Notes under the pieces: generated by a model
Told to the model about the DNA's origin: nothing
Seen by the model: the letters and a program-made list of their open reading frames with translations, nothing else
The model's database searches: none
In this document: positions 1 through 64,000 of the stretch, one piece after another
How positions within the stretch are numbered: position 1 is the stretch's first letter
Layout of the letters: each line of letters begins with the position of its first letter
Program-made: the position numbers and the translations under genes
Source: a virus
Length of the DNA: 64,000 nucleotides
Reading direction: 5' to 3' (one strand)
Virus record (IMG/VR): IMGVR_UViG_3300037502_003155
Coordinates: 1-64,000 of that record

Positions 1-43
1 CCGCCGTGCCAAAAATAGGACTGATTAACGGAGTACCTTGCAT
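1..43 (-). CDS. Start of an unidentified CDS running off the left edge
   Basis: An ATG at 43 is preceded on the minus strand by TTGAGG three bases upstream, a good ribosome binding site, and the frame stays open to the window edge (first 14 residues, MQGTPLISPI...). It would follow the NblA-like gene in the same leftward operon. Too short to identify. Confidence 0.35.
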   Translation of the reverse strand, partial: MQGTPLISPIFGTA

Positions 44-142
44 GAGCCTCAACAAATCACTACCCCAAACCTAAGGCCCAAGCCACAGCCCGACCAGGTT
101 GCAGCGTTGCACTATACCCCAAAAAAATATCTAGCCCATTGC

Positions 143-295
143 CTATTTCCCGCCCGCCCGGAACAGATCTCGCAGGGCTAGGTAATCCTCAAGGAGTTGC
201 AAGAACTGCATTTCCAGTAAGTCACGGGGCATTTCGGGCAAGTGTACTCGGTAGCTGCAAAGGGTGAACTCTCGCTCTAGATTAGGGTTGAGCAT
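143..295 (-). CDS. nblA: NblA-like phycobilisome degradation protein (50 aa)
   Basis: NblA is a small helical adaptor that delivers phycobilisomes to proteolysis; copies are known in freshwater cyanophages. This 50-aa ORF (MLNPNLEREFTLCSYRV...) can be aligned by eye without gaps to the NblA core over about 40 residues: LEREF for LEQQF, SY for SF, a Met after the first helix, then a second helix with the L-x-E spacing. It begins two bases after the dCTP deaminase stop, with AAGGTG upstream. It ends RAGGK, shorter than most NblA (about 55-65 aa). The assignment rests on pattern recognition over a short protein; an unrelated helical hairpin is the alternative. Confidence 0.58.
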   Translation of the reverse strand: MLNPNLEREFTLCSYRVHLPEMPRDLLEMQFLQLLEDYLALRDLFRAGGK

Positions 296-297
296 CG

Positions 298-927
298 CTA
301 CACCTTGGCTAGGGTCACAGTATTGCCCTGGTCTTGGTACTTGCCCCGTCGGGTTTCGTAGCTAACTTCGCAGGGTTCGCCCTCGAAAAACAGGAGTTGG
401 CAGATGCCCTCGTTGGCGTAGACCCGGCAGTCAGCATCGGAGCTATTGGATAGTTCTAGGGTGAGCCAGCCCCGCCAGCCTGCTTCGCCGGGGGTTAGGT
501 TGGCGATGATACCTGCGCGGGCATAGGTCGATTTGCCAATACAGATCACGGTGATGTTGCCCGGTATTTGCAGGCGTTCCACGGCTACCCCAAGTCCGTA
601 TGTGTGGGCAGGCAGGATAAAGAAATCACCCATTTCATCTCTGTGCAAAGGGGCGGGCTCTAGGTTGGCGGGGTTAAACCGTTTGGGGTCTACCACGGTG
701 CCGGGGATATGGCGGAAGATGCGAAAGTCTTTGGGGCTTAGGCGGATGTCGTAGCCGTAGGATGATGAGCCGTAGGAAATAACTTTTCTGTGCTTTCGGA
801 ACATAGGACTTTCAGGCGTTTGGGCGTTGCCGTCTGCATCTACAGCTCGAACCAACAATGGCTCAAACGGTTCAATCATGCCGTTTTCAAGGGCTTGGCG
901 TTCAATCCATTTGTCGTGCTTAATCAC
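298..927 (-). CDS. dcd: dCTP deaminase
   Basis: Makes dUTP from dCTP for thymidylate synthesis (or dUMP if bifunctional). The 209-aa protein has the family signature GKSTYARAGI near residue 131, followed by TPGEAGWRGWLTLELSN, which holds the catalytic glutamate, and an ICQLLFFEG strand. The length is slightly above the usual 190 because of an N-terminal insertion around residues 25-45. With the class II RNR at 29 kb it forms a phage nucleotide-supply set. It overlaps the upstream zinc-ribbon gene by 4 bp (ATGA), so the two are likely translationally coupled. Confidence 0.93.
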   Translation of the reverse strand: MIKHDKWIERQALENGMIEPFEPLLVRAVDADGNAQTPESPMFRKHRKVISYGSSSYGYDIRLSPKDFRIFRHIPGTVVDPKRFNPANLEPAPLHRDEMGDFFILPAHTYGLGVAVERLQIPGNITVICIGKSTYARAGIIANLTPGEAGWRGWLTLELSNSSDADCRVYANEGICQLLFFEGEPCEVSYETRRGKYQDQGNTVTLAKV

Positions 928-1118
928 GGTTGTTCTCCCGATGTTTGAGGTTTGAAGTCTTCAGCTAGCAGAGGATTGTCCGGTAGGCGATGTGTTTTGC
1001 CGCAATGGGGGCAGATAATCAGCGCTCGATCTACCCACTGGTAATCACCGATTGACCACCATCTATCGCAGGCGTGGCAACGAAAGTGGTATAGAAACTC
1101 AACCGAAACAGTTATCAT
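924..1118 (-). CDS. Small zinc-ribbon protein
   Basis: A 64-aa protein with two cysteine pairs, CHAC near residue 15 and CPHC near residue 37, typical of a zinc ribbon. Overlaps both neighbours by 4 bp (ATGA), so it sits tightly inside the leftward operon. Family and partner are unknown; nucleic-acid binding or a structural metal site are both possible. Confidence 0.7.
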   Translation of the reverse strand: MITVSVEFLYHFRCHACDRWWSIGDYQWVDRALIICPHCGKTHRLPDNPLLAEDFKPQTSGEQP

Positions 1119-1333
1119 TCGGCGTCAGGGATTTGCGTAAACGACTCTAGAAAATTGGCAAGAGTGCGGATGTACAAATCTCCGTTGTAGGAACGGTATT
1201 GAACCCACGGGCCATCTAACCAGCCGCCTCCGGGAATTTTGACCATGCCAATATCAGGGCAGGCTTCCACGGGGTAGCCACCGCCATCTTTGTGTAGCCA
1301 ATGAGAACCAGGCTTAGGGGCGCTAAGGCTCAC
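1115..1333 (-). CDS. Hypothetical phage protein, 72 aa (GTG start)
   Basis: Starts at GTG and overlaps the next gene by 4 bp. The sequence is rich in Gly, Trp and Tyr (GGGYPVEACPDIG, GGGWLDGPWVQYRSYNG), suggesting a small beta-rich fold. No family recognised. Placement in an uninterrupted overlapping operon supports expression. Confidence 0.6.
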   Translation of the reverse strand: MSLSAPKPGSHWLHKDGGGYPVEACPDIGMVKIPGGGWLDGPWVQYRSYNGDLYIRTLANFLESFTQIPDAE

Positions 1334-1412
1334 GGTCGTCCTCCAAGATCACATCCAAAAACACCACACTAGCTAGCCCTACAACCGCTAGCAACGTCAA
1401 TCCCCAGAGCAT
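1323..1412 (-). CDS. Possible 29-aa single-pass membrane peptide
   Basis: ATG at 1412 opens a 29-aa reading frame (MLWGLTLLAVVGLASVVFL...) that is nearly all one hydrophobic segment, ending in an acidic tail (EDDREP). It overlaps the start of the following gene by 11 bp. No clear Shine-Dalgarno. Short phage membrane peptides of this kind are common, but chance cannot be excluded. Confidence 0.4.
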   Translation of the reverse strand: MLWGLTLLAVVGLASVVFLDVILEDDREP

Positions 1413-1600
1413 GGCTTTACCCTCCCCACTGTGGCCCCTAGGTCTGTCTCCCGATCAAAGCAGCGTTGGCCCTCCACACGGGGTAGCCATGGTTCCCCAT
1501 CGGTGCCCTCGGTGTAGTGCAGGCAGCTTTCCCGGTAGGGGCATGGTCGCCCATCGGGAGGGAATAGCCCCAGGCAGCGGGGGAATGTTAATTGAAGCAT
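1397..1600 (-). CDS. Cysteine-rich hypothetical protein, 67 aa
   Basis: ATG at 1600 is chosen because AGGAGG lies three bases upstream; the longer frame has no such signal. The protein begins MLQLTFPRCLGLF and has cysteines at C-x7-C...C spacing (RPCPYRESC, QRCFD), suggesting a small metal- or disulfide-stabilised fold. It follows the FHA gene closely. Function unknown. Confidence 0.6.
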   Translation of the reverse strand: MLQLTFPRCLGLFPPDGRPCPYRESCLHYTEGTDGEPWLPRVEGQRCFDRETDLGATVGRVKPCSGD

Positions 1601-1607
1601 TGGCCTC

Positions 1608-2210
1608 CTAGCGGTGAATAATCCACAGCACGGCAATAAAAGCAACCACAAAAATCAGTAACACTTGCAGCCAATAGGGCAACGACCGCACCCAGTTAAT
1701 TGCCGCCTGCACATCGCTGGTGGGGGCCGCAGGGATGTCCGAGGGCAACTCCTCTGGTGGCGTGCAAACCCCTGGCGATACCGCAATGGCGGCGGAGCTA
1801 TCTTCCTTTGATAAAGGATTGTTGCCATAGTTGTTAGGAAAGGTATCGTGTTCCCCATCGGCCACAATAATTCTGTTTTTGCCTAGCCAGAAGACATCAC
1901 CCACCGACAGCGGAAAGGGGGCGCCCACGGGCAACTTTCGCCCCCGCAGGAAGGTACCGTTCTTGCTGTTCACATCGGTGATTGACCAGGCATCGCTAGC
2001 GGGATGGTAGGCGATCACCGCATGGCGGTTGCTGATGTCGCTCACATCAAACCGCACATGGGCCGCAGGGTGACGCCCTAGCAGCCACTCGGTTGCCAAC
2101 GGAGCCCCATCAATCCGTGGGGGCTTTAGCGACTGGCAACGGTCGGCCCACTCCGGATCGGGGAACTCTGGCCCAAATTGCAAGCTCAGCAGCGCGTCAG
2201 TCACCGCCAC
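1608..2210 (-). CDS. FHA-domain protein with C-terminal membrane anchor
   Basis: FHA domains bind phosphothreonine peptides. Residues about 40-120 carry the signature: LLGRHPAAHVRF, then DISNRHAVI, then DVNSKNGTFLRGR, with the conserved Gly-Arg, Ser, His and Asn-Gly positions present. A Pro/Ser linker follows, then a C-terminal hydrophobic segment (LQVLLIFVVAFIAVLWII) that should anchor the domain in a membrane, leaving the FHA domain probably cytoplasmic. No kinase gene is visible in the window, so the ligand would be a host phosphoprotein (inference). Start is GTG at 2210. Confidence 0.82.
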   Translation of the reverse strand: MAVTDALLSLQFGPEFPDPEWADRCQSLKPPRIDGAPLATEWLLGRHPAAHVRFDVSDISNRHAVIAYHPASDAWSITDVNSKNGTFLRGRKLPVGAPFPLSVGDVFWLGKNRIIVADGEHDTFPNNYGNNPLSKEDSSAAIAVSPGVCTPPEELPSDIPAAPTSDVQAAINWVRSLPYWLQVLLIFVVAFIAVLWIIHR

Positions 2211-2216
2211 ACCAAC

Positions 2217-2621
2217 TCAGAACAAACTCAATTGTCGTTGGGTCATGGGCTTAGGTGCAGAGTGCAAGGGTGCAGCGGGGGGCGACTCAAGGACGTTATA
2301 GACCTGCCGGATTGAGAGGTGATGCCGTTTTGCGATGGTGGCCACGGGCACACGCGCGGCTCTATCCGCCCGGATCGCTTTGTTGCGAGTTTCTAGAGCA
2401 AACTGCTGGCCTAGCGGTATCAGCAACCGGGAACCGCCAAAGCGCTCACAAAGCAACCTGGCGGCGTGTTCTCCTAGGGCGTCGGTGATAGGATGATCGA
2501 GGTGGCATTGGGGGATGTAGAGTAGATCGCCCCCGTAAATGTCGATTAAGCGGCAGGTAAGCTCGTGGCCAATGAGGTCGATTAGCTCGGCGGTAAACGA
2601 GCCTTTAGCAGTGCTGGGCAT
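2217..2621 (-). CDS. Mor-like transcription activator with C-terminal clamp-binding-like motif
   Basis: Residues 25-120 match the Mor family (Mu middle-operon regulator): a CERFGGSRLLIPLGQQFALETRNKAIRAD stretch is the family core, followed by a helix-turn-helix (VATIAKRHHLSIRQVYNVL). It may activate phage middle or late transcription. The last five residues, QLSLF, equal the bacterial sliding-clamp binding consensus QL(S/D)LF, unusual for this family. The ATG at 2621 is preferred; the frame extends to a TTG at 2663. A hairpin with T-run lies upstream, separating it from the preceding gene. Confidence 0.72.
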   Translation of the reverse strand: MPSTAKGSFTAELIDLIGHELTCRLIDIYGGDLLYIPQCHLDHPITDALGEHAARLLCERFGGSRLLIPLGQQFALETRNKAIRADRAARVPVATIAKRHHLSIRQVYNVLESPPAAPLHSAPKPMTQRQLSLF

Positions 2622-2672
2622 GGTTGGGCTCTGGCTTTTGTTGGGTATTTTCAGTTTATCCAATCGGCAAAC

Positions 2673-2706
2673 GAAAAACCCCGCAGCTTCAATGAGGCTA
2701 CGGGGG
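2673..2706 (-). terminator. Rho-independent terminator
   Basis: Read leftward, a GC-rich hairpin (CCCCGTAGCC...GCTGCGGGG) is followed by TTTTT. It closes the transcript of the 2739-3224 gene. Confidence 0.75.
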
Positions 2707-2738
2707 TGAGTTATTGAGTTTTGTTTTCAGTGTTTTCG

Positions 2739-3224
2739 CTACGCCGCCACCAACCCCAGCACCGCTTCCACCGAGGGCCGACGCAGCACCAGGATGGCTG
2801 CTAGGGGTATGGCATGGGTGCCGCTGAATCGTTTGCCAGATACCGTGGCTATGTCGCCGTTGATGCGGTCAATAACGAAATCGCTGTACAGCCACGACTG
2901 TAGGTTGTTGTAGTCCTTAAAGGCTTTCTCAATCTTTGCCATGGCCTTCTTATTGTCAGCCGCCTTGGCATCATCCCAATGGCAGGTAAGCCAGCGTTGG
3001 TAGTTAGCGGGAAGCCCGGTGCCCACATCGCCCACGGCTGGCCACAAATGCACGGCTTCGACCATGGTTAGCTTTTCGGTGCCATCGGAGGCTGTCACCA
3101 TCAGCATGACGTTGCCGAACTTATCTCGAAATCGGCGGGTAACGGTGAGGGGAACGCCATAGACCAGGCTCACCATATCGCCTGCCTTGGGGAGGGTTTC
3201 GGGGGGGTAGGTGGAGAAAAGCAT
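2739..3224 (-). CDS. Hypothetical protein, 161 aa
   Basis: Starts two bases after the methyltransferase stop. The N-terminal half is beta-rich with an SH3/KOW-like pattern (AGDMVSLVYGVPLTVTRRFRDKFGNVMLMV); the C-terminal part again looks beta-rich (IDRINGDIATVSGKRFSG). No named family recognised. Its coupling to the methyltransferase hints at a DNA-related accessory role, which is inference only. Confidence 0.6.
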   Translation of the reverse strand: MLFSTYPPETLPKAGDMVSLVYGVPLTVTRRFRDKFGNVMLMVTASDGTEKLTMVEAVHLWPAVGDVGTGLPANYQRWLTCHWDDAKAADNKKAMAKIEKAFKDYNNLQSWLYSDFVIDRINGDIATVSGKRFSGTHAIPLAAILVLRRPSVEAVLGLVAA

Positions 3225-3226
3225 GG

Positions 3227-4183
3227 TTAGAATGCCTCCATGATCCGCTGCATCATTAGGCAGGGGACGCCATTGCCGATCACCTTGCAGGCCAGGGTGT
3301 TCTTTTCTGGTAAGGCGTAATCGTCCGGCACGGTCTGGAACCGGGCTAGGGCACGGGGCGTCATGCGAACAACACGACCGGATGGGGTGGTGGCTCTGCT
3401 TGCCTTTTTGCCGCTAGAAGCTTTGACGGTATTGGCGGGGTTGGTGCCATCAACTACCGTGACCGTTGCCCCATAGCTGTTGCCAGTGCCGTCTACTAGG
3501 TAGGCTTTGGTATCCGCAGTAGTATTTCCACTTTTTAATACCACTGAGTTCGATTCCCACAAGTTTTTATGCTGACTTAACCTTTCCAACTGCCACGCCG
3601 CAAACTGAGTCTCTGGCAACGTCGGGATTATATCTTCAATCGCCTGATACCACCCTTTCCACGGGCGTACAGGCTCCGGCAACGGCCCAGGGAAGCCACC
3701 CCTCACCGCTCGTAGGATAAGGCGGCGGCGGGTCTGAGGCACCCCCATATCAGCGCTATTAAGCACATCCACATTTACCCAATACCCCAGCCCCCAGAGT
3801 GCATCTACAATCGCCTGAAAGCCCTTTGCTTTGCGGTAGCCCTCGACGTTCTCAAGGGTAACGGTGGACGGTTCTAGCGCCTTGATAGCGTCGATACAGG
3901 CTTGTGCTAGGGCGTCGTTATCGTTGCTGATTTTGCCTGTGCTTTTGGCCACGCTGAAATCTTGGCAGGGGGGCGACATATGGAGATGGTCGGGACGTTC
4001 CAAGGTGGCCCAGTCCATATCCACTACTGAAGATTGGTACACCGGATGCCCTAGATTTTGCTGAGCAACGGCGGCAATAGTGGGGTCTAGCTCCACTCCC
4101 CAGAGGAGGGAGTATCCGGCTTGCTTAGCCCCAATGTCGGCTAAGCCCCCGCCTGTGAATAGCGATGCAAATGTTTTGTTCAT
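3227..4183 (-). CDS. DNA (cytosine-5) methyltransferase
   Basis: A 318-aa solitary C5-MTase. Motif I FTGGGLADIGAKQAG near residue 9, catalytic motif IV SPPCQDFS near residue 90, motif VI ENVEGY near 133, motif VIII QTRRRL near 172, and motif X VIGNGVP near the C-terminus. The target-recognition region lies between VIII and X. No restriction enzyme lies beside it, so it more likely protects phage DNA or modifies regulatory sites. The leader carries CCAACCAACAAAAGACAAT immediately before the ATG. Confidence 0.93.
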   Translation of the reverse strand: MNKTFASLFTGGGLADIGAKQAGYSLLWGVELDPTIAAVAQQNLGHPVYQSSVVDMDWATLERPDHLHMSPPCQDFSVAKSTGKISNDNDALAQACIDAIKALEPSTVTLENVEGYRKAKGFQAIVDALWGLGYWVNVDVLNSADMGVPQTRRRLILRAVRGGFPGPLPEPVRPWKGWYQAIEDIIPTLPETQFAAWQLERLSQHKNLWESNSVVLKSGNTTADTKAYLVDGTGNSYGATVTVVDGTNPANTVKASSGKKASRATTPSGRVVRMTPRALARFQTVPDDYALPEKNTLACKVIGNGVPCLMMQRIMEAF

Positions 4184-4270
4184 TGTCTTTTGTTGGTTGG
4201 GTTACGCCCGCCTATTTTTGGTGGTGAATCGCGTATAACCTAGGCGGGCTGGGGGTTATACGCCCGACGG

Positions 4271-5197
4271 TTAGGCTGCGTCCTTGCGTTGCTGGGCCTC
4301 GGCTTCTAATCGTTGGAACTCGGATGCCCAGGGGATGTTTATTACCATGTTTAGGATATAGATTTTTAATGCCCCAACGGACGCTGGATCAACAAAACAA
4401 TAGATTGCATCTTCAAAGTTCTGAAAACCTTTAATCATGCACGATGCGCACAGCCAGGAGATTACAATTTCGCTTAAAATCCCTACAGCTTTTTTGGAAA
4501 ACAAAAAGTTTAAGGCCTCCGTAATAACCTTGATGTCAATCCCAGACTTTACAACAACCTCAAGGTGGGCAAACGTGGCCTTAATTAGCCCCTTGTAGTT
4601 TGGATGGACATCTTCACTAAGCTTGATGTCTTCCCATTTAGAGTTGCTGATCTCCAAAACAGTAGAGATGTAAGAACTGACATATTCATGATCAAACTGA
4701 AAATCAGTCAGGAGTGCCGTTAATCGGCTTGCCCATTCTTCCATTTCGCTAGAGTACATAGCATCTCTTTGCAATCTGTATATGGAAGAAAAAGGTTCTA
4801 AAACAAATTCACCATTATCGCCAATTGCAAATTCACCATTATCGCCAATTGACGGCATAACTGAATCGCTTAAAGCCCGCCAAAACCACCGCTGCAACAG
4901 CTTCAACCGTTGCCCCCGTGCCTGGGCGGCAATCTTGGCCCGGTCTTTCTCGGTGTAGCCATTGACACTCAACTCGCACCCGGCGACCTGTTCCCTAGAA
5001 GTGCCTTTGAAGTGGCACCAATGGGGGCCAATCTGGTACGCCTTGCCCTTCACCGATTCCCTCTGGCCACCGATGCGAAGGTACACAGGCTCCTTGCAGT
5101 TGGGGCATAGGGGCACCATCTCCTTAAAGCTGTCGTAATCACAATCCACGGCGGCTACCAGTTCACCGCCGTACTTCATTGCCGATGCGTATTTCAT
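4271..5197 (-). CDS. CoiA-like N-terminal zinc domain protein
   Basis: A 308-aa protein. Residues 25-75 have CPNCKEPVYLRIGG followed by HWCHFKG, reminiscent of the N-terminal zinc region of CoiA-type competence nucleases; no clear nuclease catalytic core is seen, so function is unproven. A 24-bp tandem duplication around 4802-4855 gives the repeated peptide IGDNGEF. The middle of the gene is visibly more AT-rich than its neighbours. The leader carries the CCAACCAACAAAGGA motif. Confidence 0.6.
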   Translation of the reverse strand: MKYASAMKYGGELVAAVDCDYDSFKEMVPLCPNCKEPVYLRIGGQRESVKGKAYQIGPHWCHFKGTSREQVAGCELSVNGYTEKDRAKIAAQARGQRLKLLQRWFWRALSDSVMPSIGDNGEFAIGDNGEFVLEPFSSIYRLQRDAMYSSEMEEWASRLTALLTDFQFDHEYVSSYISTVLEISNSKWEDIKLSEDVHPNYKGLIKATFAHLEVVVKSGIDIKVITEALNFLFSKKAVGILSEIVISWLCASCMIKGFQNFEDAIYCFVDPASVGALKIYILNMVINIPWASEFQRLEAEAQQRKDAA

Positions 5198-5283
5198 GGT
5201 TACTTATCCTTTGTTGGTTGGGACGGATCAGATTTTTTTGGAAAAAGGGCGGTTAAACCCTTGCACTCCGGCCAGTTCACGGA

Positions 5284-6588
5284 TCAGAAAATGCTTAAGC
5301 CTAGCTGGGTTTCTTCGGTGTCATCCTCAATCATTCGCATCCAATCAATAAAGCCTTCGATACGCTTGCGTTCTTCTGCGGTTAGCCTGCCCGCCGTCTT
5401 GCGCTTGTGAAGTTCAAGTGACATTGGAACGCAGTTGTCATAAACGTTTCGGGATTCATTCCCGTCCCAATGGTCAAACTGCATGGGGCTGATTTTGTCT
5501 CCGTTGGCGTCAATGATTTGAATGTTCCGGTTGCCAAGGCAACCACCCCCACGGGTGTACTCGTAAAAAAGTCGTCCTACTCGCTTTTGCACCGACAGCG
5601 GAAACTGACGCCGTTTATTTTCGGGGGTTTTCTCCTGAAGCTCGGTTTTTATTACCTCAAGCTGCTGATTGAACTGCTGTTGCATGATTTCAATAGCCGT
5701 CAGCACTGTAGACACTCCATTGTCCAGGCTTTCCCCAATCTCACTTACAGCCGCCGTTAGTTGCTGCTCTGCCTCGTTCCTGGCTACCCGCCGGACAACG
5801 TTTTCAAGATTGGCGGGGTCAATGGATGTTTGGAGGGACTCACCTTTGACCGCCGCCCGAAACCGCTGCTCAGCCTCCATGAAATACTTTCGGATCAATG
5901 GCCCCCGCTTAGCCCCCGCCCGGAGGCAGAAATCCTTGAAGCACTCAGCACTGAGGCGGATTTGTTCGGAGACCACAAAGCCACCCTGGGGAACCGGATC
6001 GTGAATCTTCACGATCCGGTAATCAGAGCCCGCTTTGTAACCCAGCTTCAGCAGCGCTGCTTTAGCGTTTCGCTTTTGGTCTGAGGGCTTGCCGCTATAC
6101 CCCAGCCACCGTGCGGCCTCTCCCAGGTCTACGGGGAACGGGTCTGAGCTTAGGTCGATAGCGTCAATCGTTAGGTAAATTTCGGCTAGTTCCTTTTCTA
6201 GCTCCCTCTGCTCCGATGCTTCATCCACCCGTGCGGTGTAGGCAAGATCGATAGACGGCACGGCGGCTTTGGTGGCATGGGTGGGGGCTAAAGAGTAGTC
6301 GATAAACTTCAGGGGCAAACCCTCGGAGCTGGTTACTTTGGGAAAGTAGGGAAAGATTCGGTCTAGAAAATCCTTGGTAAGTGTATTGTTATTCCTCCTG
6401 AGTACATACTCTTTCCTTAGGCTGTCATTGCCATGTGTTGACTTAAAGAAGTCGCAGGCACGGAGAAATCCGTTCAGGAGACTTTCCCTTTTGGTGTACG
6501 GTTTTTTGCCATCCCTACTACTCTGGCTATGGCGGGTATAGCAAATCATCTGCATAAGTTGATCGATGGTATAGGTAGGTTCAGTCAT
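5284..6588 (-). CDS. MSV199/KilA-like DNA-binding protein with HNH-like C-terminus
   Basis: ATG at 6588 is preferred over the upstream alternative because the CCAACAAAGGACA leader directly precedes it. The middle region (DLGEAARWLGYSGKPSDQKRNAKAALLK... through IRKYFMEAEQRFRAA) resembles the MSV199 domain of phage antirepressor-like proteins. A coiled-coil segment follows. The C-terminal 90 residues (MQFDHWDGNESRNVYDN, then LELHKRK) resemble a degenerate HNH motif (D-H...N...H). It may be a replication or anti-repression factor. It ends QLGLSIF. Confidence 0.65.
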   Translation of the reverse strand: MTEPTYTIDQLMQMICYTRHSQSSRDGKKPYTKRESLLNGFLRACDFFKSTHGNDSLRKEYVLRRNNNTLTKDFLDRIFPYFPKVTSSEGLPLKFIDYSLAPTHATKAAVPSIDLAYTARVDEASEQRELEKELAEIYLTIDAIDLSSDPFPVDLGEAARWLGYSGKPSDQKRNAKAALLKLGYKAGSDYRIVKIHDPVPQGGFVVSEQIRLSAECFKDFCLRAGAKRGPLIRKYFMEAEQRFRAAVKGESLQTSIDPANLENVVRRVARNEAEQQLTAAVSEIGESLDNGVSTVLTAIEIMQQQFNQQLEVIKTELQEKTPENKRRQFPLSVQKRVGRLFYEYTRGGGCLGNRNIQIIDANGDKISPMQFDHWDGNESRNVYDNCVPMSLELHKRKTAGRLTAEERKRIEGFIDWMRMIEDDTEETQLGLSIF

Positions 6589-6607
6589 TGTCCTTTGTTG
6601 GTAAACG

Positions 6608-7117
6608 TCAAAACTCCTCACACTGCGCGAGGGCTTGTTCTAAGCCCCCATGCATCGCGATCCATTCGGCCACATTCTGGGGTGACTGGGTCTGCCCCCG
6701 TGCCTGGCGGCGTTGCTCGGCCCAGGCCCGCTCACGTTTGGCCACGGCTTCTTTCCATGAGTTCATCCAGTCGTAGAACTCCCAAGCCGTTATCCGAGAA
6801 GGGTCTGATCTCTTCAATGGCGCATTAAACGCCCGCCAGACGTTTCGCTCTACTAGGGTCATGTTCTCCATAGCAAAGCGCTTTTCCTCGGTCATGTAGA
6901 TTCCATGCTTGCCCTGCGCCTCAGCATGGCGGTTGTAGGTCTCTACTACCGATCTATGGGTCTCGGCCTTGCAATGGGCTTTAGCGGCCTCATACTGGCG
7001 CTGTAGCTCATGGAATGCCCAGCCTTGCCCTCCTACATCCGGGTGCAGGATACTAGCTAACTCTCGGTAGCGGGCCTTAACCTCCGCTACCGATTGGCAA
7101 TGAGTGAATAGTTCCAT
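6608..7117 (-). CDS. J-domain (DnaJ-like) protein
   Basis: The first 55 residues form a short J domain: SVAEVKARYRELASILHPDVGG contains the diagnostic HPD tripeptide between helices II and III, and YEAAKA closes helix III. The remaining 110 residues are charged and unrecognised (AWEFYDWMNSWKEAVAKRERAWAEQRR). J-domain proteins recruit DnaK; beside the primase-helicase it could remodel a replication initiation complex, as host DnaJ does for lambda (inference from position). Confidence 0.82.
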   Translation of the reverse strand: MELFTHCQSVAEVKARYRELASILHPDVGGQGWAFHELQRQYEAAKAHCKAETHRSVVETYNRHAEAQGKHGIYMTEEKRFAMENMTLVERNVWRAFNAPLKRSDPSRITAWEFYDWMNSWKEAVAKRERAWAEQRRQARGQTQSPQNVAEWIAMHGGLEQALAQCEEF

Positions 7118-7119
7118 GG

Positions 7120-9921
7120 TTAGAACTCCTCAAAGCCATAGTCTTTGAAGTTGTCGGGGTTTAGCCCGGTGTAGTCAGGCGGAGCGGATCCATTCTGGTG
7201 ATGACCATTGGTAGAACCATTCCCATTGGTGCTATGGGGTGGGGATTGATTTTGAGAGATAGGAATAGAGTGCTCTACTTCTCCATTATTTGATTGGTCA
7301 GTAAATCCATTTTCATTACTGACATACTCAAAACCCTTATTCCTCGTATCTTTCAGGGATGTATCAGGCGGTTGGTCAATCGATTGGTCAGCGTCAGTCA
7401 GTGGTTCACTGACCAATCGTAAGCCTTGATGTTCAGGGATTTGAGCGTCGTCAGTCAGTTGGTCAGTAGATTTTGAGCAATGATTTTCAAAAGCGTGGTA
7501 GGTCACGCGCTTGCGACCATTGCTGGTAATGGCCTCCCGAACCTCGCCCCAACCGTTGTCTGCAAGCTCATGGAAAAGGGTTAGACAGAATGCGGCGGGC
7601 TTCATCCCTTCGGCCCGTGCCATCTTGTCTACGCGGCTACCAGCGGGGCCACGGGCAACATCTCTGGGGGTAATGCCCTCGCCACTACAGCAGGCAACCT
7701 CTTGAATTTTGGCCAGGATGCCTTCAACGCCATCGGAAGCCGATGCCCCCATCAGGTAGTAGAAATGCCGTTGATAGTGCTGAGCCATGTGGTAGGCCCG
7801 CGCCATGGTGTCAGAGGTAAGCGTTTGGGTAGCCTTGCTGCGGTCGTAATAGCATTCGATGGCATGAATGGCCATCGCCAATCGCAGGGTGTGCCCAGGC
7901 AGCTTCAGGAGCCACGGTTCAACGTTTCCGCTAGGGGGCTTCTGGTTCAGAAAATCTTCGGCCACCTCGGTAAACAGATCATCGGCCTCTGTCGTGGGGG
8001 TGATGGTTCCCCAGTCCACAGAGTCAATGAATTGGTAGACCTTAGCCAATTCAACGGGTAGCACCGAGGCTCCCTTAAATCGCTTATAGGGAATACGTGC
8101 AGGCACTACGCACAGGCTGCGGCCCAACGTACCGTTAGCGTCTTCCTTGGTTTCAAAGATTTTGGAAAAGATCTTGAGTTGAATGCCGCCCGCTAGCGAC
8201 ATCCTGGACGACTCAACAGCAAAAGAACGATCTTCGTCGGCCCGATCAACCATGATGGCCCCACCGTCCCAGCTTTCCAAAAGCATTTCAGGGCCGTCGC
8301 TGTCTTTGCTGTACTGGGTTAGCCCCTTAAACAGCCCTGCCACCTCATCCCTCACCCACACCATGCCGTTGTTTTCCTGGTCGGCAAGGCGACGCACCAC
8401 GCCCTCAGGGGTACTTTGGGCGACCATCCACCGACGGCACTTGGGCTTTGGGTTTGGGGTGCTATCGTCGCTCTTGTCTTTGGCTTTTGCCTTTTCCTGC
8501 TGCGCCCAGTCGTCAACCCGGAGCTTCCAATTCTCAAACTCTTCAATGTTCCATTTTTCAATGGGGCGCATCACCAGGTTTTTTGCACGGCTTTTCCCGG
8601 TGCCAGAGTCCCCGATCAGAAGGCTCCAAGCGATATTAGGAACCCGGTAGCCCGACATATCTAGCCATGTGTCGCGCCCCATCATGCTCAGCGTGGCAGG
8701 GAGGAGGTAAGCCCAGATCGCCATCGGGTCGATGGAGTTGCGGGCGGCATCCGACCGCGCCATCTTCGCCAGTCGTTCCGGCAACCACAAGAACGGGTCA
8801 AAGCTACCGGGGCTAGTCATCGCCTGCCGGAACCGTGCCCATTCCTGGTCAGTGATCAGGGATTCTTCTGTGTCCTTTTCAGAAATATCATCTTTAGATT
8901 TTACTGACTGACTGACTGACGAGCCGGAATCCTTGCCCTGCCTAGTTTTGAGTTTGTCAGAATCCTCCTGACCAACGGTGACTGACTTACTGACCAATGG
9001 TGCCCAACCGTTCTTCTTAGCCAAGTACCCTAGGGTGCCAAGGCTACGCCCAGAACGCTCAAACCGTGCCCAGCGGTAGGCACAAGCCTTTGCGTCGTAA
9101 TTGGTAGCCCCCTTACTCCAGGACTCCCAATCTTCTAGCAAATCCGGGCTAACGCTGTGCAGCGCCATCCCCACATGCAGCCAGGTGTCATAGTCTGCGG
9201 TGGCAGGAATAGCTGCCAGGTATTCCCGCGCCCAGTCAATATCTGAATATCCCTTATAGGATTTCGCTGACTGACTGACTGACGAGCTAGCTGACGAACC
9301 CTGCCTAGACTTGGGTTCATCAGCCACGCTCTGACTAACTCTGACCGACTCGCTGACTTGCTGACTGACTAGCATTTGCTCAATCATCCACAGCGGAGCA
9401 GTGGTGATGGACTCAGCATCGTAAAGCCACTTGTAGCCAGCCGTAGCAGGGTGCGCCCCCATGACGATGCTTTGGCACCCATCCCAGCGAAACTCTAGCT
9501 GCTCAGGCTTGCCATCCTCGCCAAAAGCCCCGGTCGGCACCTTGTGAGTTTGGATGCCTCCCCAAAACATCTCAGGCACACGGTAAACATACTGCGCCCG
9601 ACCAGCGCGCCCGCTGGAAATCACCAAGGTTGATGGCAGGGCATTATCGACCGATTCCCCAGACAACTGCTCAATCAGCGCTGTGCAGCTAGGGCCATCA
9701 TGATCCACGAACAGCAAACCGCCCGACGGTGTGCCACAAAGAACACCCACGGCATGGCAGCGACTAGCCTTAACCTCTGCTCCAACCTGATCCTTATTCA
9801 GCGGATTTTTTTGCCAAGCCTTTTGATAGGGCTGTTTCTTCCGTCCACAGGCGACCAATCCCCACTGCTCAGGGAGTAGATCCAAATTGATAATGCCAGC
9901 CTTCAAGGTTTCGTTGTTCAT
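7120..9921 (-). CDS. PrimPol-PriCT-DUF3987 primase-helicase
   Basis: Replication protein of about 930 aa. N-terminal primase-polymerase domain (residues about 1-190, with VDHDG acidic motif), PriCT-2-like domain (about 225-310, DIDWAREYLAAIP...WLHVGMALH), then a DUF3987 helicase with Walker A GDSGTGKS near residue 432. ATG at 9921 is preferred over the frame extension to 9966. The linkers between domains and the C-terminal tail (about residues 200-220, 330-345, 815-855) are Ser/Gln/Thr-rich because they are encoded by GACT tetranucleotide repeats like those in the intergenic islands. Confidence 0.88.
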   Translation of the reverse strand: MNNETLKAGIINLDLLPEQWGLVACGRKKQPYQKAWQKNPLNKDQVGAEVKASRCHAVGVLCGTPSGGLLFVDHDGPSCTALIEQLSGESVDNALPSTLVISSGRAGRAQYVYRVPEMFWGGIQTHKVPTGAFGEDGKPEQLEFRWDGCQSIVMGAHPATAGYKWLYDAESITTAPLWMIEQMLVSQQVSESVRVSQSVADEPKSRQGSSASSSVSQSAKSYKGYSDIDWAREYLAAIPATADYDTWLHVGMALHSVSPDLLEDWESWSKGATNYDAKACAYRWARFERSGRSLGTLGYLAKKNGWAPLVSKSVTVGQEDSDKLKTRQGKDSGSSVSQSVKSKDDISEKDTEESLITDQEWARFRQAMTSPGSFDPFLWLPERLAKMARSDAARNSIDPMAIWAYLLPATLSMMGRDTWLDMSGYRVPNIAWSLLIGDSGTGKSRAKNLVMRPIEKWNIEEFENWKLRVDDWAQQEKAKAKDKSDDSTPNPKPKCRRWMVAQSTPEGVVRRLADQENNGMVWVRDEVAGLFKGLTQYSKDSDGPEMLLESWDGGAIMVDRADEDRSFAVESSRMSLAGGIQLKIFSKIFETKEDANGTLGRSLCVVPARIPYKRFKGASVLPVELAKVYQFIDSVDWGTITPTTEADDLFTEVAEDFLNQKPPSGNVEPWLLKLPGHTLRLAMAIHAIECYYDRSKATQTLTSDTMARAYHMAQHYQRHFYYLMGASASDGVEGILAKIQEVACCSGEGITPRDVARGPAGSRVDKMARAEGMKPAAFCLTLFHELADNGWGEVREAITSNGRKRVTYHAFENHCSKSTDQLTDDAQIPEHQGLRLVSEPLTDADQSIDQPPDTSLKDTRNKGFEYVSNENGFTDQSNNGEVEHSIPISQNQSPPHSTNGNGSTNGHHQNGSAPPDYTGLNPDNFKDYGFEEF

Positions 9922-9969
9922 GGCTACACCCCCTGAAAAGCTAGGGTTGCCACGAAATACAGGCAATTA

Positions 9970-9986
9970 AGCCTGAAATGCGCTAA
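9970..9986 (-). promoter_or_regulatory. Partial copy of the 17-bp operator/promoter element
   Basis: Read leftward, TTAGCGCATTTC matches the first 12 positions of the consensus TTAGCGNATTYCGCAAA; the second half is not conserved. It lies about 50 bp before the primase ATG, the distance seen for the virion genes. An AT-rich GGATAATTATGAAT lies directly upstream and could be a -10. Confidence 0.5.
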
Positions 9987-10091
9987 ACTATTCATAATTA
10001 TCCTACTTGTTTTTTGATTCGTCGGGGTGGTATCCGACTTTCACTATTCTAAGGCGTTCTGCCTTTCTGTGTTTCATTTCTGTGGTTCATT

Positions 10092-10121
10092 CCCCCCGGC
10101 TAATCACCGGGGGATTTTTTT
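10092..10121 (+). terminator. Rightward terminator without a rightward gene
   Basis: CCCCCGG, 7-nt loop, CCGGGGG then ATTTTTTT. The T-run is on the plus strand only, yet both flanking genes are leftward. It suggests a short rightward RNA starting between about 9990 and 10080, or a block on antisense transcription. Confidence 0.65.
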
Positions 10122-10135
10122 AGCCCACGGCCTTG

Positions 10136-10531
10136 CTACTGGCGAGGCTTTCTAGGTACTCCACCACCGCTTTTTTGTGCAGGGTTGGGCGTCCATGCTT
10201 TGCACAAATCCCTGAGGTGTTTTACCAGGGCTCCCGTTTCGCTATGATGCCGAACAACGGTGCCATCTGCATCGATCATTAGCACTGGATTGTTTGTGCC
10301 GTTGCACTGAATCGGGCCTTTGATTTGTGCCGCAACGGCCTGATTTTTTTCGTCTTCGTCAATGTTGTAAGCTACTGCAATAGCACAACATTCGTCTTCG
10401 TAGACAACAGCAAATTCAAAGTCTTTCGTTACGACGCCTGTAATCCGGTTAACTAGGTTGCTGGCATCGCAGGCACATTGTCCTAGCTTGTAAACCATGG
10501 TGCGGATTTCATCGATGTTGTAGTTGATCAT
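10136..10531 (-). CDS. Hypothetical protein, 131 aa
   Basis: ATG at 10531 overlaps the upstream stop (ATGA). Alpha/beta pattern with VTKDFEFAVVYEDECCAIAVAYNI and a basic, proline-rich C-terminus (KSGGGVPRKPRQ). No family recognised. Confidence 0.6.
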   Translation of the reverse strand: MINYNIDEIRTMVYKLGQCACDASNLVNRITGVVTKDFEFAVVYEDECCAIAVAYNIDEDEKNQAVAAQIKGPIQCNGTNNPVLMIDADGTVVRHHSETGALVKHLRDLCKAWTPNPAQKSGGGVPRKPRQ

Positions 10532-10833
10532 AGGTTTGCCTTCCTGTAGTCTTCGTAATCTTCAATCGTTTGGAAATCTCTAGGCTCAACCGGAAGCCCC
10601 AGCCACGGCAGGCTAGATGTGCTTAGCTCAGTAGGCTTAAATCGACGATCCGGCCTAGCCAGCACAATCTCAACTGTTTGCCACAGGCAGCAGTAGCCAC
10701 CGGGGGCTTTTGAGCTTATCGTCGCCACTGGCATACCGTACCCGCCAAACTGGCACCGCAGGCCATTGGGTAGATAAGCATACTCGTTTTCACAAATCGC
10801 CTTGCGGCGATTTACGGGGGTTTCATTCTTCAT
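10528..10833 (-). CDS. Hypothetical protein, about 101 aa
   Basis: The frame opens at a GTG at 10839, but the ATG two codons later (10833) is the more likely start. Begins MKNETPVNRRKAICENEYAYLPNGLRC and is translationally coupled to the next gene. Not recognised. Confidence 0.6.
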   Translation of the reverse strand: MKNETPVNRRKAICENEYAYLPNGLRCQFGGYGMPVATISSKAPGGYCCLWQTVEIVLARPDRRFKPTELSTSSLPWLGLPVEPRDFQTIEDYEDYRKANL

Positions 10834-10846
10834 GGTCACAAAGGGG

Positions 10847-10996
10847 CTATCTCACAATCCAGTCCACTAAATCCAATCCAGGATGGGCCTTGGCAATATG
10901 GCCCTCAAGGTGCGACGCCATTCGGTACGCTGGCAGCACCGCCTCGCCCTCAACGCTATCAACCACGTCATAGCCCGCGTCATCCACGAGCAGCAC
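10847..10996 (-). CDS. Possible small CDS, 49 aa (GTG start)
   Basis: Open frame between two leftward genes reading VLLVDDAGYDVVDSVEGEA...GLDLVDWIVR. GTG codons at 10996 and 10987 could start it. The region upstream (11022-11046) carries the early-gene leader CCAACTAACAAAAAACAATTAAC, which argues that a gene starts here. Start uncertain. Confidence 0.45.
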   Translation of the reverse strand: MLLVDDAGYDVVDSVEGEAVLPAYRMASHLEGHIAKAHPGLDLVDWIVR

Positions 10997-11085
10997 GCCC
11001 GCTTGATTATGTTTAAAGCGTTAATTGTTTTTTGTTAGTTGGCTGGCGCGGGGTGGTACCCGGTAAAACGCCACCATTTTTTTGC

Positions 11086-11544
11086 CTAAAATTCTTCGTT
11101 GCAGGCCATGACGGATACGGGGGCCACACTTAGGCGAATCCCTGAAACCTCCCATCCGTCGGCCATAGCCTTCTTCACGGCCTTGGATTCGTAGATCCCT
11201 GCAAAGCAATGGGCTTCTACCAATTCGTAATCACGCTCATGGTCTGAGTAGCAATCTGGGATGCCGTCGATATAGTCGCAGCGGGTAAATTCTCGGCACA
11301 ATTCCACCACCCAAAAACGCAGCTTTGGCGCGATAGGTGGGGAGGGTGCCAAATCCACAATTTTGTAGCCCGCCACGGCTAACCCATGGCGGGCCATCGA
11401 CACATCTTGCAGCCGCGCAATTTCGCCGCCACCGCCAGCAGGGATATACCCCTGCTGAACGGTGATGGCAACCTTGCGGCCCGTAACGGCCAGCGTGGCC
11501 ATGTAAGTACGCCCCTCGTAGCGGGGCTTGGTCAGAGTGTTCAT
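11086..11544 (-). CDS. Hypothetical protein, first gene of the leftward operon
   Basis: ATG at 11544 is chosen because the CCAACCAACGAAAGACAAT leader lies just upstream and the longer frame runs through the promoter. 152 aa, with a C-terminal half containing EFTRCDYIDGIPDCYSDHERDYELVEAH. It faces the small HTH regulator across a divergent control region, the position of an immediate-early gene. No family recognised. Confidence 0.65.
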   Translation of the reverse strand: MNTLTKPRYEGRTYMATLAVTGRKVAITVQQGYIPAGGGGEIARLQDVSMARHGLAVAGYKIVDLAPSPPIAPKLRFWVVELCREFTRCDYIDGIPDCYSDHERDYELVEAHCFAGIYESKAVKKAMADGWEVSGIRLSVAPVSVMACNEEF

Positions 11545-11595
11545 AGTGTTAATTGTCTTTCGTTGGTTGGCGGGCTTGGTGATGCCCTGGGTAAA

Positions 11596-11656
11596 AGTAT
11601 AACACGCCAACATGTAGCACATCAATATTGACTATTGGCGACGATAGGCGTTATTC
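11596..11656. promoter_or_regulatory. Divergent early promoters and candidate operator
   Basis: Leftward: TTGATG (11625-11620), 18-bp spacer, TATACT (11601-11596). Rightward: TTGACT (11628-11633), 17-bp spacer, TTATTC (11651-11656). A CGCCAA/TTGGCG inverted repeat (11605-11610 and 11635-11640) brackets both -35 boxes and could be the operator of the adjacent HTH protein. Confidence 0.6.
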
Positions 11657-11693
11657 TTGACGTGTCCAGTCCTGTATTATTTGGAGGATGGGT

Positions 11694-11930
11694 ATGGGTC
11701 TAACCTTGACTATTCGCAATCGAATTAGGCAGTTTGTTGACGAGCGGGGTCTGACGGTCTACCGCTTGATTAAGGACACTGGAATTAGCGGTACCACTGG
11801 GTATGCCCTTGCAAAGCACCCAGATCGCATTCCTGATTCAACGACAATGGACGCTATCTGCCGGACGTACAAATGTCAGCCAGGAGCGTTTATTGAGTAC
11901 GTTCCAGATGAAGTGAGCGGGAATGCTTAA
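11694..11930 (+). CDS. Cro/CI-type HTH regulator, 78 aa
   Basis: The ATG at 11694 is preferred over that at 11688 because GGAGG (11683-11687) touches the first ATG but is six bases from the second. The protein is a single XRE-like helix-turn-helix domain: RNRIRQFVDERGLTVYRLIKDTGISGTTGYALAKHP, then DAICRTYKCQPGAFIEYVPDE. Its position, divergent from the long leftward operon and at the head of the recombination operon, fits an early switch repressor. Confidence 0.8.
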   Translation: MGLTLTIRNRIRQFVDERGLTVYRLIKDTGISGTTGYALAKHPDRIPDSTTMDAICRTYKCQPGAFIEYVPDEVSGNA

Positions 11931-11970
11931 CCCCGCCGAGACTTAAGAACCACCAACCAACAAAAGCAAA

Positions 11971-12411
11971 ATGACCAAACAACCCCTAAGCACCGACGAG
12001 GTGCGCCAACTTGCAACGGTCTATGCCCTGGAATGCCGAGAGGCCAAACGCCGCCCCACGATGGCGGAGATGAGCCGACGCCTAGGCAAGCACACTCGCT
12101 GGTTAACCGCGAGGGCAGGGCAGTCAATCAGATCAGAGATAGTGCGTGCCGAGGTGGTCAAAGCCTGGATACAGGCAGGAACGCCCCCCGCTGTGTTGCC
12201 CCCACCCTCTGACGGCAACACCGATGATCTGGTATCTCCATCAATGAGCAAAACCCCTATCAAGGGAGAGGCTCTACACAGGGTACTGAGTGACCCTGAC
12301 TGTCTGCGTCAGTTTTGCAGCTTATCCGAATCCTTTGGCATCGAAACCGCCTTGCGCTATGCACAGCAATGGTGGGAGCGCGTTTATGCCCCAAAGGAAT
12401 CCGCACGTTAG
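11971..12411 (+). CDS. Hypothetical HTH-like phage protein, 146 aa
   Basis: First gene after the regulator, with leader CCAACCAACAAAAGC before the ATG. Residues 8-60 (VRQLATVYALECREAKRRPTMAEMSRRLGKHTRWLTARAG) look like a helical DNA-binding segment; the C-terminus (DPDCLRQFCSLSESFGIETALRYAQQWWERVY) is also helical. No named family. Confidence 0.6.
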   Translation: MTKQPLSTDEVRQLATVYALECREAKRRPTMAEMSRRLGKHTRWLTARAGQSIRSEIVRAEVVKAWIQAGTPPAVLPPPSDGNTDDLVSPSMSKTPIKGEALHRVLSDPDCLRQFCSLSESFGIETALRYAQQWWERVYAPKESAR

Positions 12412-12437
12412 TTACCACCCAACCAACGATTAACACC

Positions 12438-12626
12438 ATGACCAACACAAACCTTGCATCCCGCATTGTCGCGGGAGTGCAATCTGCTAGCCCTGAACTG
12501 CTAGCGGATCTATCCCTATGCATCACCCTAGCCGCAGAGGCCCACCCTAGCGAGGCCGCTGCCTATTGGCTGTCCATCGCCGCTGAAATGCGCAGCACAT
12601 CCTACGAACGGAGGACGGGGGCATGA
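12438..12626 (+). CDS. Small helical protein, 62 aa
   Basis: ATG at 12438 follows the CCAACCAACGATTAAC leader. The Ala/Leu-rich sequence predicts two or three helices (MTNTNLASRIVAGVQSASP...). Its stop overlaps the RusA start (GCATGA). Function unknown. Confidence 0.6.
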   Translation: MTNTNLASRIVAGVQSASPELLADLSLCITLAAEAHPSEAAAYWLSIAAEMRSTSYERRTGA

Positions 12627-13045
12627 TTGAGTTCACAATCCCCACCGTTCCCGTAGCCCAGCCTCGGCAGCGCCATGCTGTACATGGGGGCCACGTTCGC
12701 AACTACATCCCCAAGGACAATCCCGTGTGGGCATTCAAGGCCGCTGCCCAGGTTGCCGTTGCCAATGCTTACCAAGGGGCACCGCTCGACCATCCCCTGA
12801 GGGTAGATGTGGTGTTTGTCATGCCACGGCCTAAGTCAATGGTCTGGAAACGTCGCCCAATGCCCCGTGAACCATTCGGCAAAAAGCCCGACCGGGACAA
12901 CCTAGAGAAGTCGCTTTACGATGCGCTGAACGGTTTGCTATGGCGGGATGATTCGCTGATCTGCGATGGCAGGGTACAGAAGGTCTACGCCGCTGGCGAC
13001 GAGCAACCCCATGTCGAGGTCGTTGTTAGCGAGGCCACCGCATGA
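12623..13045 (+). CDS. rusA: RusA-type Holliday junction resolvase
   Basis: RusA homodimers cleave four-way junctions. The 140-aa protein has the conserved KPDRDNLEKSLYDALNG segment near residue 90 with the paired catalytic aspartates, then WRDDSLICDG with the third acidic site. Length is close to E. coli RusA. It clusters with RecT-like and SSB genes in one rightward operon. Confidence 0.92.
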   Translation: MIEFTIPTVPVAQPRQRHAVHGGHVRNYIPKDNPVWAFKAAAQVAVANAYQGAPLDHPLRVDVVFVMPRPKSMVWKRRPMPREPFGKKPDRDNLEKSLYDALNGLLWRDDSLICDGRVQKVYAAGDEQPHVEVVVSEATA

Positions 13046-13404
13046 CCTCTCATGCAAGACGCATCGCCCGCCCACGATGGGAGCCTGAAGCCGTCGCATG
13101 GCTCCAGGAATACGCCCCACAGATGGGTTTTGCCAAACTGGTTGATCGCTTTGGTCATGCCGCACGGCAAAACGCATGGAAGCCACGAACAAGCCCCGCT
13201 CTGACAATGAAATTGTTTGATTTGGGACTAGAAACTAATCGCCGCGTCATCAACTTGGACACTGGCGAGGTATACCCTGCGGTCAAGAATGCAGCCAAGG
13301 CCGTAGGGCGCAAGCCGGAATCAATACGTTCAGCCATCCGTGGAGGCGGTACCTGCGCTAGCTACCGCTGGGCTTACGTTGACGATCTGGAGGACGCCGC
13401 ATGA
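13042..13404 (+). CDS. NUMOD-like DNA-binding protein, 120 aa
   Basis: The last 50 residues (RVINLDTGEVYPAVKNAAKAVGRKPESIRSAI...YRWAYVD) follow the NUMOD1-type pattern found in homing-endonuclease DNA-binding tails: variable strand, T-G-x-x-Y, an AA helix-turn-helix, and a terminal W-x-Y. The same module ends the 13730-14443 protein. No nuclease domain is present. The N-terminus (RWEPEAVAWLQEYAPQMGFAKLVDRFGHAARQNAW) is shared in pattern with that paralog. Confidence 0.68.
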   Translation: MTSHARRIARPRWEPEAVAWLQEYAPQMGFAKLVDRFGHAARQNAWKPRTSPALTMKLFDLGLETNRRVINLDTGEVYPAVKNAAKAVGRKPESIRSAIRGGGTCASYRWAYVDDLEDAA

Positions 13405-13730
13405 CTCTGGCCTTCAGCTTTGGCCCGTGGGGTGGCTTCTACCTTCACACGGGTTACACCTTTCGTATTTGCCTAGGGTGGGTTGCCATCACCTTTTTGC
13501 CTGTTGATTTTGATTATTTACTGGAGATTTCCATGCTCGATCCCGCCATCATCACAGCCCTGTATAGGGTAGCCGACTGTGCCGCTGCCATTACCGAAAC
13601 GGCCTACCACGATGACACCGAAGACCCCACACGCCGCACCATTGGCGAGGCTGATTATGTGGCCCTGCACAATGCTCTGGCCGTGCTAGAGGCGCTAGAA
13701 GCGGCGGCTAAACAGGAGGTGCAGGAATAA
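13401..13730 (+). CDS. Hypothetical protein, possibly two in-frame products
   Basis: The 109-aa frame has a hydrophobic aromatic N-terminal part (GPWGGFYLHTGYTFRICLGWVAITF) and a helical C-terminal part. An internal in-frame ATG at 13533 has GGAG six bases upstream, a better ribosome site than the first start, so a 65-aa product (MLDPAIITALYRVADCAAAI...) may also be made. Confidence 0.55.
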   Translation: MTLAFSFGPWGGFYLHTGYTFRICLGWVAITFLPVDFDYLLEISMLDPAIITALYRVADCAAAITETAYHDDTEDPTRRTIGEADYVALHNALAVLEALEAAAKQEVQE

Positions 13731-14443
13731 TGTACACCAGCAATTGCGCGTATTGCGGCACTCAATTTACGTCTTTACGACCTAGAGAATGTTGCCAGCG
13801 GTCTTGCTCAGGCAAACTCAATCATCAACGACTAGGAACCGACTGGTCTCAAGATGCAGAGTTGTGGTTAGAACAAAAAGCAGGAACTATGCCTCTACCA
13901 AATTTAACCGCAGCCTACAACCGGTCGGCAGTTCAATATGGCTGGGCTAATAGAAGCTTAAATTCCATAAAGCTTAAGCTCAAGCGGCTAAATCTTAGCC
14001 GCAAGTGTACAGAGAACAACATCACTCGCTATGAGTTGGCCAGGGTGCTAGAGATTTCCCCTGACAAGGTACGTGTCTGGACAAAGAATGGATTGCCGTA
14101 TCGCAAAGTAGCCCGCAATCAAACCGCCATAAAAATCAGCGATGTTCGTGCGTTTTTGCTGAACAATCCTAGTCGGGCTTTTGGCGTATCTTTTGATGGG
14201 CTGTCGTGGCTGATTGGTGAAATTGATGCAACCGCTATTTGCGAAGCAGACCATTCTCGGAGAGGACATCGTCGCCCCGTTGTAAATCTGGATACGGGAA
14301 AGGTTTACCCCGGCGTTAAGGCAGCAGCCCGAGAAAACTATCTTACTCACAACTGTATTGCACAATCAATTCAGAGGGGAGGCCGGAGTGGCGGTTGCAG
14401 ATGGGCCTACATTGATCAAATGGAGGAACAACGTCATGCCTAA
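13730..14443 (+). CDS. Zinc-finger, HTH and NUMOD-like DNA-binding protein
   Basis: A 237-aa protein. Residues 6-27 hold CAYCGTQF...CCQRSCSGK, a small zinc-binding motif. Residues about 95-140 (YELARVLEISPDKVRVWTKNGLPYRKVARNQTAIKISDVRAFL) resemble a MerR/excisionase-type winged helix. The C-terminal 50 residues repeat the NUMOD-like module of the 13042-13404 protein. It is somewhat AT-richer than neighbours. Probably a sequence-specific DNA binder without visible nuclease. Confidence 0.65.
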   Translation: MYTSNCAYCGTQFTSLRPRECCQRSCSGKLNHQRLGTDWSQDAELWLEQKAGTMPLPNLTAAYNRSAVQYGWANRSLNSIKLKLKRLNLSRKCTENNITRYELARVLEISPDKVRVWTKNGLPYRKVARNQTAIKISDVRAFLLNNPSRAFGVSFDGLSWLIGEIDATAICEADHSRRGHRRPVVNLDTGKVYPGVKAAARENYLTHNCIAQSIQRGGRSGGCRWAYIDQMEEQRHA

Positions 14444-14714
14444 GGCCATAAAGCCCGTAGCCAACCTTGACGAACTCCTAGATGCCACAGTAGATCTCGA
14501 GTCCGGCCATCCCATTGAGGCCGTCTTGGCCCAGCACGGTATCCCAGCACGGCATAGCGCCTACGATGTGGTGCGCCGATACCAAAAGAATTTGGCCTAC
14601 TACGAAGGGTCTACAACCACCGTGTATCAAACGATGTGGCTCAATGCCTGCAAGGAACTAGAGCCTGTAATTAAGGCCATTGCAAAGCATCTGGAGGAAC
14701 AGCACCATGACTAA
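14436..14714 (+). CDS. Hypothetical HTH-like protein, 92 aa
   Basis: ATG at 14436 has GGAGG nine bases upstream. The chain (DLESGHPIEAVLAQHGIPARHSAYDVVRRYQKNLAYYEGS) suggests a phage helix-turn-helix protein. It overlaps the preceding gene by 8 bp and the following by 8 bp. Role unknown. Confidence 0.6.
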   Translation: MPKAIKPVANLDELLDATVDLESGHPIEAVLAQHGIPARHSAYDVVRRYQKNLAYYEGSTTTVYQTMWLNACKELEPVIKAIAKHLEEQHHD

Positions 14715-15096
14715 AGGCTTTGCACCACCTCGCCCATGGCAATGCCGGATCTACCAAGGTCAGCGCATCCACACCAGCCTGAAGATCGGCACGGTGGACG
14801 GCACCACCATCACCCGCAGCAATGCCCTGAAAACAGCCAAGATCGTCACAGCATTGTTGCAAGAGCCGACCAATACCGACTACCAATGTGGCCTAGCCCG
14901 ACAAAAAAGGATGAACGCCATCATACATCAAATTGCCTACGCTGCCCTTACCTTGGGGGTTGCCGTCGCCCTCGCTTTGCCCGTGGAAGCCACCACACGC
15001 CGAGGGTGTGATGACGTAACTGATCCCCTGTGCGTGCCCTTTGGGGCTACGGAGGGCGATGAACAGGGCAGTGCCCAGCGGGGTACTGGCCGCTAG
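14707..15096 (+). CDS. Hypothetical protein with internal signal-like segment
   Basis: The frame from ATG 14707 gives 129 aa. Its second half, from the in-frame ATG at 14911, begins MNAIIHQIAYAALTLGVAVALALPVEA, a good signal-peptide or membrane segment preceded by AAAAAAGG. The gene may therefore make a second, shorter exported product. No family recognised. Confidence 0.5.
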   Translation: MTKGFAPPRPWQCRIYQGQRIHTSLKIGTVDGTTITRSNALKTAKIVTALLQEPTNTDYQCGLARQKRMNAIIHQIAYAALTLGVAVALALPVEATTRRGCDDVTDPLCVPFGATEGDEQGSAQRGTGR

Positions 15097-15163
15097 GCTC
15101 GATGCACGTAACCGGGAGTCGTGCCCCGGTGCTGCCAGCCCACAGCGTTAGCGAGGCAGATCA

Positions 15164-15415
15164 ATGACCACCGATGTTTTATCAGTCAGGACAATGGACA
15201 TTGATGTTAAAAGCCGATGGATTGCTGGAGGTGTTTTAGATGACGGGCAAACGATTGCCTACCCTGCGGTTTATAGCCGAGAAGAGGCTTGGGCCTTCGT
15301 CGCGGAACACTACCCAGGGCGTTGCCTAGTCCGCCATATTAGGGCCACCGTTGACAACATGCCAGCGCAAATGAGCGCTGGCGAAATACCACTGTTTTTT
15401 AGTTCACTGGATTAA
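15164..15415 (+). CDS. Hypothetical protein, 83 aa
   Basis: Reads MTTDVLSVRTMDIDVKSRWIAGGVLDDG...; a beta-strand-rich small protein. The stretch before it (about 15137-15160) is repeated before the next gene (about 15424-15447), GCCAGCCCACAGCG then TAGCGAGG, so the two genes share a duplicated leader. Confidence 0.55.
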   Translation: MTTDVLSVRTMDIDVKSRWIAGGVLDDGQTIAYPAVYSREEAWAFVAEHYPGRCLVRHIRATVDNMPAQMSAGEIPLFFSSLD

Positions 15416-15480
15416 CCGCCCGCCGCCAGCCCACAGCGTAGCGAGGGCATACCGATGAATAAACCAACAAGGACAAACGT

Positions 15481-16281
15481 ATGAGCGACGATATTGTTTT
15501 GCATGAAGGGGCCGGAGTATCCGGCGGGCTTCAGATCCGCACCATGGACGACCTTAGCCGAGTGGCCAAAATGTTGGCTATGTCCAAGTTTTTCAGCGAT
15601 GCCGCTGACGCTGCTCAGTGTGGCGTCAAGGTGCTGGCAGGTGCCGAGATGGGCTTTGGTGCCTTTGCCTCGATGACGGGCATCAACATCATCAAGGGGA
15701 AGCCCAGCATCGGGGCTAACCTGATGGCGGCGGCGGTGAAGCGCCACCCTAATTACAACTATCGGGTTTTGGAGCATACCCCCGAAGTGTGCCGCATTGC
15801 ATTCTATGAACGTTGGGACGGCAAGTTGGAGCAGGTAGGGGTAAGCGAATTTACCCTAGCTGACGCCAAAAAAGCAGGCACTCAAAATCTAGAAAAGTTT
15901 GCCCGCAACATGCTTTTTGCCCGCGCCATGAGCAACGGTGTGCGGTGGTATTGCCCCGATGTGTTTGACTCCCCCGTGTACACCCCTGAGGAGTTAGGGG
16001 CCAATGTAGACGGAGAGGGCAATTATGTAGATGTGCAGGTATTGGAACCGGAAACGGCCCCGACGCCCCTGCGAGTGGCAGAGAACCACCTCGAGGAGCA
16101 GGTGGCCGAAATCATCCGCTACGGCATGGAGAACGGGCTAGAGGTAGACCGAATCCGCGCACTATGCCGCAAGAGCAACCTGCCCGACACCAAAACGGGC
16201 TACACCAACTCCGCCCAGGTAACGACCCTGGCGCAACTGATTGAAGACGAAATTAACCTAGCCACCACGGAGGCCGCTTAA
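15481..16281 (+). CDS. recT: RecT-family single-strand annealing protein
   Basis: A 266-aa protein with the RecT-like core: IKGKPSIGANLMAAAVKRHPNYNYRVLEH, then FARNMLFARAMSNGVRWYCPDVFDSPVYTPEELG, matching phage RecT proteins of cyanobacterial genomes. It anneals complementary strands in phage recombination; SSB and an exonuclease follow directly. The start codon overlaps a 9-codon upstream ORF (ATG 15454, ATGA overlap) that may couple its translation. Confidence 0.8.
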   Translation: MSDDIVLHEGAGVSGGLQIRTMDDLSRVAKMLAMSKFFSDAADAAQCGVKVLAGAEMGFGAFASMTGINIIKGKPSIGANLMAAAVKRHPNYNYRVLEHTPEVCRIAFYERWDGKLEQVGVSEFTLADAKKAGTQNLEKFARNMLFARAMSNGVRWYCPDVFDSPVYTPEELGANVDGEGNYVDVQVLEPETAPTPLRVAENHLEEQVAEIIRYGMENGLEVDRIRALCRKSNLPDTKTGYTNSAQVTTLAQLIEDEINLATTEAA

Positions 16282-16283
16282 CC

Positions 16284-16679
16284 ATGCCCGCAGAAGCTAC
16301 TAACTACAACAGTGTTCAATTGATCGGCAACCTGGGGGCAGACCCCGAGGTTAAATTCTTCGACTCTGGCTCCCGTGTTGCAGAATGCCGAATTGCCGTT
16401 TATGCGGGGAAAGACAAGTCTACGGGAGAGAATAAGCCCTCGATGTGGTTCACGGTCAAGGCTTGGAATGCCTGCGCCGATGACTTGATGGACTTACGCA
16501 AGGGGGATCGACTCCAAGTAGTTGAGGGGCAACTTTCCCAGGACGCTTGGCAAGATCGGGAAACCGGAGCCAAGCGTAGCAAGGACTATGTGTTGGCCTG
16601 GAAAGTAGCCAAGGTTGAACGGCAACCACGGGAAGCCCAACCCGCCGCCGCTACCAACTACGACGACATCCCTTTCTAA
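16284..16679 (+). CDS. ssb: Single-stranded DNA-binding protein
   Basis: OB-fold SSB of 131 aa: NSVQLIGNLGADPEVKFFDSG, then MWFTVKAWNACADDL and GQLSQDAWQDRETG. The C-terminal acidic tip DDIPF is the protein-recruiting tail of bacterial SSBs, so it should bind host or phage repair enzymes. Two bases separate it from the RecT-like gene. Confidence 0.95.
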   Translation: MPAEATNYNSVQLIGNLGADPEVKFFDSGSRVAECRIAVYAGKDKSTGENKPSMWFTVKAWNACADDLMDLRKGDRLQVVEGQLSQDAWQDRETGAKRSKDYVLAWKVAKVERQPREAQPAAATNYDDIPF

Positions 16680-16701
16680 CCCCACACCCTAGCCCCACAC
16701 C

Positions 16702-16732
16702 AGCCCCGGCACTCGCTGGGGCTTTGCTGTTT
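16702..16732 (+). terminator. Terminator after ssb
   Basis: AGCCCC, loop, GGGGCT followed by a weak T-rich stretch (TTGCTGTTT). May only attenuate, because the exonuclease gene follows in the same direction. Confidence 0.55.
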
Positions 16733-16750
16733 ACCCAACCAAGGGACACT

Positions 16751-17434
16751 ATGCTAGTCGCGATTGTTGACGTTGAAACCACAGGATTGAACCCCGAAAC
16801 CGATGCAGTGATTGAGGTTGCCGCCATCCTGTATAGCACTGAACACCGAGCCATCTTGCAGCAGGCTTCTACGCTGTTGCCCGTGGCGGCGAACCCTGCC
16901 GAGACGGTGAATGGAATATCTCTGGACATGGTTAATGCAAGCAACAACCATGCCTGGGACTCCCAAGATTCGATCACGGATGCCATCGTTGAAATGATGG
17001 AGGATAGCGCCTACATTGTTGCCTTCAATTCTGATTTTGATCAGTCGTTCATTGAAACCATGGGCGACACGGCTTGGCAAGTAGAAACACCCTGGGCAGA
17101 CGCCGCTGCCATCACCTACCCCCGTATGGGCCACAAGCGCGATCTGGTGAACATTGCCCTCGCCAACGGTATCCCCATTGTCAATGCCCACCGGGCCTTA
17201 GACGATTGCAGAATCCTTGCTGAGCTACTGAGCAAGGTGCCTGACCTGGATGAGCAGCTAGCTAGAGCGGCACGGTCTAAGGCGACGGTTAAGGCGCTGG
17301 TGAGCTACAACCAAAGAGACCTCGCCAAGGCGGCTGGCTTTATATGGGATGCCATTGTACCCCGTGCATGGGCTAAACGGATGCCCCTTGAGGATGCGGA
17401 AGCACTGCCCTTCCCCGTGGAGGTGGTAGGCTAA
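16751..17434 (+). CDS. DEDDh 3'-5' exonuclease (DnaQ-like)
   Basis: ATG at 16751 follows the CCAACCAAGGGACA leader. All four exonuclease motifs are visible: VDVETTG near residue 8 (D, E), NGIS near 58, FNSDFD near 96 (D), and HRALDDCR near 150 (H, D). The C-terminal 60 residues are an extra helical segment. Probably processes ends for the RecT-like annealing protein, since no RecE/lambda Exo-type enzyme is visible; proofreading is the alternative. Confidence 0.88.
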   Translation: MLVAIVDVETTGLNPETDAVIEVAAILYSTEHRAILQQASTLLPVAANPAETVNGISLDMVNASNNHAWDSQDSITDAIVEMMEDSAYIVAFNSDFDQSFIETMGDTAWQVETPWADAAAITYPRMGHKRDLVNIALANGIPIVNAHRALDDCRILAELLSKVPDLDEQLARAARSKATVKALVSYNQRDLAKAAGFIWDAIVPRAWAKRMPLEDAEALPFPVEVVG

Positions 17435-17459
17435 GCCCAACAACAACCACACACAATAA

Positions 17460-17493
17460 ACCCCCAGTACCGCAAGGCGCTGGGGGCTTTTTG
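17460..17493 (+). terminator. Terminator ending the recombination operon
   Basis: CCCCCAG, 13-nt loop, CTGGGGG followed by CTTTTTG. Strong rightward Rho-independent signal directly after the exonuclease gene. Confidence 0.85.
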
Positions 17494-17511
17494 TTGGGGT
17501 GGGGTTAGGGT

Positions 17512-17610
17512 TCAAAAACTGTTACTGGGAATGCGCCTCTTCCTGGTTTGTGGCAAAAATGAAGCCGTGCCATCCTCATGCATATCAAAAACTTCCGGCA
17601 AATCATCCAT
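17512..17610 (-). CDS. Small protein, 32 aa
   Basis: ATG at 17610 has AGGAGG eight bases upstream and overlaps the preceding stop as TGATG. The peptide is acidic then basic (MDDLPEVFDMHEDG..., TRKRRIPSNSF). The strong ribosome site and coupling support a real gene. Confidence 0.55.
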   Translation of the reverse strand: MDDLPEVFDMHEDGTASFLPQTRKRRIPSNSF

Positions 17611-17783
17611 CACCCAACCCTCCTAGGATCAATCGTTTTTATCTCATCCTTAACCCCCAACCGCCGCCACTTGGCCCGCTCCAATGCCGCCGCCTTTTGG
17701 CTATAACCCTCGGCGGTAACATGGCCATCGGGCGAAACCATCACCACCCGGAACACGTCGCCTAGTTCCGTTGCTAGGGCCAT
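17610..17783 (-). CDS. Small protein, 57 aa
   Basis: Frame MALATELGDVFRVVMVSPDGHVTAEGYSQKAAALERAKWRRLGVKDE..., a compact beta-alpha pattern. Coupled to the 32-aa gene by a TGATG overlap. The start at 17783 has no clear ribosome site; the frame is open further upstream without ATG. Confidence 0.45.
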   Translation of the reverse strand: MALATELGDVFRVVMVSPDGHVTAEGYSQKAAALERAKWRRLGVKDEIKTIDPRRVG

Positions 17784-17824
17784 GAGTGCCTGGGCCGCAT
17801 CATCGCCTAGGTGTCGGGTGTTCA

Positions 17825-17861
17825 GCCCCGCTTGGGCCTCAGAAACGCAGGCGGGGTTTTT
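17825..17861 (+). terminator. Second rightward terminator
   Basis: GCCCCGC ... GCGGGG followed by TTTTT on the plus strand. It backs up the 17460 terminator and protects the leftward genes from read-through. Confidence 0.55.
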
Positions 17862-17897
17862 ACGTGCCTGGGTTAGTCCCCTCCCCAGGGCTTCTAT

Positions 17898-18476
17898 CTA
17901 GGCTAGTGCGGCGATCATCTCGGCTTTGGATAGGTGGCGACCTTGCCCGTGGGCATTCCGCCATTTCACCCCAGCGGCCTGGCAACGGCAGCGCAATTCG
18001 GCACTGGTCACGGGCTTGGGTGCCTCCACCTTGACCACAGCGACGGCCACGGGTTGGCTGATGGTAGCGGCCATGTCGGGGTAGTGCTGGTTGGTGGCAG
18101 GGCTGAAGGGGTCAGATTCGACCATTTTCCCGGCGTCGGGAATATGGTCGGCGGGGAGGCAGGCGGCAACCTCCAGCCGTTCGGGCAAGCTCGGCAGGTC
18201 GTCCTCGAGGGCGATGGCGGGAAGCTGCTGGGCAGCGATGAACCATTCCCAGGCTGCGCGGGTCAGCATCCCGGCCCCGATGGCGTAGCACATCACCACG
18301 CCGATGATGGTGCCGATGTCCTCGTAGCGGCGGACGGCTTCAGGGCCGATAAAGGTGTTGACGTACCAGTGATAGGTGGCCTCGGTCTTGGCGGTGGCGA
18401 CTTCAGAGAACTGATACCAGCGCTCGGCGGCGAGGGCGATATTGTCGATAGCGTTAATAGGTGCGGCGTAAGTCAT
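17898..18476 (-). CDS. Hypothetical protein with hydrophobic segment and SAP-like C-terminus
   Basis: ATG at 18476 chosen; the longer frame extends through a GC-rich stretch without ribosome site. 192 aa: a helical N-terminus (AIDNIALAAERWYQFSEVA), a hydrophobic stretch (IGTIIGVVMCYAIGAGMLT), a variable linker, and a C-terminal SAEL...AAGVKWRNAHGQGRHLSKAEMIAAL that resembles a SAP/Rho-N-like nucleic-acid-binding helix pair. Family not identified. Confidence 0.6.
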   Translation of the reverse strand: MTYAAPINAIDNIALAAERWYQFSEVATAKTEATYHWYVNTFIGPEAVRRYEDIGTIIGVVMCYAIGAGMLTRAAWEWFIAAQQLPAIALEDDLPSLPERLEVAACLPADHIPDAGKMVESDPFSPATNQHYPDMAATISQPVAVAVVKVEAPKPVTSAELRCRCQAAGVKWRNAHGQGRHLSKAEMIAALA

Positions 18477-18700
18477 CGATTTCAAAGCTCCAAAATCTTG
18501 TGGTGAGGTGGCCCCTGTAGCGGTGGGGCCTACCTTATTGGCGTGGCTGCTGCTATTCCAGCCTGTCACCCATGCAACGCTTGGGGGGCGTTCCCGCTGC
18601 TGTTCCGGGACTGTCACCCTATTTGTATTCCGCCGGGGGGCGGCTGGTAGGCCGTGTTGCCTGCCGATGTAATAACAATAACTGCCCCCCGGTTATCCTG

Positions 18701-18889
18701 TCAACCCTTTTCTGAAATTTTTTTCAAAACCAGAACTTCGCCCTTGGCAATAGCGTCCAAAAGCTTGCTAACGCTAGGGCGTGAATTGTAGGTATAGCCT
18801 AGGGTCTGGGCGATATTGGCAAGGGCCAAAGGCGTATCGGTATCTACTCTGGGCTTAATGGTTGTGCGATTTTCTTTGCGGCGGGGCAT
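18701..18889 (-). CDS. Small regulator-like protein, 62 aa
   Basis: Basic start MPRRKENRTTIKPRVDTDTPLALANIAQTLGYTYNSRPSVSKLLDAIAKGEVLVL. The SVSKLLDAIAKGEV helix pattern is common in short cyanobacterial plasmid/phage regulators. It is divergent from the 18939 gene, so the 18890-18938 gap is likely its control region. Confidence 0.6.
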   Translation of the reverse strand: MPRRKENRTTIKPRVDTDTPLALANIAQTLGYTYNSRPSVSKLLDAIAKGEVLVLKKISEKG

Positions 18890-18938
18890 GGCGAGAATAC
18901 GTTAAACTGTACCCCAGTTATAGCAGAGAGGACGCCCA

Positions 18939-19091
18939 ATGAGAACCCGTAAGGAACGCGCCACTGATCTCGCCACCATGCAGCAGACGGTGGCAGAAGC
19001 CCAGGCCCAAGCCGATGCTATGCAGCGCAAGATGGAGCAGCAGCTACGAGAATTGGGGGACGCCAAGGCCATGATCGAGGAGTGCTGGTAG
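18939..19091 (+). CDS. Small coiled-coil protein, 50 aa
   Basis: ATG at 18939 follows AGAGAGGACGCCC, an adequate ribosome site. MRTRKERATDLATMQQTVAEAQAQADAMQRKMEQQLRELGDAKA... is a near-continuous amphipathic helix. A bidirectional terminator follows. Confidence 0.5.
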   Translation: MRTRKERATDLATMQQTVAEAQAQADAMQRKMEQQLRELGDAKAMIEECW

Positions 19092-19114
19092 CCTACGCAT
19101 AGCTCCAACAACAA

Positions 19115-19146
19115 AACCCCCGGCACCACACGGCACCGGGGGTTTG
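19115..19146. terminator. Bidirectional terminator between convergent genes
   Basis: AACCCCCGG ... CCGGGGGTT hairpin with T-rich flanks on both strands, between a rightward and a leftward gene. Confidence 0.7.
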
Positions 19147-19148
19147 TG

Positions 19149-19301
19149 TTAGTCATCTTCCAGAGTCTCCCAAGACAGCTTCTCAGCGTAAGCTTTGACT
19201 TGGGCCACGATACGCTTTGGGACTCGCATCGTGGTGAGAAGTTCACCTGGGGGGTAGGGTGAGTGGCCTCGCCCACCCCGGCTGTAGTCGCGGCCCTTTA
19301 T
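19149..19301 (-). CDS. Small cyanobacterial-type protein (start uncertain)
   Basis: The frame reads KGRDYSRGGRGHSPYPPGE then MRVPKRIVAQVKAYAEKL, a pattern I associate with short cyanobacterial proteins of unknown function. No ATG/GTG/TTG precedes GRDYSR in frame; an ATA at 19301, four bases inside the Csx3-like stop region, or the internal ATG at 19226 are the only options. May be a truncated or atypically started gene. Confidence 0.4.
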   Translation of the reverse strand: MKGRDYSRGGRGHSPYPPGELLTTMRVPKRIVAQVKAYAEKLSWETLEDD

Positions 19302-19603
19302 GCGGGCACTTTTGGGATTTCTACCACAGTCCCCACGGGGGGGGCGGTGCGGCTGTGGCGGGAAGTGACGACAGCACCGCCTAGACGAGGGTCGAAGGTG
19401 CCGACCCATTGAGTGGTGTGGTAATGATGGGCAAGGGCGGCGTAGAGCCACACAGGCCCACGTCCAGAGATGACTACGCCTTTGGTGCCGTCCACGTCGG
19501 GCGGGTTGAGGGTAGCAAGGTCTGCGGGTTCGCAGACCCCGCCGGGGATCTCGAACTCAAGCAGGGTCGCCCCTGCGAAGGGAGTGGTAGTGAACTGAAT
19601 CAT
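19298..19603 (-). CDS. Csx3/Crn3-type ring nuclease-like protein
   Basis: Csx3 (Crn3) proteins degrade cyclic tetra-adenylate, the alarm messenger of type III CRISPR systems. The 101-aa protein carries the family blocks: EFEIPGGVCEPADL, DVDGTKGVVISGRGPVWLY near residues 36-54, LAHHYHTTQWVGTFDPRLGGAVV near 56-80, and SRHS. The His pair and DPRLG, known to matter in Csx3, are present. ATG at 19603 has AGGAGG four bases upstream. No cas gene or array lies nearby, so it may act as a phage anti-CRISPR (inference). The AAA domain often fused to cyanobacterial Csx3 is absent. Confidence 0.85.
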   Translation of the reverse strand: MIQFTTTPFAGATLLEFEIPGGVCEPADLATLNPPDVDGTKGVVISGRGPVWLYAALAHHYHTTQWVGTFDPRLGGAVVTSRHSRTAPPVGTVVEIPKVPA

Positions 19604-19665
19604 GCTGCCTCCTTGGGCTGGTTGGGTGTGCAGGGCTTTACCTGCGGGGCTTGAGAGCGGTGACA

Positions 19666-20133
19666 TTAACGACGCTTGACGGGCCGGGGCTTGCCACTGG
19701 GGAGCGACTTGAACTCAGCCCCGACCCATTGGCCGAGTTCGTCCAGCACCCACTGAGGGATCGGGATAGGTTCCCCTTTGTAGGCCGCTTTTGTGCGACC
19801 CAAGGCAGGGTTCCGGCGGCGGATAAATCCGCGCTCCAGAGTTTTTTGGGTTTTGTCCTCAATGACCGCGACCATTTTCGCGGGTACGCGAAAATCTTTG
19901 TAAACATTTTCGTCAATAGACCATCTTTTCATGTCAATAAACAACCCGTCTTTGATTACCCGGGTTTTTACTTGGTCTACTTCAACCAGATCGGTTTTTT
20001 TGCCGATCCGGATAAAAGTTTCCCAGTCCTCTCGACTAGGAACGACGGTGCCCTCAGCAAAGAACCATTCTGGGCCCCCATCCGAGGTTCCAGGCATAAA
20101 CCCCCGGTAATGTCTCAACGCATCAGTTGCCAT
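19666..20133 (-). CDS. Hypothetical protein, 155 aa
   Basis: Upstream neighbour of the Csx3-like gene in the same direction. Residues 20-110 alternate strands and helices (FAEGTVVPSREDWETFIRIGKKTDLVEVDQVKTRVIKDGLFIDMKRW); C-terminus basic (KPRPVKRR). No family recognised; possible co-functioning with Csx3 is only positional. Confidence 0.6.
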   Translation of the reverse strand: MATDALRHYRGFMPGTSDGGPEWFFAEGTVVPSREDWETFIRIGKKTDLVEVDQVKTRVIKDGLFIDMKRWSIDENVYKDFRVPAKMVAVIEDKTQKTLERGFIRRRNPALGRTKAAYKGEPIPIPQWVLDELGQWVGAEFKSLPSGKPRPVKRR

Positions 20134-20151
20134 AGTCTTATCGCCGCCCCT

Positions 20152-20211
20152 CTTTTCGGCGCACCCTGCCCACCATGCAGGTTTCTTGGGGATAGTGTTG
20201 GTGGAATGCAG
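20152..20211. repeat. Duplicated leader, copy A
   Basis: CTTTTCGGCG, CACCCTGCCCACCATGCAGG, then TTGGGGAT and TTGGTGGAATG in order. Nearly the same string occurs at 20725-20777. Each copy lies just upstream of a leftward gene, so it is a repeated 5' region. Confidence 0.75.
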
Positions 20212-20244
20212 GGCTTTACCTGCTGAGCTTGAGATCGAGTGTGG

Positions 20245-20718
20245 CTATTCGTCCAAGGCGTCCAAGGCGTCCAAGACAATGTTAAACATTGCCTCAAACC
20301 GATACCACTCGGGCTCGGTCGTTGATTCGAAAGAAACGACATCTCCCGAATCGGAATCGACAAACCTCAGCAGCCAGTCCATCCACTCTGGGATAACCTG
20401 CCCGTAAGCAGGGTATCCGTGAATGGGAGCAACGGGGACGGAAACCCCGAAGACGGATTTGATGTAGCGGCGGTAGAAGTCTGGCCGCACATCGCAATGC
20501 GGGCCGTCTCCACCTCCGTAGCTGCGAGCTATGCCGAGAGCGGCATAGCCTACAATCACCTCCATCTCGTCGATGGAGTCACACCCTTCGTACTGAAGGA
20601 TGTGAACTTCCTCCCATTGGGAGGTGGAAGGGTCTTCCATGTAAGAGCGTTCGGTGCGCTCTTCAGAGACCACGCTGAAATACTGGTCTTGGCTCAAACG
20701 ACTGTTGTACGCAGGCAT
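20245..20718 (-). CDS. Hypothetical protein, 157 aa
   Basis: Begins MPAYNSRLSQDQYFSVVSEERTERSYMED; ends with a Phe-rich helix and a short direct repeat LDALDALDE encoded by repeated TCCAAGGCG units (about 20248-20272). Acidic, soluble. Not recognised. Confidence 0.55.
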   Translation of the reverse strand: MPAYNSRLSQDQYFSVVSEERTERSYMEDPSTSQWEEVHILQYEGCDSIDEMEVIVGYAALGIARSYGGGDGPHCDVRPDFYRRYIKSVFGVSVPVAPIHGYPAYGQVIPEWMDWLLRFVDSDSGDVVSFESTTEPEWYRFEAMFNIVLDALDALDE

Positions 20719-20724
20719 AATCTT

Positions 20725-20777
20725 TTCGGCGTACCCTGCCCACCATGCAGGTTTACTTGGGGATTTAGTTGGTGGAA
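20725..20777. repeat. Duplicated leader, copy B
   Basis: Second copy of the 20152-20211 repeat, before the 20245-20718 gene. A related piece containing GCAGGGCTTTACCTGC (stem-loop) occurs near 19627 and again near 20209. Confidence 0.75.
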
Positions 20778-20868
20778 TGGGGCACCGTGCAACTGCTGCA
20801 CTTTTGGCCGCTTGCTAGGGTTGTCGTGGCTGCTCCACCGTGCCCGGTTGCAGTAGCGCCCCTCTCGT

Positions 20869-20953
20869 GAACGCTAGCGGGACTCGAACCCACCATTTAA
20901 CTTGCCTAGGGCTGACATCCTGAGAACCCTGCCTTGCGGGCTGGTTCAGTGCC
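20869..20953 (-). ncRNA. Transcribed tRNA-like remnant
   Basis: Leftward strand carries a perfect T-arm (GTGGG TTCGAGT CCCGC, 20893-20877) followed by TAGCGTT, which can pair in 6 of 7 positions with GGCACTG at 20953-20947, making an 85-nt tRNA-sized unit. The D and anticodon arms do not fold into a standard cloverleaf. A promoter-like sequence lies immediately upstream. Could be a degenerate tRNA, an attachment-site remnant or a tRNA mimic. Confidence 0.35.
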
Positions 20954-20965
20954 CATGAACATAAC

Positions 20966-20992
20966 TGTATACGGTTTGTTTAATGTTGTCAA
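20966..20992 (-). promoter_or_regulatory. Promoter upstream of tRNA-like sequence
   Basis: TTGACA (20992-20987), 15-bp spacer, TATACA (20971-20966), giving a start near 20958, five bases before the tRNA-like acceptor strand. The spacer is short for sigma-70. Confidence 0.45.
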
Positions 20993-20999
20993 CGCCTTT

Positions 21000-22751
21000 T
21001 TATAAATCCAGTAGCAGGTGCCCCACATCATTTGGAATCTGGTATCGTGCTGGGCTACCCCCATCGCTCACCACAAAGCCGTCATCGGTGGCCATGCGGT
21101 CGAGGGTGAAGGCTACCTGGTCAGTGGTCAGTTTTTTGAGAGCTGTGGATTGTTGCCGGATCTCTGAGGCCAGCATGGGGGCGTTGGCCTTGTGCTCCAG
21201 GATGGCAAGAATGAGTTGCTTAACCTCGCTCATGGTTTCGGGGGTTACGGCCACCGCAACCTCAGGGAAAGTCCCCAATGTGTTGAGCGTGGGAATCTCA
21301 AGCTCTGGCGTTTGCCCCACGAACAACCGTGACGCATGAACGGCAAACGTGCGGTTCACTGCTGACTGACGACGTAGGGCAGTGTGATAGGTTTGAGCCG
21401 ATTCGCGCTCAGACTTTGCGCGGATCAGTGCATCGTCCGTGAGCACGTTGTCGATGGTTTTGGCGTTGCCCTCCATGGGCTTGCCTTCGTGGTCTTTGGT
21501 CGTTTTGCAGCCCAAAGCTAGGGTGCAAATGTTGTCGCGCAATCCGCTGGATAACGTGTTTTTGCCAGGGGAAAAGCTGATGTCTCCGAGCAAATGGCTT
21601 TGGTTTACCAAAATCATGTGCATATTTAGCTCACGGCCCGCCACGATAAGATCAAGAAAAACGGTGGTGATTAGCTTTTGCTCATCCTTCTCAAGCCAAG
21701 CCAGCTTGCCTTTGGCTAACATCCACTCATCGAAGACAAACCAGAGATGTTTTCCCACGGGTTGCCCTTGATTCAGCCGTCCTTTGCGCTTCGTTAGCTC
21801 AGTATTGATCTGGTTAAACAATTTCAGGTAATCGTTATCCGACTGCATAAACCGAGCGGCGGGCTTAAGGTTTGCCCAGTCAGATCCTTTAGGGTCAGCA
21901 ATGGTGATAAGGTGCCCCTGGTTGGCCAGATGGGTACAGAGATTCCGCAGCACCCAGGTTTTTCCGCTACCTGTAGTAGCAGCGATCAGAATGTGTATTT
22001 GGCTAGCCAGGTAGGGAACAAAGGCTTGTGGCAATTCGGCGGGTTGCCAGCCAGTAGATTCAGCTTCCATCGGGGGCGCTACAGCCTCTATGTGTTCCCA
22101 CGGCTCCGTCACCATGTCAGGGGTGCCCTGGGGGGCTTCTATGGGCTGGGTCGGCTGGTCAGTTCCTTCAACAGCCGAGGATGATTCTTGAGGCGAGGAT
22201 GATTCTTGAGGCTTCTGAAGCCATTGGAACGGGCCTAGTTCAGTCGGCACGCCCTTAGGCTCAATCCCCCAATCCTCTAGCAGTTGCTCTAGCCGTTGAA
22301 TGGGCAGCATGACGTTAGTGGGGTCGCTAGGGTCAATCCAGCAATAGACCTCTCCATATTTGGCCAAGGGGTGCTTGTCCTTGGGGCTAAACTCAATCCA
22401 GCCTGTATGGCCGAGCATCCCTTCAATGGCTCGGTTGATGGCGGCTACGTCGTAGCGTTTTTTAAGTTGTGCGCGAAGATCGTTGATGCTGGGATGCTTT
22501 GGGGTAGAGGCGCTCAAGATTTCCTGCAATTCATCCCCCTCTTCCTTAGGGCGAAACTTTTTGATTTCGTCCAAAAAATAAGCCCCCATACCAACAACCG
22601 CCGCAACACTGGCAATGGGCAGTGTTGCGGCGGTTGTATATAAAACAACGATACCCCCACCCACAACGATTGCCCTTTCTAGCAGCCCGCCGCTAGCTGG
22701 TTTAATGAGCGCGGGCTGTTTCTTTTTCGGGCTGATGGTGGTCAGGGTCAT
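21000..22751 (-). CDS. FtsK/HerA-like DNA translocase ATPase
   Basis: A 583-aa P-loop ATPase. N-terminal hydrophobic segments (residues about 27-65) should anchor it in the membrane; Walker A ATTGSGKTWVLRN near residue 265, Walker B LWFVFDEWM near 345, and a C-terminal winged-helix-like region (LAILEHKANAPMLASEIRQQS). FtsK/HerA proteins pump DNA in segregation, conjugation or packaging. With the two membrane proteins encoded just upstream it may form a membrane complex. It is not a terminase by motif. Confidence 0.82.
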   Translation of the reverse strand: MTLTTISPKKKQPALIKPASGGLLERAIVVGGGIVVLYTTAATLPIASVAAVVGMGAYFLDEIKKFRPKEEGDELQEILSASTPKHPSINDLRAQLKKRYDVAAINRAIEGMLGHTGWIEFSPKDKHPLAKYGEVYCWIDPSDPTNVMLPIQRLEQLLEDWGIEPKGVPTELGPFQWLQKPQESSSPQESSSAVEGTDQPTQPIEAPQGTPDMVTEPWEHIEAVAPPMEAESTGWQPAELPQAFVPYLASQIHILIAATTGSGKTWVLRNLCTHLANQGHLITIADPKGSDWANLKPAARFMQSDNDYLKLFNQINTELTKRKGRLNQGQPVGKHLWFVFDEWMLAKGKLAWLEKDEQKLITTVFLDLIVAGRELNMHMILVNQSHLLGDISFSPGKNTLSSGLRDNICTLALGCKTTKDHEGKPMEGNAKTIDNVLTDDALIRAKSERESAQTYHTALRRQSAVNRTFAVHASRLFVGQTPELEIPTLNTLGTFPEVAVAVTPETMSEVKQLILAILEHKANAPMLASEIRQQSTALKKLTTDQVAFTLDRMATDDGFVVSDGGSPARYQIPNDVGHLLLDL

Positions 22752-22757
22752 GGCTGA

Positions 22758-23414
22758 TTACTCTCCATACTTTCTCATGTTTGATTTTTTGCCCCCGCCG
22801 AACACCCCGGCAAAGGCGAAGGTGGCACCGATCAACGCATCGAGGGCGAGGCTATCAACCAAGGCCGCAGTCATTGAGGCTTCACCCCCACGGGCTACCC
22901 ACACGATCCAGGCTTCCACCACAAAGGCGGCAACAGAAAACAGAAGGATCGTCCGCAGTTGCTCGGCACTGAGTTTGTTGTGGCGGTCTACCAGGCGTTT
23001 AATTTCGCCGCTGTCGTTGGACTCAGCCGCCAACAGATTGCGGTTGCGTTGCTGCCCTCGCAGGTGGCTAATCATGCCCTCGATGACTCTGGGGTGAAAG
23101 TAGAGGCCAGTAGGGAGGGATTGCAGAATGGTGAGGACAATCAACACCACCACAGGGAGCAGTCCCACGAGGACGGACGCTGTTAGGTTGCAGAACCCCC
23201 GCAAGAATCCCCCTATCAATGGGGCGGCAACGAACTGGACGCATACCCCACTGATACGGCTTATCCCCCAGCTAGCAAAGGCCGCTTGGTATAAGCCCAG
23301 GGCACGGTAGAGAAGGAACGTCCCCACCATGCCAGAGGCAACGTAGACGGGCCATTTGACCCACGAAAGGCCCACTTGCTTGCGAGGTGCGGCACTCTTG
23401 AATTCTTGAGTCAT
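22758..23414 (-). CDS. Polytopic membrane protein
   Basis: ATG at 23414 chosen (MTQEFKSAAPRKQVG). About five hydrophobic segments: WPVYVASGMVGTFLLYRAL, a second near ISGVCVQFVAAPLIGGFL, LVGLLPVVVLIVLTILQ, LLFSVAAFVVEAWIVWVA, ALDALIGATFAFAGVFG. A charged loop (HLRGQQRNRNLLAAESNDSGEIKRLVDRHNK) splits them. It ends six bases before the ATPase gene. No family recognised. Confidence 0.75.
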   Translation of the reverse strand: MTQEFKSAAPRKQVGLSWVKWPVYVASGMVGTFLLYRALGLYQAAFASWGISRISGVCVQFVAAPLIGGFLRGFCNLTASVLVGLLPVVVLIVLTILQSLPTGLYFHPRVIEGMISHLRGQQRNRNLLAAESNDSGEIKRLVDRHNKLSAEQLRTILLFSVAAFVVEAWIVWVARGGEASMTAALVDSLALDALIGATFAFAGVFGGGKKSNMRKYGE

Positions 23415-23418
23415 GCCC

Positions 23419-23889
23419 TTACTGCTCCTGGCTGATTTGATAAACAATCTGGGCGCGTTGCTGCATCGCCTGGGCTTCCAGGGCAAAACCACCAGCCACT
23501 AGCGCCTCTCTGATTCGGGGGCTGGTGCCAATATGCTCAACGATCTGGCCAGACTCCACCCGGAATAAACTCCCGTCGCTGCTGCACACATAGCCTCCCT
23601 GGATAGGCGTGCCTTGGGGGTAGAGCGTCGTCACGCTCATAGGGTCGATGGGAACATCGCCAACAGCAAAGTTGGTCGTCTGGGTTTCACGATTGATCGC
23701 CTGAGCAATGCAGCTTTGCTCTACGAAAATGTTTTCAGCCCGTAGCTGGGCTTTGGCTCCGGCCTCATCAGACTGGCTTGCCTGAACCTGGGCACGGAAC
23801 CGCTCAGCCCCTCCTAGGTACAAGCTCCCGCCAATCACGCCAGCGCAGGCCAGCAAAATAAACGTCGTCTTGTGATCATCTAGCTCCAT
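23419..23889 (-). CDS. Single-pass membrane protein with extracytoplasmic domain
   Basis: ATG at 23889 has GGAGG six bases upstream. Residues about 8-28 are a membrane segment (TTFILLACAGVIGGSLYLGG); the rest is a soluble domain with QSCIAQAINRETQTTNF and YVCSSDGSLFRVESG, holding two cysteines that could form a disulfide. Looks like a minor subunit of a surface or transfer complex. Function unknown. Confidence 0.7.
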   Translation of the reverse strand: MELDDHKTTFILLACAGVIGGSLYLGGAERFRAQVQASQSDEAGAKAQLRAENIFVEQSCIAQAINRETQTTNFAVGDVPIDPMSVTTLYPQGTPIQGGYVCSSDGSLFRVESGQIVEHIGTSPRIREALVAGGFALEAQAMQQRAQIVYQISQEQ

Positions 23890-23942
23890 ATCTGGCCTCC
23901 CTAAAATCGTCGCGAGAATCCTCGAAAGCATTGATCTAAGGC

Positions 23943-24011
23943 CATCTAAGGGGTATCTGGTAGTATCTGGCAGAGCATCTAGCGAGGGCCGTTTTAGATA
24001 CCCCTTAGATG
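23943..24011. repeat. Perfect 16-bp inverted repeat, 37-bp spacer
   Basis: CATCTAAGGGGTATCT at 23943-23958 and its exact reverse complement at 23996-24011, with extra partial units (TATCTGG, GATAGCCCTAGATG) around. It lies between two leftward genes, upstream of the membrane-protein start. Confidence 0.8.
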
Positions 24012-24074
24012 CCTCCGAGATGGCCCGCCAGATAGCCCTAGATGGGTGCGCGGCATCATCGCGCATGGCCAGAA

Positions 24075-24551
24075 TTAGCCGTGCGATGCGGTACTGCTGG
24101 CTCCGTCCGAACTTGTCAAGTAAGCCGACTGCGTCCCCTGTTGCAATGGCGCGAAGGACACTGGCTTCAAGCTCGGCGCGACGATGCCCGTCTTCGGCCC
24201 GGTCGGGTGAGCCGCTACTAGCTCCCCTACGTTCCGGGCAATTTGCCCGAAAAAAGAGCCACCTAGCAGAATGTCAGCAAGCATCACACTGCTGTCATTT
24301 ACCAATGGCTGTGCCGCCGCTTGGTATTCATTGCCAATCTTCTGAATAGCCTGAGCCTTGGCGGTTAGAGACTCTTGCACCTGAGTTCGGATCTGGGCAA
24401 GCTCAGCCGCCACCTGAGCCCGATATGCGGCATCTTCGCCGCCAAGAGGCGTCTTGGTGCTGCTAGCCTCCGAAGAAGTTTGCCCACTGGCTTGCGCTGT
24501 CTGGGGCTGGGCTTTGGGGTTGGCTTTGGGGTCGAATCCGTTGTTTGCCAT
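24075..24551 (-). CDS. Hypothetical protein, 158 aa
   Basis: Low-complexity Pro/Gln/Thr N-terminus (MANNGFDPKANPKAQPQTAQASG), then a coiled coil (AQVAAELAQIRTQVQESLTAKAQAIQKIGNEYQAAA) and a short hydrophobic segment (LADILLGGSFFGQIA). Overlaps the upstream HTH gene by 89 bp in another frame. Confidence 0.6.
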   Translation of the reverse strand: MANNGFDPKANPKAQPQTAQASGQTSSEASSTKTPLGGEDAAYRAQVAAELAQIRTQVQESLTAKAQAIQKIGNEYQAAAQPLVNDSSVMLADILLGGSFFGQIARNVGELVAAHPTGPKTGIVAPSLKPVSFAPLQQGTQSAYLTSSDGASSTASHG

Positions 24552-24804
24552 GATTGGGTTCTCCTAAAAACAATGAAATTTGGTCGTCGCTGTAGCCCTG
24601 GCGTTTCCACAAAGCCACCTGGGCTAATCGGTGGCATTGGCTTTCTGTTAACTCTCGGAGCCGTGACGGGATGCCTGCTAGATTGCACCATCGCCATAGG
24701 GTGGGTTCCGAGATTACCTGCCTACTTTCGGGGTATCGAATCCGCGAAAGCTCTTGCCGTGCGGTCAATCTGTCGAATGTGGCAGGCGCGTGAAAAGCTT
24801 TCAT
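24463..24804 (-). CDS. MerR/HTH-17-like DNA-binding protein
   Basis: Residues 30-90 (VISEPTLWRWCNLAGIPSRLRELTESQCHRLAQVALWKRQGYSDDQISLFL) form a winged-helix pattern: an S-x-x-T-L-W-R-W recognition helix and a second helical unit. First gene of the FtsK-like operon and probably its regulator. Divergent from 24940; the intergenic gap would hold the promoters. Confidence 0.65.
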   Translation of the reverse strand: MKAFHAPATFDRLTARQELSRIRYPESRQVISEPTLWRWCNLAGIPSRLRELTESQCHRLAQVALWKRQGYSDDQISLFLGEPNHGKQRIRPQSQPQSPAPDSASQWANFFGG

Positions 24805-24939
24805 CAGCTTTCACCGTCCTTTCATCGGGCTTATAGAAATAGCCTAGCGCTAAAATCTCCCCTGTCAACCCCTAAGAAGGGAGGCTATAGGGGTAAAATA
24901 TGGCGAGTGCCAATGTGTCGTAATTTGGAGAGAACGATT

Positions 24940-25194
24940 ATGGAGAGTCCCATGGCCCCTCGAAGTGCCCAGCCAAACTTGCAGGAGATTAAGATCAACG
25001 TCCCGTCTGAGTTGCTAGCTGATGCGCTGGAAATGTTTGAGGCCATGGGACTGAAGCCAGGGGACGCCCACCGGGACGCATGGATCGAGGGCGTTCAGGC
25101 CATGGCGGAAAAGTACAACAAAGTTTTGGTTAACAAGCGCCTGCGGCGACGGCTGGCACAAGGGGATGTTTCTAATAGCCATGAGGAAAACTAA
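24940..25194 (+). CDS. Small RHH/MobC-like protein, 84 aa
   Basis: ATG at 24940 has GGAG nine bases upstream; the frame extension further left is in the intergenic gap. IKINVPSELLADALEMFEAMGLKPGDAHRDAWIEGVQAMAEKYN shows a strand followed by two helices, compatible with a ribbon-helix-helix DNA binder; C-terminus basic. Probably the autoregulator of this rightward mini-operon. Confidence 0.6.
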   Translation: MESPMAPRSAQPNLQEIKINVPSELLADALEMFEAMGLKPGDAHRDAWIEGVQAMAEKYNKVLVNKRLRRRLAQGDVSNSHEEN

Positions 25195-25196
25195 CC

Positions 25197-25334
25197 ATGC
25201 CCGACAAGAAACCCAAGCCCAAGACCTACACACCCGATTGGCATGTAGACACCAACCCACAGGAGAACACCGACTATGGCAACCAGCACAGCCCTAAGTC
25301 CGACCCGCATGGTTGGGATGCCCCACCAGCTTGA
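25197..25334 (+). CDS. Small hydrophilic protein, 45 aa
   Basis: MPDKKPKPKTYTPDWHVDTN..., ending SPKSDPHGWDAPPA. Starts two bases after the previous stop, no strong ribosome site, and overlaps the next gene by 59 bp in another frame. Extended, charged composition suggests a disordered peptide. Confidence 0.45.
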   Translation: MPDKKPKPKTYTPDWHVDTNPQENTDYGNQHSPKSDPHGWDAPPA

Positions 25335-25593
25335 GCTAGAACTCGTCACCATTGGCAGTCAGCCGACCGCACACAACACCCCTTGCGGTGTAGCCCTAGG
25401 CACCGCCACTCACCCCCGAACTATCCCAGGGCTAGACGCTGACCTATGCCGTTGCCCTGCCTGCACCGACCGAGCCGAGGGCGGTATCTGGTGGTTCAAT
25501 TCAGCCATGCGAGAGGCTGTACTGAAGCGACGTACAGCGTTTCGGTTTCGGCTAGATGGCGGCGACCTGGCACGGGATGAAGCTGCCGCCTAG
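25276..25593 (+). CDS. Hypothetical protein, 105 aa
   Basis: Contains a CRCPAC cysteine cluster near residue 60 and GGIWWFNSAMREAVLKRRTAFRFRL. Alternative starts at 25309 or 25318 (MPHQLELELV) would reduce the overlap with the preceding gene. Not recognised. Confidence 0.5.
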   Translation: MATSTALSPTRMVGMPHQLELELVTIGSQPTAHNTPCGVALGTATHPRTIPGLDADLCRCPACTDRAEGGIWWFNSAMREAVLKRRTAFRFRLDGGDLARDEAAA

Positions 25594-25611
25594 ACCATTT
25601 TCCCGACGCCA

Positions 25612-25650
25612 ACAAAAAGCCCTGCTATCGGTGGATGGCAGGGCTTTTGT
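25612..25650. terminator. Bidirectional terminator
   Basis: AAAAAGCCCTGC, 12-nt loop, GCAGGGCTTTTG: hairpin with A-run before and T-run after, separating convergent genes. Confidence 0.85.
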
Positions 25651-25667
25651 GTGGGGTTAGGGACAAC

Positions 25668-26582
25668 CTAGTGCCAACCCAGTGAATCCATAGCGTCATC
25701 ACTGATCGGTGTAAACAGCATTTTTTCATGCCCGTTGCTGTCTTGACCGCATTGAATAGCCAAAGGGAATGTTCCGAACTCAGCAAGACCTCTAGCTAAT
25801 TGCTGGTTTTGCTCTGTCAGATATTTTCTGCATGGATAAGCGGTAACAGACAGATGACATACCCCATTTTGCTTATCAGCGTGAATCAGGCTGACAACTG
25901 GAATCACTGGTTCGCTATTGTCAAACTTTGGGTCTTGAAGAATATCCAAGATGTCGTGTCGAATTTGAGGATAAACATCGGCAACAATCAATCCAACGGC
26001 TTCCTCCTGTTGCTCTCTTGGCATTGCCCAAAATTCTTCTGGTGATTCAATGATCTTTACCCACATTTGCACCCCGCTATAGTCTTGCTCTAAACCAACC
26101 GGGTCTTTGCACTGAATGACAATGCTCTGTAGCGGCGTATTGTTTTTGATGGCGTCTCGCAAAGCCAGGGTAGGAATCATCATGGTTCCGTCAGGCGTAT
26201 CAATGAAGCTGAGCAAAGACGGTTTGCTATTGAGGATTTTTCTCTGCTGCTTTTTTGTCAGCACCTTCTGTAAATCAACAGAAGCAAAGCCTTTAGGCTT
26301 CTTCCTGGATTTTTTGGTTTGCTTTATGTTGTGGTTCCCCACCAATAGGGCAACATGATCCAAGACAGGGCGGCACAATTCAAACCATTCCCCTTCTAAT
26401 CGATGATGTGCCAATTCAGAATGAATACGGCTTTCTACTTCAACCCCACCGGGGATAAAGCCTAAGAGCCTTAGTTTGCGAGGGTTAGCGGTTTGCAAAG
26501 CCCTCAGCCTTTTTTCTGGATTTTTATCTTTGGTGTAGCCAATCTTTACGGCATCGCCGTCTTCGATGAAATAGACCGTCAT
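25668..26582 (-). CDS. T5orf172/Mug113-type GIY-YIG-like protein
   Basis: ATG at 26582 chosen (MTVYFIEDGDAVKIGYTKD). Residues 1-75 show the T5orf172 pattern: VYFIEDGDAVKIGYTKDKNPEKRLRALQTANPRKL...RIHSELAHHRLEGEWFEL, a GIY-YIG-related nuclease-like fold. The C-terminal 200 residues are unrecognised. Base composition is clearly AT-richer than neighbours, suggesting recent acquisition. Confidence 0.75.
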   Translation of the reverse strand: MTVYFIEDGDAVKIGYTKDKNPEKRLRALQTANPRKLRLLGFIPGGVEVESRIHSELAHHRLEGEWFELCRPVLDHVALLVGNHNIKQTKKSRKKPKGFASVDLQKVLTKKQQRKILNSKPSLLSFIDTPDGTMMIPTLALRDAIKNNTPLQSIVIQCKDPVGLEQDYSGVQMWVKIIESPEEFWAMPREQQEEAVGLIVADVYPQIRHDILDILQDPKFDNSEPVIPVVSLIHADKQNGVCHLSVTAYPCRKYLTEQNQQLARGLAEFGTFPLAIQCGQDSNGHEKMLFTPISDDAMDSLGWH

Positions 26583-26603
26583 TGATTCTCTCCAAACAAC
26601 GAT

Positions 26604-26623
26604 GCCCCGGTCAATGCCGGGGC
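26604..26623. promoter_or_regulatory. Hairpin in leader
   Basis: GCCCCGG TCAAT GCCGGGGC between the antirepressor remnant stop and the GIY-YIG-like start. No T-run, so more likely a leader structure than a terminator. Confidence 0.45.
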
Positions 26624-26636
26624 TATGTGGTCTCAC

Positions 26637-27209
26637 CTAGTCTTCTAGCACTCTCTTAACCTTGCGGGCTACGTCAGAGCAAATGCCCTCACACTGATCG
26701 GCCCCCCAAGCCTGGGTATCTTCAATCGTTCGGCCCGACTTAATCTCTGCCAACGTTAGGGCGGCTAACTCCAGTTCATCAAGGCCGTCCCTAGTTGACT
26801 TTACCTTGCGCGATGCCTGAAGCTGCTTGGCTGTCTGCCCAAATAGCCCCACGTTCACCGCATTGGTGCATCGGGCATATTCATGGGGGTAAGCAACGCC
26901 GTGATTCTTGAGCGTGTCAGTAAGCTGGTATCGCGCCACCTTGCCGTCAAGGCGTGCCTTAATCTGCTTGTCTGACCAACCTAAGCGACTGTATTTGCGA
27001 ACGGCATGGTCAAGTGCTTTATCTGGGTCGGCAATGATGCCAGCAGCCCACCGCCGAAACTCAGCCCCACGCTTACCAGGGCACAGCATGAGGATTTGGT
27101 ACATCCCCTCTTCATTGGTAACGGGGGTTTCCCGTTGCCCACGACCGGGGAATTTGAAGTCCGAACAAAAGTCGCTAACCTCAGGATTCTGCTTTTCAAG
27201 TCGCTGCCG
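26637..27209 (-). pseudogene. BRO/antirepressor protein lacking its N-terminus
   Basis: The open frame begins abruptly after a TAG at 27212 and reads RQRLEKQNPEVSDFC, then FKFPGRGQRETPVTNEEGMYQIL, which is the middle of a BRO-N-like domain; the first half of the domain and the start codon are missing. The remainder (GAEFRRWAAGIIADPDKALDHAVRKY, then CTNAVNVGLFGQTAKQL...STRDGLDELELAALTLAE) is intact. An internal ATG at 27104 could give a fragment. The break coincides with the truncated end of the integrase. Confidence 0.75.
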
Positions 27210-28272
27210 CTACATGAGGGATGCTAGCCCCCTGCTCCAGCAGGTGACTGCCTAGGCTATGCCGTGCGGAGTAGGGCACTCGGTCAACGCCCGCCGCTTT
27301 GCAGATCCGTTTCCATGTGCGTTGGGAAAAATCGCAATCATTGATCGGGTTGCCCCGTGGGGTTAAAAATATCAAGTCGTCCGGCTTAGCCCCGGCGGGC
27401 CTCCGGGCGTTCAGCATCGCCACCATGTCAGCGTGCAGTGTCAGTGTCCTCACCTTGTTGGTCTTGGTGCCCTTTCTTTGCCGTGCCCAGCCAGCCGCCT
27501 TGCCATCGGGGGCTCGGGCGAGGGCTTCAGCAATGGTTGCCACACCGCGCTCTAGGTCAATGTGTCGCCACCTCAAGCCCGCTGCCTCGCTAACTCGCAG
27601 CCCCAAGTAGAACAGGGTCATTACAAAATCATGGTAGGGCTCGGTGCAGGGATCAGCCTTGGTGGCATCCAAGAAAGCCCGGATCTGCCCAGCAGTTAGC
27701 GGTGCCCGTTTTGGGTTGGGTTGGCGGCTGGCTTTGATGCGTGGCACGTCTGTCCACGGGTTGGACTCTAAGTGCCCCCGCTGCATGGCCCATTGACCAA
27801 AACTTCGCAGCCTCGATAGATTCTGGTTCGCCACAATGCCCGACTGAGAGGCCCGTAGGCGTTCGAGAAAGGCCGCTGCCTCTTTGGTGGTCACAATGTC
27901 CTTTCCCCATCGCTGTAGATGCCCTAGCAGTGGCTTATAGCTAGCGGTAATGGTTTGGCCGCTGGTGCCGTCCTCCCTGCGATGCTCGATAAATTGCTCG
28001 AACAGATCGGCGGTGGTTAGCCGGGGTGGCTCTGGCTCCGGCTCTGGCTGGGGTTTGTATTTGGCTAGCGTTGGGTCAAACTGCTCACGGGCAATATCAG
28101 CCTGAATCTCGGTGGCTAGTATCTCGGCACGATGGCGGTTGAGGGGGCTATCGGGTAGGCCAATGGCAAGCTGATACGGTCGCCCCTGGTGTGTCCACCT
28201 CAGGCGTAGCATTTCATTTCGCGTTGACACTGACACTGCCCCCCGTTTGTTACGGCGGTTTTTCCTGGGCAT
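27196..28272 (-). pseudogene. Tyrosine recombinase truncated before the catalytic tyrosine
   Basis: 358 aa: basic N-terminus, SAM-like core-binding domain (LFEQFIEHRREDGTSGQTITASYKPLLGHLQRWG), and catalytic domain with LGLRVSEAAGLRW (first Arg), TKTNKVRTL (Lys) and SARHSLGSHLLEQGASIPHVAA (H-x-x-R-type box). The expected LGH...Y tail is absent: after HVAAAT the frame stops, so the nucleophile is missing. The following DNA belongs to the antirepressor frame. Likely inactive unless the missing end is restored by recombination. Confidence 0.82.
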
Positions 28273-28320
28273 GGTGGTTCATCTGCGTTCCTTCTCTGGT
28301 GTTCAGATCCTACCAAGGCA

Positions 28321-28925
28321 CCAGTCAGTAATTTACTGACTAACTGACAAAAGCCCAAAACCATTGAAGCGCAAAGGGTTTGGAGTTCTGTCAGCAACCC
28401 CAGTCAGTGAACTGTCAGCACCAGTCAGTAGAGCACTGACCAATAGAAATCCTTACGCAGCAAGGCTTTGAGGGGGACGAGTCAGTAAGTCAGTGAAATC
28501 CTTATATAGATATTTAAAATATCCCCCCCTAAAAGATCCCAAAAACTCTAATAGTTTTTGGCTCAACATCTCAATTTTTACTGACTTGCTGACTGGGATA
28601 CCTCAAACCCTTATATATCAAGGGTTTGCATTAGTCAGTGGCCTACTGACTTGTACTGACTGGCCTGCTGACAAATCCCCATACAAAATCTAGAAAGCTA
28701 TATACATCAATACTTTTAAGGATTATTCTATTCACTGACACTTACTGACTGGTCTACTGACAAATCCCCCTTTACTTCTCATTCCCATCACCATCAATAA
28801 ATAAATGGTTATCAGATCTATATACCTATAGCTATAGAAGGGCGTTGTATACGGTACACAATAAGGATTGATAGTGATGCCTCTGGTCAATGAGTTGGAC
28901 AGGGATTCACTGACTGACTGCCACG
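28321..28925. repeat. CAGTCAGT / TTATATATC repeat island 1
   Basis: About 600 bp of AT-rich non-coding DNA between the integrase and the RNR, packed with CAGTCAGT/CTGACTGA tetramers, stem-loops such as AACCCTTATATATCAAGGGTT (28606-28627), and a 36-bp block (28487-28522) identical to one in island 2 (47409-47444). A final CACTGACTGACTG lies at 28908-28920. No ORF is convincing here. Confidence 0.88.
28845..28861. promoter_or_regulatory. TTGTATAC-N-GTACACAA palindrome, copy 1
   Basis: TTGTATACGGTACACAA, an 8-1-8 inverted repeat with one mismatch, preceded by CTATATACCTATAGCTATAG. Upstream of the RNR gene; related copies lie at 47778 and 55398. Confidence 0.7.
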
Positions 28926-28974
28926 GCCTAGCGGGGTAGGATAAAGAGGTTGTTTACCACCCCAACCCCAACCA

Positions 28975-31341
28975 ATGGTTGTGAGTCAACAAAGACAAAT
29001 TGACTTTCCCGCTAGCGCCCCCGTGGCGTATCCGCTGTTCTACCGCACCTATAGCCGCGTCACCGACGAGGGCCAACGCGAATCCTGGGAACAGGTCTGC
29101 CGCCGCACTGTGGCGGGACTCAAAGAACTGGGGGCGCTGAATGACGACGAAACCGCACTGCTGGCCCGGATGCAGCGCCAGGTTGTTGCCTTGCCCTCCG
29201 GTCGGTGGCTATGGGTCGGCGGAACTGACTGGAGCAAGAAACCTGAGAACTTTTCGGGTAGCTATAACTGCACAAGCACGAACGTACTAGACTGGCGTGC
29301 CTTTGGCTTGATGATGGATTTGGCCATGCAAGGCTGTGGCACCGGGGCCGTGCTTGAAGATCGGTATATCAGCCAGTTGCCCGTGATTCGCAATCGGCTG
29401 AACGTGGTGGTTGATGGGGAGATTGGTAGCGCCCGACCTGAGGAAAAGCACGATAGTACGGTATTGGCCATCAATGGCAATCGCGTCATCATCCAGGTGG
29501 GCGATAGTCGCCAAGGATGGGCAGAGTCTTATCAGAAGTTGCTAGAGCTATCCAGTGCAGGGCGCTTTGATGGCCCTGTTGATGTGGTTGTTGACCTGTC
29601 CTCTGTACGCCCTTCCGGGGCACGTCTGCGGGGCTTCGGGGGCATTGCTAATCCAGTTAAGCTGCCGGGGCTCTATGGCCGTTGTGCGGCGATTCTGAAT
29701 AAGGCCATTGGACGAAAACTCAATGCCGTAGAATGCTGCCTTCTGATTGATGAGGCGGCGTCAGTAGTGGTGGCGGGCAATGTCCGAAGATCAGCGGGGA
29801 TGCGTCAATTTGACAGCACCGACGCCCTTGCCGCCACCGCCAAAGACGACCTTTGGCAACAAGACGCCGAGGGCAACTGGCGGATCGACCCAGAACGCGA
29901 TGCCTTGCGGATGGCCAACCATACCCGTGTGTTCCACCAAAAGCCTAGCCTGGAGGACTGCACTGCCGCCGTGCAGAAGCAGTTTTACTCTGGCGAGGGT
30001 GCGATTCAATGGGCGGGTGAGGCCGTCGCCCGCTCCAATGCGGATCTGCTCAACACCCCTGAAAAGAAACGGGAATTTATTGCCCAGTATGTTGAGGGCA
30101 AGGGCGCGGAATATTTAGGGGCATTGATGGCCGATGGCCCTAGCTTTGAAAGTGAGTTACAACACCGATTGCAGCGCTATGCCCTGAATCCATGTGGTGA
30201 GATAATCTCCGCAGATTTCTTTTGTAACCTTTCTGAGGTGCATCTGAATCAACTCAATCCGCACGATTTCGAGGCTCAAAACGACGCCTTCACAGCAGCG
30301 GGGTTATCGGTGGCTGTGTTGTTAAACCACCAATTTGTTGAGCCACGTTATAAACAAGCCCGTGAATTTGACCCCATCGTAGGGGTATCCTTTACCGGGC
30401 TATTCGACTTCTTTGTGAATGCCTTTGGCGTAGACTGGCTGCGCTGGTGGGAGGCGGGACGGCCTAGCAACTGGAGCAGCTTGGGAGAGGATGCCGTATG
30501 GATTCCCCTTGGTGAAAAATTCAGCCAGGCCAACGCCGAATTTATGGCCCAAAGCGAATACTTCAGGTTGCGTGAACAGGAATACCTCACCCGCTGGGGC
30601 AACATCGCTCACCAAGCCGTGTGGGACTACTGCGACCGCCACGGCCTAAAGCGCCCCAACCGTTGCACCACCGTGCAGCCTGCGGGATCTAAGTCCCTGC
30701 TAACCGGGGCATCCCCAGGCTGGCATCCTCCCAAGGCACAGCGCTTTATCCGGCGCGTCACCTTCCGCAAGGGCGACCCCGTGGCCCTGGCCTGCATCGA
30801 CTATGGCTATACCGTGGTGCCCTCGCAGTCCGACAAAGACGATGACGGCAACCTACTCAACGATCCCTTCGACCCCCGTTGTACCGAGTGGCTGGTAGAG
30901 ATTCCGGTAGAGGTGCCCTGGGCTAACCTGCCGGGTGCCGATGCCATCCACATCGAGCGATTCAGTGTGGCGGCACAGTTTGATTTCTACATGCAGGTGC
31001 AGAAGCACTATGCGACCCATAACGTTTCTAGTACCTTGGAAATGCGCGAGGGCGAAATTGAGGAACTAGCTGAGCTAATCCACAACGCCATCGAAAACGA
31101 CGAGGGCTATATTTCAGCGGCCCTCCTAGCCCGCTTCGATGACCTCCAGACGTTTCCCCGATTGCCCTTTGAGCCCATCGACAAGGCCACCTATGATACG
31201 CTGTCAGCGGCGGTGCTAGAACGGCGGGCGACTGATGATTTCCACCAAGCTTTGGCCCGGTACGATGCCGGAGAATTAGTCGAGGCTGGCCCCGCTGGTT
31301 GCGACTCGGATAAGTGCATGATGCCGGAGAAAAAGCGCTAA
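28975..31341 (+). CDS. nrdJ: Adenosylcobalamin-dependent ribonucleotide reductase, class II monomeric type
   Basis: Reduces ribonucleoside triphosphates (or diphosphates) to deoxyribonucleotides using B12. The 788-aa protein resembles the monomeric Lactobacillus-type enzyme: SYNCTSTNV near residue 99 (redox cysteine), LNPCGEI near 403 with the N-x-C-x-E active-site motif, TVQPAGSKSLLTGASPGWHPP near 562, and a C-terminal pair of cysteines (CDSDKCMM) as the reductant exchange pair. No intein is visible. The start follows the CCAACCCCAACCA leader. It supplies dNTPs with the dCTP deaminase. Confidence 0.94.
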   Translation: MVVSQQRQIDFPASAPVAYPLFYRTYSRVTDEGQRESWEQVCRRTVAGLKELGALNDDETALLARMQRQVVALPSGRWLWVGGTDWSKKPENFSGSYNCTSTNVLDWRAFGLMMDLAMQGCGTGAVLEDRYISQLPVIRNRLNVVVDGEIGSARPEEKHDSTVLAINGNRVIIQVGDSRQGWAESYQKLLELSSAGRFDGPVDVVVDLSSVRPSGARLRGFGGIANPVKLPGLYGRCAAILNKAIGRKLNAVECCLLIDEAASVVVAGNVRRSAGMRQFDSTDALAATAKDDLWQQDAEGNWRIDPERDALRMANHTRVFHQKPSLEDCTAAVQKQFYSGEGAIQWAGEAVARSNADLLNTPEKKREFIAQYVEGKGAEYLGALMADGPSFESELQHRLQRYALNPCGEIISADFFCNLSEVHLNQLNPHDFEAQNDAFTAAGLSVAVLLNHQFVEPRYKQAREFDPIVGVSFTGLFDFFVNAFGVDWLRWWEAGRPSNWSSLGEDAVWIPLGEKFSQANAEFMAQSEYFRLREQEYLTRWGNIAHQAVWDYCDRHGLKRPNRCTTVQPAGSKSLLTGASPGWHPPKAQRFIRRVTFRKGDPVALACIDYGYTVVPSQSDKDDDGNLLNDPFDPRCTEWLVEIPVEVPWANLPGADAIHIERFSVAAQFDFYMQVQKHYATHNVSSTLEMREGEIEELAELIHNAIENDEGYISAALLARFDDLQTFPRLPFEPIDKATYDTLSAAVLERRATDDFHQALARYDAGELVEAGPAGCDSDKCMMPEKKR

Positions 31342-31520
31342 TGGACATTCGCCCCCGCACAGACGAATTGATTGATGAAGTCGTAGACAGCCAAACCATG
31401 CTTCACCTTGAGAAGATGTGTGGGGGTGTATGGCATCTGAAGCTTTCAAAAGGAAATCAATGGTGCTTGTTTAACTTTTACCGTGGGCAAATGATTTTAA
31501 TTGACAGAGGCACAGCATGA
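31341..31520 (+). CDS. Small protein A, paralog of 31711-31893
   Basis: Starts inside the RNR stop (TAATG). 59 aa: MDIRPRTDELIDEVVDS..., then LHLEKMCGGVWHLKL, W-C-L-F-N-F, G at the end. The same spacing M-(D/E)-I-R, I-D-E-(I/V)-V, H-(I/L)-E-x-M-x-G-G-x-W recurs in 31711-31893. Function unknown. Confidence 0.6.
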   Translation: MDIRPRTDELIDEVVDSQTMLHLEKMCGGVWHLKLSKGNQWCLFNFYRGQMILIDRGTA

Positions 31521-31816
31521 TTAACTTGTTACCTCTTTGCCTGAAAACGGTGACATGGCACAATCGCATTTTTCGATTTAGTCAACCGATTTTCTTGCAA
31601 CCTGAATTAAACAAGGAAAGCCAACAGCTTTATGTTGTCGAAGAACCACGCCTAACGCTGTATGCTTATGCCCAAACCCGTGAACAGTTGACTCAGGAAA
31701 TTAGAACGACATGGAAATTCGCCGCAACCCTGACAACTCCATTGATGAAATCGTGGCTAATGGTGCCTCGGTTCATATTGAGGACATGGGCGGCGGCGAA
31801 TGGTTCCTTCGGATAG
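31517..31816 (+). CDS. Small protein B between two paralogs
   Basis: ATG overlaps the previous stop (ATGA). The first 65 residues (WHNRIFRFSQPIFLQPELNKESQQLYVVEEPRLTLYAYAQTREQLTQEI) look like a compact antitoxin-like or immunity-like beta-alpha protein; the C-terminal part overlaps the next gene by 106 bp and may be a read-on tail. Confidence 0.5.
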   Translation: MINLLPLCLKTVTWHNRIFRFSQPIFLQPELNKESQQLYVVEEPRLTLYAYAQTREQLTQEIRTTWKFAATLTTPLMKSWLMVPRFILRTWAAANGSFG

Positions 31817-31893
31817 ATGAGGGAGATCGATGGTGGATCTTCTTTCAGCACAAGGGCAAGTGGTCGCTGTTTGAATCGTCAGACGAATCGTAA
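31711..31893 (+). CDS. Small protein A', paralog of 31341-31520
   Basis: 60 aa: MEIRRNPDNSIDEIVANG..., HIEDMGGGEWFLRI, WWIFFQHKGKW. Clearly related to protein A. A-B-A' order downstream of the RNR suggests a duplicated two-gene cassette, possibly toxin-antitoxin-like; this is inference from size and pairing. Confidence 0.6.
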   Translation: MEIRRNPDNSIDEIVANGASVHIEDMGGGEWFLRIDEGDRWWIFFQHKGKWSLFESSDES

Positions 31894-31902
31894 CCCCTCT
31901 CT

Positions 31903-31943
31903 GCAATGCCCCGATGCCTATGGTGTTGGGGGCATTGCTTTTC
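31903..31943 (+). terminator. Terminator of the RNR operon
   Basis: GCAATGCCCC ... GGGGCATTGC (10-bp stem) followed by TTTTC. Confidence 0.85.
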
Positions 31944-32010
31944 TGAGTGAACGACGAAACTTTTGCACAGGCCGATCCACTGCAATCACCAACAGCCAGG
32001 ATAGTGATTA

Positions 32011-32721
32011 TCAATTTGTTGGGTAAGGATCTGAGGGAATGCCTGATATTGCCCTAACAACGCCGCGTGTTACCCTAATATCGTCTATTCTCCCTGCAAA
32101 TTGCCAGGAGGGATTTATAGTAGAAGACCCTCCAATTTGATTTGCAAATGGACTGGAATTAATCAACCCACCATTAGTCCCTGAGTTTTCAAGGTTGCCA
32201 TCTATATAGATAGCCCATATTCCTGTCGAGTGATTATAAGTAAATGCTACATAATAAGTAGTATTTGCAACCAAAGATGTGGTGGAATTTAGAAAATTAG
32301 TTCCGGATCTACTGGCAGATAATTTGTTTCCCTGGACAAATAAAATAAAAGATCCAATCTGGGTGGCACTACTGTTTCCATAACTGGTATAGATAATCTT
32401 ATTTCCCGTTACATTGTCTGGGCGTATAAAAGCTTCAATTGTAAAGCTTTCGTTTCTTAGTCCAAAATGAGGGATAGACAGGTTCCCACCAGAACCGCTA
32501 AACAATCCTGAGCTTGTACCTCTTAGAGGGGTTGTGGTTGTAATTACCGGGGTTGTAGAAACTACATTAACTGTTCTAGAAAATGCGCTTGAGTCAGTAA
32601 AGGTAGTGCTGTTATTCGCACCCTCAAAACTTAGAAGTAAGTTGACATTACTCCAATTAGGGTCAGTCTCACCACCACCCCGAAACGCTTTCCGTCGGTG
32701 CATCAAATAGGGGTTTACCAT
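32011..32721 (-). CDS. LamG/concanavalin-like adhesin, tail tip candidate
   Basis: 236 aa with the LamG pattern: NVNLLLSFEGANNSTTFTDSSAF, then RNESFTIEAFIRPDN, FILFVQGNKLSASRSG, TYYVAFTYNHSTGIWAIYIDG, and FAGRIDDIRVTRGV. Such domains bind glycans, and the gene overlaps the end of the giant tail-fibre gene, so a receptor-binding role is likely. It is strongly AT-rich relative to neighbours, suggesting a swapped host-range cassette. It may be a detached last domain of the fibre. Confidence 0.78.
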   Translation of the reverse strand: MVNPYLMHRRKAFRGGGETDPNWSNVNLLLSFEGANNSTTFTDSSAFSRTVNVVSTTPVITTTTPLRGTSSGLFSGSGGNLSIPHFGLRNESFTIEAFIRPDNVTGNKIIYTSYGNSSATQIGSFILFVQGNKLSASRSGTNFLNSTTSLVANTTYYVAFTYNHSTGIWAIYIDGNLENSGTNGGLINSSPFANQIGGSSTINPSWQFAGRIDDIRVTRGVVRAISGIPSDPYPTN

Positions 32722-35700
32722 GCTGTTGGCTCCGTCGCTGTTTCGGTGTATTGAAGCCTGATTCCAATCAGCCGCGCATCAGCGGTTAGGGTGTCGGCCA
32801 CATCCCGGAACACCTCAAAATACAGCCAGTCATCTACCGCAGGGGTGCCCGCAATGGTGATGGCCGCTGTGGATGCGGTGACGTGCAAATCCCCCGTAGC
32901 GATCAGGGTATCGGTCACGCTCTGAGGTGTCCCGTAGGCCGTGTCTAGGGCGTCGTCATCGGCCAAACTGCCAGCCTCCAGTGCCCAGGTAACGGTGCCT
33001 GTACCCGCCGCTGCTGTCCAATAGAATTTGGCCTTTACCGTGCCCCCATTCCACGCCTGAGGCAGGGATAGCTGAAAACACGCGGCCTCGCTGGTGGTTT
33101 GGTCAAAGTCCAAAACATCGTAGGTGATGTCATTGGTGGCAGTCTCCACCGTCGCCACCGCTGCGCCGTTGGTCGTCCTGGGCGTCATCGCCCCGGCCCC
33201 GATCCACAGTTCGCGCACTATCCCTGTTCGGGTGCCGTTGGATGCAGCGGTGATGCGCCCTTGGGCGTCCACGGTTAGGTTGGTGTTGGTATAGCTACCC
33301 GCCGAAACAGCGGTGCTTGCTAGCTTTGCCGCCGTTACAGCCCCCGTGTCGATTGTCCAGGTTGCCCCGGCACTAGACACAGTAATATCGCCCTTGTCCC
33401 CATCAGATACCCCGCTACCTGTGCCTATCTGAGTCTCACTACCCCCGGACGGTCGGTAGTAAAGCAGGTTGTCCGATTTTGCGTAGACAATAGTATTCCC
33501 CGCCGCAGGGGCCGATGGGGTGGCGATATGCTCTAGGGTGAGGCCAGAGGCAGCGGAGACTGACCCGGATGCACCCGTGGGGCCAATTAGCGAGGTTGGG
33601 CTACCCCATGAACCGCCAACCTTGGGGCCGTAGATGGCGTTGGCTGTAGTGTCAATGTAGAAATCCCCGTCGGCACCTGTCCCACCTCCAGGGGCTCCGC
33701 TTCCGCTTAGGATGGTGCTACCATCGGCCCCCGCTGCACCCGTCGTCCCTTGCGGCCCGATCAACGAGGTCGGGCTTCCCCATGCGCCCCCAGTTTTTGG
33801 GCCATAGAGGGCATCTGCGGTGGTATCAAGGTAGAAGTCACCGTTCACCCCCGTTCCACCGCTAGGGGCACCGTTTCCGCTCAGAATGGTATTTCCCGCT
33901 GGCCCCTGTTCCCCCGGTCGGCCCGCAATGTAGGTTTTACTGCCACTGGCCACGGTCGCCCCTGGCGAAGCATTGCCCGTGGCCCCAGTATTTTGCAGGG
34001 AGAGGGATGTCGATGAGGGCTTGCTAACCACGGTATAAGCCCCGCCCCCCTCCACAAACACCGTCGCCACTGCCGGGAAGATCCGCGAGTTACGAACGTT
34101 GACGGTGACGTTAGCCCCGATAGAAGGCTGGGTAAAGCTAGCGGTGGTCAGGGAGTAGGGCAAAAAATTAAACAGCGTTGACCAAGTGGTGGCACTGCTC
34201 TTTTTGAGGACATCGCCATAGGTGGTAAGAGCATCATTCGCCATTACCGCCAAATCCCCTGTTTCCCCCGTTGCCGCCGTAGGTGCCGCCTGAAGCACTA
34301 GGATTTGATCGGAGTCATCCTTGACCCAACGCCCTGCACTGGGATAGGCGATATCGAATGGGCGAACAAATTGAGTCCCCCAACTCGCCACGATGGCCGC
34401 ACCATTGGCTAAGGTGCCGTTGCCACTAGAGTAGGTCACGGTGACCGTGCGGTAGGCTCCGCTATCTGCCACCGCGCTGATGATGTACTCGGCATAGGTC
34501 GCTTCTGTGGAGACCGATTGCAGCCTCAAAGTCTGGTTTGCCGCAAGGGCATCTAACAGTGTCGCCACCGATGTACTAGCGCTGTTGGTTTCGGAGAGGT
34601 AAACCGTGGTGACGCTGGCCAGGGTGGCATTGTTGACCCGGACTTGCCCCGATGCTGGCCCTGGTGTTGTGGTTGTGGAAAACAGGTAATCAGCGTCTTC
34701 GGTGACAGTCTCAGCCGCCTGCCAACGGTAGGGATTCCCTTCGGCTGCGCAAAAGACTTCTTTGTAGGTGGTACGGTCACTAGGGCCAAGGCTCTGCAAA
34801 TCCCAAACCGTATCGACCGGACGGCCTAGGTAAGTCAGCAGTTGAAACAGGTCGGCTAGGTTGCCGTCTACTTCAGTGATGCAGCCCGACGTGGTGCGAT
34901 GGTCAATACTGGTGACGGTGCTATCAAACCGAAAGGCTATGGCGACTTCATAGTTCTGGGAAGTGAAGACCGAACTACCTGCGGTGGGTACCGGGACAAA
35001 GCTATCGTCGGCGGGCTCGTATAGCCCAAAGCGATCATTGGGCCTTGCCGGGGGTTCAGTGCCCCCGCTATCCACACCAGACACAGCCCCCACGGTGAAG
35101 ACATCAGAGGCGTTGCCTTGGGTAACGGGGAAATCCCAGTAGATCGCATTGCCGCCCCCGGTGGGTCTAACGTAAACCCGTACCGTATCCGCATTAAATT
35201 GGCCTAGGGTGCTACCTGCAATTGCGTCGTCATAGTCGAGGCGGATTGCCGTGGGGTAGGTGACGGTGACTTGGGCATAAAGGGCGTTGGAGAGGGTGAC
35301 GGGGGCGCTCCATGCCGTGGCCTTGCCTTGTCCGTCTACGGTGCCCACAATGGCCCTCAATGGGGCATAATCAGGCACGGTGCTAGACACCAGGCAATCG
35401 CCACTGGCATTGATGACCACGTTTTGGTTGGCCGTGTTGGCCAGCAGTCCCGTTACTGATTGTTCCCCCACATTGGTAAAACTGAACCCCTTGTTTAGGG
35501 GTAACTGAAGGATGCCTGACCCATTTAAGGACAAAGGGTTCAGCGTCCTAGTAGGGACTAGGCGGCGACGGTCGTACTCTCCCAAGATGACCGACCCCGT
35601 GATGGCAGCGGCATTGTTGGGGGTAGCATTCTCAGCAAAGAAGGATGGGGTAATCCTCAGAACGGTGCCGTCGGGGATCTGGGTGGTCAGCGTGGCTACA

Positions 35701-36674
35701 TCAAGGTTGGCGCGAATGCTCACCACGTAGGCCGAGCCAGCGGGCAACGCCTTTTGCAGGATAAGCCCCGTGTCACCATCCCCGGTATAGGTCACGGATT
35801 CCCCAATACCCGCCATGGTGCCCACACCACCGCTACCTGTGGTGTCTAATACCCCAGTAGAGACGTTGACAAACCCTAGAAAGGCTAGCTCGATGCCGCC
35901 AATGATGCCCGCCAGGTTCGTTAGGTCAGTGTCGATGCCGCCAATATCTGCCGAAACGGTGAGGCCCACACGAGTCCCCTGAGCAACGGGGCTAGCGTCG
36001 TTGTTGGTTAGCCAGTATTTGATGGGTTCTGAGTCCCCAGAAAGGGCATAGCTGGGGTAGATGATGGCGCTTAGGTCTGTGATGGCCGATAGACTTTGGC
36101 TGGCCCCTAACGTCCCCTCAAGGCTGGTGGTGTAGCCGCTGAATACCTGAGGGATAGCCACGACCCAGGCTGTAGATGCAGCGCTCCATTCGTAGATCGC
36201 CCCGTCGAGGTCGTCGATAGAGCGGCGTATCCCGTTGATCCTGTTTGCCCCCGTGGGTAGGTTGGCACTGCTGGCGACGGTTAGGGAGGTGAGATTGATG
36301 TGTTCGTTCTCGGTGAGGTCGATGGTAAAGGGCGGGGGCAATACCGTCGTTCCGTCGGTGTCGATGCCAGGTTTAGCCGCAATGATGACGGCATTAAGGG
36401 GGTTAGTGTCAGCGCTGCAAAGGATGCTGTAGGAACGAATATCCACTCCCCCTGACGGGTATGGTAGGACAGTTGATGGAATGGTGAGGCGTAAACCCGA
36501 TCCGCTGGCGATAGTGGCCTCTACACGGGTTGAAACGAGAGAGAACCCGCCACGGGATTGAGTTTGTAGCCAGAACGAATAGGTGCCCGCCCGTGTGGTG
36601 ATATTCCCGGCAATGATGCCCGTAGTGAGTGCCGGGGGATTGGATGGGGCCGCTGCATATTGGTATCTGGGCAT
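32715..36674 (-). CDS. Large tail fibre protein with collagen-like repeats
   Basis: 1319 aa. Long beta-rich Thr/Ser/Gly sequence; at about residues 905-1030 two copies of a roughly 60-residue unit with Gly-x-x collagen-type stretches (GRPGEQGPAG; GPQGTTGAAGADG) alternate with an ILSGxGAP...DGDFY(I/L)DTTA...LIGP motif. The C-terminal part has GDKGDITVSSAGATWTIDTGAVTAAKL, a common tail-fibre module, then a beta-sandwich-like end. Probably the host-range fibre. Confidence 0.82.
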   Translation of the reverse strand: MPRYQYAAAPSNPPALTTGIIAGNITTRAGTYSFWLQTQSRGGFSLVSTRVEATIASGSGLRLTIPSTVLPYPSGGVDIRSYSILCSADTNPLNAVIIAAKPGIDTDGTTVLPPPFTIDLTENEHINLTSLTVASSANLPTGANRINGIRRSIDDLDGAIYEWSAASTAWVVAIPQVFSGYTTSLEGTLGASQSLSAITDLSAIIYPSYALSGDSEPIKYWLTNNDASPVAQGTRVGLTVSADIGGIDTDLTNLAGIIGGIELAFLGFVNVSTGVLDTTGSGGVGTMAGIGESVTYTGDGDTGLILQKALPAGSAYVVSIRANLDVATLTTQIPDGTVLRITPSFFAENATPNNAAAITGSVILGEYDRRRLVPTRTLNPLSLNGSGILQLPLNKGFSFTNVGEQSVTGLLANTANQNVVINASGDCLVSSTVPDYAPLRAIVGTVDGQGKATAWSAPVTLSNALYAQVTVTYPTAIRLDYDDAIAGSTLGQFNADTVRVYVRPTGGGNAIYWDFPVTQGNASDVFTVGAVSGVDSGGTEPPARPNDRFGLYEPADDSFVPVPTAGSSVFTSQNYEVAIAFRFDSTVTSIDHRTTSGCITEVDGNLADLFQLLTYLGRPVDTVWDLQSLGPSDRTTYKEVFCAAEGNPYRWQAAETVTEDADYLFSTTTTPGPASGQVRVNNATLASVTTVYLSETNSASTSVATLLDALAANQTLRLQSVSTEATYAEYIISAVADSGAYRTVTVTYSSGNGTLANGAAIVASWGTQFVRPFDIAYPSAGRWVKDDSDQILVLQAAPTAATGETGDLAVMANDALTTYGDVLKKSSATTWSTLFNFLPYSLTTASFTQPSIGANVTVNVRNSRIFPAVATVFVEGGGAYTVVSKPSSTSLSLQNTGATGNASPGATVASGSKTYIAGRPGEQGPAGNTILSGNGAPSGGTGVNGDFYLDTTADALYGPKTGGAWGSPTSLIGPQGTTGAAGADGSTILSGSGAPGGGTGADGDFYIDTTANAIYGPKVGGSWGSPTSLIGPTGASGSVSAASGLTLEHIATPSAPAAGNTIVYAKSDNLLYYRPSGGSETQIGTGSGVSDGDKGDITVSSAGATWTIDTGAVTAAKLASTAVSAGSYTNTNLTVDAQGRITAASNGTRTGIVRELWIGAGAMTPRTTNGAAVATVETATNDITYDVLDFDQTTSEAACFQLSLPQAWNGGTVKAKFYWTAAAGTGTVTWALEAGSLADDDALDTAYGTPQSVTDTLIATGDLHVTASTAAITIAGTPAVDDWLYFEVFRDVADTLTADARLIGIRLQYTETATEPTAW

Positions 36675-36733
36675 GGGTAGGCCGCAATGGGGTCATGCTC
36701 AGTATGCCGAGGATGGCCTTAGTTGGTCGGGAG

Positions 36734-36750
36734 TTTGCGGAATCCGCTAA
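36734..36750 (-). promoter_or_regulatory. 17-bp element TTAGCGGATTCCGCAAA
   Basis: 60 bp upstream of the tail-fibre ATG, just past the stop of the preceding gene. Confidence 0.8.
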
Positions 36751-36753
36751 AGG

Positions 36754-37923
36754 CTAGCCCCGTGGGTAGATGGCGACCGATAGGACTTGGCGGGCATTGG
36801 CGGGGGCACCTTGAAAATCAGAACTCAATGATTCGGAAAAGAAACTAGGGTCGCCGTTAGCATCGACTGTCACATATTCCTTGCTAAAAGCAAAGTTTTT
36901 CACCACTCCTCCTTCTGTCAAGAAGAGATCTGTAAAGAAAAAAGTTGAATAACCCTCGTAGGGATTTTGTTTGACAACGTTTCGGCCTTGGAAGATACGT
37001 TTGCCAATCCCTGACAGCATGGGGTCTTCTGGGCTGATGTCGTAAACAAACCTTTTAGGGTCAGCGACAATGTGCCCTGTAATATCCAATGGGTTAGGCT
37101 CCGACACATCAATATCAAGGGTGCCATTAACCCAATACTGAGACTCCATCCAAACGTCACCGTCGGTACGGTCTGGGGCAGGCGTGCCAGGGCTGTGATA
37201 GGGGTTGTGGCGAAGATAGACAAATGTATTATCCCTGCGACGCTGCAAAAAAACAGATACTTGGTTAGACATTGAGTTTAATGTGATTGAGCTAGCGTCA
37301 CTAACGTGTAGCAATCGGCTGTACAAGTGTTGAAATGTAGGGGCAAAATTAGGGCCATAATAGGCAAAATTGTCTACACCCGTCCCTAAAGGTAGGTTAA
37401 ATAGATTGATACCCAATGTCGCATCTGTGTTTTGTGCTACGACACTAGATGATCCATTTTCAAGGGTTGAGGTGATTTGCAGGTTTTCCTTGTCAACAAA
37501 GCCACTATTGATAACGTCTGCCGCATCCTTAGGATCTAAAATAACTGCGTCTAAAGATTGCCTTATGATGTAGCCCAAAAGTGACGGGGGGCTTGCTGAG
37601 CTTAGCCTCGTGCTTGTCCAGCCTAGGGTTATCCGCCGTGGCAGGGTGGTAATTAGCACAGGTGTGCCCCCGTCATCTTGCAGCCACACTTCAGAGTTAG
37701 TGCCATTGACCACCTCGTAAAGGATGGCCGCTGCATAGCCCTCAATAACGACTGGTTCTCGCCGCCGCCTATCCCGTGCCACCTGGCTACGAATTTCAAC
37801 CGTGCCATTGCCAAGGGCGTAGCCATCGAGGTACGTCATCCCATTGCGAATCTGTACCCGGTCACTGCGGGAACCTAAATCGAGTAGCTTTCTGGCAATG
37901 CGTTCGTCGTCTTGCTGGCTCAT
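36754..37923 (-). CDS. Tail protein, 389 aa
   Basis: Starts MSQQDDERIARKLLDLGSRSDRVQI, the same opening as the 57-aa protein encoded directly upstream, to which it is coupled by an ATGA overlap. The centre is AT-richer and beta-rich. By position between fibre and baseplate-type genes it should be a tail-tip or fibre-attachment protein. No family recognised. Confidence 0.65.
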   Translation of the reverse strand: MSQQDDERIARKLLDLGSRSDRVQIRNGMTYLDGYALGNGTVEIRSQVARDRRRREPVVIEGYAAAILYEVVNGTNSEVWLQDDGGTPVLITTLPRRITLGWTSTRLSSASPPSLLGYIIRQSLDAVILDPKDAADVINSGFVDKENLQITSTLENGSSSVVAQNTDATLGINLFNLPLGTGVDNFAYYGPNFAPTFQHLYSRLLHVSDASSITLNSMSNQVSVFLQRRRDNTFVYLRHNPYHSPGTPAPDRTDGDVWMESQYWVNGTLDIDVSEPNPLDITGHIVADPKRFVYDISPEDPMLSGIGKRIFQGRNVVKQNPYEGYSTFFFTDLFLTEGGVVKNFAFSKEYVTVDANGDPSFFSESLSSDFQGAPANARQVLSVAIYPRG

Positions 37924-38093
37924 CGGAATCGAGGGGTAGACCCGGATTGTTGTACGGTCTGCCCTAGCTGCACGGTGATGGTTTGGTTGCCCTGCTGAAT
38001 CACCAATCGGTTGCCATTCTGTGACACCTGGGGGCCGCTGCGGTCTATCAAGGTTAGCAGCTTGCGGGCTAGGCGTTTGTCTTGGTCGCTCAT
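37920..38093 (-). CDS. Small tail-region protein, 57 aa
   Basis: ATG at 38093 overlaps the upstream stop (TAATG). MSDQDKRLARKLLTLIDRSGPQVSQNGNRLVIQQGNQTITVQLGQ resembles the first 50 residues of the next protein (R-I/L-ARKLL-x-L), so the two share an N-terminal docking domain. Confidence 0.65.
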   Translation of the reverse strand: MSDQDKRLARKLLTLIDRSGPQVSQNGNRLVIQQGNQTITVQLGQTVQQSGSTPRFR

Positions 38094-40387
38094 TAGAAGT
38101 TCCTCCGATTAGGCAATGGCTTGAGAATGCGACCGAGGGCCGTTCCAGTCGTACCCGTTACCCGTCCTGCTACCGTAGGGCTTCCCCCTTGGGCAGAACT
38201 AGGGCGGGTGTCGTAGCGTATAGGTCGAGGACGGTCTAGCCCTAGCGATAGGCTCATGCCCTCGCAGCTTACCGTGGGCGTTCCCAGGTCGGCTATGTTG
38301 CCATCAAAGGTCAACTTCCAACTGAGTTGGGTAATCAGCCATTGCCCCAAGTGTCGGTGCCGATCTCCCTCAATCGCCACGGTATCCCCCGGTTTCATAT
38401 TTGGGTAAAAGCCATGCACTTTGTATTGGGCCTGGGTATTTTGCAGCCCAGACCGACGCAGACGCACCCGCAACCCTGCCTTAGCCTCGCTCAATGTCTT
38501 AGCCCCTGGAATATTAATGCTGCCCTCGCCTTCTGCGTAGCGGTCGGCCACGTCTGGCGTGGTGACGAGGGTAATGGTGGTGGTGTCGGGCTTCTGTTTG
38601 GTGTCAAGCTCCTCTGGCTCAAACTGATTTCGGCGCACCGTGGGCGAGGGCGGCGTACCCTGCATTTCCTTGAAGGTGGTTTGCTCGGCCACGGCAATAA
38701 ACTGAGGGTCTTGGGAGCTATACTGCCGGGTTGTTTCGGTGTAGCGTCCCTCCTCTGGCTTGGTAGGGGTGCGTTTGATGCGTGTCTCCGATTCTTCCCC
38801 CGTCTGAAAGTGTTCTGGGGGTTTCGGTGGATCGTCTGGGTCGGGTGCAATGTCTACGTCGGCCTCTGGGTCAGGTGCCCAGCGGTAGCTATTCGCTTGC
38901 CGCCCCTCTTCCGCGATCCATAATGGTTCAACAAAATTGGGGTCAGGATACAGAATAGCGACCTGTCCGGTGCTGGTGGTCACGGACTCTTCTACTAATT
39001 CCTGGATGCGTGGCTCTAGGCTATCGTAGGCCGCAAATTCTACCCTGAAGGGCAGTTGCTCATCCTCTGGGGTAAAGGTACCTCGTGAGGGCTTCAATAG
39101 GTAGGCCGTGCGGTCTTCGTAGGGCGTCCAGGTGGGTTCAAATAATTCAGCCTCAACCCATGGATCGGTGGGGTCGAGGGTGTTCCTTGCGTCGGATTCT
39201 TGCACCAATCGGGTTAGCTTGCGCCCTTTGGTGACAGATCCTAAAAGATACTGTGTTTCAGATTTGATGCTAGTACTTGAAACAATGGGGCCGCCCGACA
39301 CAAACCGCTGAAAATCGGGATGAACAAGGGCTTTTAGCCGCCGTTCACGCTTCGGGTCGGACGAGTCAGTGATGGTAATGGCAATCCCGGTGAAGTTGTC
39401 GAGGTTAGAGTAGGTGTGTGTCGTCGTTCGTTCTTCTACCTTGCGCCAGAAATCGGCGGGTTTATATTCTGAAGGTTTGCGGGGGTATCCATCCTCATCA
39501 AAGATGTCGATGTATCGGTAAACGTAGCCCCAGAGTTCATAGGATTCTGACTCCGGTGTCCCGTCTACCGTTGTAACAACTCTCTTAAATTTGGTTGGCC
39601 CAGACTGGTCGAAATTGCTGCTCATGTCTCTCAGCTTTTTGGCTTCCGCTGACTGGGCCTCATCCGAAAGCCAAAGCTGAGCATCATTATCGGGTGGCTT
39701 CTCAGGGTTCGTGTCGCCTTCGGTCAGCGTCAATCTTTCCGGCTTTTTGGGGGTCAGAGGCGCATTAGGTGAGGGCGTTTTGGCTCCGTCTGTTCCCCAG
39801 GTCAGCGGTGCTTTGTTGTAGCCTTCCGAGGGCAACGCCACAGAACTGCCCCCCACCTCGATCACCTGCTCACGGGTGAATTTCCATGTACTACCAAACC
39901 CTAGCGCCTTTACCCGCAATCCATCGGAGTAGGCTAGGAACCCCTTCAGGTCGGCTTCATTGCCCAGTTCTTCGAGCTTTTCTTGCCACTTGGGTCGGCT
40001 ACTTTGCCCTGGCGTGACCCGTCCAGAGGTACCACTGCCATACCGGGCTTTGGCCTGCAAAACAATGCTCAAAAACTGTAGGGATATGGTGACGGTGTAG
40101 CTGTCGAGCCACCCCACCCGATCCACCTTCACCGAATCTTGGCTGTAGCTGCGATTATTGACCTCCATGGGCACACCGTAAAGGAAGATGCGCTGACCCA
40201 TGGGGTAGGCCCGTTCAATCTCAGCAATAGTCCCGCTGGATACCCCCGTATAGACCAACGTTGCCGTGGGTTCGCTGGTCATGCTGTCGCTGTAGCTAAT
40301 CTCCCCCGCCATCATCGGGTAGGGGAGCCTGGGTGCATCGAAGACCAGAGGGCTATGGGTAAAGCTGGTGCGGGTGAGGATGGGCAT
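38093..40387 (-). CDS. Large tail/baseplate protein, 764 aa
   Basis: Begins MPILTRTSFTHSPLVFDAPRLPYPMMAGEISYSDSM; a long charged, Pro-rich middle; C-terminal PNMKPGDTVAIEGDRHRHLGQWLITQLSWKLTFDGN, a hub-like beta domain pattern. Position next to fibre genes suggests a baseplate hub or tail-tip protein. Identification is by context only. Confidence 0.6.
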   Translation of the reverse strand: MPILTRTSFTHSPLVFDAPRLPYPMMAGEISYSDSMTSEPTATLVYTGVSSGTIAEIERAYPMGQRIFLYGVPMEVNNRSYSQDSVKVDRVGWLDSYTVTISLQFLSIVLQAKARYGSGTSGRVTPGQSSRPKWQEKLEELGNEADLKGFLAYSDGLRVKALGFGSTWKFTREQVIEVGGSSVALPSEGYNKAPLTWGTDGAKTPSPNAPLTPKKPERLTLTEGDTNPEKPPDNDAQLWLSDEAQSAEAKKLRDMSSNFDQSGPTKFKRVVTTVDGTPESESYELWGYVYRYIDIFDEDGYPRKPSEYKPADFWRKVEERTTTHTYSNLDNFTGIAITITDSSDPKRERRLKALVHPDFQRFVSGGPIVSSTSIKSETQYLLGSVTKGRKLTRLVQESDARNTLDPTDPWVEAELFEPTWTPYEDRTAYLLKPSRGTFTPEDEQLPFRVEFAAYDSLEPRIQELVEESVTTSTGQVAILYPDPNFVEPLWIAEEGRQANSYRWAPDPEADVDIAPDPDDPPKPPEHFQTGEESETRIKRTPTKPEEGRYTETTRQYSSQDPQFIAVAEQTTFKEMQGTPPSPTVRRNQFEPEELDTKQKPDTTTITLVTTPDVADRYAEGEGSINIPGAKTLSEAKAGLRVRLRRSGLQNTQAQYKVHGFYPNMKPGDTVAIEGDRHRHLGQWLITQLSWKLTFDGNIADLGTPTVSCEGMSLSLGLDRPRPIRYDTRPSSAQGGSPTVAGRVTGTTGTALGRILKPLPNRRNF

Positions 40388-40391
40388 GGGG

Positions 40392-41480
40392 TTATGAACG
40401 AGTCCTTCTCATTTTTTCAGTCACCTCTCGCCCGAAGTAGGCTGATGTCACCGTTACATCGGGGATTCTCTCTAATCCGCCATGTTGGGCGAGGGCATCG
40501 GGGTTGATGTATTCCATCATGTCTCTGGTGTAAAACGCCCCATTGTTGGCGGCTACCTGTTCAGCCACCATGCCCAGATCGGTACGACTAGGCTTACCTG
40601 TTGCCGCGTTTTGCCGAGCAATGCCAATATCTTTAGGGGACTCAAAGGAACCGTCATCAAACCCGACCATCATTCGATGGAACTCCGCCTTGCCATCGGG
40701 GGCATAGACGGCATTCGTGACGGATACGGGTTGTCTCTCTCCCATCGACAGGGATTTCTTGAAGGTTTCTAGGCTATCTTCACTATTGGCGATAGCCTTG
40801 CGCTCTTCTTCCCCCGCATTCTCCCAGAATTGCCTAGCGGCCCCCTGGATATCCCCACGGGCAAGCGACTTCTTGAGCCGATTATAGCTTTCCGGCTGAG
40901 ACAACAAAAAAGCAGAATCAAGCCCCTGTGTTGTACCGTCCGACATCACGGCATAGTATCGGGCCAGTTGGCCGCTATTTTGGCTGCGAATCATGTAGTT
41001 ATCGCTATAGGCATCTTCCGCGTAAACCTTGCGGTCTCCAAATGGCCCTTCTTCAATGAGGTATGGCGCGTCATTTTCTTTAAATGAGTCAGCGATGCGA
41101 GTGATCTTGGGTCGCTTTTCTGGAGGGGTTTCTAGCGATTCTTTTAGGGTTATGCGCTTTGTCTTAGCTGGTCTTTTAGGCTTTGTTTCAACGGGCTTAG
41201 GCTTCACATAAGGTTTCTGTCCCTTCGCAGCCTTAACCTCACTCTTTAACTTCGCCCGTTCTTTCGCTTTCTCTACTGTCTTCGCCTTGGCCTCTTTACT
41301 GGTCTGCGAAGCCTTATCCCGGCTGCATTTCTTCGTCCTGGGAATCCAACCCCGACCACAAGCAACGCCTTGGCCTCGTTGGTCTAGACGCATCCCGTCA
41401 GCATACCCTTGGATGAACTCCGGGGAAGCGTCCAACCTAAGGTCATACTGAAGCGCTAGAAGGTGATGGGATAAGGCCAT
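40392..41480 (-). CDS. Protein with N-terminal GYxDGMRLD/CX10C module (copy 1)
   Basis: 362 aa. Residues 15-60 carry the shared module: FIQGYADGMRLDQRGQGVACG, then GWIPRTKKCS, followed by a Lys/Ala-rich basic helix. The C-terminal half (APDGKAEFHRMMVGFDDGSF...) is unrecognised. Three other virion-region proteins carry the module. It may be packaged in the head or tail and delivered to the host. Confidence 0.65.
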   Translation of the reverse strand: MALSHHLLALQYDLRLDASPEFIQGYADGMRLDQRGQGVACGRGWIPRTKKCSRDKASQTSKEAKAKTVEKAKERAKLKSEVKAAKGQKPYVKPKPVETKPKRPAKTKRITLKESLETPPEKRPKITRIADSFKENDAPYLIEEGPFGDRKVYAEDAYSDNYMIRSQNSGQLARYYAVMSDGTTQGLDSAFLLSQPESYNRLKKSLARGDIQGAARQFWENAGEEERKAIANSEDSLETFKKSLSMGERQPVSVTNAVYAPDGKAEFHRMMVGFDDGSFESPKDIGIARQNAATGKPSRTDLGMVAEQVAANNGAFYTRDMMEYINPDALAQHGGLERIPDVTVTSAYFGREVTEKMRRTRS

Positions 41481-41540
41481 GCTGCCAAGTTGAACTCATT
41501 AATTCCAATCCTGTCACCCTACCTCACCTATACCCTCTAT

Positions 41541-41557
41541 TTTGCGAAATCCGCTAA
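41541..41557 (-). promoter_or_regulatory. 17-bp element TTAGCGGATTTCGCAAA
   Basis: 61 bp upstream of the 41480 ATG, overlapping the stop codon of the preceding gene. Confidence 0.8.
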
Positions 41558-42486
41558 CCTAGCCCCGACAGATACGACAATTCACCCAATGCACTAACCC
41601 CGGTGCCACCATCAGCCCCCGTCCCTCGTACCCATAGCGCACGGGCATAGGGCACACACACGGTCGCAATGTTTCGGGTCGCTAGCAGATCCCCGACCTG
41701 CACGGCAAAAACATCCCTCGCAGGCCGACACACAATGCCGAGATAGGTCAGTTCATCCACCACTTCGCCGCTGATGGCCGACAGGTCGAACGACACCAGC
41801 ACCCCGGTCATCTCTGGTAATGACCCTTGCCAAACGCCCTCGATCTGCACCGATTGGAACGACCGGGGGCGGTAGGTTGTGCTGCCGTACAGCGTCACAA
41901 TGTCGCCAACTTGCACCAATTCCCCGACCTGGGGACTGGCAGGGTTAGCGGCGGCGGTAAAGCTCAGTCCTTCACTCACTGCCCTCGCCACGGTGAAGGT
42001 ATTGGCCCCAATAAAGTCGGCTAGATCAATGGCATAGTTCAGGTTGTTATCGGGGGCCGGGGCTTGGGCCTCTACCGTTAGCTGCACCGTCACCTCATCG
42101 CCCGCCACGGTGCCCACGGGGGCATAGAGGCTTAGCCCTTGGGTATCCGCCCATCCCATCAATGGCACGACACCAGGAATAGCGTTAGGGTCTGCCTTGA
42201 GGGTATAGAGTTGGCCCCCTAGCGCTACCCTTGCCACCGCTGACACCGTGTAGTTCTCGGCTTCGCTGAATGGCACCGTGAACAATCGGCCCGCATAGGT
42301 TGGGGCTGGCAGTGGCACCGATACCGCATCAAACCCAGGGCGCAACCCAAAGCCCCCGTAGGCACTCACCAGGGCGAACGGGGGCCGTACCTGGGGCGTG
42401 GTGATAGTTTGTACCCTGAGTAAAGGTGCCTTCGCCAATGGTGGCTCTGGGGTGGTGGGTAGGCTAGCGTTGGTGAGTAGGAGCAT
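41554..42486 (-). CDS. Tail structural protein, 310 aa
   Basis: Ala/Val/Thr/Pro-rich, consistently beta (YTVSAVARVALGGQLYTLKADPN; GDEVTVQLTVEAQAPAPDNN). Stop overlaps the 17-bp element. Composition and position fit a tail-tip or tube-associated protein; no family recognised. Confidence 0.6.
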   Translation of the reverse strand: MLLLTNASLPTTPEPPLAKAPLLRVQTITTPQVRPPFALVSAYGGFGLRPGFDAVSVPLPAPTYAGRLFTVPFSEAENYTVSAVARVALGGQLYTLKADPNAIPGVVPLMGWADTQGLSLYAPVGTVAGDEVTVQLTVEAQAPAPDNNLNYAIDLADFIGANTFTVARAVSEGLSFTAAANPASPQVGELVQVGDIVTLYGSTTYRPRSFQSVQIEGVWQGSLPEMTGVLVSFDLSAISGEVVDELTYLGIVCRPARDVFAVQVGDLLATRNIATVCVPYARALWVRGTGADGGTGVSALGELSYLSGLG

Positions 42487-42488
42487 GG

Positions 42489-43856
42489 TTAGCCGTAAAG
42501 AGCTTCTGCTAGGGAGATGTCACTAGAGTCAAGCTTTACGCCATTTTTTGTCCAAGTCAGGAAATCGGCCAATGATTCACGTTCTTGACGAGCTAGCTTT
42601 TGTGGATTCCCACTCCAGTCAATCCCAGACTCAAGCAAAGCGGATGCGATGGCCCTAGCCTCTTTGCCGTTACTTGATGCCGTAATTTGCATTCCCGATG
42701 GAATATGGGTGATGCTATAACCCGTTCTCTTCCCAGCAGCATTCGGGTTTAAGTTGATATCTTTTAGCGGAACAATCGCCAAATCTCCCTCAACCTTGGC
42801 GTTAACTTTTTGACTGCCATTAAGGCCAACAATCTCAATTTCTTGGGATTTGAATTTCTTTCCTTCCATGGCGTCTTGAAAAAATTGCCTGCGTTCTTCC
42901 ATTCCTGCCTTGGAACTAAGAGTCATTGCCGTCATCCTTTTTGGCAGGAAGGCGTCAGAAAACTTTTCCATTTTTTCAGGATCGGCTGGCTTTGGATTTG
43001 AAAGCCCTGATGTTGCTTTCTTGGTGGCTGTCCTCCGTTGTTTCCGTTCTTCTTTGTATTTCTTATCAAATTCCTCTTGTGACGTTGTTTTTGATCGGGT
43101 TTTTCCTGGTTGTTGTTTTGATTGCCGTTTAGCCCGATTTTCCATGCCGACACGCTCAGACCCCTGAATATCAGACGGCATCGAAAAAGCTTTGCCAGAT
43201 TTTTGAGATTCACGGGCCAGTCTTGCCGCTTTCTCCACCTGAAATGCAGCAGACCTAGGATTCCCTTTCGGGCCTCCTGATGCGCTCATGGTGCCCTTGA
43301 CGTTTCGTTGCCAATTCTTAGCCCACGAATTAGCCACTTCCATACCCGCAGCTTCCGCCTTGCCAACATCCCCCGTCTCGGCCAATGTACGGGAAAAGGT
43401 CAGCAAGGAATCACCCATCGACTCTAATTCAACATGACGGGCACCTATAGCGATTTCGCCTTGACGGGGCTTAGCGTTATTGGCTTCCTTTAGATATTCC
43501 GTGGCAACGTCCGTAACTCGCCTAGAAAACTCAGTATTGACCTTCTGAAGCTTAGCCGGATCTTGCTTAGGCTCTGGCTTTTCCTTATCCCGTGGCTTCT
43601 GCCCTTTCGCCGCCTTAACCTCGCCCTTGAGCTTCGCCCGTTCTCTAGCCTTCTCAGCCGTCCGTGCCTTAGCTTCTTTGGGTGTAGCCGTCGCCTTATC
43701 CCGCGAGCACTTCTTGCTCCTGGGAATCCAACCCTTACCACAAGCCACCCCCTGACCACGCTGGTCGAGGCGCATTCCATCCACATACCCTTGGATAAAG
43801 GCTTCAGAAGCATCTAGCCGTAGCCCATACCGAAGCGCCAAAGAAACCGTAGACAT
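42489..43856 (-). CDS. Protein with N-terminal GYxDGMRLD/CX10C module (copy 2)
   Basis: 455 aa. Opens MSTVSLALRYGLRLDASEAFIQGYVDGMRLDQRGQG, then VACGKGWIPRSKKCS and a long Lys/Ala/Glu basic helix; very similar to the 41480 protein over the first 90 residues. Then a Lys/Arg-rich region and a C-terminal globular domain (GLNGSQKVNAKVEGDLAIVPLKD). High basic content suggests DNA contact. Confidence 0.65.
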   Translation of the reverse strand: MSTVSLALRYGLRLDASEAFIQGYVDGMRLDQRGQGVACGKGWIPRSKKCSRDKATATPKEAKARTAEKARERAKLKGEVKAAKGQKPRDKEKPEPKQDPAKLQKVNTEFSRRVTDVATEYLKEANNAKPRQGEIAIGARHVELESMGDSLLTFSRTLAETGDVGKAEAAGMEVANSWAKNWQRNVKGTMSASGGPKGNPRSAAFQVEKAARLARESQKSGKAFSMPSDIQGSERVGMENRAKRQSKQQPGKTRSKTTSQEEFDKKYKEERKQRRTATKKATSGLSNPKPADPEKMEKFSDAFLPKRMTAMTLSSKAGMEERRQFFQDAMEGKKFKSQEIEIVGLNGSQKVNAKVEGDLAIVPLKDINLNPNAAGKRTGYSITHIPSGMQITASSNGKEARAIASALLESGIDWSGNPQKLARQERESLADFLTWTKNGVKLDSSDISLAEALYG

Positions 43857-43858
43857 CG

Positions 43859-44521
43859 TTAAGCCTCCATATTCAAAACTTCCACCAACACCCGATCCGG
43901 GTCACAGGTCAGCGACAGCACCTTAGCCACCGCTGCACACTCACAGCCCGCCAACCTCACATAGACCACATCATCCCCCCGCCGTGCCAACAAATGGGCG
44001 GTGACTGGCCCTAGCGGTTCCTCTGTGGTCACAATGGCTTGGCCGTACTGCACCCTTACCCTTAGCGCACGGTCGTATAGGTCGGGGCTACACTTTGCGG
44101 TGGCCCCCTTGCCCACATCAGGAAACACCTGGATCGAGTTGGGGCCAGTGCCCAGCGTGGCCTCGGTCGCCTGAACCTGTTGCCCATCTACGCTCTTAGG
44201 CAGGGAGTAGGCCACAATCGTTGCGCTGGTCAGGTCTGCCGCTTCTAGGGTATAGCCCGTGCCCGATGGCCGTAGGGTGAGCAACCCAGGCCCACCCACG
44301 GCTTCAAACATCCCCACAAAGGGCATTCCCGATACCTCCCACCGTCGCCCCTTCAGCAGCGCATCCCGTTCAGGGCATGGGTTAAGCTCTACCGTCAGCA
44401 CATGGCCCGCCAACTTGGTTTTGCTGGGCTTGGCATAGACGGGCACCGCTAACCCCTGGAGGTCGCCTATGGGGTCAACCTCCAGCCATGTACGGTAGAT
44501 GTGGGTTAGGGAGGGGAGCAT
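43859..44521 (-). CDS. Tail-region protein, 220 aa
   Basis: Beta-rich (IGDLQGLAVPVYAKPSKTKLAGHVLTVELNPCPERDALLKGRRWEVSG). Overlaps the upstream gene at one base. No family recognised; small tail or tail-terminator protein by position. Confidence 0.6.
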   Translation of the reverse strand: MLPSLTHIYRTWLEVDPIGDLQGLAVPVYAKPSKTKLAGHVLTVELNPCPERDALLKGRRWEVSGMPFVGMFEAVGGPGLLTLRPSGTGYTLEAADLTSATIVAYSLPKSVDGQQVQATEATLGTGPNSIQVFPDVGKGATAKCSPDLYDRALRVRVQYGQAIVTTEEPLGPVTAHLLARRGDDVVYVRLAGCECAAVAKVLSLTCDPDRVLVEVLNMEA

Positions 44522-45210
44522 TACTCACCCTGAGCCGTCCGAATCGCATCCATCGTTTGAGGATGGGTAAACGATCCGCTGGTGGTATTGACAGCCGTAG
44601 GCGATGCCGCGCCATCAAAGAACGAAATCCCGGTAGCCTGTACGGTAAACTTCCGGTTGGCATCAATGTCGGGGGCAATGGTCAACTGCGCCAACTTGCG
44701 TACCTTGCCACTCCCACTAGCGGCGGTCGTCGTCGTTCGAGAAATGGCATTCGATACTGCACTGCCATTTGACAAAGACAAGCAGGTAACGGTACAGGTA
44801 AACGCGCCCGTCGTGCCAGGGGTAACACCCGTCACAACCACGGTATTTTCTACGCCTGTTCCACCCTGTACCGCCATTACGTCAGGGTGTAGGTTAATCA
44901 ATTCAGCCAGGGCAGCCGCTACATCATCTTCGGTCGGGGTCTCGCTGGAATCAAAGAACCAGGAAAAAACCCGCGCCGCCCCCGTGGGGCCATCAATGCT
45001 CACCTGGTAATGGGCATCAGCCACGGGCAGGTTAGCCTGAGAAACGGTGATGGTCTCTACCTGTGGTTCGCTGGTCGCATCCAAATTTACCCAGTGCTCT
45101 ACCCGTACATTGGCACCCCCGGCAATGGGCACCACACGGGCTTCGACCTCCAACGACACCGAGGACGTGGACGTGGTAATAGCGGTATAGGTTAAGTCAG
45201 CAATACTCAT
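44521..45210 (-). CDS. Putative tail tube-like protein, 229 aa
   Basis: Thr/Ser/Val-rich beta protein with the unit HYQVSIDG...AALAELINLHPDVMAV...TVVVTGVTPGT, also seen in the 52293-53144 decoration-like protein (SISVVGG...AGLLAAIQASDL...VITLRALTPN). This unit is common in tail tube and sheath proteins. C-terminus ends with a long Thr stretch. Confidence 0.55.
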   Translation of the reverse strand: MSIADLTYTAITTSTSSVSLEVEARVVPIAGGANVRVEHWVNLDATSEPQVETITVSQANLPVADAHYQVSIDGPTGAARVFSWFFDSSETPTEDDVAAALAELINLHPDVMAVQGGTGVENTVVVTGVTPGTTGAFTCTVTCLSLSNGSAVSNAISRTTTTAASGSGKVRKLAQLTIAPDIDANRKFTVQATGISFFDGAASPTAVNTTSGSFTHPQTMDAIRTAQGE

Positions 45211-45280
45211 GGGGAACCCCTAAAACAAGTGGTGTGATCACGTTGCTACAGTGACAGGGCTAAGGCACGATAGGCGACAG

Positions 45281-45297
45281 TTTGCGGAATTAGCTAA
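45281..45297 (-). promoter_or_regulatory. 17-bp element TTAGCTAATTCCGCAAA
   Basis: 71 bp upstream of the 45210 ATG; overlaps the stop region of the preceding gene. G6 of the consensus is T here. Confidence 0.75.
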
Positions 45298-45772
45298 ACA
45301 ACCCTGCCAATGACCTCAATTCCCTTTCCAGCACCGGCCCCGTCACCCTACACAGTCGATTGCGGGGGCAACGCCCCAACCCACAGGAAAATGTAGCCCG
45401 GTCATTCACCATGGCTTGGTGCTGCGCCCGTTTCTCGCTAGAAAGCCGTCGGGTAAGCTTCCCAGGGTTAGGCACCGTCAGGCTATGGGCCAACATCGGC
45501 TGTACCGCACCGATCTGACGATAGGACAAGGTATTCCCTCGCCATTCAAAGCCGTAGACCACCCCATCTAGCCCCTTGAACCAACCCCGAAACCAGCGCT
45601 CAGCCCCCAGTTGCTCTGCCTGGAATGACACCTGTTGGATGCCATCGGTAAACCCGTGGCGGGCCAGGGCTTGGTATACCTTCAACCGGGCTTGCCCCTG
45701 CTGTCGGCGTTGGTAAAGGGTGGGGAGGATGGCCACTAAGAACGCCCCCGTCGTCTCAACACCATTGACCAA
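45290..45772 (-). CDS. Tail-region protein, 160 aa
   Basis: Basic protein with ERWFRGWFKGLDGVVYGFEWRG and CGLGRCPRNRLC. Overlaps the preceding gene by 37 bp. No family recognised. Confidence 0.55.
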   Translation of the reverse strand: MVNGVETTGAFLVAILPTLYQRRQQGQARLKVYQALARHGFTDGIQQVSFQAEQLGAERWFRGWFKGLDGVVYGFEWRGNTLSYRQIGAVQPMLAHSLTVPNPGKLTRRLSSEKRAQHQAMVNDRATFSCGLGRCPRNRLCRVTGPVLERELRSLAGLFS

Positions 45773-46194
45773 TGCAGTTGACTCTGTTCTTCCACCTCCA
45801 CTCCCGGCACCAGGTCGCAGAGGATGCCTCCAAACGATTCAATCAACCCTTGGTCTAGCCGTTCTGAAACCAAGGCCGATAGTTGGTCTGCCGTTAGCCC
45901 CACCACATAGAATTTGCCCCTGCCGTGGATTTGGTCGAGGGCGTAGGCTTTGCTAATCCCCTGCACTTGGAGATCGTCAAGCTCGACCTCTACCCCCTGA
46001 ATGCCCTCGTACCGCTGCACCAGTCGAGGGGAAATCAGATCAATCGCTGGGTTAGGGCAGATGGTCAGCCAGGAAAAGCCCTCGGTGCGGTCGCCAATGG
46101 TTAGCACGCGGTTAGTCGGCAAGCCATAGCTACTGGCATGGTGGGCAGCGGCGTCCCTGGATGACTGGAATAGGGCGGTGAGGTTGATGGCCAT
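45736..46194 (-). CDS. Connector-region protein, 152 aa
   Basis: MAINLTALFQSSRDAAAHHASSYGLPTNRVLTIGDRTEGFSWLTICPNPAIDLIS... Located between the head-tail adaptor and tail genes, so a tail completion or neck role is likely (position only). TAATG coupling to the adaptor gene. Confidence 0.55.
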   Translation of the reverse strand: MAINLTALFQSSRDAAAHHASSYGLPTNRVLTIGDRTEGFSWLTICPNPAIDLISPRLVQRYEGIQGVEVELDDLQVQGISKAYALDQIHGRGKFYVVGLTADQLSALVSERLDQGLIESFGGILCDLVPGVEVEEQSQLHWSMVLRRRGRS

Positions 46195-46538
46195 TAGAAC
46201 GCAAACCCTAAACGTTTAGGCAATGTCCGGCGCAAGCGCTTAAACTGCTGTCCGTACAAGGTCTGGGAAAGGTCATCCTCTCCACCGGGGGCATTTACAC
46301 TGGCTTGCCCTTGCGCCACACTCTGAGCCGTTGCTGCACTCATCGCCTGCTGTAGCCGCTGACACTCAAGGGTATGCGCCGTCAACAACTTTACCCCTCG
46401 TTCCCGTATCGTGGCCACATCCCACACCGTTGCAGGGCATTGAAGCTCAGCAATGGCAAGGGCTTCTGAGATTTGGCCCTCAGTGAACCCGTCAAAGTCT
46501 GGGTAGGCCGTCTTGAATTGGGCAACGGTGATCGCCAT
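46194..46538 (-). CDS. DUF4054-like head-tail adaptor
   Basis: ATG at 46538 is preferred (GAGG five bases upstream) over 46556. AITVAQFKTAYPDFDGFTEGQISEALAIAELQC...KLLTAHTLECQRL...SVAQGQASV...LSQTLYGQQFKRL is the pattern of small head-tail connector proteins: a Y-P-x-F start, helical bundle and Y-G-x-x-F/Y-x-x-L end. Confidence 0.75.
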   Translation of the reverse strand: MAITVAQFKTAYPDFDGFTEGQISEALAIAELQCPATVWDVATIRERGVKLLTAHTLECQRLQQAMSAATAQSVAQGQASVNAPGGEDDLSQTLYGQQFKRLRRTLPKRLGFAF

Positions 46539-46592
46539 GGCATCCTCAACGCTCATCCCACGGTGCCACGGGGGAACGACGTTGATTTAGGC

Positions 46593-46609
46593 TTTGCGAA
46601 ATGCGCTAA
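46593..46609 (-). promoter_or_regulatory. 17-bp element TTAGCGCATTTCGCAAA
   Basis: 55 bp upstream of the 46538 ATG; overlaps the preceding stop codon. Identical to the copy before the portal gene. Confidence 0.85.
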
Positions 46610-46929
46610 TTCAGCCAGCCAGGGGTAAACCGGGTCTGCCCCACCCTAAACTTGCGGCGTCCCGTGGCCCACACCACGCCGCTGCCTACCGCTTGTACCT
46701 CGTATTCCCCGGTTGTTTGGGGCACGATGGTAAACCGATAGACCCCCGTGGCCGTCTTGGTCACTTCAGCGTTAGTGCCATAGACAAAGTTGCTTTGCTG
46801 CCCATTGGGGTTGATCAAGGCAAACCCGACCTTCTCTGGGTCGGTAAGAACTTCATCCTCATCGCGGAACTCGCCCGTGTAGATGATGGCCGTCCCTGGT
46901 TCAACAAGGGTCGTCGTTTCCTGGTTCAC
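46606..46929 (-). CDS. Ig/BACON-like small virion protein, 107 aa
   Basis: GTG start at 46929. LVEPGTAIIYTGEFRDEDEVLTDPEKVGFALINPNG...TGVYRFTIVPQTTGEYEVQAVG is a single immunoglobulin-like beta domain, as often found decorating virions. Weak ribosome site. Confidence 0.6.
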   Translation of the reverse strand: MNQETTTLVEPGTAIIYTGEFRDEDEVLTDPEKVGFALINPNGQQSNFVYGTNAEVTKTATGVYRFTIVPQTTGEYEVQAVGSGVVWATGRRKFRVGQTRFTPGWLN

Positions 46930-47176
46930 TTCGGTAAAGCCTCATGGAATGGGTAGCGGTGGTTAGGCCGAGCAAGGGCTCTGAGGGATGCAGAATCACA
47001 GCATGGGGCAACACGCTAAGCCCAGGAGATGGCATCGCTAGCCGCTCCAACGACAGACGATGCGTGGCGGCATTGAGCGTATGCACCCACAGCGGGGGCC
47101 GCTCAACACGACGGGAGGAAGGGTTTAAACCCAGCGGGCTGAGATTTCCTTTTAGGCCAAGCGGGAAGAGGGCCAT
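46901..47176 (-). CDS. Hypothetical protein, 91 aa
   Basis: ATG at 47176 (MALFPLGLKGNLSPLGLNPSS...RPPLWVHTLNAATHRLSLERLAMPSPGLSVLPHAVILHPSEPLLGL). Overlaps the next gene by 29 bp. Pro/Leu-rich, reads as a real polypeptide rather than a shadow frame; not recognised. Confidence 0.5.
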   Translation of the reverse strand: MALFPLGLKGNLSPLGLNPSSRRVERPPLWVHTLNAATHRLSLERLAMPSPGLSVLPHAVILHPSEPLLGLTTATHSMRLYRSEPGNDDPC

Positions 47177-47235
47177 GACTCTACAAAACTCACCCCACCA
47201 TCTTACCAAGGCCACCCATAGCCTCCACTGCCAAT

Positions 47236-47702
47236 GAGTCAGTGTTCACTGACTGGCTGACAAAACGCCAGAACCGCCACCGCGCAAGGGTTTTGAGCAA
47301 CGTCAATAATCCCAGTCAGTGATTTGTCAGCGCCAGTCAGTACCAGTCAATAGCCTACTGACTGGCCAAAACCATTGATATACAAGGCTTTAGGGTACAC
47401 CAGTCAGCAAGTCAGTGAAATCCTTATATAGATATTTAAAATATTCCTCCCTGAAATGCCCTAAAGGATAAAAATGTACTACCTATAAAAATAATCGCGA
47501 TACCTCAATTTTCACTGACTTACTGACTCGTCCTACTCAAACCCTTGATATATAAGGTTTTTCACCAGTCAGAGCCTTACTGACTGACACTGACTGACAC
47601 TGACTGGTCTGCTGACAATTCTCCTAGAACCCTTGATATATAAGGCTTTCCATTAGTCAGTAGTTACTGACTGGTTTTACTGACTTGGATTATTGACTGA
47701 GA
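47236..47702. repeat. CAGTCAGT / TTGATATATAAGG repeat island 2
   Basis: Same architecture as island 1: CAGTCAGT tetramers, CCTTGATATATAAGG stem-loops at 47542-47556 and 47633-47645, and a 36-bp block identical to island 1. AT-rich DNA with no convincing ORF from 47177 to 47909. Confidence 0.88.
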
Positions 47703-47777
47703 TAGCTTCCCTCTAATCCAAAGATGGAAGTAAATATATCTACTAAGAGTTATTTATCTATATCTATAAAGAGCGCA

Positions 47778-47794
47778 TTGTATACAGTACACAG
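47778..47794. promoter_or_regulatory. TTGTATAC-N-GTACACA palindrome, copy 2
   Basis: TTGTATACAGTACACAG, preceded by TTATCTATATCTATAAAGAG. Same orientation as copy 1 relative to the repeat island. Confidence 0.7.
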
Positions 47795-47909
47795 TCAGTT
47801 TTCCGCAGATCGGCCAGTGGTGTTGGCGCTGACTGACTGGGCAGCAAAAAGCCCCACCGTGGGGCGGGGCTGGTCAGCGGGCTTTTGAGGGGCAGTGGTG
47901 CGGGCTGGG

Positions 47910-48146
47910 CTACAGAACCGGGCGAGTACCCTTGCCAGCGGCCCGCCACCCGCTGACAAACGCCTTGGCCCATTCGTGCGAGGAGCGCACGATCTGAATG
48001 TCGCGCCCTGCGATGGGGGCATGGACGGGGAGCTTGGTGTGGCCCTGTTGTGCCCAGCGACGGCCTGCCTCGTAGCAAGCCTCCTCGGTAGCGTTGAAAT
48101 CGGGGCTAGGGGTAAAGGTTCCCCCGAATGATGCGTATGCGGTCAT
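47910..48146 (-). CDS. Hypothetical protein, 78 aa
   Basis: ATG at 48146 with a CCCAATCAACAAGGAAACACC leader, a variant of the early leader. MTAYASFGGTFTPSPDFNATEEACYEAGRRWAQQGHTKLP...; helical, one Cys. Not recognised. Confidence 0.55.
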   Translation of the reverse strand: MTAYASFGGTFTPSPDFNATEEACYEAGRRWAQQGHTKLPVHAPIAGRDIQIVRSSHEWAKAFVSGWRAAGKGTRPVL

Positions 48147-48221
48147 GGTGTTTCCTTGTTGATTGGGTGGTGAGGTTGGTTGCCTCATGTAAATCAATAT
48201 GCCACACTTGACCGTGACGTG

Positions 48222-48467
48222 TCAAGCGTTTTCTGAATTATCTTTTTGCTGTTGGCGTTTAATGTTACGCAGGATTCTGTTGACTGCTCGGCTGCGTCGT
48301 TGGCGTTCAGCGTCGGGGGTGCCACCTGGTGCGCCGTGGCGGTGCCCGCCGTGGGAAGACTGAGAGTCGGTCACGGTTTTTCCGCAGGGCTTGCATCGCC
48401 AGCGCTGGGCATAGCTTGACGTTCTTCCGTTGCGAACCATGGGTCTATTGCAGTGGGGGCAGTTCAT
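48222..48467 (-). CDS. Zinc-finger (IS1/transposase-like) protein, 81 aa
   Basis: ATG at 48467: MNCPHCNRPMVRNGRTSSYAQRWRCKPCGKTV has two Cys pairs spaced as in the N-terminal zinc finger of IS1-like InsA proteins and short phage DNA binders. The C-terminus (DAERQRRSRAVNRILRNIKRQ) is basic. Confidence 0.65.
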   Translation of the reverse strand: MNCPHCNRPMVRNGRTSSYAQRWRCKPCGKTVTDSQSSHGGHRHGAPGGTPDAERQRRSRAVNRILRNIKRQQQKDNSENA

Positions 48468-48553
48468 GTCGTTGTCATCGTTGCCTACCTCCTTAATATA
48501 CGCGCTTGAGTGTGACGGGCTAATCAAGGTTGCAGCACGTTTTAATGACCCAA

Positions 48554-48580
48554 CAAAAAAGCCCCTCGGGCGGAGGGGCT
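48554..48580 (-). terminator. Leftward terminator
   Basis: AGCCCCTC..GAGGGGCT hairpin then TTTTTT when read leftward; ends the 48602-49137 pair. Confidence 0.8.
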
Positions 48581-48601
48581 ATCACACACTCAATCACGCA
48601 T

Positions 48602-48871
48602 CTATCGCACAGCCACGCCCGCCGCCTGATAGACCTGCTGGGCATCCACCGCATCCTCGAGGCGCGTCCCCACGGGGGCGCCGGGCAACGTCTCCACCGT
48701 GGGCACCGAGGACACCCGCAGCCCTACCGAGTCAGGATGGGCCAATGCGGCCTCTTCACTGCGGAAATACCAGGGCTTACCATCGTGGGCTGATTGGATC
48801 GTGCCATCGGCCATCAGCCGGAAACGGTCGTGGCGGTCGGCTAGGTAGTAAAGGGTCTTGGGTAGGGTCAT
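48602..48871 (-). CDS. Hypothetical protein, 89 aa
   Basis: ATG at 48871 overlaps the upstream stop (ATGA). MTLPKTLYYLADRHDRFRLMADGTIQSAHDGKPWYFRSEEAALAHPDS...; small beta-alpha protein, not recognised. Confidence 0.55.
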   Translation of the reverse strand: MTLPKTLYYLADRHDRFRLMADGTIQSAHDGKPWYFRSEEAALAHPDSVGLRVSSVPTVETLPGAPVGTRLEDAVDAQQVYQAAGVAVR

Positions 48872-49137
48872 GGCGTCACCGGGGCAAACTCTAGGCATTC
48901 TCTGACCTCCGGGTGCATGGCCGCAATGGCGTCGTCTAGCGCCCCCATGCGCCCCTCTAGGGTTTCTCGCTGATCTACAACCCGGCATGGATTAATGCAG
49001 CCCTGCCGCCCCCGCTGTCGGGCATAGTGGCAGCATCGGCTATTGAATTTTATCTCGCTCATCGGTGGGCCATGGCTCACAATAAAGCGCTGTTGGTTGG
49101 GGTCGTGAACAGCGGTGCAAAGCTCACATCGTCGCAT
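48868..49137 (-). CDS. Cys/His-rich protein, 89 aa
   Basis: MRRCELCTAVHDPNQQRFIVSHGPP..., then RCCHYARQRGRQGCINPC: an N-terminal CELC pair and a later Cys/His cluster suggest a zinc-binding fold similar to HNH-type C-C motifs, without a clear catalytic His-Asn. Confidence 0.6.
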   Translation of the reverse strand: MRRCELCTAVHDPNQQRFIVSHGPPMSEIKFNSRCCHYARQRGRQGCINPCRVVDQRETLEGRMGALDDAIAAMHPEVRECLEFAPVTP

Positions 49138-49210
49138 GGTGGTCCCCAGAATTTTGCCAAGGCTAGCACAGGGGTATTATCGCGGTGTAGTAAGGGATAC
49201 AGAGGGTAAT

Positions 49211-49249
49211 AAAAACCACCCTCACTACATTAGTGAGGGTGGTTTGGTT
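49211..49249. terminator. 13-bp perfect hairpin, bidirectional terminator
   Basis: ACCACCCTCACTA CAT TAGTGAGGGTGGT with A-run before and T-rich tract after. The stop codon of the 49230 ORF falls within the stem. Confidence 0.8.
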
Positions 49250-49445
49250 TAGCTGTTGAACAGGATTTGGCAACCTTGTTCGCCGTATGAGCTACTTTTG
49301 ACCCACTCCCTTCTCTGGGAACCCTAACCGTAATTTGGTACGCCGTGAAACCCTTGCTGAGTAAGGCTTTCAGCTTTTTAGGCAATTTTTTGGTACGCTG
49401 TGAATTTAGCAGACGGCGATAATAATTCTCTGCATACAGTCCCAC
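49230..49445 (-). CDS. Possible small basic protein, 71 aa (GTG start)
   Basis: GLYAENYYRRLLNSQRTKKLPKKLKALLSKGFTAYQITVRVPREGS is basic and compositionally protein-like, but there is no ribosome site and the stop lies inside a terminator. Uncertain. Confidence 0.35.
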   Translation of the reverse strand: MGLYAENYYRRLLNSQRTKKLPKKLKALLSKGFTAYQITVRVPREGSGSKVAHTANKVAKSCSTAKPNHPH

Positions 49446-49461
49446 CTCGAAGCGTGATAAG

Positions 49462-49505
49462 AGCAGGGGAGCGTTCCCTCAGATCTGAGGGAACGCTCCC
49501 CTGCT
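49462..49505. repeat. 44-bp perfect palindrome
   Basis: 22-bp arms without a loop, centre TCAGATCTGA; outer part AGCAGGGGAGCG/CGCTCCCCTGCT. Lies in a gene-free gap. No T-run directly after it. Confidence 0.9.
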
Positions 49506-49582
49506 GAGCCTCAAACTCAGCTATTAAGTCTTGAGTCTTGACCGTTACAAGTCAAATAATTAGTGGCACACATTACTGGCAC

Positions 49583-49611
49583 AACAAAAAGCCCGCCTAT
49601 TCAGCGGGCTA
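49583..49611 (-). terminator. Leftward terminator of the head operon
   Basis: AGCCCGC TGAATAG GCGGGC then TTTTTG read leftward, immediately after the 49638 gene. Confidence 0.85.
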
Positions 49612-49637
49612 AGGACTCATCATGGATTGGCTCTAGT

Positions 49638-49937
49638 TTAGCCTGCCCACTGAGCTACGGCCTCAGGGTCAACCTTATAGCGTCCCTCGAACAGCGCCGG
49701 GTTCAGTTCCCAGGCTTGCTCTAGGCTGGCATAGCCCCCGTCCGGGCGATTCTCAATCAGCACCTTGGCCGCGCCCTGGCCAATGGTGGGGATGATCGCT
49801 ACATCGCGAGCCACGTCGGAGCCGTTGATTAGGGTAAGGGCGGCGGGGATAGGTTCTAGGGATTCTTCTGGGGGTGTCTCAGGTTTTGCGGGGGCTTTGG
49901 CCAGGGCCATCTGCCACGCATTAGATAGTCTAGACAT
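49638..49937 (-). CDS. Small helix-hairpin-helix protein
   Basis: ATG at 49937 is chosen because it lies 58 bp from the 17-bp element, the spacing of the other virion genes; longer frames run through that element. 99 aa: Pro-rich N-terminus, then LINGSDVARDVAIIPTIGQGAAKVLIENRPDGGYASLEQAWELNP, a helix-hairpin-helix (P-x-I-G-x-G-x-A) that could bind DNA or act in the head-tail neck. Confidence 0.65.
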   Translation of the reverse strand: MSRLSNAWQMALAKAPAKPETPPEESLEPIPAALTLINGSDVARDVAIIPTIGQGAAKVLIENRPDGGYASLEQAWELNPALFEGRYKVDPEAVAQWAG

Positions 49938-49994
49938 GGGGTCACCGGGGTTGTTTCCCTTACCGTGGCATAGACACATTTTGGTGTAGATACC

Positions 49995-50011
49995 TTTGCG
50001 AAATCCACTAA
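49995..50011 (-). promoter_or_regulatory. 17-bp element TTAGTGGATTTCGCAAA
   Basis: Sits just after a terminator T-run and 58 bp before the 49937 ATG. The terminator-then-element order shows that a new transcript should begin here. Confidence 0.8.
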
Positions 50012-50043
50012 AAAAACCCCGATCACCGCAAGGGCAATCGGGG
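50010..50043 (-). terminator. Leftward terminator
   Basis: CCCCGAT, loop, ATCGGGG followed leftward by TTTTTTT; closes the 50074-50568 gene and overlaps the next 17-bp element. Confidence 0.85.
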
Positions 50044-50073
50044 TAGCGTAGGGAGATAGGCGCGGAGGGAAAA

Positions 50074-50568
50074 CTATTCGTTGGCCATAGCTCGCTTACT
50101 GAGGGCTTGCAGGCGGCTATCAATGGCGTCCATCTGCTTTTTCAAGGCTTCGCGGATGGCAGGGCGTTTCTCCTGTTTCTCAGAGGTTTCGAGCCATACC
50201 CGATCTTCAGAGTCGCGGATGATGCTGAGGGCTGTCACATCGTCGTAATCGCTGGTGGTGCCGCTGGCTTCTTCGGGCTTTTCGGGGCTGATAAATTGCA
50301 GAACGCCCTGGTCTAGCAGTTTCTTGCCCTCGTCGGACGCCTTGATAATTTCCAGTTGCTCCCCCGTCAGGTTATGGTTAGGGCCACCGGGGGTAAGCCA
50401 GACGCTTTTTAGTTCGGGGTTAGCCTTACCCTTGGGGCTATTGTCGGCAAAGGCGACAAACCGCACGGGGCCAGTGATTCTCATGCCCCCGCAGACACGG
50501 GAGTAGCGGTCATTATTGAAAATCACAGTATGAACAGCGGCGTCTTTGATGGGGGTAGCGGTGGGCAT
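50074..50568 (-). CDS. Virion-region protein, 164 aa
   Basis: IKDAAVHTVIFNNDRYSRVCGGMRITGPVRFVAF... then a helical C-terminus (KQEKRPAIREALKKQMDAIDSRLQALSKRAM). Its own promoter-like element and terminator make it a monocistronic unit. Possibly a head completion protein. No family recognised. Confidence 0.6.
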   Translation of the reverse strand: MPTATPIKDAAVHTVIFNNDRYSRVCGGMRITGPVRFVAFADNSPKGKANPELKSVWLTPGGPNHNLTGEQLEIIKASDEGKKLLDQGVLQFISPEKPEEASGTTSDYDDVTALSIIRDSEDRVWLETSEKQEKRPAIREALKKQMDAIDSRLQALSKRAMANE

Positions 50569-50629
50569 AGAGGGTTGTCTTTTGAAGGGATACCACTATC
50601 ATGCCCTGTCGTTTGAGGACAGGGCTGAT

Positions 50630-50646
50630 TTTGCGGAAATCGCTAA
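50630..50646 (-). promoter_or_regulatory. 17-bp element TTAGCGATTTCCGCAAA
   Basis: 62 bp before the 50568 ATG; an 8-bp hairpin (GCCCTGTC ... GACAGGGC, 50603-50625) lies between element and start. Confidence 0.8.
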
Positions 50647-50679
50647 CTGAGTGTGTAGGGAGTGGTCATGGGTCGTTGC

Positions 50680-51252
50680 CTATCGGTAGAGGTTGGCCCG
50701 TGCTGAACTACGACCTTTTACAGCCCTAGTCTTTCTTACCTTGCCCCCTTCAATCTTGACCGTCTGCCGTTGCAATCGTTTCGGGGTGTTTGCACGACTT
50801 CCCCATAGTGCTTGCTGCTTTGCTTTCTTAGCCTCACGGGTAGCCTTCTGCTTTGCAATGGTTTCAGGGCTGCGTTGCCGCTTAGCCTTCTGCGGTGCAG
50901 GAGAGTTATCACCACCCTCAAACGGGTTAGCCATTTCCACTCCAAAGAACTCCTCCTCTTGAGGTGCGGGCTGTGGTCTTTGAGCCCTTCTTGCGGCCTG
51001 TTGCGCCATCGCATTCCGCTTACCTGTGGCCACTCGTGCCTTAGCCCCGGCATCACCCGCTTTCAGATCTGCGGCAAGCTGTCGCGATCCTTTAGCGCTA
51101 CATTTCTTCCCTGGGGCAATAAACCCCCGACCGCAGGGCTTTCCTTGGCCCTTAGCATCGAGACGCATTCCATCGGCATAGCCCTGAACAAAGTCTTCGG
51201 GGGCATTGAGGGGCAGTCCATAATGCGCTGCCCACGCTTGTGTTGAATACAT
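50680..51252 (-). CDS. Basic protein with N-terminal GYxDGMRLD/CX10C module (copy 3)
   Basis: 190 aa. Opens MYSTQAWAAHYGLPLNAPEDFVQGYADGMRLDAKGQGKP, then CGRGFIAPGKKCS. The rest is extremely Arg/Lys/Ala/Gln-rich (KQRSPETIAKQKATREAKKAKQQALWGS...KRLQRQTVKIEGGKVRKTRAVKGRSSARANLYR). Directly follows the capsid gene, so it is a candidate DNA-condensing internal head protein. Confidence 0.65.
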   Translation of the reverse strand: MYSTQAWAAHYGLPLNAPEDFVQGYADGMRLDAKGQGKPCGRGFIAPGKKCSAKGSRQLAADLKAGDAGAKARVATGKRNAMAQQAARRAQRPQPAPQEEEFFGVEMANPFEGGDNSPAPQKAKRQRSPETIAKQKATREAKKAKQQALWGSRANTPKRLQRQTVKIEGGKVRKTRAVKGRSSARANLYR

Positions 51253-51324
51253 GGCAAAACCTCTTGAGTGCCAGAACGATAAACAGCGGCAGGCTCCCCA
51301 CGGGGCAAGCCTACCGAACCCAAC

Positions 51325-52236
51325 CTAGACGTTGATCACCAGATGGACGCTGTAGGGGCGATACAGGCGAATCCCGGCATAGCGGAAGATGGCGGGCCGC
51401 TCATAACCCAGGCCACGACGTTGAAGATCCAGGAATTTGAAATCTTCGTAGACCATGGCTTTCAGCTTGCGACGGTCACGCTTCATCACCAGCATCACGT
51501 CTTCGCCGTCAGGCCCAGCCCCATCGCACTCAATCAGGGGTTCCACGTTCTTGATGTACGGAGAAGCCGCCAAAAACTGCTCCAGAATGGTGCGGTCGGT
51601 GTTGTCGGTGCGGTTGGTGGTGCTCACGTAGTCGAACTGGGCCGTGGGCAAAAACAGCGTATCCGGCTGCTCTACCCGTTGGGTTAGGTTAACTACGGTC
51701 GTCACCGCATCGTTCATGGTGGCCAAGATTTGAGCCGGGGTAGCGGTGCTATTGAACCGGACGGGGCTGTAAGAGCGCAGTACGTCGGGATGATTCAGCA
51801 GTCCGGGCATCCGCAGTTCATCAGAACCGACCGCCATCAGTCGGTTCATTTCCTGCATCGCCGCTTCACGAACAGCGGTGATTTCCTCAGCTTCTAGGGG
51901 GAAATCAGCGACTTGGGCGCTAGCAATGTCGTCATCGCTGAAGTAGTACATCCCTGCCCATTTATGGATCTGCTGAGTAAACTCCTCAGACAGAACATTG
52001 ATGGAAGGGATAGAGGTGCTGTAGGAACGAACCAAACCAAACTGACCCACGCGAGTCAGTTGGCGGTAGGTGCTGGTACGAAAACCGGGCTTATTTTGGA
52101 TGTCTACGGGGCAAACCTTACCATCGGCAAAGCTCAATTCCGCAAACTGTACCCGTTGGGCCTCGGCTTCAATGTCCTCCAACTGGCGAAGAAACATCCC
52201 AGGAATGGCGTCATCTTTTCGGATTGAAATAGACAT
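51325..52236 (-). CDS. Major capsid protein (DUF2184-type)
   Basis: 303 aa. Internal features match DUF2184 phage capsid proteins: RQLEDIEAEAQRVQFAELSFADGKVCPVDIQNKPG, EFTQQIHKWAGMYYFSDDDIASAQ, RLMAVGSDELRMPGLLNHPDV, DTLFLPTAQFDYVSTT, and a C-terminal FRYAGIRLYRPYSVHLVINV. TGGAG eight bases before the ATG. Located between the decoration-like and internal-protein genes. Confidence 0.85.
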   Translation of the reverse strand: MSISIRKDDAIPGMFLRQLEDIEAEAQRVQFAELSFADGKVCPVDIQNKPGFRTSTYRQLTRVGQFGLVRSYSTSIPSINVLSEEFTQQIHKWAGMYYFSDDDIASAQVADFPLEAEEITAVREAAMQEMNRLMAVGSDELRMPGLLNHPDVLRSYSPVRFNSTATPAQILATMNDAVTTVVNLTQRVEQPDTLFLPTAQFDYVSTTNRTDNTDRTILEQFLAASPYIKNVEPLIECDGAGPDGEDVMLVMKRDRRKLKAMVYEDFKFLDLQRRGLGYERPAIFRYAGIRLYRPYSVHLVINV

Positions 52237-52292
52237 AATTTGTCTCCAGAACAGGGGAATAAAACGTGGTTACGCAGGGGCTAGGCCGAAAC

Positions 52293-53144
52293 CTAGTTCA
52301 AGAACAGCGCAACCTTCACGACAAAGCCCCCGTTCGGGTCGGCTGTCGCAGGTTCAACGATTTTCACACCCGTAGGTAGGGCGAGGTTGCTGGTGCTGGT
52401 GGCCGTCACAACGCCTAGGGTGGTGTTGCAATCGATGTAGGCCGTAGTGGTCGGCAGGATGCTGCCAGAATCACACTTCACCCACACCCCACCACCGGGG
52501 GCGGTGCGGTCGATGACGTCCATCACATCGTTAGCGGCGTACTGGGCAGCCGCCGTATTGCCAACAGCGCCCCGCTCAATGGCATGGGTCGGGGCGATGG
52601 CCACCCCAGCCACCGTCACGTTGCTGGCAGTAGCAGGCAGTCGGGCTTCGTTGAACGAATCCACGGTGCCAGAGGTAGAGCGAACCACGAAACGCCCAAA
52701 AGGCACCGCAGTTGAACCCGATGCCGCCACCGTTTGAGTGAGGGTGAGGTCATTAGTCGTGGTGGCATTGGTCGGGCTAGTGACCGTGTAGCCCACGTTG
52801 GGTGTCAACGCCCGCAACGTGATGACGTTGGACGCTTCACTGACGGCAAAGTATTGGCTAAGGTCGCTAGCCTGAATCGCCGCCAGAAGGCCCGCCGTTA
52901 GCTCGGCGCGGGTTGCACTGCCATCGGTGGTAAACGAAGCCACGATGGCCGCAGGGATAGCCCCACCGACGACCGAGATCGAGTAGGTGCCGCTATTGTC
53001 TACCGTGGCTGGGGTGGTGACCGTCCAAGTGTTCTGGGCATCCAGGGCAGAGTTAATCATGGCGCGTACGCCCATATCCCCTAGGCCATCGACTTGACCG
53101 GGGAACGCCTTAGCGCTGGTTTGGCTGTAGTTGGTTTGTGACAT
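52293..53144 (-). CDS. Capsid decoration/cement-like protein, 283 aa
   Basis: Thr/Ala/Val-rich beta protein directly upstream of the capsid gene. It has the G-x-x...AGLLAAIQ...VITLRALTPNVGYTVTS repeat unit and a DUF2190-like Ala-rich domain pattern. Fits a cement or minor capsid protein. Confidence 0.65.
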   Translation of the reverse strand: MSQTNYSQTSAKAFPGQVDGLGDMGVRAMINSALDAQNTWTVTTPATVDNSGTYSISVVGGAIPAAIVASFTTDGSATRAELTAGLLAAIQASDLSQYFAVSEASNVITLRALTPNVGYTVTSPTNATTTNDLTLTQTVAASGSTAVPFGRFVVRSTSGTVDSFNEARLPATASNVTVAGVAIAPTHAIERGAVGNTAAAQYAANDVMDVIDRTAPGGGVWVKCDSGSILPTTTAYIDCNTTLGVVTATSTSNLALPTGVKIVEPATADPNGGFVVKVALFLN

Positions 53145-53192
53145 GGCTGAAAAATCCTCAAAACAGGGAGCTAGTTAGCTGAAATCAAGCGC

Positions 53193-54107
53193 CTAGCGAC
53201 GTTTGCCGTAGTTGTCTTTGTTGGCCGTCAACGGGGTAGCAAAATTGTTCATCCGCCGTTCCCGATCTGCCGCACCCGCATCCATGGCACGGCCACTGGT
53301 AGCGGTGCCCAGCACGAGGCTCAACTCATCGGCATAGCCAGAGTCAGAACGACGGCTAGGGGCGCTGTGTTGGCCCATGGCGTCGTCAACAATGGCGTCG
53401 TAGAGGGCTTGGATGTAGGGATCGCTGGCATCGTCCCGGTACAGGTTGGGGCGCTTTTGCTCGACCACAAAGCGGCGAATGTCGGCAGCATCGTCGATGG
53501 CATCCATCCGCAGATCGGAGAAGTCAACGCCAATGGCCTCAGCTTCGCGAATAACTTTGACCATTTCGACAGCATCAGACCGGACAGAATCCTTCTTAGA
53601 TTTCATGTCCTTTTTGGTCTTCTTAGACTTGGCGGGGGCGGGCATCTCGTCCTCGTCCTCGTCCATATACTCTTCGTCTTCGTAGTCTTCGTCCTCGTAG
53701 TCTTCCATATCATCCATGTCTTCGACGTATTCCTCGTCTTCCTCCATGTCCTCTAGGAAGGCAGGCATCTTGCCTTTTTTCTTGCCCTTGCCATCTAGGC
53801 GCACATAGCTATCGCCACGCCATGCAATGTCGGCATCCTCTAGCAACGATTCGGCCTGGTCTAGGCGGTCACGCAGGGCTTCGATCATGCCGTCCTTGTA
53901 CTGAACTTGCCCTTGAACATCGCCTAGGGCCGATTCGGCGCTATCAGCGCGATCCTCAGCCTCTTCTAGCTCAGCCTCAAGACTGTTGACGGCAGAGTCA
54001 TTGCGGGCCAGTAGGGGAGAGATGGTGTTGAAAACATCTTGGGGCACCTGAACGGAGCCACCAGGAAGATTCAAAGTTGCCAAAGGCATATATCCGTTGG
54101 TACTCAT
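53193..54107 (-). CDS. Internal-start scaffold product of the DUF2213 gene
   Basis: In-frame ATG at 54107 with AGAGGA six bases upstream, better than the TTG start of the full gene. Product begins MSTNGYMPLATLNLPGGSVQVPQDVFN and contains the coiled coil (residues about 45-105) and acidic region, the composition of a scaffolding protein. Resembles the lambda C/Nu3 nested protease-scaffold arrangement. Confidence 0.6.
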   Translation of the reverse strand: MSTNGYMPLATLNLPGGSVQVPQDVFNTISPLLARNDSAVNSLEAELEEAEDRADSAESALGDVQGQVQYKDGMIEALRDRLDQAESLLEDADIAWRGDSYVRLDGKGKKKGKMPAFLEDMEEDEEYVEDMDDMEDYEDEDYEDEEYMDEDEDEMPAPAKSKKTKKDMKSKKDSVRSDAVEMVKVIREAEAIGVDFSDLRMDAIDDAADIRRFVVEQKRPNLYRDDASDPYIQALYDAIVDDAMGQHSAPSRRSDSGYADELSLVLGTATSGRAMDAGAADRERRMNNFATPLTANKDNYGKRR

Positions 54108-54755
54108 GGTTTCCTCTTGGGTAAACAGATTGGAGTATGGTGGCTCCTGTGCTTTAACCTGATAAGCCAGGTCGTTTTCTTCCAAATCAGCGCTATCAAA
54201 GCGACCTAACACCTTCACCGAGGGGCCTGCTCGACCCATCCGAGTAAGGGCAATGTGGTTTACCTTGATGTCTCGCTGAATGGCGTCGTAGCGTTCGCTT
54301 TGGCCTGTGGCAGGGTTAAACCACACCCCAGAGGTTTCCTCGATTCGGCACTTATAGCCCGCGCTAATTTCGGAGGCATCCCCGCGATGCACCGCATCCT
54401 GGGCATCGCGGCTCATCACCGCAATTTGCCCCGTTACAAAACCACCCTTCCCAGGCACAACGACGTACCGAGGGGTTTGCAACGAAATGCCCTTTCGCAG
54501 CCGATCACCGTTCGACTCATCGACTAACCCCGTGGGATGTTCGAGGGTTAGCGAGGCTAAGCCAAATTCGGCAATGGACTTTTGGTTCTCCTCAGGGGGC
54601 CGAAATTCGCGCCGTGTTTTGCCGCCCGGAGCTTTATACTCCAGTACCCCATCCCGGGCAAAGATGGCATCACACAACAAAATCCCGTCATCAGTACGAT
54701 GCGGGTTCAGAACTTGGCCGCTATCAAATCGAATCGCCAAAGGAACACTAGCCAA
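53193..54755 (-). CDS. DUF2213-type protein with nested scaffold-like C-terminus
   Basis: TTG start at 54755, 520 aa. N-terminal 190 residues have the DUF2213 pattern (TDDGILLCDAIFARDGVLEY..., LTLEHPTGLVDESNGDRLRKGIS, DASEISAGYKCRIEETSGVWFNP...), a family in the protease/maturation position of many phages. Then a coiled coil, a very acidic stretch (DEDYEDEEYMDEDEDE) and a basic one. See the internal start entry. Nucleophile not identified by eye. Confidence 0.72.
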   Translation of the reverse strand: MASVPLAIRFDSGQVLNPHRTDDGILLCDAIFARDGVLEYKAPGGKTRREFRPPEENQKSIAEFGLASLTLEHPTGLVDESNGDRLRKGISLQTPRYVVVPGKGGFVTGQIAVMSRDAQDAVHRGDASEISAGYKCRIEETSGVWFNPATGQSERYDAIQRDIKVNHIALTRMGRAGPSVKVLGRFDSADLEENDLAYQVKAQEPPYSNLFTQEETMSTNGYMPLATLNLPGGSVQVPQDVFNTISPLLARNDSAVNSLEAELEEAEDRADSAESALGDVQGQVQYKDGMIEALRDRLDQAESLLEDADIAWRGDSYVRLDGKGKKKGKMPAFLEDMEEDEEYVEDMDDMEDYEDEDYEDEEYMDEDEDEMPAPAKSKKTKKDMKSKKDSVRSDAVEMVKVIREAEAIGVDFSDLRMDAIDDAADIRRFVVEQKRPNLYRDDASDPYIQALYDAIVDDAMGQHSAPSRRSDSGYADELSLVLGTATSGRAMDAGAADRERRMNNFATPLTANKDNYGKRR

Positions 54756-54772
54756 ACGCTATTAGCGCTACT

Positions 54773-54819
54773 TTGACAAAGGGCTTTCTAAATTGGATAA
54801 AATTAGCGAAATACGCAAA
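54773..54819 (+). promoter_or_regulatory. Promoter with 17-bp element over the start of the XRE gene
   Basis: TTGACA (54773-54778), 17-bp spacer, GATAAA (54796-54801), then TTAGCGAAATACGCAAA (54803-54819) overlapping the predicted start of transcription. The classic position of a repressor operator. A CGCTATTAGCG inverted repeat lies at 54758-54768, between this promoter and the leftward TTG start. Confidence 0.75.
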
Positions 54820-54827
54820 ATCGGGAT

Positions 54828-55271
54828 ATGCCACTAACCCGCGAAGAAGAATTAGGGATTATCAGAAACAAGTTGGTGCGACTCGGAATCCTCACCGATA
54901 CCGATACCGCCCACAACCTTGCACTCCTAGAAAGCCACCTGGTACGAGCATTGGCTGAGCACAATGAGAAGATCAACCCCTACGAACGGGTCGGCAAAAT
55001 CCTGCGCCACCATCGGGAACAACGCCTACAGATGCCTCGACACATTGCGGTAGCGAGGGCAAACCGTATCCTCCATTCATTGGGAGACCAAGGCATCTGT
55101 CATCAATCTGCCCTCTGCCACATGGAGGCAGGCACCCAGCGGATCTACTACCTCCAAGCCTTGGCCCTCGCTGATGTCTACGGCATTCCCTACGACGGTC
55201 TACTCCCCCCAGGCTACGACCCTGAGCTAGGACTGACGGATTGGGACGACGCCGCACCAGACCTAGGCTAG
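54828..55271 (+). CDS. XRE-like regulator, candidate master repressor
   Basis: 147 aa, divergently transcribed among the head genes. Residues 55-125 (VGKILRHHREQRLQMPRHIAVARANRILHSLGD, then CHMEAGTQRIYYLQALALADVYGIPYDGLLPP) match a helix-turn-helix of the XRE type with a C-terminal helical extension. GGGA directly precedes the ATG. Its promoter is covered by the 17-bp element found before most virion genes, so it probably represses or activates all of them. An alternative GTG at 54876 would shorten the N-terminus. Confidence 0.7.
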   Translation: MPLTREEELGIIRNKLVRLGILTDTDTAHNLALLESHLVRALAEHNEKINPYERVGKILRHHREQRLQMPRHIAVARANRILHSLGDQGICHQSALCHMEAGTQRIYYLQALALADVYGIPYDGLLPPGYDPELGLTDWDDAAPDLG

Positions 55272-55291
55272 GCAACACCACACGATGACAC

Positions 55292-55317
55292 AGCCCCGAC
55301 CAGGGGCTTTTCTTTTG
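55292..55317 (+). terminator. Terminator of the XRE gene
   Basis: AGCCCC GACCA GGGGCT followed by TTTCTTTTG. Confidence 0.8.
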
Positions 55318-55320
55318 CCT

Positions 55321-55963
55321 TGAGTCAGTCAGCACTGTCAGCACTGTCAGCAAAACCCTGACAGACCACCTTAACCCCGCAGTCCGTGGAAAACTCTTTG
55401 TGTACTGTATACAATCCCTCTATATATAGATATAGATAAATCTTCTAATAGATTTTTATTTATCTATCTCCATTGGTGGGGGTAGATTTAGGGGGATTTG
55501 TCAGTAAAAAAATAGTTTTGTCAGTGCCTAGTCAGTGAATTGTCAGTAAAGGTGTTTAAGAAAGAATCCTTATATATCAATGCTTTCAGGTTTTTGGTAG
55601 GGGATTTGTCAACAAGTCAGTGAATTTTGAGGGTTAGCGCAGAAAACTATAGAGGCCACAAAAATACCCCCTGAGGAAAACCTAGGGGGTGATGGAGGTA
55701 TCTAGTGCGTTTTTGAAATATACCCCTAGGTTTTTACTGACTTGCTGACTCGTCCTGCTCAAACCCTTGATATATAAGGATTCTTGGTACTGACTAGCCA
55801 CTGACTAATCACTGACTAGTCACTGACAAATCCCTTTTTTACTGACAAATCTCTTTTTGCTTTGAAGCGTGAAGCCCTTACAGTATAAGGTTTCTGGGCA
55901 ACGATGGGGATAAAGTTTGATGCGTTTTAGCCAAGTCAGCGTTTTACTGACACATCTCCTGGC
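55321..55963. repeat. CAGTCAGT / TTGATATATAAGG repeat island 3
   Basis: 640 bp of non-coding AT-rich DNA with CAGTCAG tetramers, CAAACCCTTGATATATAAGG (55760-55779) and a block (55731-55780) nearly identical to island 2. No convincing ORF. Confidence 0.88.
55398..55414. promoter_or_regulatory. TTGTRTAC-N-GTAYACAA palindrome, copy 3
   Basis: TTGTGTACTGTATACAA, inverted orientation relative to copies 1 and 2, followed by CTATATATAGATATAG. Lies at the left edge of island 3. Confidence 0.7.
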
Positions 55964-55981
55964 TGACTGGCAGCGCCCTCG

Positions 55982-56413
55982 CTACCCTCGCAGGTAGTCC
56001 GCCATGATTTGCTCAATCTCGGCTCGGTCTTCATCGGATAGCCCGATGAACTCCCGCTTAACCTGCCCCTGGCCGTTCTGGTGGTAGGTCATGTAGGCCA
56101 GCGGCGTCCCCACTGACACGCTAAACCGATTGGCCTGGTAGTTGATGGAGGCCCGACCCGTCCCGGTGTCCTGGAGAATCTTGTCAATGCGCCCCTTGGC
56201 TCGTTTGATGGCACGGGTTCGGGGGCTAATGTCTTCCCAGTGCACCCCCATGGGGTCTACTTCTTTCTCAAAGCGTTCATCGGTGCTGAGTAGTAGTGCT
56301 TCCCCGATCTCTCTCATGGGGGCTGAGAACCCCCGCAGACGCAACAATATGCCCACGATGTAGCGGCGTAGGTCTTTGTCTAGGTAGGAGATGGATAGGA
56401 GTGGTTTGGCCAT
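55982..56413 (-). CDS. Mu gpG-like virion morphogenesis protein
   Basis: 143 aa: APMREIGEALLLSTDERFEKEVDPMGVHWEDISPRTRAIK, then LQDTGTGRASINYQANRFSVSVGTPLAYMTYHQNGQGQ, matching the phage virion morphogenesis (tail completion) family. TAATG overlap with the upstream gene. Confidence 0.85.
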   Translation of the reverse strand: MAKPLLSISYLDKDLRRYIVGILLRLRGFSAPMREIGEALLLSTDERFEKEVDPMGVHWEDISPRTRAIKRAKGRIDKILQDTGTGRASINYQANRFSVSVGTPLAYMTYHQNGQGQVKREFIGLSDEDRAEIEQIMADYLRG

Positions 56414-56541
56414 TAGGTGACGGCCCCCGATGGAATACCTGGATCATAGTCTTCGACCTGGCTATCCCCTACGCTCTCCGGTTGCCAGCCGTTGAGCATA
56501 AACAGGGCATAGTCAAGGTCTATAGCGGTGGTGCGCTCCAC
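56413..56541 (-). CDS. Small protein between MuF and MuG genes, 42 aa
   Basis: GTG start at 56541, two bases after the large upstream stop, overlapping the next gene as TAATG. VERTTAIDLDYALFMLNGWQPESVGDSQVEDYDPGIP; the frame is open upstream and continues coding-like (KATGAFGHTFD). A frameshifted extension of the upstream protein is possible. Confidence 0.45.
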   Translation of the reverse strand: MERTTAIDLDYALFMLNGWQPESVGDSQVEDYDPGIPSGAVT

Positions 56542-56542
56542 A

Positions 56543-58291
56543 TCAAAGGTATGGCCAAAGGCACCGGTAGCCTTGGAGGGAGGAGTCGGTGCGGTTGGGT
56601 TTCTTTTGTTGGCGCTTGAAATGCTGTAGTTGAGTAAATAGCGAGTTGCCCCAAAAGCTTCCTTCGCCGCCTAATATTTTGTCCGCCGCAGCAATTCGCG
56701 CCATCACCGTCCCCTTCCCTACCTGAAGGTTTGTGGCGATCTGCTGAGCGCTAAGACCTTGTGCTGTCAGTCCTAGTACGTCTTTGTTGAGAATGTCTTT
56801 GGCAAACTCTTTTAATTCGCCAACCTGCTTATCTGTAAAAGGAAAAGCATTCTCTTTCACCCTCGCCTTCTGCCCCTTAGCCTCTTTCACCGCCCGCTTA
56901 AGCTCAGCCCTAGCCTTAGACTTTTCAACGGTGCGATCCAAAGCGGCTCTAGGGGTTTGCCTAGCTTTCTCTGGGCTGCATTGCTTCCCCCTAGGAATCC
57001 AGCCATTTCCACACGCTACCCCTTGCCCCCGTTGGTCAAAGCGGTTGTGCATCACATCTAGGTAGCCTTGAAGGAAGGCATCAGCACGGGTATTCTTCGC
57101 TTCCTGGGCCTTCCATAGTTGATCCATAATCCAGTTGTAAGGCCGTTCCCCGTTGGCGTCCTCTGTGCCAATGGTCTGCATTGTCTTAAGGGTCTTTCTT
57201 AACTCTGGATGCGAAGCCGCTAACAACGTCCGTTCTCTGCGTTCAAGCTCATCCCTAGAATATCCGTCTGAGGCTTGGTCAAGTTCAGCTTCAGGATCCC
57301 ATTTGGTGTATTTGTTGAACGCTTTGCGTGCATCAGGGTTAGCCGCAACTTGCTTTAAGTCGTCCCGTGCATCGTCATACCCTGCCAATTCCTTAGGAGA
57401 GTATTCAAACAACTCCATCACTTCATCAAAGTCGCCTGAGTCAATGCCCTTCAACTGTTGAGCGAGATCCTTAGCCTTAGGAAAAGCTTCAACCTGGCTC
57501 AAGTCGCCGCTTTCTATGGCAACCCTCAGCACTTCTTTGGCCGCATAGGGGTCATCGCCAAATGCCGCATATTGATCGGCTAGCCGTAGCGCATTCTGGG
57601 TCTTAGCTAGGTCTTTCTTGACACTAGCAGCGGACGTTTCCGTTGCTAGCTCTAATACTTCCTCTGGCTCATCCAACTGCATCAGATCAGACAGAAATGC
57701 CTGGGTATCCTCAGTGGGGGTATAGGGGTAATCCCGCTCATCTGGTTCCTGCCCTGCCCCCGTTGATTCCCATTGCTCTAGGTCTTTTTCGTAGCGCTCA
57801 TAGTTAGGATCGGCCAAGACCTTTTTAACGTCGGCTTTTGCTAGTGTCTCCCCAGGATTATTCACCCGGCACACATAGGCTTGGCTGATATGACTACCGC
57901 CACACTTTTGCCCCCGTGCTGCCTCCCCCTGGTCAAACCGCCATACCCCATGTTGGTTCAACGCTTCCAGGATAGTTTCAAACTCAATGACTCCCCCCTG
58001 CTGGTAGCGCTTGCGAATATCCCGCAGCAGTGCCGATAGCTCAGGGCGCATATCCGCCGATTCTTCCGCCGCCTCATGGAGGTGCCCTATCGCCAATAGC
58101 TTGTGCTCTGGGTAACCTGCCTCAGCTTCCCCCATTAGCACCAGGGCAGCGCCAAGGTGTTTCTCCACGCACTCCATGCAGGATGGCCGTACCGAGTCCA
58201 TCCGCATCGTATCGGCATACCCCCACACAAACTCCGGGGGCGTATCCAGTGGCAACCCATATCGGGACGCAAGCACAACAGTAGACGGCAT
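56543..58291 (-). CDS. Multi-module head protein with CX10C modules (copies 4 and 5)
   Basis: ATG at 58291 is chosen (58 bp from the 17-bp element). About 582 aa. N-terminus MPSTVVLASRYGLPLDTPPEFVWGYADTMRMD is a degenerate module, followed by SCMECVEKHLGAALVLMGEAEAGYPEHKLLAIGHLHEAAEES, a domain known near MuF genes. RGQKCGGSHISQAYVC is one CX10C copy; near residue 443 a full copy follows: DAFLQGYLDVMHNRFDQRGQG then VACGNGWIPRGKQCS. The C-terminal HTH-like segment (LTAQGLSAQQIATNLQVGKGTVMARIAAADK) suggests DNA binding. Confidence 0.65.
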   Translation of the reverse strand: MPSTVVLASRYGLPLDTPPEFVWGYADTMRMDSVRPSCMECVEKHLGAALVLMGEAEAGYPEHKLLAIGHLHEAAEESADMRPELSALLRDIRKRYQQGGVIEFETILEALNQHGVWRFDQGEAARGQKCGGSHISQAYVCRVNNPGETLAKADVKKVLADPNYERYEKDLEQWESTGAGQEPDERDYPYTPTEDTQAFLSDLMQLDEPEEVLELATETSAASVKKDLAKTQNALRLADQYAAFGDDPYAAKEVLRVAIESGDLSQVEAFPKAKDLAQQLKGIDSGDFDEVMELFEYSPKELAGYDDARDDLKQVAANPDARKAFNKYTKWDPEAELDQASDGYSRDELERRERTLLAASHPELRKTLKTMQTIGTEDANGERPYNWIMDQLWKAQEAKNTRADAFLQGYLDVMHNRFDQRGQGVACGNGWIPRGKQCSPEKARQTPRAALDRTVEKSKARAELKRAVKEAKGQKARVKENAFPFTDKQVGELKEFAKDILNKDVLGLTAQGLSAQQIATNLQVGKGTVMARIAAADKILGGEGSFWGNSLFTQLQHFKRQQKKPNRTDSSLQGYRCLWPYL

Positions 58292-58348
58292 GGGACATTC
58301 CGCGAAACTGTCACCAGTCTGCCAAGGGTGCGGGGGCATGGCTTAGCG

Positions 58349-58365
58349 TTTGCGGAATGCGCTAA
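58349..58365 (-). promoter_or_regulatory. 17-bp element TTAGCGCATTCCGCAAA
   Basis: 58 bp before the 58291 ATG, overlapping the preceding stop codon. Confidence 0.85.
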
Positions 58366-59564
58366 AACAGTTTGCTCAAGAACCCTTGCAAGTTCGGCTC
58401 ATACTTTTTGATGGCCTCGTTCAGATAGGTCTGCCGATCTCGGCTACCGTAGGGGGTTTCCGCATTGAACGGTGTGTCAAAACCCTTTTCAAAGATGGTT
58501 TTGGGGTCGGGTGGGTCGGTTAGGATTTCGATGCCCTTGCGTTTGGCCCCGTCTTCAGACATAGAGAAGATGGCACAGCGACACCCCCAGCCAGCCGGAA
58601 CTCTGCCCGCCCTCCAGAATGGGTCATCGGCATAGATCGCTTTGTTGTGCAGCGCTTTGTGGTGGTCACGGGGCTGGGGCGAATCACGCCACCGCCAGAC
58701 CCACAGCGGGCGACGCACCAACACCGATGGTTCCCGCATCTGCTGATACCGTCCGGCCCCCATGGCCCCCCTGAAGTTGGTATCAAAGATTGTCCAGATG
58801 TGGCGGGGGTTGGCAGGTTTCCAGCCCTTGCGGCCAATCAACCTAGACCACGACTTTTCAAAGTCAGCAAAGCTCATCCCCTCGGTAACGGCCTGTTCCA
58901 CCAACCACTTCGCAGCCTTAATCAGGTCAGCCTGGGCCATCCTTGCCACCACAAAGGCCCAATCGTGAAAGTCTGCGGTAAGTTGCTGGTAGGTCTCCGC
59001 TGGTAGCGCTACCTTAGCCCTGAAATAATCCACGGCCTCCTTGAACGGCAACTTAAGCCATGCGGGCTTAGCCCTGCCATCAAAGCGCACCCCGTCGCCA
59101 TCGTCGCCCTCATCTAGCACCTGTTCCCGCCCTGCCAAGTTAGCCAGCACCATGCCCTGGTAAACCTCCCGCTCTAGGCCACGGTAGGGCAGTCGAGTAA
59201 ACAATTCCCCCGGTTGCATGGAGATGCGTTGTAGGGCCGCTTTCATGTCCCCTTGCGCCAGAATCCAGGCTAGAGTACGTTTCTGCCATTGCTCCATGAT
59301 GGGCTTCACATGAGCCAAGCTACGTTCCCTCAGCCATCGGCCAAGGGCATCGGGGTCATCCCCGGCATCGTGGCGCAGGTCATCCCCTAGCCAGCCATCG
59401 CGGCGTAGCTTGGCCCCCGTCATCGACTCCACCGCAAACAGGGCCAAGGCTCGGCCCTCGGCTACCAGTGCCGATTCATCGAGGGAGTCTAGGCGGGTGG
59501 GGGTGATTCTGGGGTCAGCAATGCCGATGAGAGCGGCGTAAAATTCAGCTTCGGTTAGGTTCAT
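58362..59564 (-). CDS. Mu gpF/SPP1 gp7-like minor head protein
   Basis: 400 aa. C-terminal MuF domain: GAMGAGRYQQMREPSVLVRRPLWVWRWRDSPQPRDHHKALHNKAIYADDPFWRAG, then PAGWGCRCAI, matching the conserved H-x-x-L, D-x-F-W and GWGCRC positions. MuF proteins line the portal region and are often ejected with DNA. Overlaps both neighbours by 4 bp. Confidence 0.87.
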   Translation of the reverse strand: MNLTEAEFYAALIGIADPRITPTRLDSLDESALVAEGRALALFAVESMTGAKLRRDGWLGDDLRHDAGDDPDALGRWLRERSLAHVKPIMEQWQKRTLAWILAQGDMKAALQRISMQPGELFTRLPYRGLEREVYQGMVLANLAGREQVLDEGDDGDGVRFDGRAKPAWLKLPFKEAVDYFRAKVALPAETYQQLTADFHDWAFVVARMAQADLIKAAKWLVEQAVTEGMSFADFEKSWSRLIGRKGWKPANPRHIWTIFDTNFRGAMGAGRYQQMREPSVLVRRPLWVWRWRDSPQPRDHHKALHNKAIYADDPFWRAGRVPAGWGCRCAIFSMSEDGAKRKGIEILTDPPDPKTIFEKGFDTPFNAETPYGSRDRQTYLNEAIKKYEPNLQGFLSKLF

Positions 59565-59947
59565 GGGCGCGTCACCTTCATACTTAATCCATCCTGATAC
59601 CCCTGCAAAAATGCGCTATCAGGCCGATACCGTTCCTTTTGGCGGTTGGCCCTAGCCAATATCCCTTGCACATCCTTGTAGTTTTTAGGCACCTTCTCAC
59701 CCCATCTGCGAAACTGCATGGCGGCGGGTGTGGGCATTCCCTTGTCATCCACCAACGGATCTTTACGGCTGAGGATCTGCGCGGCCTTTCGACTGTTGAA
59801 CTTAGCCCGATCCCACTTATCGCCATCACTGGCCCCTGTGGCCTTCCGCACGGGCTTACGCACCGCACCGCTGCCCTCGTTATACTGGGCCATCTTGCGA
59901 TTGGTGCGACGGTCGTAGGCGGCGTAATGTTCGGCTAGGGTGGTCAT
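59561..59947 (-). CDS. Small head protein ending in a partial shared module
   Basis: 128 aa between portal and MuF genes. Basic, then ends RPDSAFLQGYQDGLSMKV, a truncated version of the module's FLQGYxDGMRxD half without the CX10C half. Role unknown. Confidence 0.6.
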   Translation of the reverse strand: MTTLAEHYAAYDRRTNRKMAQYNEGSGAVRKPVRKATGASDGDKWDRAKFNSRKAAQILSRKDPLVDDKGMPTPAAMQFRRWGEKVPKNYKDVQGILARANRQKERYRPDSAFLQGYQDGLSMKVTRP

Positions 59948-61608
59948 TGTGTTAGCTCCTGATACCGTCTATCCCGCCACGCCACTGCATAGCGGCTAGG
60001 CCAAATCACAAACCTCTGCTGGGCTTCCTGGGTAGCGATGGCGAGGGCATCCAACCGCACCGAGTCACCCCTTGCTCCCTCCAATACCTCAAGGCTCATA
60101 TCCTCTTCTTCGGGGGGCAGTGCCTCATCAACAAACTCCCCATCATCCACGGGGGCATCCTCAAAGCCCTCTTCGGGAATCCCCTCATCCATCGGCATCT
60201 CCCCTTCCATGCCCCCGGCCTGTTGTTGAGCCGCCTGGAATGCCTCATCATCCAGCGTCGTTTCAAAGCTGAACGATGCCCCTCCAAAGCGCGATTTCCG
60301 TACCTCTTCGGGCACCAATACCCCCGCCTGAAGGTAAACGCTATCGGTCTGGGCTTGGCTGCTACGATTGGCAATCTTTTCAGCTTCGGTCTGCTCTAGC
60401 AGTGGGTTGAATGCAATACTCCATCCCTCCAGTGGCTTGCCCCCGGTGGGGCCGTCCTTGGCTAAGAACATCAACTGATAGATTCGGTTCAGCGCTGCCA
60501 AGGGCCACCCCTCTTGGTAGGCTCCCACCTTCTTAGCCCAAGTCTTTTCCTCACTTTCCCCAGTTGCCCCAAGGCCGCTAGGCGACTCGCCAAAGAGGAT
60601 GGTGTGGGGAATCCCCAGGGCACCGATCAGCATATCCCGGTAGCTGCTAATCAGGTCGTTCAGCCCTGAGAACTGGCGAGACACAAAGTTAACCGATTCC
60701 TCATCCTTATCCAGCACCACCCCGCCCATCATCGAGGCCATCATTTGGAGTGAGGTAATGCGCTGACGAATCGCGGCTTCATTGCCTTCGGTCATCATGT
60801 CGCCAAAGCCCGCCACCTGGTAGACGAACAGGCTATAGTCTTTCACCAGATGCTCAACCCCCCTGGTCATCGACTCCCAAGCCGAGAACTGATCCCAGAC
60901 CACCTCTAGCAATGACCGATCCCATCCGTTGTTGTAGCGCATCACTTGCGGGGGCACGGGTATCCCCGGCACACGAATCACGCGACTGCGGTGGATAGGA
61001 TAGCTTTGGCTATACCCTTGCCCAGAGAATCGCCCTTGAAACATACTGACCAAGCCAGGATGCCAATCAGGGGTAATTTGCAGATGGTAATGAGTGGTCT
61101 TCAGTGGGTTAGCAATGGCGGTTTGACCGGGGTAAAGCTGAAAGCTGTCGAGGACTTCAATCTCGCGGATCGTCTTGATGTTGGCTGTATCGATGGGTTC
61201 ATGGGGCGGTCTGCCATCGTCCACGTTCAGCACAATCGCGGCACCTCGATACACATTGGCTAGATACCCTGCCCATCGAATAATTTCTCGGTCACTCGAT
61301 AGAGGTTGGTCTCTCAGGTCAGAATCCTTTGTGCGCGTACCCACCACGTTACGGTACACCTCAAAGGCCGTCTTTACCTTGTCGCTCACCCCTTCCGGCC
61401 ATGAGATTTCCCAGCCCTTAGCCGTGGCGGCATCAGGGTAAGCGGTACACGCCACATTTAGGGGCCACACCTGACACAGTTGGTCTAACTGCCCCTGCCC
61501 TAGGCGATGAACAGCTCCGACCTGGGTATACAGGGTGCTATCTGAGGCTGTCCCTAGCCCCGTCAGGGCATTGATGAGAACCCCGTCATTGCGGATTACG
61601 TCAGACAT
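59944..61608 (-). CDS. Portal protein (DUF1073-type)
   Basis: ATG at 61608 is preferred over 61620 (59 bp from the 17-bp element). About 554 aa. Family features: LDQLCQVWPLNVACTAYPDAATAKGWEI, VVWDQFSAWESMTRGVEHLVKDYSL, GLNDLISSYRDMLIGALGIPHTILFGESPSGLGATGESEEKTWAKKV, all DUF1073-type portal patterns. Acidic C-terminal tail, then RGDSVRLDALAIATQEAQQRF. A leader hairpin (AGCCCC...GGGGCT nesting ACCCCT...AGGGGT) precedes the start. Confidence 0.88.
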   Translation of the reverse strand: MSDVIRNDGVLINALTGLGTASDSTLYTQVGAVHRLGQGQLDQLCQVWPLNVACTAYPDAATAKGWEISWPEGVSDKVKTAFEVYRNVVGTRTKDSDLRDQPLSSDREIIRWAGYLANVYRGAAIVLNVDDGRPPHEPIDTANIKTIREIEVLDSFQLYPGQTAIANPLKTTHYHLQITPDWHPGLVSMFQGRFSGQGYSQSYPIHRSRVIRVPGIPVPPQVMRYNNGWDRSLLEVVWDQFSAWESMTRGVEHLVKDYSLFVYQVAGFGDMMTEGNEAAIRQRITSLQMMASMMGGVVLDKDEESVNFVSRQFSGLNDLISSYRDMLIGALGIPHTILFGESPSGLGATGESEEKTWAKKVGAYQEGWPLAALNRIYQLMFLAKDGPTGGKPLEGWSIAFNPLLEQTEAEKIANRSSQAQTDSVYLQAGVLVPEEVRKSRFGGASFSFETTLDDEAFQAAQQQAGGMEGEMPMDEGIPEEGFEDAPVDDGEFVDEALPPEEEDMSLEVLEGARGDSVRLDALAIATQEAQQRFVIWPSRYAVAWRDRRYQELTQ

Positions 61609-61666
61609 AGCCCCTGCCAAACAGAACCCCTCTACCGTGCAGGATAAAGGGGTCTGCGGGGGCTAG

Positions 61667-61683
61667 TTTGCGAAATGCGCTAA
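61667..61683 (-). promoter_or_regulatory. 17-bp element TTAGCGCATTTCGCAAA
   Basis: 59 bp before the portal ATG at 61608; overlaps the stop region of the preceding gene. Confidence 0.85.
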
Positions 61684-62069
61684 TCATTGAACTCAGGGCA
61701 AAGGTACTCAGGGGCATAGGTGGCTACCGCTGCCATCACCGTTACGGGTTCATCGTCAAGGTATCCATAGTTGCCAATGGTAATATCAACCTGCTCAGAG
61801 GCGATCTCGTCGCGGGTCATGCCTCCCCGCAATTGTTCGCAGTAGCGTTTCCCCAAGGCTACAACTTGCCAGGTTGTCCCGTCCCATCCTTGGTCTTCAA
61901 TGGCGGATAGGGTTTGTCGTTCATATTGTGCCGTTGCGGTGGCTACGGTCGCTTGCTGTCGCACTACCCCGCACATCTCTGCCAGGTTCACTACCGCCCC
62001 CGTGGGAGTCTCCATGTAGCAATAGTGGTCTCCGGTCGCAATCTGGGCAATCAACAATAGTTCAATCAT
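61680..62069 (-). CDS. DUF732-like exported protein
   Basis: 129 aa with a signal-like N-terminus (MIELLLIAQIATGDHYC) and a C-terminal VVALGKRYCEQLRGGMTRDEIAS...AVATYAPEYLCPEF, resembling DUF732 domains with a disulfide pair. Unexpected between portal and tape-measure genes; may be a lysogenic-conversion or surface protein. Confidence 0.6.
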   Translation of the reverse strand: MIELLLIAQIATGDHYCYMETPTGAVVNLAEMCGVVRQQATVATATAQYERQTLSAIEDQGWDGTTWQVVALGKRYCEQLRGGMTRDEIASEQVDITIGNYGYLDDEPVTVMAAVATYAPEYLCPEFND

Positions 62070-62105
62070 GGTGATGGTCTCCTACGTTGCCCCTAGTGTT
62101 CCCCG

Positions 62106-62122
62106 TTAGTGAATCCCGCAAA
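62106..62122 (+). promoter_or_regulatory. 17-bp element TTAGTGAATCCCGCAAA
   Basis: 58 bp before the ATG at 62180, facing the rightward tape-measure gene. C5 of the consensus is T here. Confidence 0.75.
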
Positions 62123-62179
62123 CATCTGACTAGGTCGGCATATTCCCCCTAGCCTAGACCTAGTTTTGACGGTATGGCT

Positions 62180-64000
62180 ATGGCACGGGGCAATGGTGAC
62201 AATTTAGCGGTCAAGATGGTGCTTCAGGCCCAGGACTTGGCCTCCAAGGTATTCGCCAAGGCTCAAGCCCAAATGCAGTCCTTTGGCGACACATCTGAAG
62301 CCGTCTCGCAGCAGATCGCAGAACAATTTGAAGCCCTCACCAAAGAAGCCGAAAAGTTTGCTGAGCAAATCAAGGGGCTAGAGGGTAAGCGGATTCGCCT
62401 AGAACTGAATCAGCAGGACATTCAGGGCAAAATCGCCCAGGTGGATGCTGACCTCAAAAGCCTGAGCGACCAAAAAATTAAGCTTGAGGCCGAGGGTGGC
62501 AGTGCTGAAGAAATTGCCAAGCTTCAGCGCAAGATTGAGGCTCTAAGCCGTACCAAGATCCGCCTAGGGTTGGATGCCGGGGACGTTGAGGCTCAGATTA
62601 AGGGCATTGATGACCAGATTGAGGGGCTGAATGGGAGTATTGCCGGGGTCAAAAAGCGACTCGGCACCGTTGGGGATGACATCAAATCGGCCAATAAGCC
62701 CGCCCGTGGTTTTGGGGAAACGATCAAGGGATTCTCAGGCGCTTTTGACAAGGCGGCTGGCCTTAGCTCCAAAATCTTTTTCATCGGGGAAGCCTTTCAA
62801 CAAATCTCAGGACTCGTTAATGTCGCGAGGGCATCCGTTGCAGGCTTTTACGACTCCTTCATTAATAGCAACGTTCAGCTACAGGAGCAATTGCTAGGCA
62901 CTCAAGCCACCCTCGCCGCCACCCAAGACGTATTTAGGAATGGGGTTCGTATTGAAGACCCCACAGAGGCCATTCAGGCGCTAGAAGCCCCCCTACGCCA
63001 GTCCTTGGCTAACATTCGACGCGATTCATTAGAACTAGTTGGCGTCACTTCGGCTGAACTGGTGCCATTATTCCAGGTTATTGCCCAGGGGACGGGACAG
63101 ATCAACGGCACCCTTCAAGATGCAGAACGGCTAACCATCGACTTTGCCGCCGCATTGGGGACACTCGCTATCCCCGCAGAACAGGCGCGATTTGAGATTA
63201 ATTCAATCTTTCAAGGCCAGATTACTCAAGACTCTGACCTTGCCCAGAGGCTAGGGATTACCAACGAAACAGTAGCCATCTGGAAGGCTCAAGGGAATGC
63301 CGCTGAGGAACTATCAAAACGATTGGCCGCATTCCGACAAGGTAATGCCCTCGCGGCTCAATCCATCGGTGGTGTTACGTCAAACATCCAAGAAATCTTT
63401 CAGGAAGTTACTCGTGTTGCGGGGGAACCCTTACTAACGCCCATCATCCAACAACTAGACCGCTTTTACCAAGCCCTCGCCCTCGCTCGACCCACCATTG
63501 AAGCCACACTAGGTCAGGCTATCAACTTCCTGATTGAGGTTTTTAAACGTGGTGTTGCCGTTGTTGATGCGTTATTGCCATCCTTGGGTCGGCTAGGAAG
63601 TGCCTTGTTTGACGCAGTAGGTAGCAGCGCCCAGGCCGTAGGTGAACTATTTCTCCAGTTGGTGGACGCCGCCGTTACTCTTGCCCCTGCCCTAGGGGTC
63701 ATCATTGACTTGGTTGCAGGGTTGGCTCAACGTTTTGCCGATTTTGCCGAAACGGGGGTAGGAAAAGCAGTCATTAAGATTGTTGCCTTTGGGGCTGTCA
63801 TTGGCACCATTGCGGCGGGCATTGCGGGGCTTGTTGCTCTGTTTGGCGTGGTTGGCCCAGCGATTGCCGGAGTTGCCGGAAGCATGGCTTCTGCCGCCGC
63901 CATTGGTGGGGGGCTTGCCGCTGCCTTTGTGGTACTTCAAAAGCCTCTCACAGCAGTAGGCAAAGCCGTTGGTGGGTTCCTCGTCAATTCGTTTGAGAAG
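62180..64000 (+). CDS. Tape-measure protein (partial, runs off the window)
   Basis: Open from ATG 62180 (or 62174) to the edge, 607 codons without stop. N-terminal 180 residues are a coiled coil (KEAEKFAEQIKGLEGKRIRLELNQQDIQGKIAQVDADLKSL...), then hydrophobic segments later (IKIVAFGAVIGTIAAGIAGLVALFGVVGPAIAGVAGSMAS). Long coiled-coil protein with internal membrane-like helices is the tape-measure pattern. It is rightward while most virion genes are leftward, so at least two late units exist. Confidence 0.85.
   Translation, partial: MARGNGDNLAVKMVLQAQDLASKVFAKAQAQMQSFGDTSEAVSQQIAEQFEALTKEAEKFAEQIKGLEGKRIRLELNQQDIQGKIAQVDADLKSLSDQKIKLEAEGGSAEEIAKLQRKIEALSRTKIRLGLDAGDVEAQIKGIDDQIEGLNGSIAGVKKRLGTVGDDIKSANKPARGFGETIKGFSGAFDKAAGLSSKIFFIGEAFQQISGLVNVARASVAGFYDSFINSNVQLQEQLLGTQATLAATQDVFRNGVRIEDPTEAIQALEAPLRQSLANIRRDSLELVGVTSAELVPLFQVIAQGTGQINGTLQDAERLTIDFAAALGTLAIPAEQARFEINSIFQGQITQDSDLAQRLGITNETVAIWKAQGNAAEELSKRLAAFRQGNALAAQSIGGVTSNIQEIFQEVTRVAGEPLLTPIIQQLDRFYQALALARPTIEATLGQAINFLIEVFKRGVAVVDALLPSLGRLGSALFDAVGSSAQAVGELFLQLVDAAVTLAPALGVIIDLVAGLAQRFADFAETGVGKAVIKIVAFGAVIGTIAAGIAGLVALFGVVGPAIAGVAGSMASAAAIGGGLAAAFVVLQKPLTAVGKAVGGFLVNSFEK

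Follow-up and report, generated by a model that had tools for sequence, protein, structure and literature searches.

Probable replication-origin iterons embedded in the linkers and tail of a viral primase-helicase gene

Why does one short DNA motif recur both between the genes of a virus and inside the linkers of its replication enzyme? The question is raised by a 64-kb stretch of DNA (the window), the first 64 kb of a linear virus record of 76.9 kb in IMG/VR. The host of the virus is probably cyanobacterial: some of its proteins weakly match those of Synechococcus phages, and the relatives recovered point the same way. HIP1 (GCGATCGC) sites number zero in the entire 76.9-kb record. The enzyme, a primase-helicase of 948 residues, is encoded at 7120–9966 on the minus strand. 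It is composed of Prim-Pol (residues 29–193), PriCT_2 (246–316), and DUF3987 (438–740) domains, all above the Pfam cut-off, and matches the PHROG category DNA helicase/primase. Structure models add a winged helix (about residues 745–828) and an unstructured tail (829–948). The enzyme is not of the P4 alpha type, which combines a zinc finger and Toprim primase with a P4/D5 helicase; Prim-Pol and DUF3987 stand in their place. A first-pass annotation had noticed runs of CTGAC at 9267–9283 and 8903–8920, positions that are exact, and had assigned the repeat tracts to two inter-domain linkers and the tail, in agreement with the Pfam domain limits.

ACTGAC (GTCAGT on the other strand) is the most over-represented 6-mer in the window, with 93 copies against 21.9 expected from an order-2 Markov model, so the count that the first-pass annotation had proposed returned a clear excess. 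The longer GACTGACTGAC occurs 4 times in the window, against 0.02 expected. The sites are concentrated: 68 of the 96 in the 76.9-kb record fall within 2,666 nt, made up of three tracts in the primase-helicase gene and three intergenic islands, where the site density is 68-fold. The islands have a GC content of 42–43% with AT-rich blocks and the coding tracts one of 42–49%, compared with 55% for the window; GC skew is uninformative as to an origin. With flanking bases included, the consensus over islands and tracts reads T-N-ACTGAC-T; in the islands, GCTGAC is also frequent (15 versus 2 expected). Sites are repeatedly 8, 10, or 11 bp apart, and about 51 bp separates several adjacent groups.

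To separate DNA from protein, we kept the protein sequence fixed and redrew synonymous codons from the gene's own usage. The primase-helicase gene holds 19 sites against 1.7 expected, and the highest of 5000 shuffles reached 8. Linker 1 accounts for four of them, linker 2 for seven, the C-tail for eight, and the folded domains for none. The sites occupy both orientations, with three frames in one and two in the other. The remaining 43 window genes combined show a mild excess by the same shuffles (25 versus 12.9). Selection on the motif in this gene therefore almost certainly acts at the DNA level, one of two options that the first-pass annotation had left side by side: the motif exceeds what protein and codon usage predict and occurs in several reading frames, in either orientation; as DNA, the tracts can be aligned with the islands; and other DUF3987 genes carry other iterons at equivalent places.

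Linker 1 (residues 200–241; 9244–9369, minus strand) carries GTCAGY iterons and the hairpin GCTGATGAACCCAAGTCTAGGCAGGGTTCGTCAGC (9290–9324, minus strand); the tract folds with a z of −5.2, and an equally good fold appeared in 0 of 200 shuffles. This linker is a diverged duplicate of linker 2 (residues 322–372; 8851–9003, minus strand), an iteron array, with which it aligns over about 114 nt. In the C-tail tract (residues 834–890; 7297–7468, minus strand), iterons flank on both sides a degenerate hairpin, AAATCCCTGAACATCAAGGCTT (7421–7442, minus strand). The hairpins of the tail and linker 2 fold weakly in the window (z about −1.1), whereas the tail of the relative G001 has a perfect 8-bp stem (z −3.7). 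The tail tract had been noted at 7370–7470; it is present there but extends slightly wider and lies mostly in the opposite orientation. Likewise, the AAAACCCTTATTCC reported in it as an island stem-loop arm is found at 7330–7343, although 7421–7442 resembles the island hairpin more closely.

The islands share this architecture. Island 1 (28229–28918), between the integrase gene and a ribonucleotide-reductase-like gene, contains 18 ACTGAC sites, a hairpin at 28609–28628 (minus strand) with a folding z of −4.3, and a palindrome at 28845–28860. Island 2 (47238–47837) also contains 18 sites, with hairpins at 47538–47557 and 47626–47645 and a palindrome at 47778–47793. Island 3 (55324–55966), flanked by two convergent genes, contains 13 sites, several of them 11 bp apart, a hairpin at 55760–55779, and a palindrome at 55399–55412. 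At least one copy each of CAAACCCTTGATATATAAGG and of the palindrome GTATACNGTACACA is found per island, in either orientation. A palindrome similar to GTATACNGTACACA lies in the G001 island, and the element is possibly a regulator site. Island 3 is present in two assemblies, the second being a 9,293-bp IMG/VR record (L049 / L121) that is 99.99% identical to 53804–63096; island 2 has no blastn match in the phage and plasmid collections. When local alignments were scored against dinucleotide shuffles, linkers 1 and 2 matched the window's own islands with z of about 4–6 and the tail, which aligns to islands 1–3, with z of 5–10. Three folded-domain stretches used as controls gave z of at most 2.5.

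The two closest homologues of the protein (in G001 and G002) are about 70% identical over the alignment, and their sites also exceed synonymous shuffles (8 versus 2.0 and 7 versus 2.3 expected); with the looser core RCTGAC, the excess in G002 is weak (8 versus 4.0, P 0.04). It had been suggested that homologous primases might lack the linkers, and that the same linkers in different codons would point to the protein. Linker 1 is indeed absent from both homologues, but the linker 2 tract is present in G001, and the codon excess in genes without linker 1 speaks against selection on protein only. One island was found per relative, compared with three in the window. In G001 (the record of L005), the single detected island can be aligned with linker 2 over 77 nt (z 23), spanning an AAACCC...GGTTC hairpin and its AT-rich flank, and the tail aligns to the same island with a z of 15. 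The G002 gene retains ACTGAC-type sites, whereas the G002 island has mainly GCTGACA, and the two have no 11-mer in common. The G002 gene tracts match the G001 island and not their own, so in G002 the gene sites and the island cannot be said to have evolved in strict concert. A separate hairpin, AAACCCTTGCCCTGCAAGGCTT, lies upstream of the G002 primase gene (L006, 8373–8395) with AACCTGT-type repeats around it.

The window protein and DUF3987 each served as a query against 386 cyanobacterial genomes. In seven sampled genomes, DUF3987 genes carry other repeats in the coding C-tail, and some also in the linker preceding the helicase. GTGACA occurs 8 times (1.9 expected) in the gene of G249, which encodes a 1289-residue protein with a CHC2 zinc finger and DUF3987, and 9 times (1.8 expected) in that of G303; in the roughly 12–15 kb covered around each gene, the sites fall mostly into two clusters, in the pre-helicase linker and the C-tail. 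The tail repeats are GCCGACA in two genes of G392, AGGTGCA in G137, GTCATCA in G076, TGCTGAC in G237, and ATCGACA in G187, where the array extends beyond the stop codon. Simple 7-mer enrichment was dropped as a measure, for 9 of 57 control genes also had z ≥4, with scattered k-mers. A cluster test, devised after this lack of specificity was seen, singled out six genes from five genomes in which 240 nt of the coding tail beyond the helicase hold 7–10 copies of a single 7-mer; none of 107 control ORFs had more than 5 copies (Fisher test, about 3e-4; the denominators are approximate). No cluster is seen in most of the 34 DUF3987 ORFs examined, a majority that takes in every short one without a tail. 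Across all 7.2 Mb of G392, 18 of the 19 dense iteron pairs lie within the two gene tails; the corresponding whole-genome figures are 5 of 9 for G137 and 4 of 7 for G237. The linkers of these enzymes thus appear to be shaped by a DNA signal and not by the protein. Many of the iterons have a TGTY or GACA half in common (TGTCGGC, TGTCGAT, TGTCACC, TGTTCCC, TGTTACT, and TGTTCACC of P4), a similarity that may be due to chance or to a shared mode of recognition. In the open-access library searched, no paper described coding iterons in a DUF3987 gene or an origin within one.

The explanation that we consider probable is that the repeats are replication-origin iterons, bound by the initiator and embedded in its gene, with further copies in the three islands. 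As in the lambda O type, short repeats are clustered in the coding sequence of a putative initiator beyond codon expectation. If a phage regulator had operator or "stoperator" sites dispersed through coding and intergenic DNA, this would account for islands 1 and 2, which lie upstream of genes and share the potentially regulatory palindrome TTGTATACNGTACACA. Such sites are an unlikely source of the pattern, as island 3, between convergent genes, is ill-suited to an operator, 19 sites lie inside the linkers and tail of one gene, and in other lineages, genes of this family have the layout but different repeat sequences. We give no better chance to partition (centromere-like) or packaging sites in place of origins. 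The sites are dispersed, phased, and multi-copy, and the phage encodes a HerA/TraG-like ATPase, which speaks for this reading, but the close tie to a putative initiator gene in several lineages argues otherwise, and no ParB-like protein was recognised among the subset of phage proteins scanned.

The other option of the first-pass annotation, an invading repeat, is right only in that copies of the module have arisen within this phage: linker 1, missing from homologues, duplicates linker 2, and there are three islands where each relative has one. A selfish repeat, multiplying by copying and tolerated only where it lands in linkers, is nevertheless less likely still than operator or partition sites. 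A single invading element is not supported, because the lineages differ in their repeats, which sit at equivalent positions of the same gene family, and because dense pairs lie mostly in the primase-helicase gene in the three genomes searched whole; moreover, no such iteron-hairpin module was found elsewhere in IMG/VR. Selection on the protein for Ser/Gln/Val-rich linkers can be given hardly any credence. Three homologues do conserve some residues of the linkers and tail, but the excess over synonymous shuffles, the use of several frames and both orientations, and the absence of linker 1 from homologues all oppose it.

If the sites are origin iterons, the ACTGAC repeats (core RCTGAC) would belong to a putative origin module arranged as iterons, hairpin, iterons, and AT-rich DNA, and would act as origins. 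The PrimPol–PriCT_2–DUF3987 protein is their most likely binding partner; contact would probably be made by its C-terminal winged helix, which would recognise RCTGAC and then load the helicase. The module inside the gene would be translated as the disordered C-tail and the two inter-domain linkers; linkers and tail tolerate almost any sequence, so a DNA signal can be carried in frame. The three islands may be further origins or origin enhancers. The segment modelled as a winged helix (residues 733–831; 7474–7770, minus strand; pLDDT 84) is positioned directly N-terminal to the tail tract, making it a candidate iteron-binding domain in the model. Its best Foldseek matches are weak and generic (E about 0.01), and many are PadR/MarR regulators. 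A full-length model of the primase-helicase was discarded (pLDDT 33).

Known replicons offer partial parallels. The lambdoid origin sits within gene O, and additional iterons add residues to the protein (PMC7466680). The window resembles it in having origin-type iterons in the initiator coding sequence that lengthen the protein, but O is not a primase-helicase, and the window has three coding tracts, three islands, and a hairpin. In SaPI and SCC elements, iterons directly downstream of the helicase gene are recognised by the C-terminal domain of its product (PMC7581432). SaPI Rep and SCCmec Cch2 are likewise initiator helicases, accompanied at the 3′ gene end by short iterons that are specific to each element; their origin is downstream and noncoding, whereas the putative origin of the window is inside the coding tail and linkers. 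ORF904 of pRN1, a PrimPol-helicase, carries a winged helix at its C-terminus and depends on a stem-loop directly downstream of its gene (PMC4234260), the same combination of enzyme and stem-loop, but pRN1 has no iterons, its stem-loop is large, and its helicase family is described as SF3. In P4, the iterons of crr lie directly 3′ of the alpha gene and occur again in ori1 (NC_001609). P4 alpha is thus also a primase-helicase with iterons, of 8 bp, at two places and in both orientations; it differs in primase type, in its noncoding crr, and in iteron sequence. Each step of the proposed mechanism is displayed, in isolation, by one or other of the cited systems.

Whether cyanobacterial and phage DUF3987 primase-helicases form a class with the origin in the initiator coding sequence, where iterons particular to each lineage, in some cases joined by hairpins, are translated as linkers and tails and copied as modules, is in our estimate evenly balanced, as is the accompanying idea that the hairpin AACCCTTGNTAYATAAGG serves many mobile replicons as a common origin element. 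If the class is real, initiator and binding sites would travel as one gene. On the origin-in-initiator explanation, odd repetitive linkers are translated DNA signals, and sequence by itself gives a route to candidate origins and initiator recognition sites in a large, little-studied class of primase-helicases whose DUF3987 is still annotated as of "unknown function". Several independent iteron-initiator pairs would be available for decoding recognition.

The hairpin AACCCTTGNTAYATAAGG also occurs in other phages, beside different iterons and SF3/VapE/DUF927 helicases. Its sequence had no match in the literature searched. Other short repeats flank CAAACCCTTGATATATAAGG-type hairpins with GATATAT or G(A/C)TACAT loops at 28 of 131 loci, compared with 3 of 77 among the control matches listed, which have the same stem and other loops (P 3e-4; 0.02 after repeat families were collapsed by eye). 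Ten neighbouring proteins were checked, and eight are initiator-type helicases (D5/DUF5906, VapE, and DUF927), the others an integrase and a histidine kinase. A partnership of the hairpin with Prim-Pol or DUF3987 elsewhere was rejected: DUF3987 is present in 1 of 49 records and Prim-Pol in none of the 49, with other initiator helicases instead. The flanking repeats and helicase neighbours suggest that the CAAACCCTTGATATATAAGG-type hairpin is a shared origin element, a point secondary to the main finding. The hairpin AACCCTTG(A/C)TAYATAAGG is found in many unrelated phages (IMG/VR, L044–L119 and L241–L317) with element-specific repeats on both sides, often adjoining D5/VapE/DUF927 helicase genes. 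The same hairpin lies just past apparent groEL 3′ ends in Bacillales, near GCTAACA repeats (L007, L032, L033, and L035), and these loci are possibly attachment regions of integrated elements.

Follow-up and report, generated by a model that had tools for sequence, protein, structure and literature searches.

A phage-borne Csx3/Crn3 ring nuclease as a probable type III anti-CRISPR

The 64,000-nt stretch of viral DNA analysed here (the window, part of a 76,925-base IMG/VR record) carries on its minus strand, at 19298-19603, a gene for a stand-alone protein of 101 aa, csx3 (crn3). Csx3 is a bacterial enzyme that destroys the CRISPR alarm molecule cyclic tetra-adenylate (cA4), and the assignment of the phage protein to this ring nuclease family draws on family search, residues and predicted fold. 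It matches the Pfam family Cas_csx3 (PF09620) with an E-value of 6.5e-27 (93.6 bits, curated cut-off 21), the PADLOC Csx3 model with 1e-27 and Archaeoglobus fulgidus Csx3 with 7.7e-19 (phmmer). These scores are far beyond chance, and the protein is a bona fide Csx3/Crn3. The original prediction had read a Csx3 core from two motifs, both of which lie in this ORF, and Pfam, PADLOC and phmmer agree with it. It had also called the ribosome site excellent, and the sequence AAGGAGG is indeed found at 19608-19614 (minus strand), four bases 5' of the csx3 ATG. An in-frame ATG at 19666, which overlaps the stop of the preceding gene (TAATG), would lengthen the ORF; homologues place the start at the 19603 ATG and not at 19666.

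The protein stops after the Csx3 domain and lacks a C-terminal AAA/kinase-like domain. Since a Pfam scan also found no adjoining Csx3-AAA-type ATPase, and assigned the neighbouring genes to no family, the predicted absence of an AAA partner holds. Membership of the AcrIII-1 family (DUF1874) is ruled out, as the sole Pfam match is Cas_csx3 and the fold is that of Csx3. Family, fold, length, catalytic residues and stand-alone form are all shared with Csx3/Crn3 of A. fulgidus (AF1864) and with cellular stand-alone Csx3, but the phage copy sits in a genome without cas10, away from any type III CRISPR locus. Such a neighbourhood is the usual context of Csx3 and is no part of the definition of the protein family.

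A cassette of three minus-strand genes, placed between the recombination module and the integrase, ends with csx3. The first (20245-20718, 157 aa) and the second, immediately upstream of csx3 (19666-20133, 155 aa), are without known family, and no relative of either was found in IMG/VR. Related leaders precede all three genes: that of csx3 (19604-19665) is homologous to the copies before the 155-aa gene (20134-20244) and the 157-aa gene (20719-20790), all on the minus strand. Because the leader is repeated ahead of three consecutive genes, the arrangement suggests a cassette exchange region. A structured RNA was considered for the repeated leaders and rejected, as folding energy gave no signal. 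Upstream of the cassette lies a promoter-like site, TTGACA-17-TACAGT (20964-20992, minus strand; a match to the consensus only), and 3' of csx3 a strong intrinsic-terminator-like hairpin (19114-19145, minus strand; z -6.0). The two neighbours could not be identified as known anti-defence genes, being without family and relatives; they are candidates for further genes of this kind. A 583-aa HerA/TrwB-like ATPase, unusual for a phage, is encoded upstream of the cassette (21000-22751, minus strand), with weak Pfam matches and no plasmid match.

The placement of csx3 in a phage accessory region, as originally predicted, is borne out by the genes found on the same record. These include a large terminase (66352-67722 of the record), a portal protein (59944-61620, minus strand), a head maturation protease (53193-54755, minus strand), a major head (capsid) protein, a neck protein, RecT, SSB, RusA, a primase-helicase and a long tape-measure-like ORF. 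A tyrosine integrase (27196-28272, minus strand), whose best cyanobacterial relatives are 45-52% identical, points to a temperate life style. Direct repeats of the TCAGTA/ACTGAC type at 28318-28769, just upstream of the integrase, are possibly its arm-binding sites or an attachment region. The portal is closest to cyanophage proteins (Aphanizomenon phage CL131, Synechococcus phage S-CBS4 and Planktothrix phage PaV-LD), the terminase to those of Cylindrospermopsis and Nodularia phages, and the first part of a class II ribonucleotide reductase gene (nrdJ; 28975-31341, plus strand) has 75-79% DNA identity to cyanobacterial nrdJ. Given these cyanophage and cyanobacterial affinities of portal, terminase, integrase and nrdJ, the record is most likely a tailed, temperate cyanophage. 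No Cas10 was found by Cmr2 and Csm1 models anywhere in its 76,925 bases, which agrees with the claim of no cas neighbours and rules out a phage-encoded type III system. Among the matches listed (the first 25 of 140 families), the strong PADLOC matches of the record's ORFs were DNA methyltransferases and Csx3 only. The phage Csx3 is thus virus-encoded and outside any CRISPR locus.

All residues known to matter for catalysis are retained. In alignment, phage H59, H62, D71, R73 and H83 correspond to H57, H60, D69, R71 and H80 of the A. fulgidus protein (AfCsx3), in which cA4 cleavage depends on H60, D69, R71 and H80, with H57 a likely metal ligand, and in which the active site is built by two dimers and uses Mn2+ (PMC7371418). 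The five residues are invariant or near-invariant across 53 homologues, and all five are present in the eight other phage and prophage Csx3 of that alignment. An AlphaFold2 model made from the homologue alignment has a mean pLDDT of 95.1 and superposes on Csx3 with bound cA4 (6yud) at a TM-score of about 0.87 and an rmsd of 1.1 A (Foldseek); a search of the BFVD viral structure library found no Csx3-like protein. AfCsx3 entered the literature as an RNA deadenylase (PMC7371418), and the functionally related Csx15 is largely a sponge (PMC13148439), so one might ask whether the phage protein is mainly a deadenylase or a cA4 binder rather than an efficient ring nuclease. We regard this as very unlikely, as every catalytic residue is kept, the likely metal-binding histidines included, and AfCsx3 binds cA4 about 100-fold tighter than RNA (PMC7371418).

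Csx3 is not confined to this phage. Alignment-based scans of IMG/VR recovered ten contigs with Csx3, two of which (L007 and L015) apparently represent the same phage, leaving nine distinct; as the scans used few motifs, this count of viral Crn3 is a lower bound. A single-sequence search of IMG/VR had found no relatives of the phage protein, and among 50,697 GenBank phages (INPHARED) there was no match to the window Csx3 or to a Csx3 from Pyramidobacter used as queries. The window phage and six of the other Csx3 contigs also encode a terminase (one terminase family searched), and the contigs include genomes as large as 167 and 273 kb. The Pyramidobacter gene is annotated as crn3 (NZ_CP133039.1; L005:6603-6887) on an 18-kb 'plasmid' that resembles a phage early region, with a LexA-type repressor, DUF2800, DUF2815, DNA polymerase and holin, and its product has close relatives in two IMG/VR contigs (L010 and L011). 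In a cyanobacterial chromosome contig (G256:C78, about 72-123 kb; L104, L119, L120), a prophage has a stand-alone Csx3 with 46% identity to the window protein among its tail genes; the genes on both sides of the prophage are those of the host and include recN and a rimP/nusA pair (names read from the sequences). Neither Cmr2 nor Csm1 models matched in any of 12 Csx3-bearing virus or element records; in cellular genomes with Csx3, a Cmr2 match was present in 26 of 33 (15 above the curated cut-off).

Many cyanobacteria have Csx3 (86/390 genomes), and the phage gene might therefore be a recent acquisition from a host CRISPR locus, functionless, or even a mis-assembled host fragment. In the second of our trees, the cyanobacterial cellular Csx3, stand-alone and AAA-fused alike, form one supported clade (100/96) with no viral sequence inside it, and two divergent cyanobacterial Csx3 fall outside. 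The window Csx3 lies outside this clade in the best trees, although joining it to the clade is not rejected by the AU test (p 0.109). The same test is borderline for all viral Csx3 as a single clade (p 0.051). We make no claim on the origin of the phage gene, since these tests allow both arrangements. A truncated host Csx3-AAA as its source was considered and set aside: the best trees disagree with it, though the AU test would permit adjacency. The Csx3-AAA (Csx3') of cyanobacteria has the same ring-nuclease domain and belongs to the phylum of the phage's hosts; the phage protein differs from it in having no C-terminal AAA/kinase-like domain and in falling outside the Csx3-AAA clade in the best trees. 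Acquisition without function, or mis-assembly, is scarcely credible, as terminase, portal and capsid are on the same contig and the GC content of the locus (0.586 at 18-20 kb), though towards the top of the range, differs little from that of the rest of the window. Moreover, at 30-60% identity to relatives the protein still has every active-site residue in place, which would not be so under neutral drift.

A record of encounters between this phage and type III systems was sought in the CRISPR arrays of cyanobacteria, by DNA searches of 370 genomes with 40 kb of the phage. Three plus-strand protospacers were retained, against a chance identity of 72% or less (reversed spacers, Markov shuffles, other phages). 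Two match spacers of a single array (G307:C196), one at 58068-58106 (35/39, 90%) and the other at 45143-45183 (35/41, 85%). The third, at 52306-52340, is matched perfectly (35/35) by a spacer in another genome (G293:C5), from the array of a type I-D locus (Cas5d/Csc1, Cas3d, Cas6d, Cas4d, Cas1, Cas2d). Two further spacers of the first array, at 76% and 72%, were too near the null to count, and a stretch in a third genome (G205; 92% over 37 nt) was dropped, being outside any array. The two genomes with retained spacers have the closest nrdJ among those sampled.

The 5' handle of a crRNA is usually the 3' GAAAC end of the repeat, and type III RNA targeting requires a crRNA antisense to the target mRNA. 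With the GAAAC end taken as the handle, each of the three crRNAs runs antisense to the minus-strand phage gene that it matches (that for 58068-58106 to the gene at 56543-58339, that for 45143-45183 to the gene at 44521-45210), and the adjoining 8 bases on the handle's side of the three protospacers show no match to it. The G307 array, of 149 repeats, adjoins a type III-D locus that encodes three Cas7, Cas5, Csx19, Cas10 with an intact GGDD, Csx3-AAA, a WYL regulator and Cas1. The locus also encodes a CARF-PDDEXK protein related to DUF1887/Can2 structures, and Can2 is activated by cA4 (PMC7969007). Taken together, the spacer matches, the III-D locus and the antisense crRNAs indicate that cyanobacteria with cA4-type III machinery have met the window phage or close relatives. 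G307 is a candidate host; as its two spacers hold 4 and 6 mismatches, they may record a relative of the phage. The sole perfect spacer is that of the type I-D locus, a DNA-targeting system that Csx3 is not expected to stop. Because the phage is evidently targeted by this system too, it may carry another anti-CRISPR.

The idea that the virus uses the gene to counter cA4 signalling by type III systems thus gains independent support from genome comparison, because cyanobacterial arrays, one of them beside a III-D locus, hold antisense spacers to the phage, and because Csx3 recurs in other phages without Cas10. We propose that the product of csx3 is a ring nuclease of the Csx3/Crn3 family, carried by the phage as an anti-CRISPR against type III systems, and put the probability of this reading at roughly 0.77. 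In the proposed mechanism, the host type III complex would detect phage mRNA, upon which Cas10 would make cA4 and so activate Can2 or similar CARF nucleases. Dimers of the phage Csx3 would then act in pairs, holding one cA4 between them in a common active site, with H59/H62 on one face, D71/R73 on the other and H83 in a pinning role. Mn2+-dependent cleavage of cA4 to linear A2-P would then turn the effector off. That the phage protein is catalytically active, acts specifically on cA4, is made during infection and protects the phage is our inference.

Several observations count against the anti-CRISPR reading. It has been argued that the two-dimer mechanism of Csx3 suits a host regulator rather than an Acr, and cellular Csx3 relieves Csx1 immunity in E. 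coli only partly, less than AcrIII-1 does (PMC7371418). The cyanobacterium that harbours the Csx3 prophage (G256) shows no Cmr2 or Csm1 match, and the one perfect spacer belongs, as noted, to type I-D. The phage encodes an integrase, its csx3 cassette has its own promoter-like site and terminator and sits between recombination module and integrase, and a related Csx3 is found in the integrated cyanobacterial prophage. These features would also fit a lysogeny accessory gene (moron), with which a prophage damps cA4 when the host's own type III system reads prophage transcripts, thereby keeping the lysogen alive instead of rescuing an infecting phage. The enzyme would be identical, and only the selective benefit would differ. 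We consider a moron of this kind improbable, though it is the foremost of the alternatives, as several of the Csx3 virus contigs are large genomes (167 and 273 kb) in which lysogeny is at most putative, and as the missing Cmr2 and Csm1 matches of the prophage host speak against it as well.

With the enzymes AcrIII-1 (phage Crn2, DUF1874) and AcrIII-2 (viral SAVED), viruses overcome type III CRISPR by degrading cA4. The proposed logic of an anti-CRISPR phage Csx3 is the same, but the folds are unrelated, and Csx3 depends on Mn2+ and builds each active site from two dimers, whereas AcrIII-1 is metal-independent. Csx16, Csx20 and Crn4b, also CRISPR ring nuclease families, are encoded in a few phage genomes and differ in family from Csx3. 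Viral ring nucleases have so far been of these other folds, AcrIII-1 and AcrIII-2, or rare Csx16, Csx20 and Crn4 homologues. A survey of 28,114 phages reported AcrIII-1 (36), Csx20 (4) and Csx16 (2), with Crn3 not named among the phage hits (PMC12409355), and we found no report of viral Crn3 in the open-licence literature. The enzyme family described here is known, and what is new is its viral setting. It seems likely that Crn3 is a recurrent and so far unreported class of viral anti-CRISPR. Its carriers are several phages unrelated to one another, among them cyanophages, a 273-kb jumbo-phage contig and Pyramidobacter-type elements, and one copy is fused to a NUDIX-like domain; viruses, too, would thus make use of a cooperative two-dimer ring nuclease that has hitherto been assigned to regulation by the host. 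Phage Crn3 makes the argument for a host off-switch (PMC7371418) directly testable, through the kinetics of phage versus host Crn3. The G307 III-D locus, with its Cas10, its Can2-type effector, its own Csx3-AAA and its spacers to a Csx3-bearing phage, offers a matched natural system.

Some of the other viral copies show additional features. In one IMG/VR contig (IMGVR_UViG_3300018719_000003; L007:9431-10312), Csx3 is fused at its N-terminus to a domain that weakly matches NUDIX (E 0.006); in the near-identical contig (L015) a frameshift shortens the Csx3 part, which may be an assembly error. Two ORFs with a P-loop-like GxPKAGKS motif and no clear family in one Pfam scan (L008:10319-10954, minus strand, and L009:6753-6979, plus strand) directly adjoin phage Csx3, and recall the AAA partner of the cyanobacterial Csx3-AAA.

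Follow-up and report, generated by a model that had tools for sequence, protein, structure and literature searches.

In the SaPI and SCCmec elements the initiator helicases, which are sometimes fused to a primase, bind short iterons near their own gene through a C-terminal domain (PMC7581432), and in pRN1, an archaeal Prim-Pol plasmid, a stem-loop of ~100 bp near the rep gene is required for replication (PMC4234260). For a repABC plasmid the RepC origin has been established inside the rep coding sequence itself (PMC3155836), and in cyanobacteria CyRepA1, the primase-helicase Rep of pSYSA, is needed for replication of that plasmid (PMC9978351). Here we propose a model for a family of repeat islands in a phage whose primase has mostly cyanobacterial relatives, in which each island is probably an iteron-type replication-origin module that would be recognised by the phage's own primase-helicase, placed away from the gene for that protein and present in three copies. 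The primase-helicase combines Prim-Pol, PriCT_2 and DUF3987 parts, DUF3987 being a named family without an assigned function.

The 64,000-base stretch analysed here (the window) is the start of a 76,925-base (76.9-kb) virus record with a GC content of 55%. Its genes include those for an integrase, a B12-type ribonucleotide reductase (RNR), a dCTP deaminase-like protein, SSB, RusA, a major capsid protein and a terminase, a gene content that points to a temperate tailed phage. A Csx3/Crn3 ring nuclease is also encoded, at 19298-19666 (-) (Pfam E 1e-26, NCBIfam TIGR02579), and may help the phage to counter type III CRISPR signalling. Two related viral contigs, G001 (58 kb) and G002 (49 kb), carry primases with 72% and 67% identity to that of the phage, and a 9-kb contig that holds island 3 (L013) apparently comes from the same virus; scanning viral contigs with the integrase and capsid proteins, and searching genome contigs with the primase alignment, yielded no relatives. 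In G001 a TnpB-like transposon protein, judged as such by eye, is encoded at 8423-9715 (-) of L010.

Island 1 (28321-28925) is an inverted, iteron-like array of GTCAGT/ACTGAC boxes around an AT-rich centre, lying between the integrase and RNR genes. The sequence-only reading had described this stretch as non-coding, with many short repeat units, a palindrome, an AT-rich core and a 36-bp block common to a second island, and all of these elements were recovered. The stretch is bounded by the start of the integrase gene (28272, -) and the start of the RNR gene (28975, +) and contains no ORF of at least 100 aa. The boxes greatly exceed chance: the window holds 25 copies of CAGTCAGT, for which dinucleotide shuffles give an expectation of 1.65, and 93 copies of ACTGAC against 21.7. 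The palindrome AAACCCTTATATATCAAGGGTTT is located at 28605-28627, as a spacer stem that separates the outer from the inner box sets; the AT-rich centre, a candidate unwinding element, spans 28495-28580 at 29% GC, within an island of 41% GC in a phage of 55%; and the 36-bp block AAGTCAGTGAAATCCTTATATAGATATTTAAAATAT, in which an inner box continues into the AT-rich centre, is identical at 28487-28522 (+) and at 47409-47444 in island 2. What had been called arrays do consist of such boxes, which are not mainly tandem and instead form two mostly mirror-image sets of ~6-bp units, and the islands, though real, are better described as a three-member family whose boxes are also found within the primase gene.

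Alignment of the three repeat-rich stretches identifies three homologous ~600-bp modules in the genome, with island 2 (47237-47840) in the orientation of island 1 and island 3 (55310-55970), which lies between the ends of two convergent genes, inverted with respect to both. The order of elements in the module is outer boxes, a CCTTGATATATAAGG-type stem, inner pair, centre, reversed inner pair, stem and reversed outer boxes, and one end of the module bears a dyad of the form TTGTATACNGTACACA. GTCA[AG] boxes are present in multiple copies, as iterons are (22, 27 and 16 in islands 1-3), and form two convergent sets, with 17/22, 21/27 and 15/16 of them respectively concordant with the convergent layout. 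The halves are separated by a gap with a GC content of 29% in both island 1 and island 2, against 43% for island 3; an A+T-rich region that could unwind is present beside the boxes, weakly so in island 3. Both related phages carry one complete module each with the layout kept and 10/11 and 13/14 boxes concordant, the boxes themselves being variants (TGTCAGT or TCAGTCAG in G001, TGTCAGCA in G002), and in 5/5 phage islands the match of one arm to the other is far above that of shuffled arms. Searching phage and plasmid collections by blastn with island 1 returned nothing. Adjoining island 3 is an ORF of 147 aa (54828-55271, +), the C-terminal half of which appears helix-turn-helix-like by eye and which has no match in Pfam, PHROG or NCBIfam.

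All five phage islands fold as long hairpins with the dyad at the same end, and the folding energy has a z of about -8.5 on both strands, which would fit a structured non-coding RNA gene, with transcription from the flanking TTGTATAC dyad producing a long hairpin RNA of the island. We regard this as quite unlikely, since good folding is expected of any mirror-image box array whatever its role, and since one repeated box recurs in every arm, unlike a structured RNA. Rfam gave no match at the gathering threshold in the window. A strand-specific RNA was rejected, as wobble pairs are not significantly in excess on the putative RNA strand (52/76 against 45 expected) once base composition is corrected for (p = 0.10).

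The operator-like dyad, which reads TTGTATACGGTACACA on the margin of island 1 (28845-28860), takes the general form TTGTATACNGTRCACA and borders 5/5 phage islands, always at the same end (28845-28860, 47778-47793 and 55398-55414 in the phage, 8870-8965 of L015 and 6693-6790 of L019). This form is found in 9/60 genomes of one cyanobacterial order, with none for a reversed control, and the sites in those genomes lie, by eye, near genes for an FAD monooxygenase, ABC transporters and a Rieske-type protein, which makes the dyad a candidate operator of a host regulator; the dyad at the island edge may be such an operator. A search of 386 cyanobacterial genomes with a sequence model of the island edge gave only A+T-rich partial matches. 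Extending the regulatory role to the islands as a whole, as operator clusters for a phage repressor or activator, would account for an operator-like dyad at each island edge that also stands near several genes in genomes of a cyanobacterial order, but the islands are found in divergent, same-strand and convergent gene contexts and their box matches the primase gene, and we hold this to be the least probable of the readings considered.

The box is concentrated in the islands and in the primase-helicase gene (7120-9966, -). Counting both strands, GTCAG occurs at 33/kb in the islands, 10.5/kb in the primase gene and 1.8/kb elsewhere, where the 130 copies seen against 130 expected under a Markov model represent chance level, and the same three-way pattern of density is present in G001 and G002. 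Within the gene the boxes are located in the inter-domain linkers and the C-terminal tail, in clusters at 9267-9369 (the Prim-Pol/PriCT_2 linker, an insert absent from both related phages), at 8848-8994 (between the parts coding for PriCT_2 and DUF3987) and at 7297-7467 (the part coding for the C-terminal tail). Their codon phases and orientations vary, and the use of several codon phases by boxes in coding DNA indicates that the DNA, rather than the peptide, has been kept or gained. The islands and the primase gene carry the same boxes on the same replicon, and we infer that the primase-helicase is the cognate initiator of the island boxes.

Boxes inserted in the primase linkers, one insert being found only in this phage, and a module in multiple copies could also be the work of selfish palindromic repeats (REP/RPE-like) spreading in phage DNA, protein linkers included. 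Such an account is very improbable, as the boxes are limited to the islands and the primase gene, genomes of the host order are without the island, and plasmids keep the layout with different boxes, as described below, which is not expected from a copied repeat. Derivation of the repeats from a host was rejected, with 63 genomes of a cyanobacterial order devoid of the island by BLAST and a sole 27-bp match that looks like chance.

An iteron origin or a partition site had been the two suggestions of the sequence-only reading, of which the first is well backed by comparison, through the presence of the box in the phage's own primase gene and of the same mirror-image layout in plasmid rep genes, while the second found no support. 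Dispersed inverted-repeat arrays, one of them between convergent genes, would suit a plasmid-like prophage of the P1/N15 type, as its centromere or partition sites, but an integrase is encoded, neither ParA nor ParB was found among the subset of ORFs scanned against Pfam or PHROGs, and the boxes match the primase gene and not a partition operon, leaving partition with a very small share of the probability.

The most serious rival retains the same primase-helicase as the binding protein and assigns the islands to copy control or incompatibility, through titration or handcuffing, or to crr-like auxiliary sites, with the origin in or near the primase gene. Phage P4, which has a separate crr in addition to its origin, provides an analogy, and boxes common to the islands and the primase gene, together with several island copies far from that gene, would be in keeping with such a role. 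However, the fullest arrays are those of the islands, the most A+T-rich centres belong to two of the three islands, the array inside the phage primase gene is weaker than those of the islands, with only a weaker cluster at the 3' end of the gene, and the related phages keep one complete island each; we consider copy control unlikely. The islands are intergenic and in this depart from the plasmids described below, whose array occupies the 3' coding portion of rep.

By layout and context each island would be an iteron origin. In the origin model the primase-helicase would bind two mirror-image sets of (TT)GTCAGT boxes, binding would open the A+T-rich centre, and helicase and primase would then be loaded on both sides, leading to bidirectional replication. 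The boxes in the primase gene may represent a remnant, or a second site, of the plasmid arrangement with its array in the 3' part of the rep gene, whereas in the phage the full module stands between genes, in three copies. Protein binding, strand opening, origin activity and a function for all three copies are each inferred from these arrangements. Several observations count against the origin model: a 77-kb phage with three origins would be out of the ordinary; island 3, with its centre at 43% GC, shows that strong AT-richness is not general among the centres; and the CyRepA1 gene of pSYSA, which encodes an experimentally mapped Rep, albeit of a different family, is without such an array. The islands also show no break in GC skew, which the sequence-only reading had suggested as a check; this too was counted against an origin, and GC skew proved uninformative either way.

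A motif-blind scan for k-mer clusters, applied to cyanobacterial plasmids with homologous Prim-Pol/DUF3987 proteins, detected arrays inside the DUF3987 rep genes, and mixed-orientation arrays were then scored in fixed windows along each plasmid record. The best array of the record was within the rep gene in 7/13 records of the first batch (1.5 expected, P about 0.0003) and in 3/8 of the second (2.3 expected, P = 0.40), which did not replicate the first result. As the best-array statistic failed in the second batch, we rely on strong arrays, on their position in the gene, on the layout and on the last batch. With a strong array taken as one scoring at least 15, a cut-off chosen after the first two batches, those batches have seven records with a strong array in the rep gene and one, pANS, with a strong array elsewhere; the last batch, of seven records, contributes a further two, each with its strong array 84-85% of the way along the rep gene, and no record with one elsewhere, while at a looser cut-off of 10 the figures for this batch are three records in the rep gene and two elsewhere. 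The midpoint of the strong array falls at 82-87% of the rep gene in 9/9 cases, which are not independent, as several share a genus or strain (Planktothrix, Crinalium, Nostoc CENA543). One of the two arrays outside a rep gene at the looser cut-off is that of the Microcystis plasmid NZ_CP026286 (L095 1-215), with ten GGTGAC boxes in two opposed sets ~450 bases past the 3' end of the annotated DUF3987 gene. The array of pANS/pUH24 (L088 1930-2259) is very dense, with 16 copies of TGTTAA, and lies outside the CyRepA1 gene. In the Gloeocapsa plasmid pGLO7428.02, the record of which is listed as linear, an annotated protelomerase is found near the DUF3987 rep gene (L101 14003-16315).

When drawn to scale, the plasmid arrays resemble the phage islands: in both, a group of three to five boxes is followed, after a gap, by a pair, and the same elements recur in mirror image beyond the centre. 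Concordance of box orientation is mostly complete in the plasmids, with 14/14 to 18/18 in the best cases. The boxes themselves differ, being TTGTAGACA in Planktothrix, TGTCGG in one Nostoc, GTCCAC in Oscillatoria and AGTAGA or CAGTAG in Crinalium. In a Tolypothrix plasmid TTGTCTACGTAGACAA replaces the TTGTCAGTACTGACAA of Nostoc, with the same palindromic geometry. A geometry that stays constant while the sequence of the box changes is as expected of a DNA-binding initiator and its sites, in the manner of Rep-iteron pairs. Two other Nostoc plasmid rep genes use the phage box, TTGTCAGT/ACTGACAA, at sites that match the two places in the phage primase gene, the primase-helicase junction and the tail. 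The repeat units, which had at first seemed to fit no family, can in part be placed through this match. Our literature search, which had most subscription journals outside its coverage, found no description of arrays in DUF3987 rep genes.

Taken more widely, these observations allow for a widespread class of cyanobacterial plasmid and phage origins centred on DUF3987 Prim-Pol proteins, in which a symmetrical iteron array would occupy the 3' coding end of rep, with a box that co-varies with the Rep, and from which some phages would have freed and multiplied the module to give a three-origin genome; we give this generalisation somewhat less than an even chance. The comparison suggests a testable role for DUF3987, that of an origin-binding primase-helicase, and predicts the position of the origin, at 82-87% of the rep gene, for many cyanobacterial plasmids. 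Matched pairs of Rep and box are possible vectors for cyanobacteria, where replicons are few, and a phage with three intergenic copies would offer a system for studying how several origins are coordinated on one small genome.

Set beside the known systems, SaPI and SCCmec differ from the phage in their helicase, which is of the DUF927 or D5 type there and DUF3987 here, and in the position of the origin, which is directly downstream of rep, whereas DUF3987 arrays are inside rep or far from it. pRN1 shares a Prim-Pol initiator with the phage, but has a stem-loop in place of a box array and an SF3 helicase. The RepC origin of repABC plasmids, in comparison with the phage and the DUF3987 plasmids, has an unrelated initiator and consists of an A+T-rich stretch without iterons. 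The CyRepA1 plasmids pSYSA and pANS resemble the phage in having cyanobacterial primase-helicase Rep proteins, and the Rep of pANS matches the phage primase over its N-terminal third; the phage primase has no NCBIfam match, the CyRepA1 model included, which the pSYSA and pANS proteins do match, and the rep genes of these plasmids are without a strong array, unlike those of DUF3987 plasmids. The rep arrays of the DUF3987 plasmids (NZ_LR882946, NC_019737, NC_019755 and NZ_CP046714 among them) have in common with the phage both a homologous Rep and the mirror-image layout of outer set and inner pair, and differ in that the plasmid array is inside the rep gene, whereas the modules of the phage are complete, stand between genes and number three in the genome.
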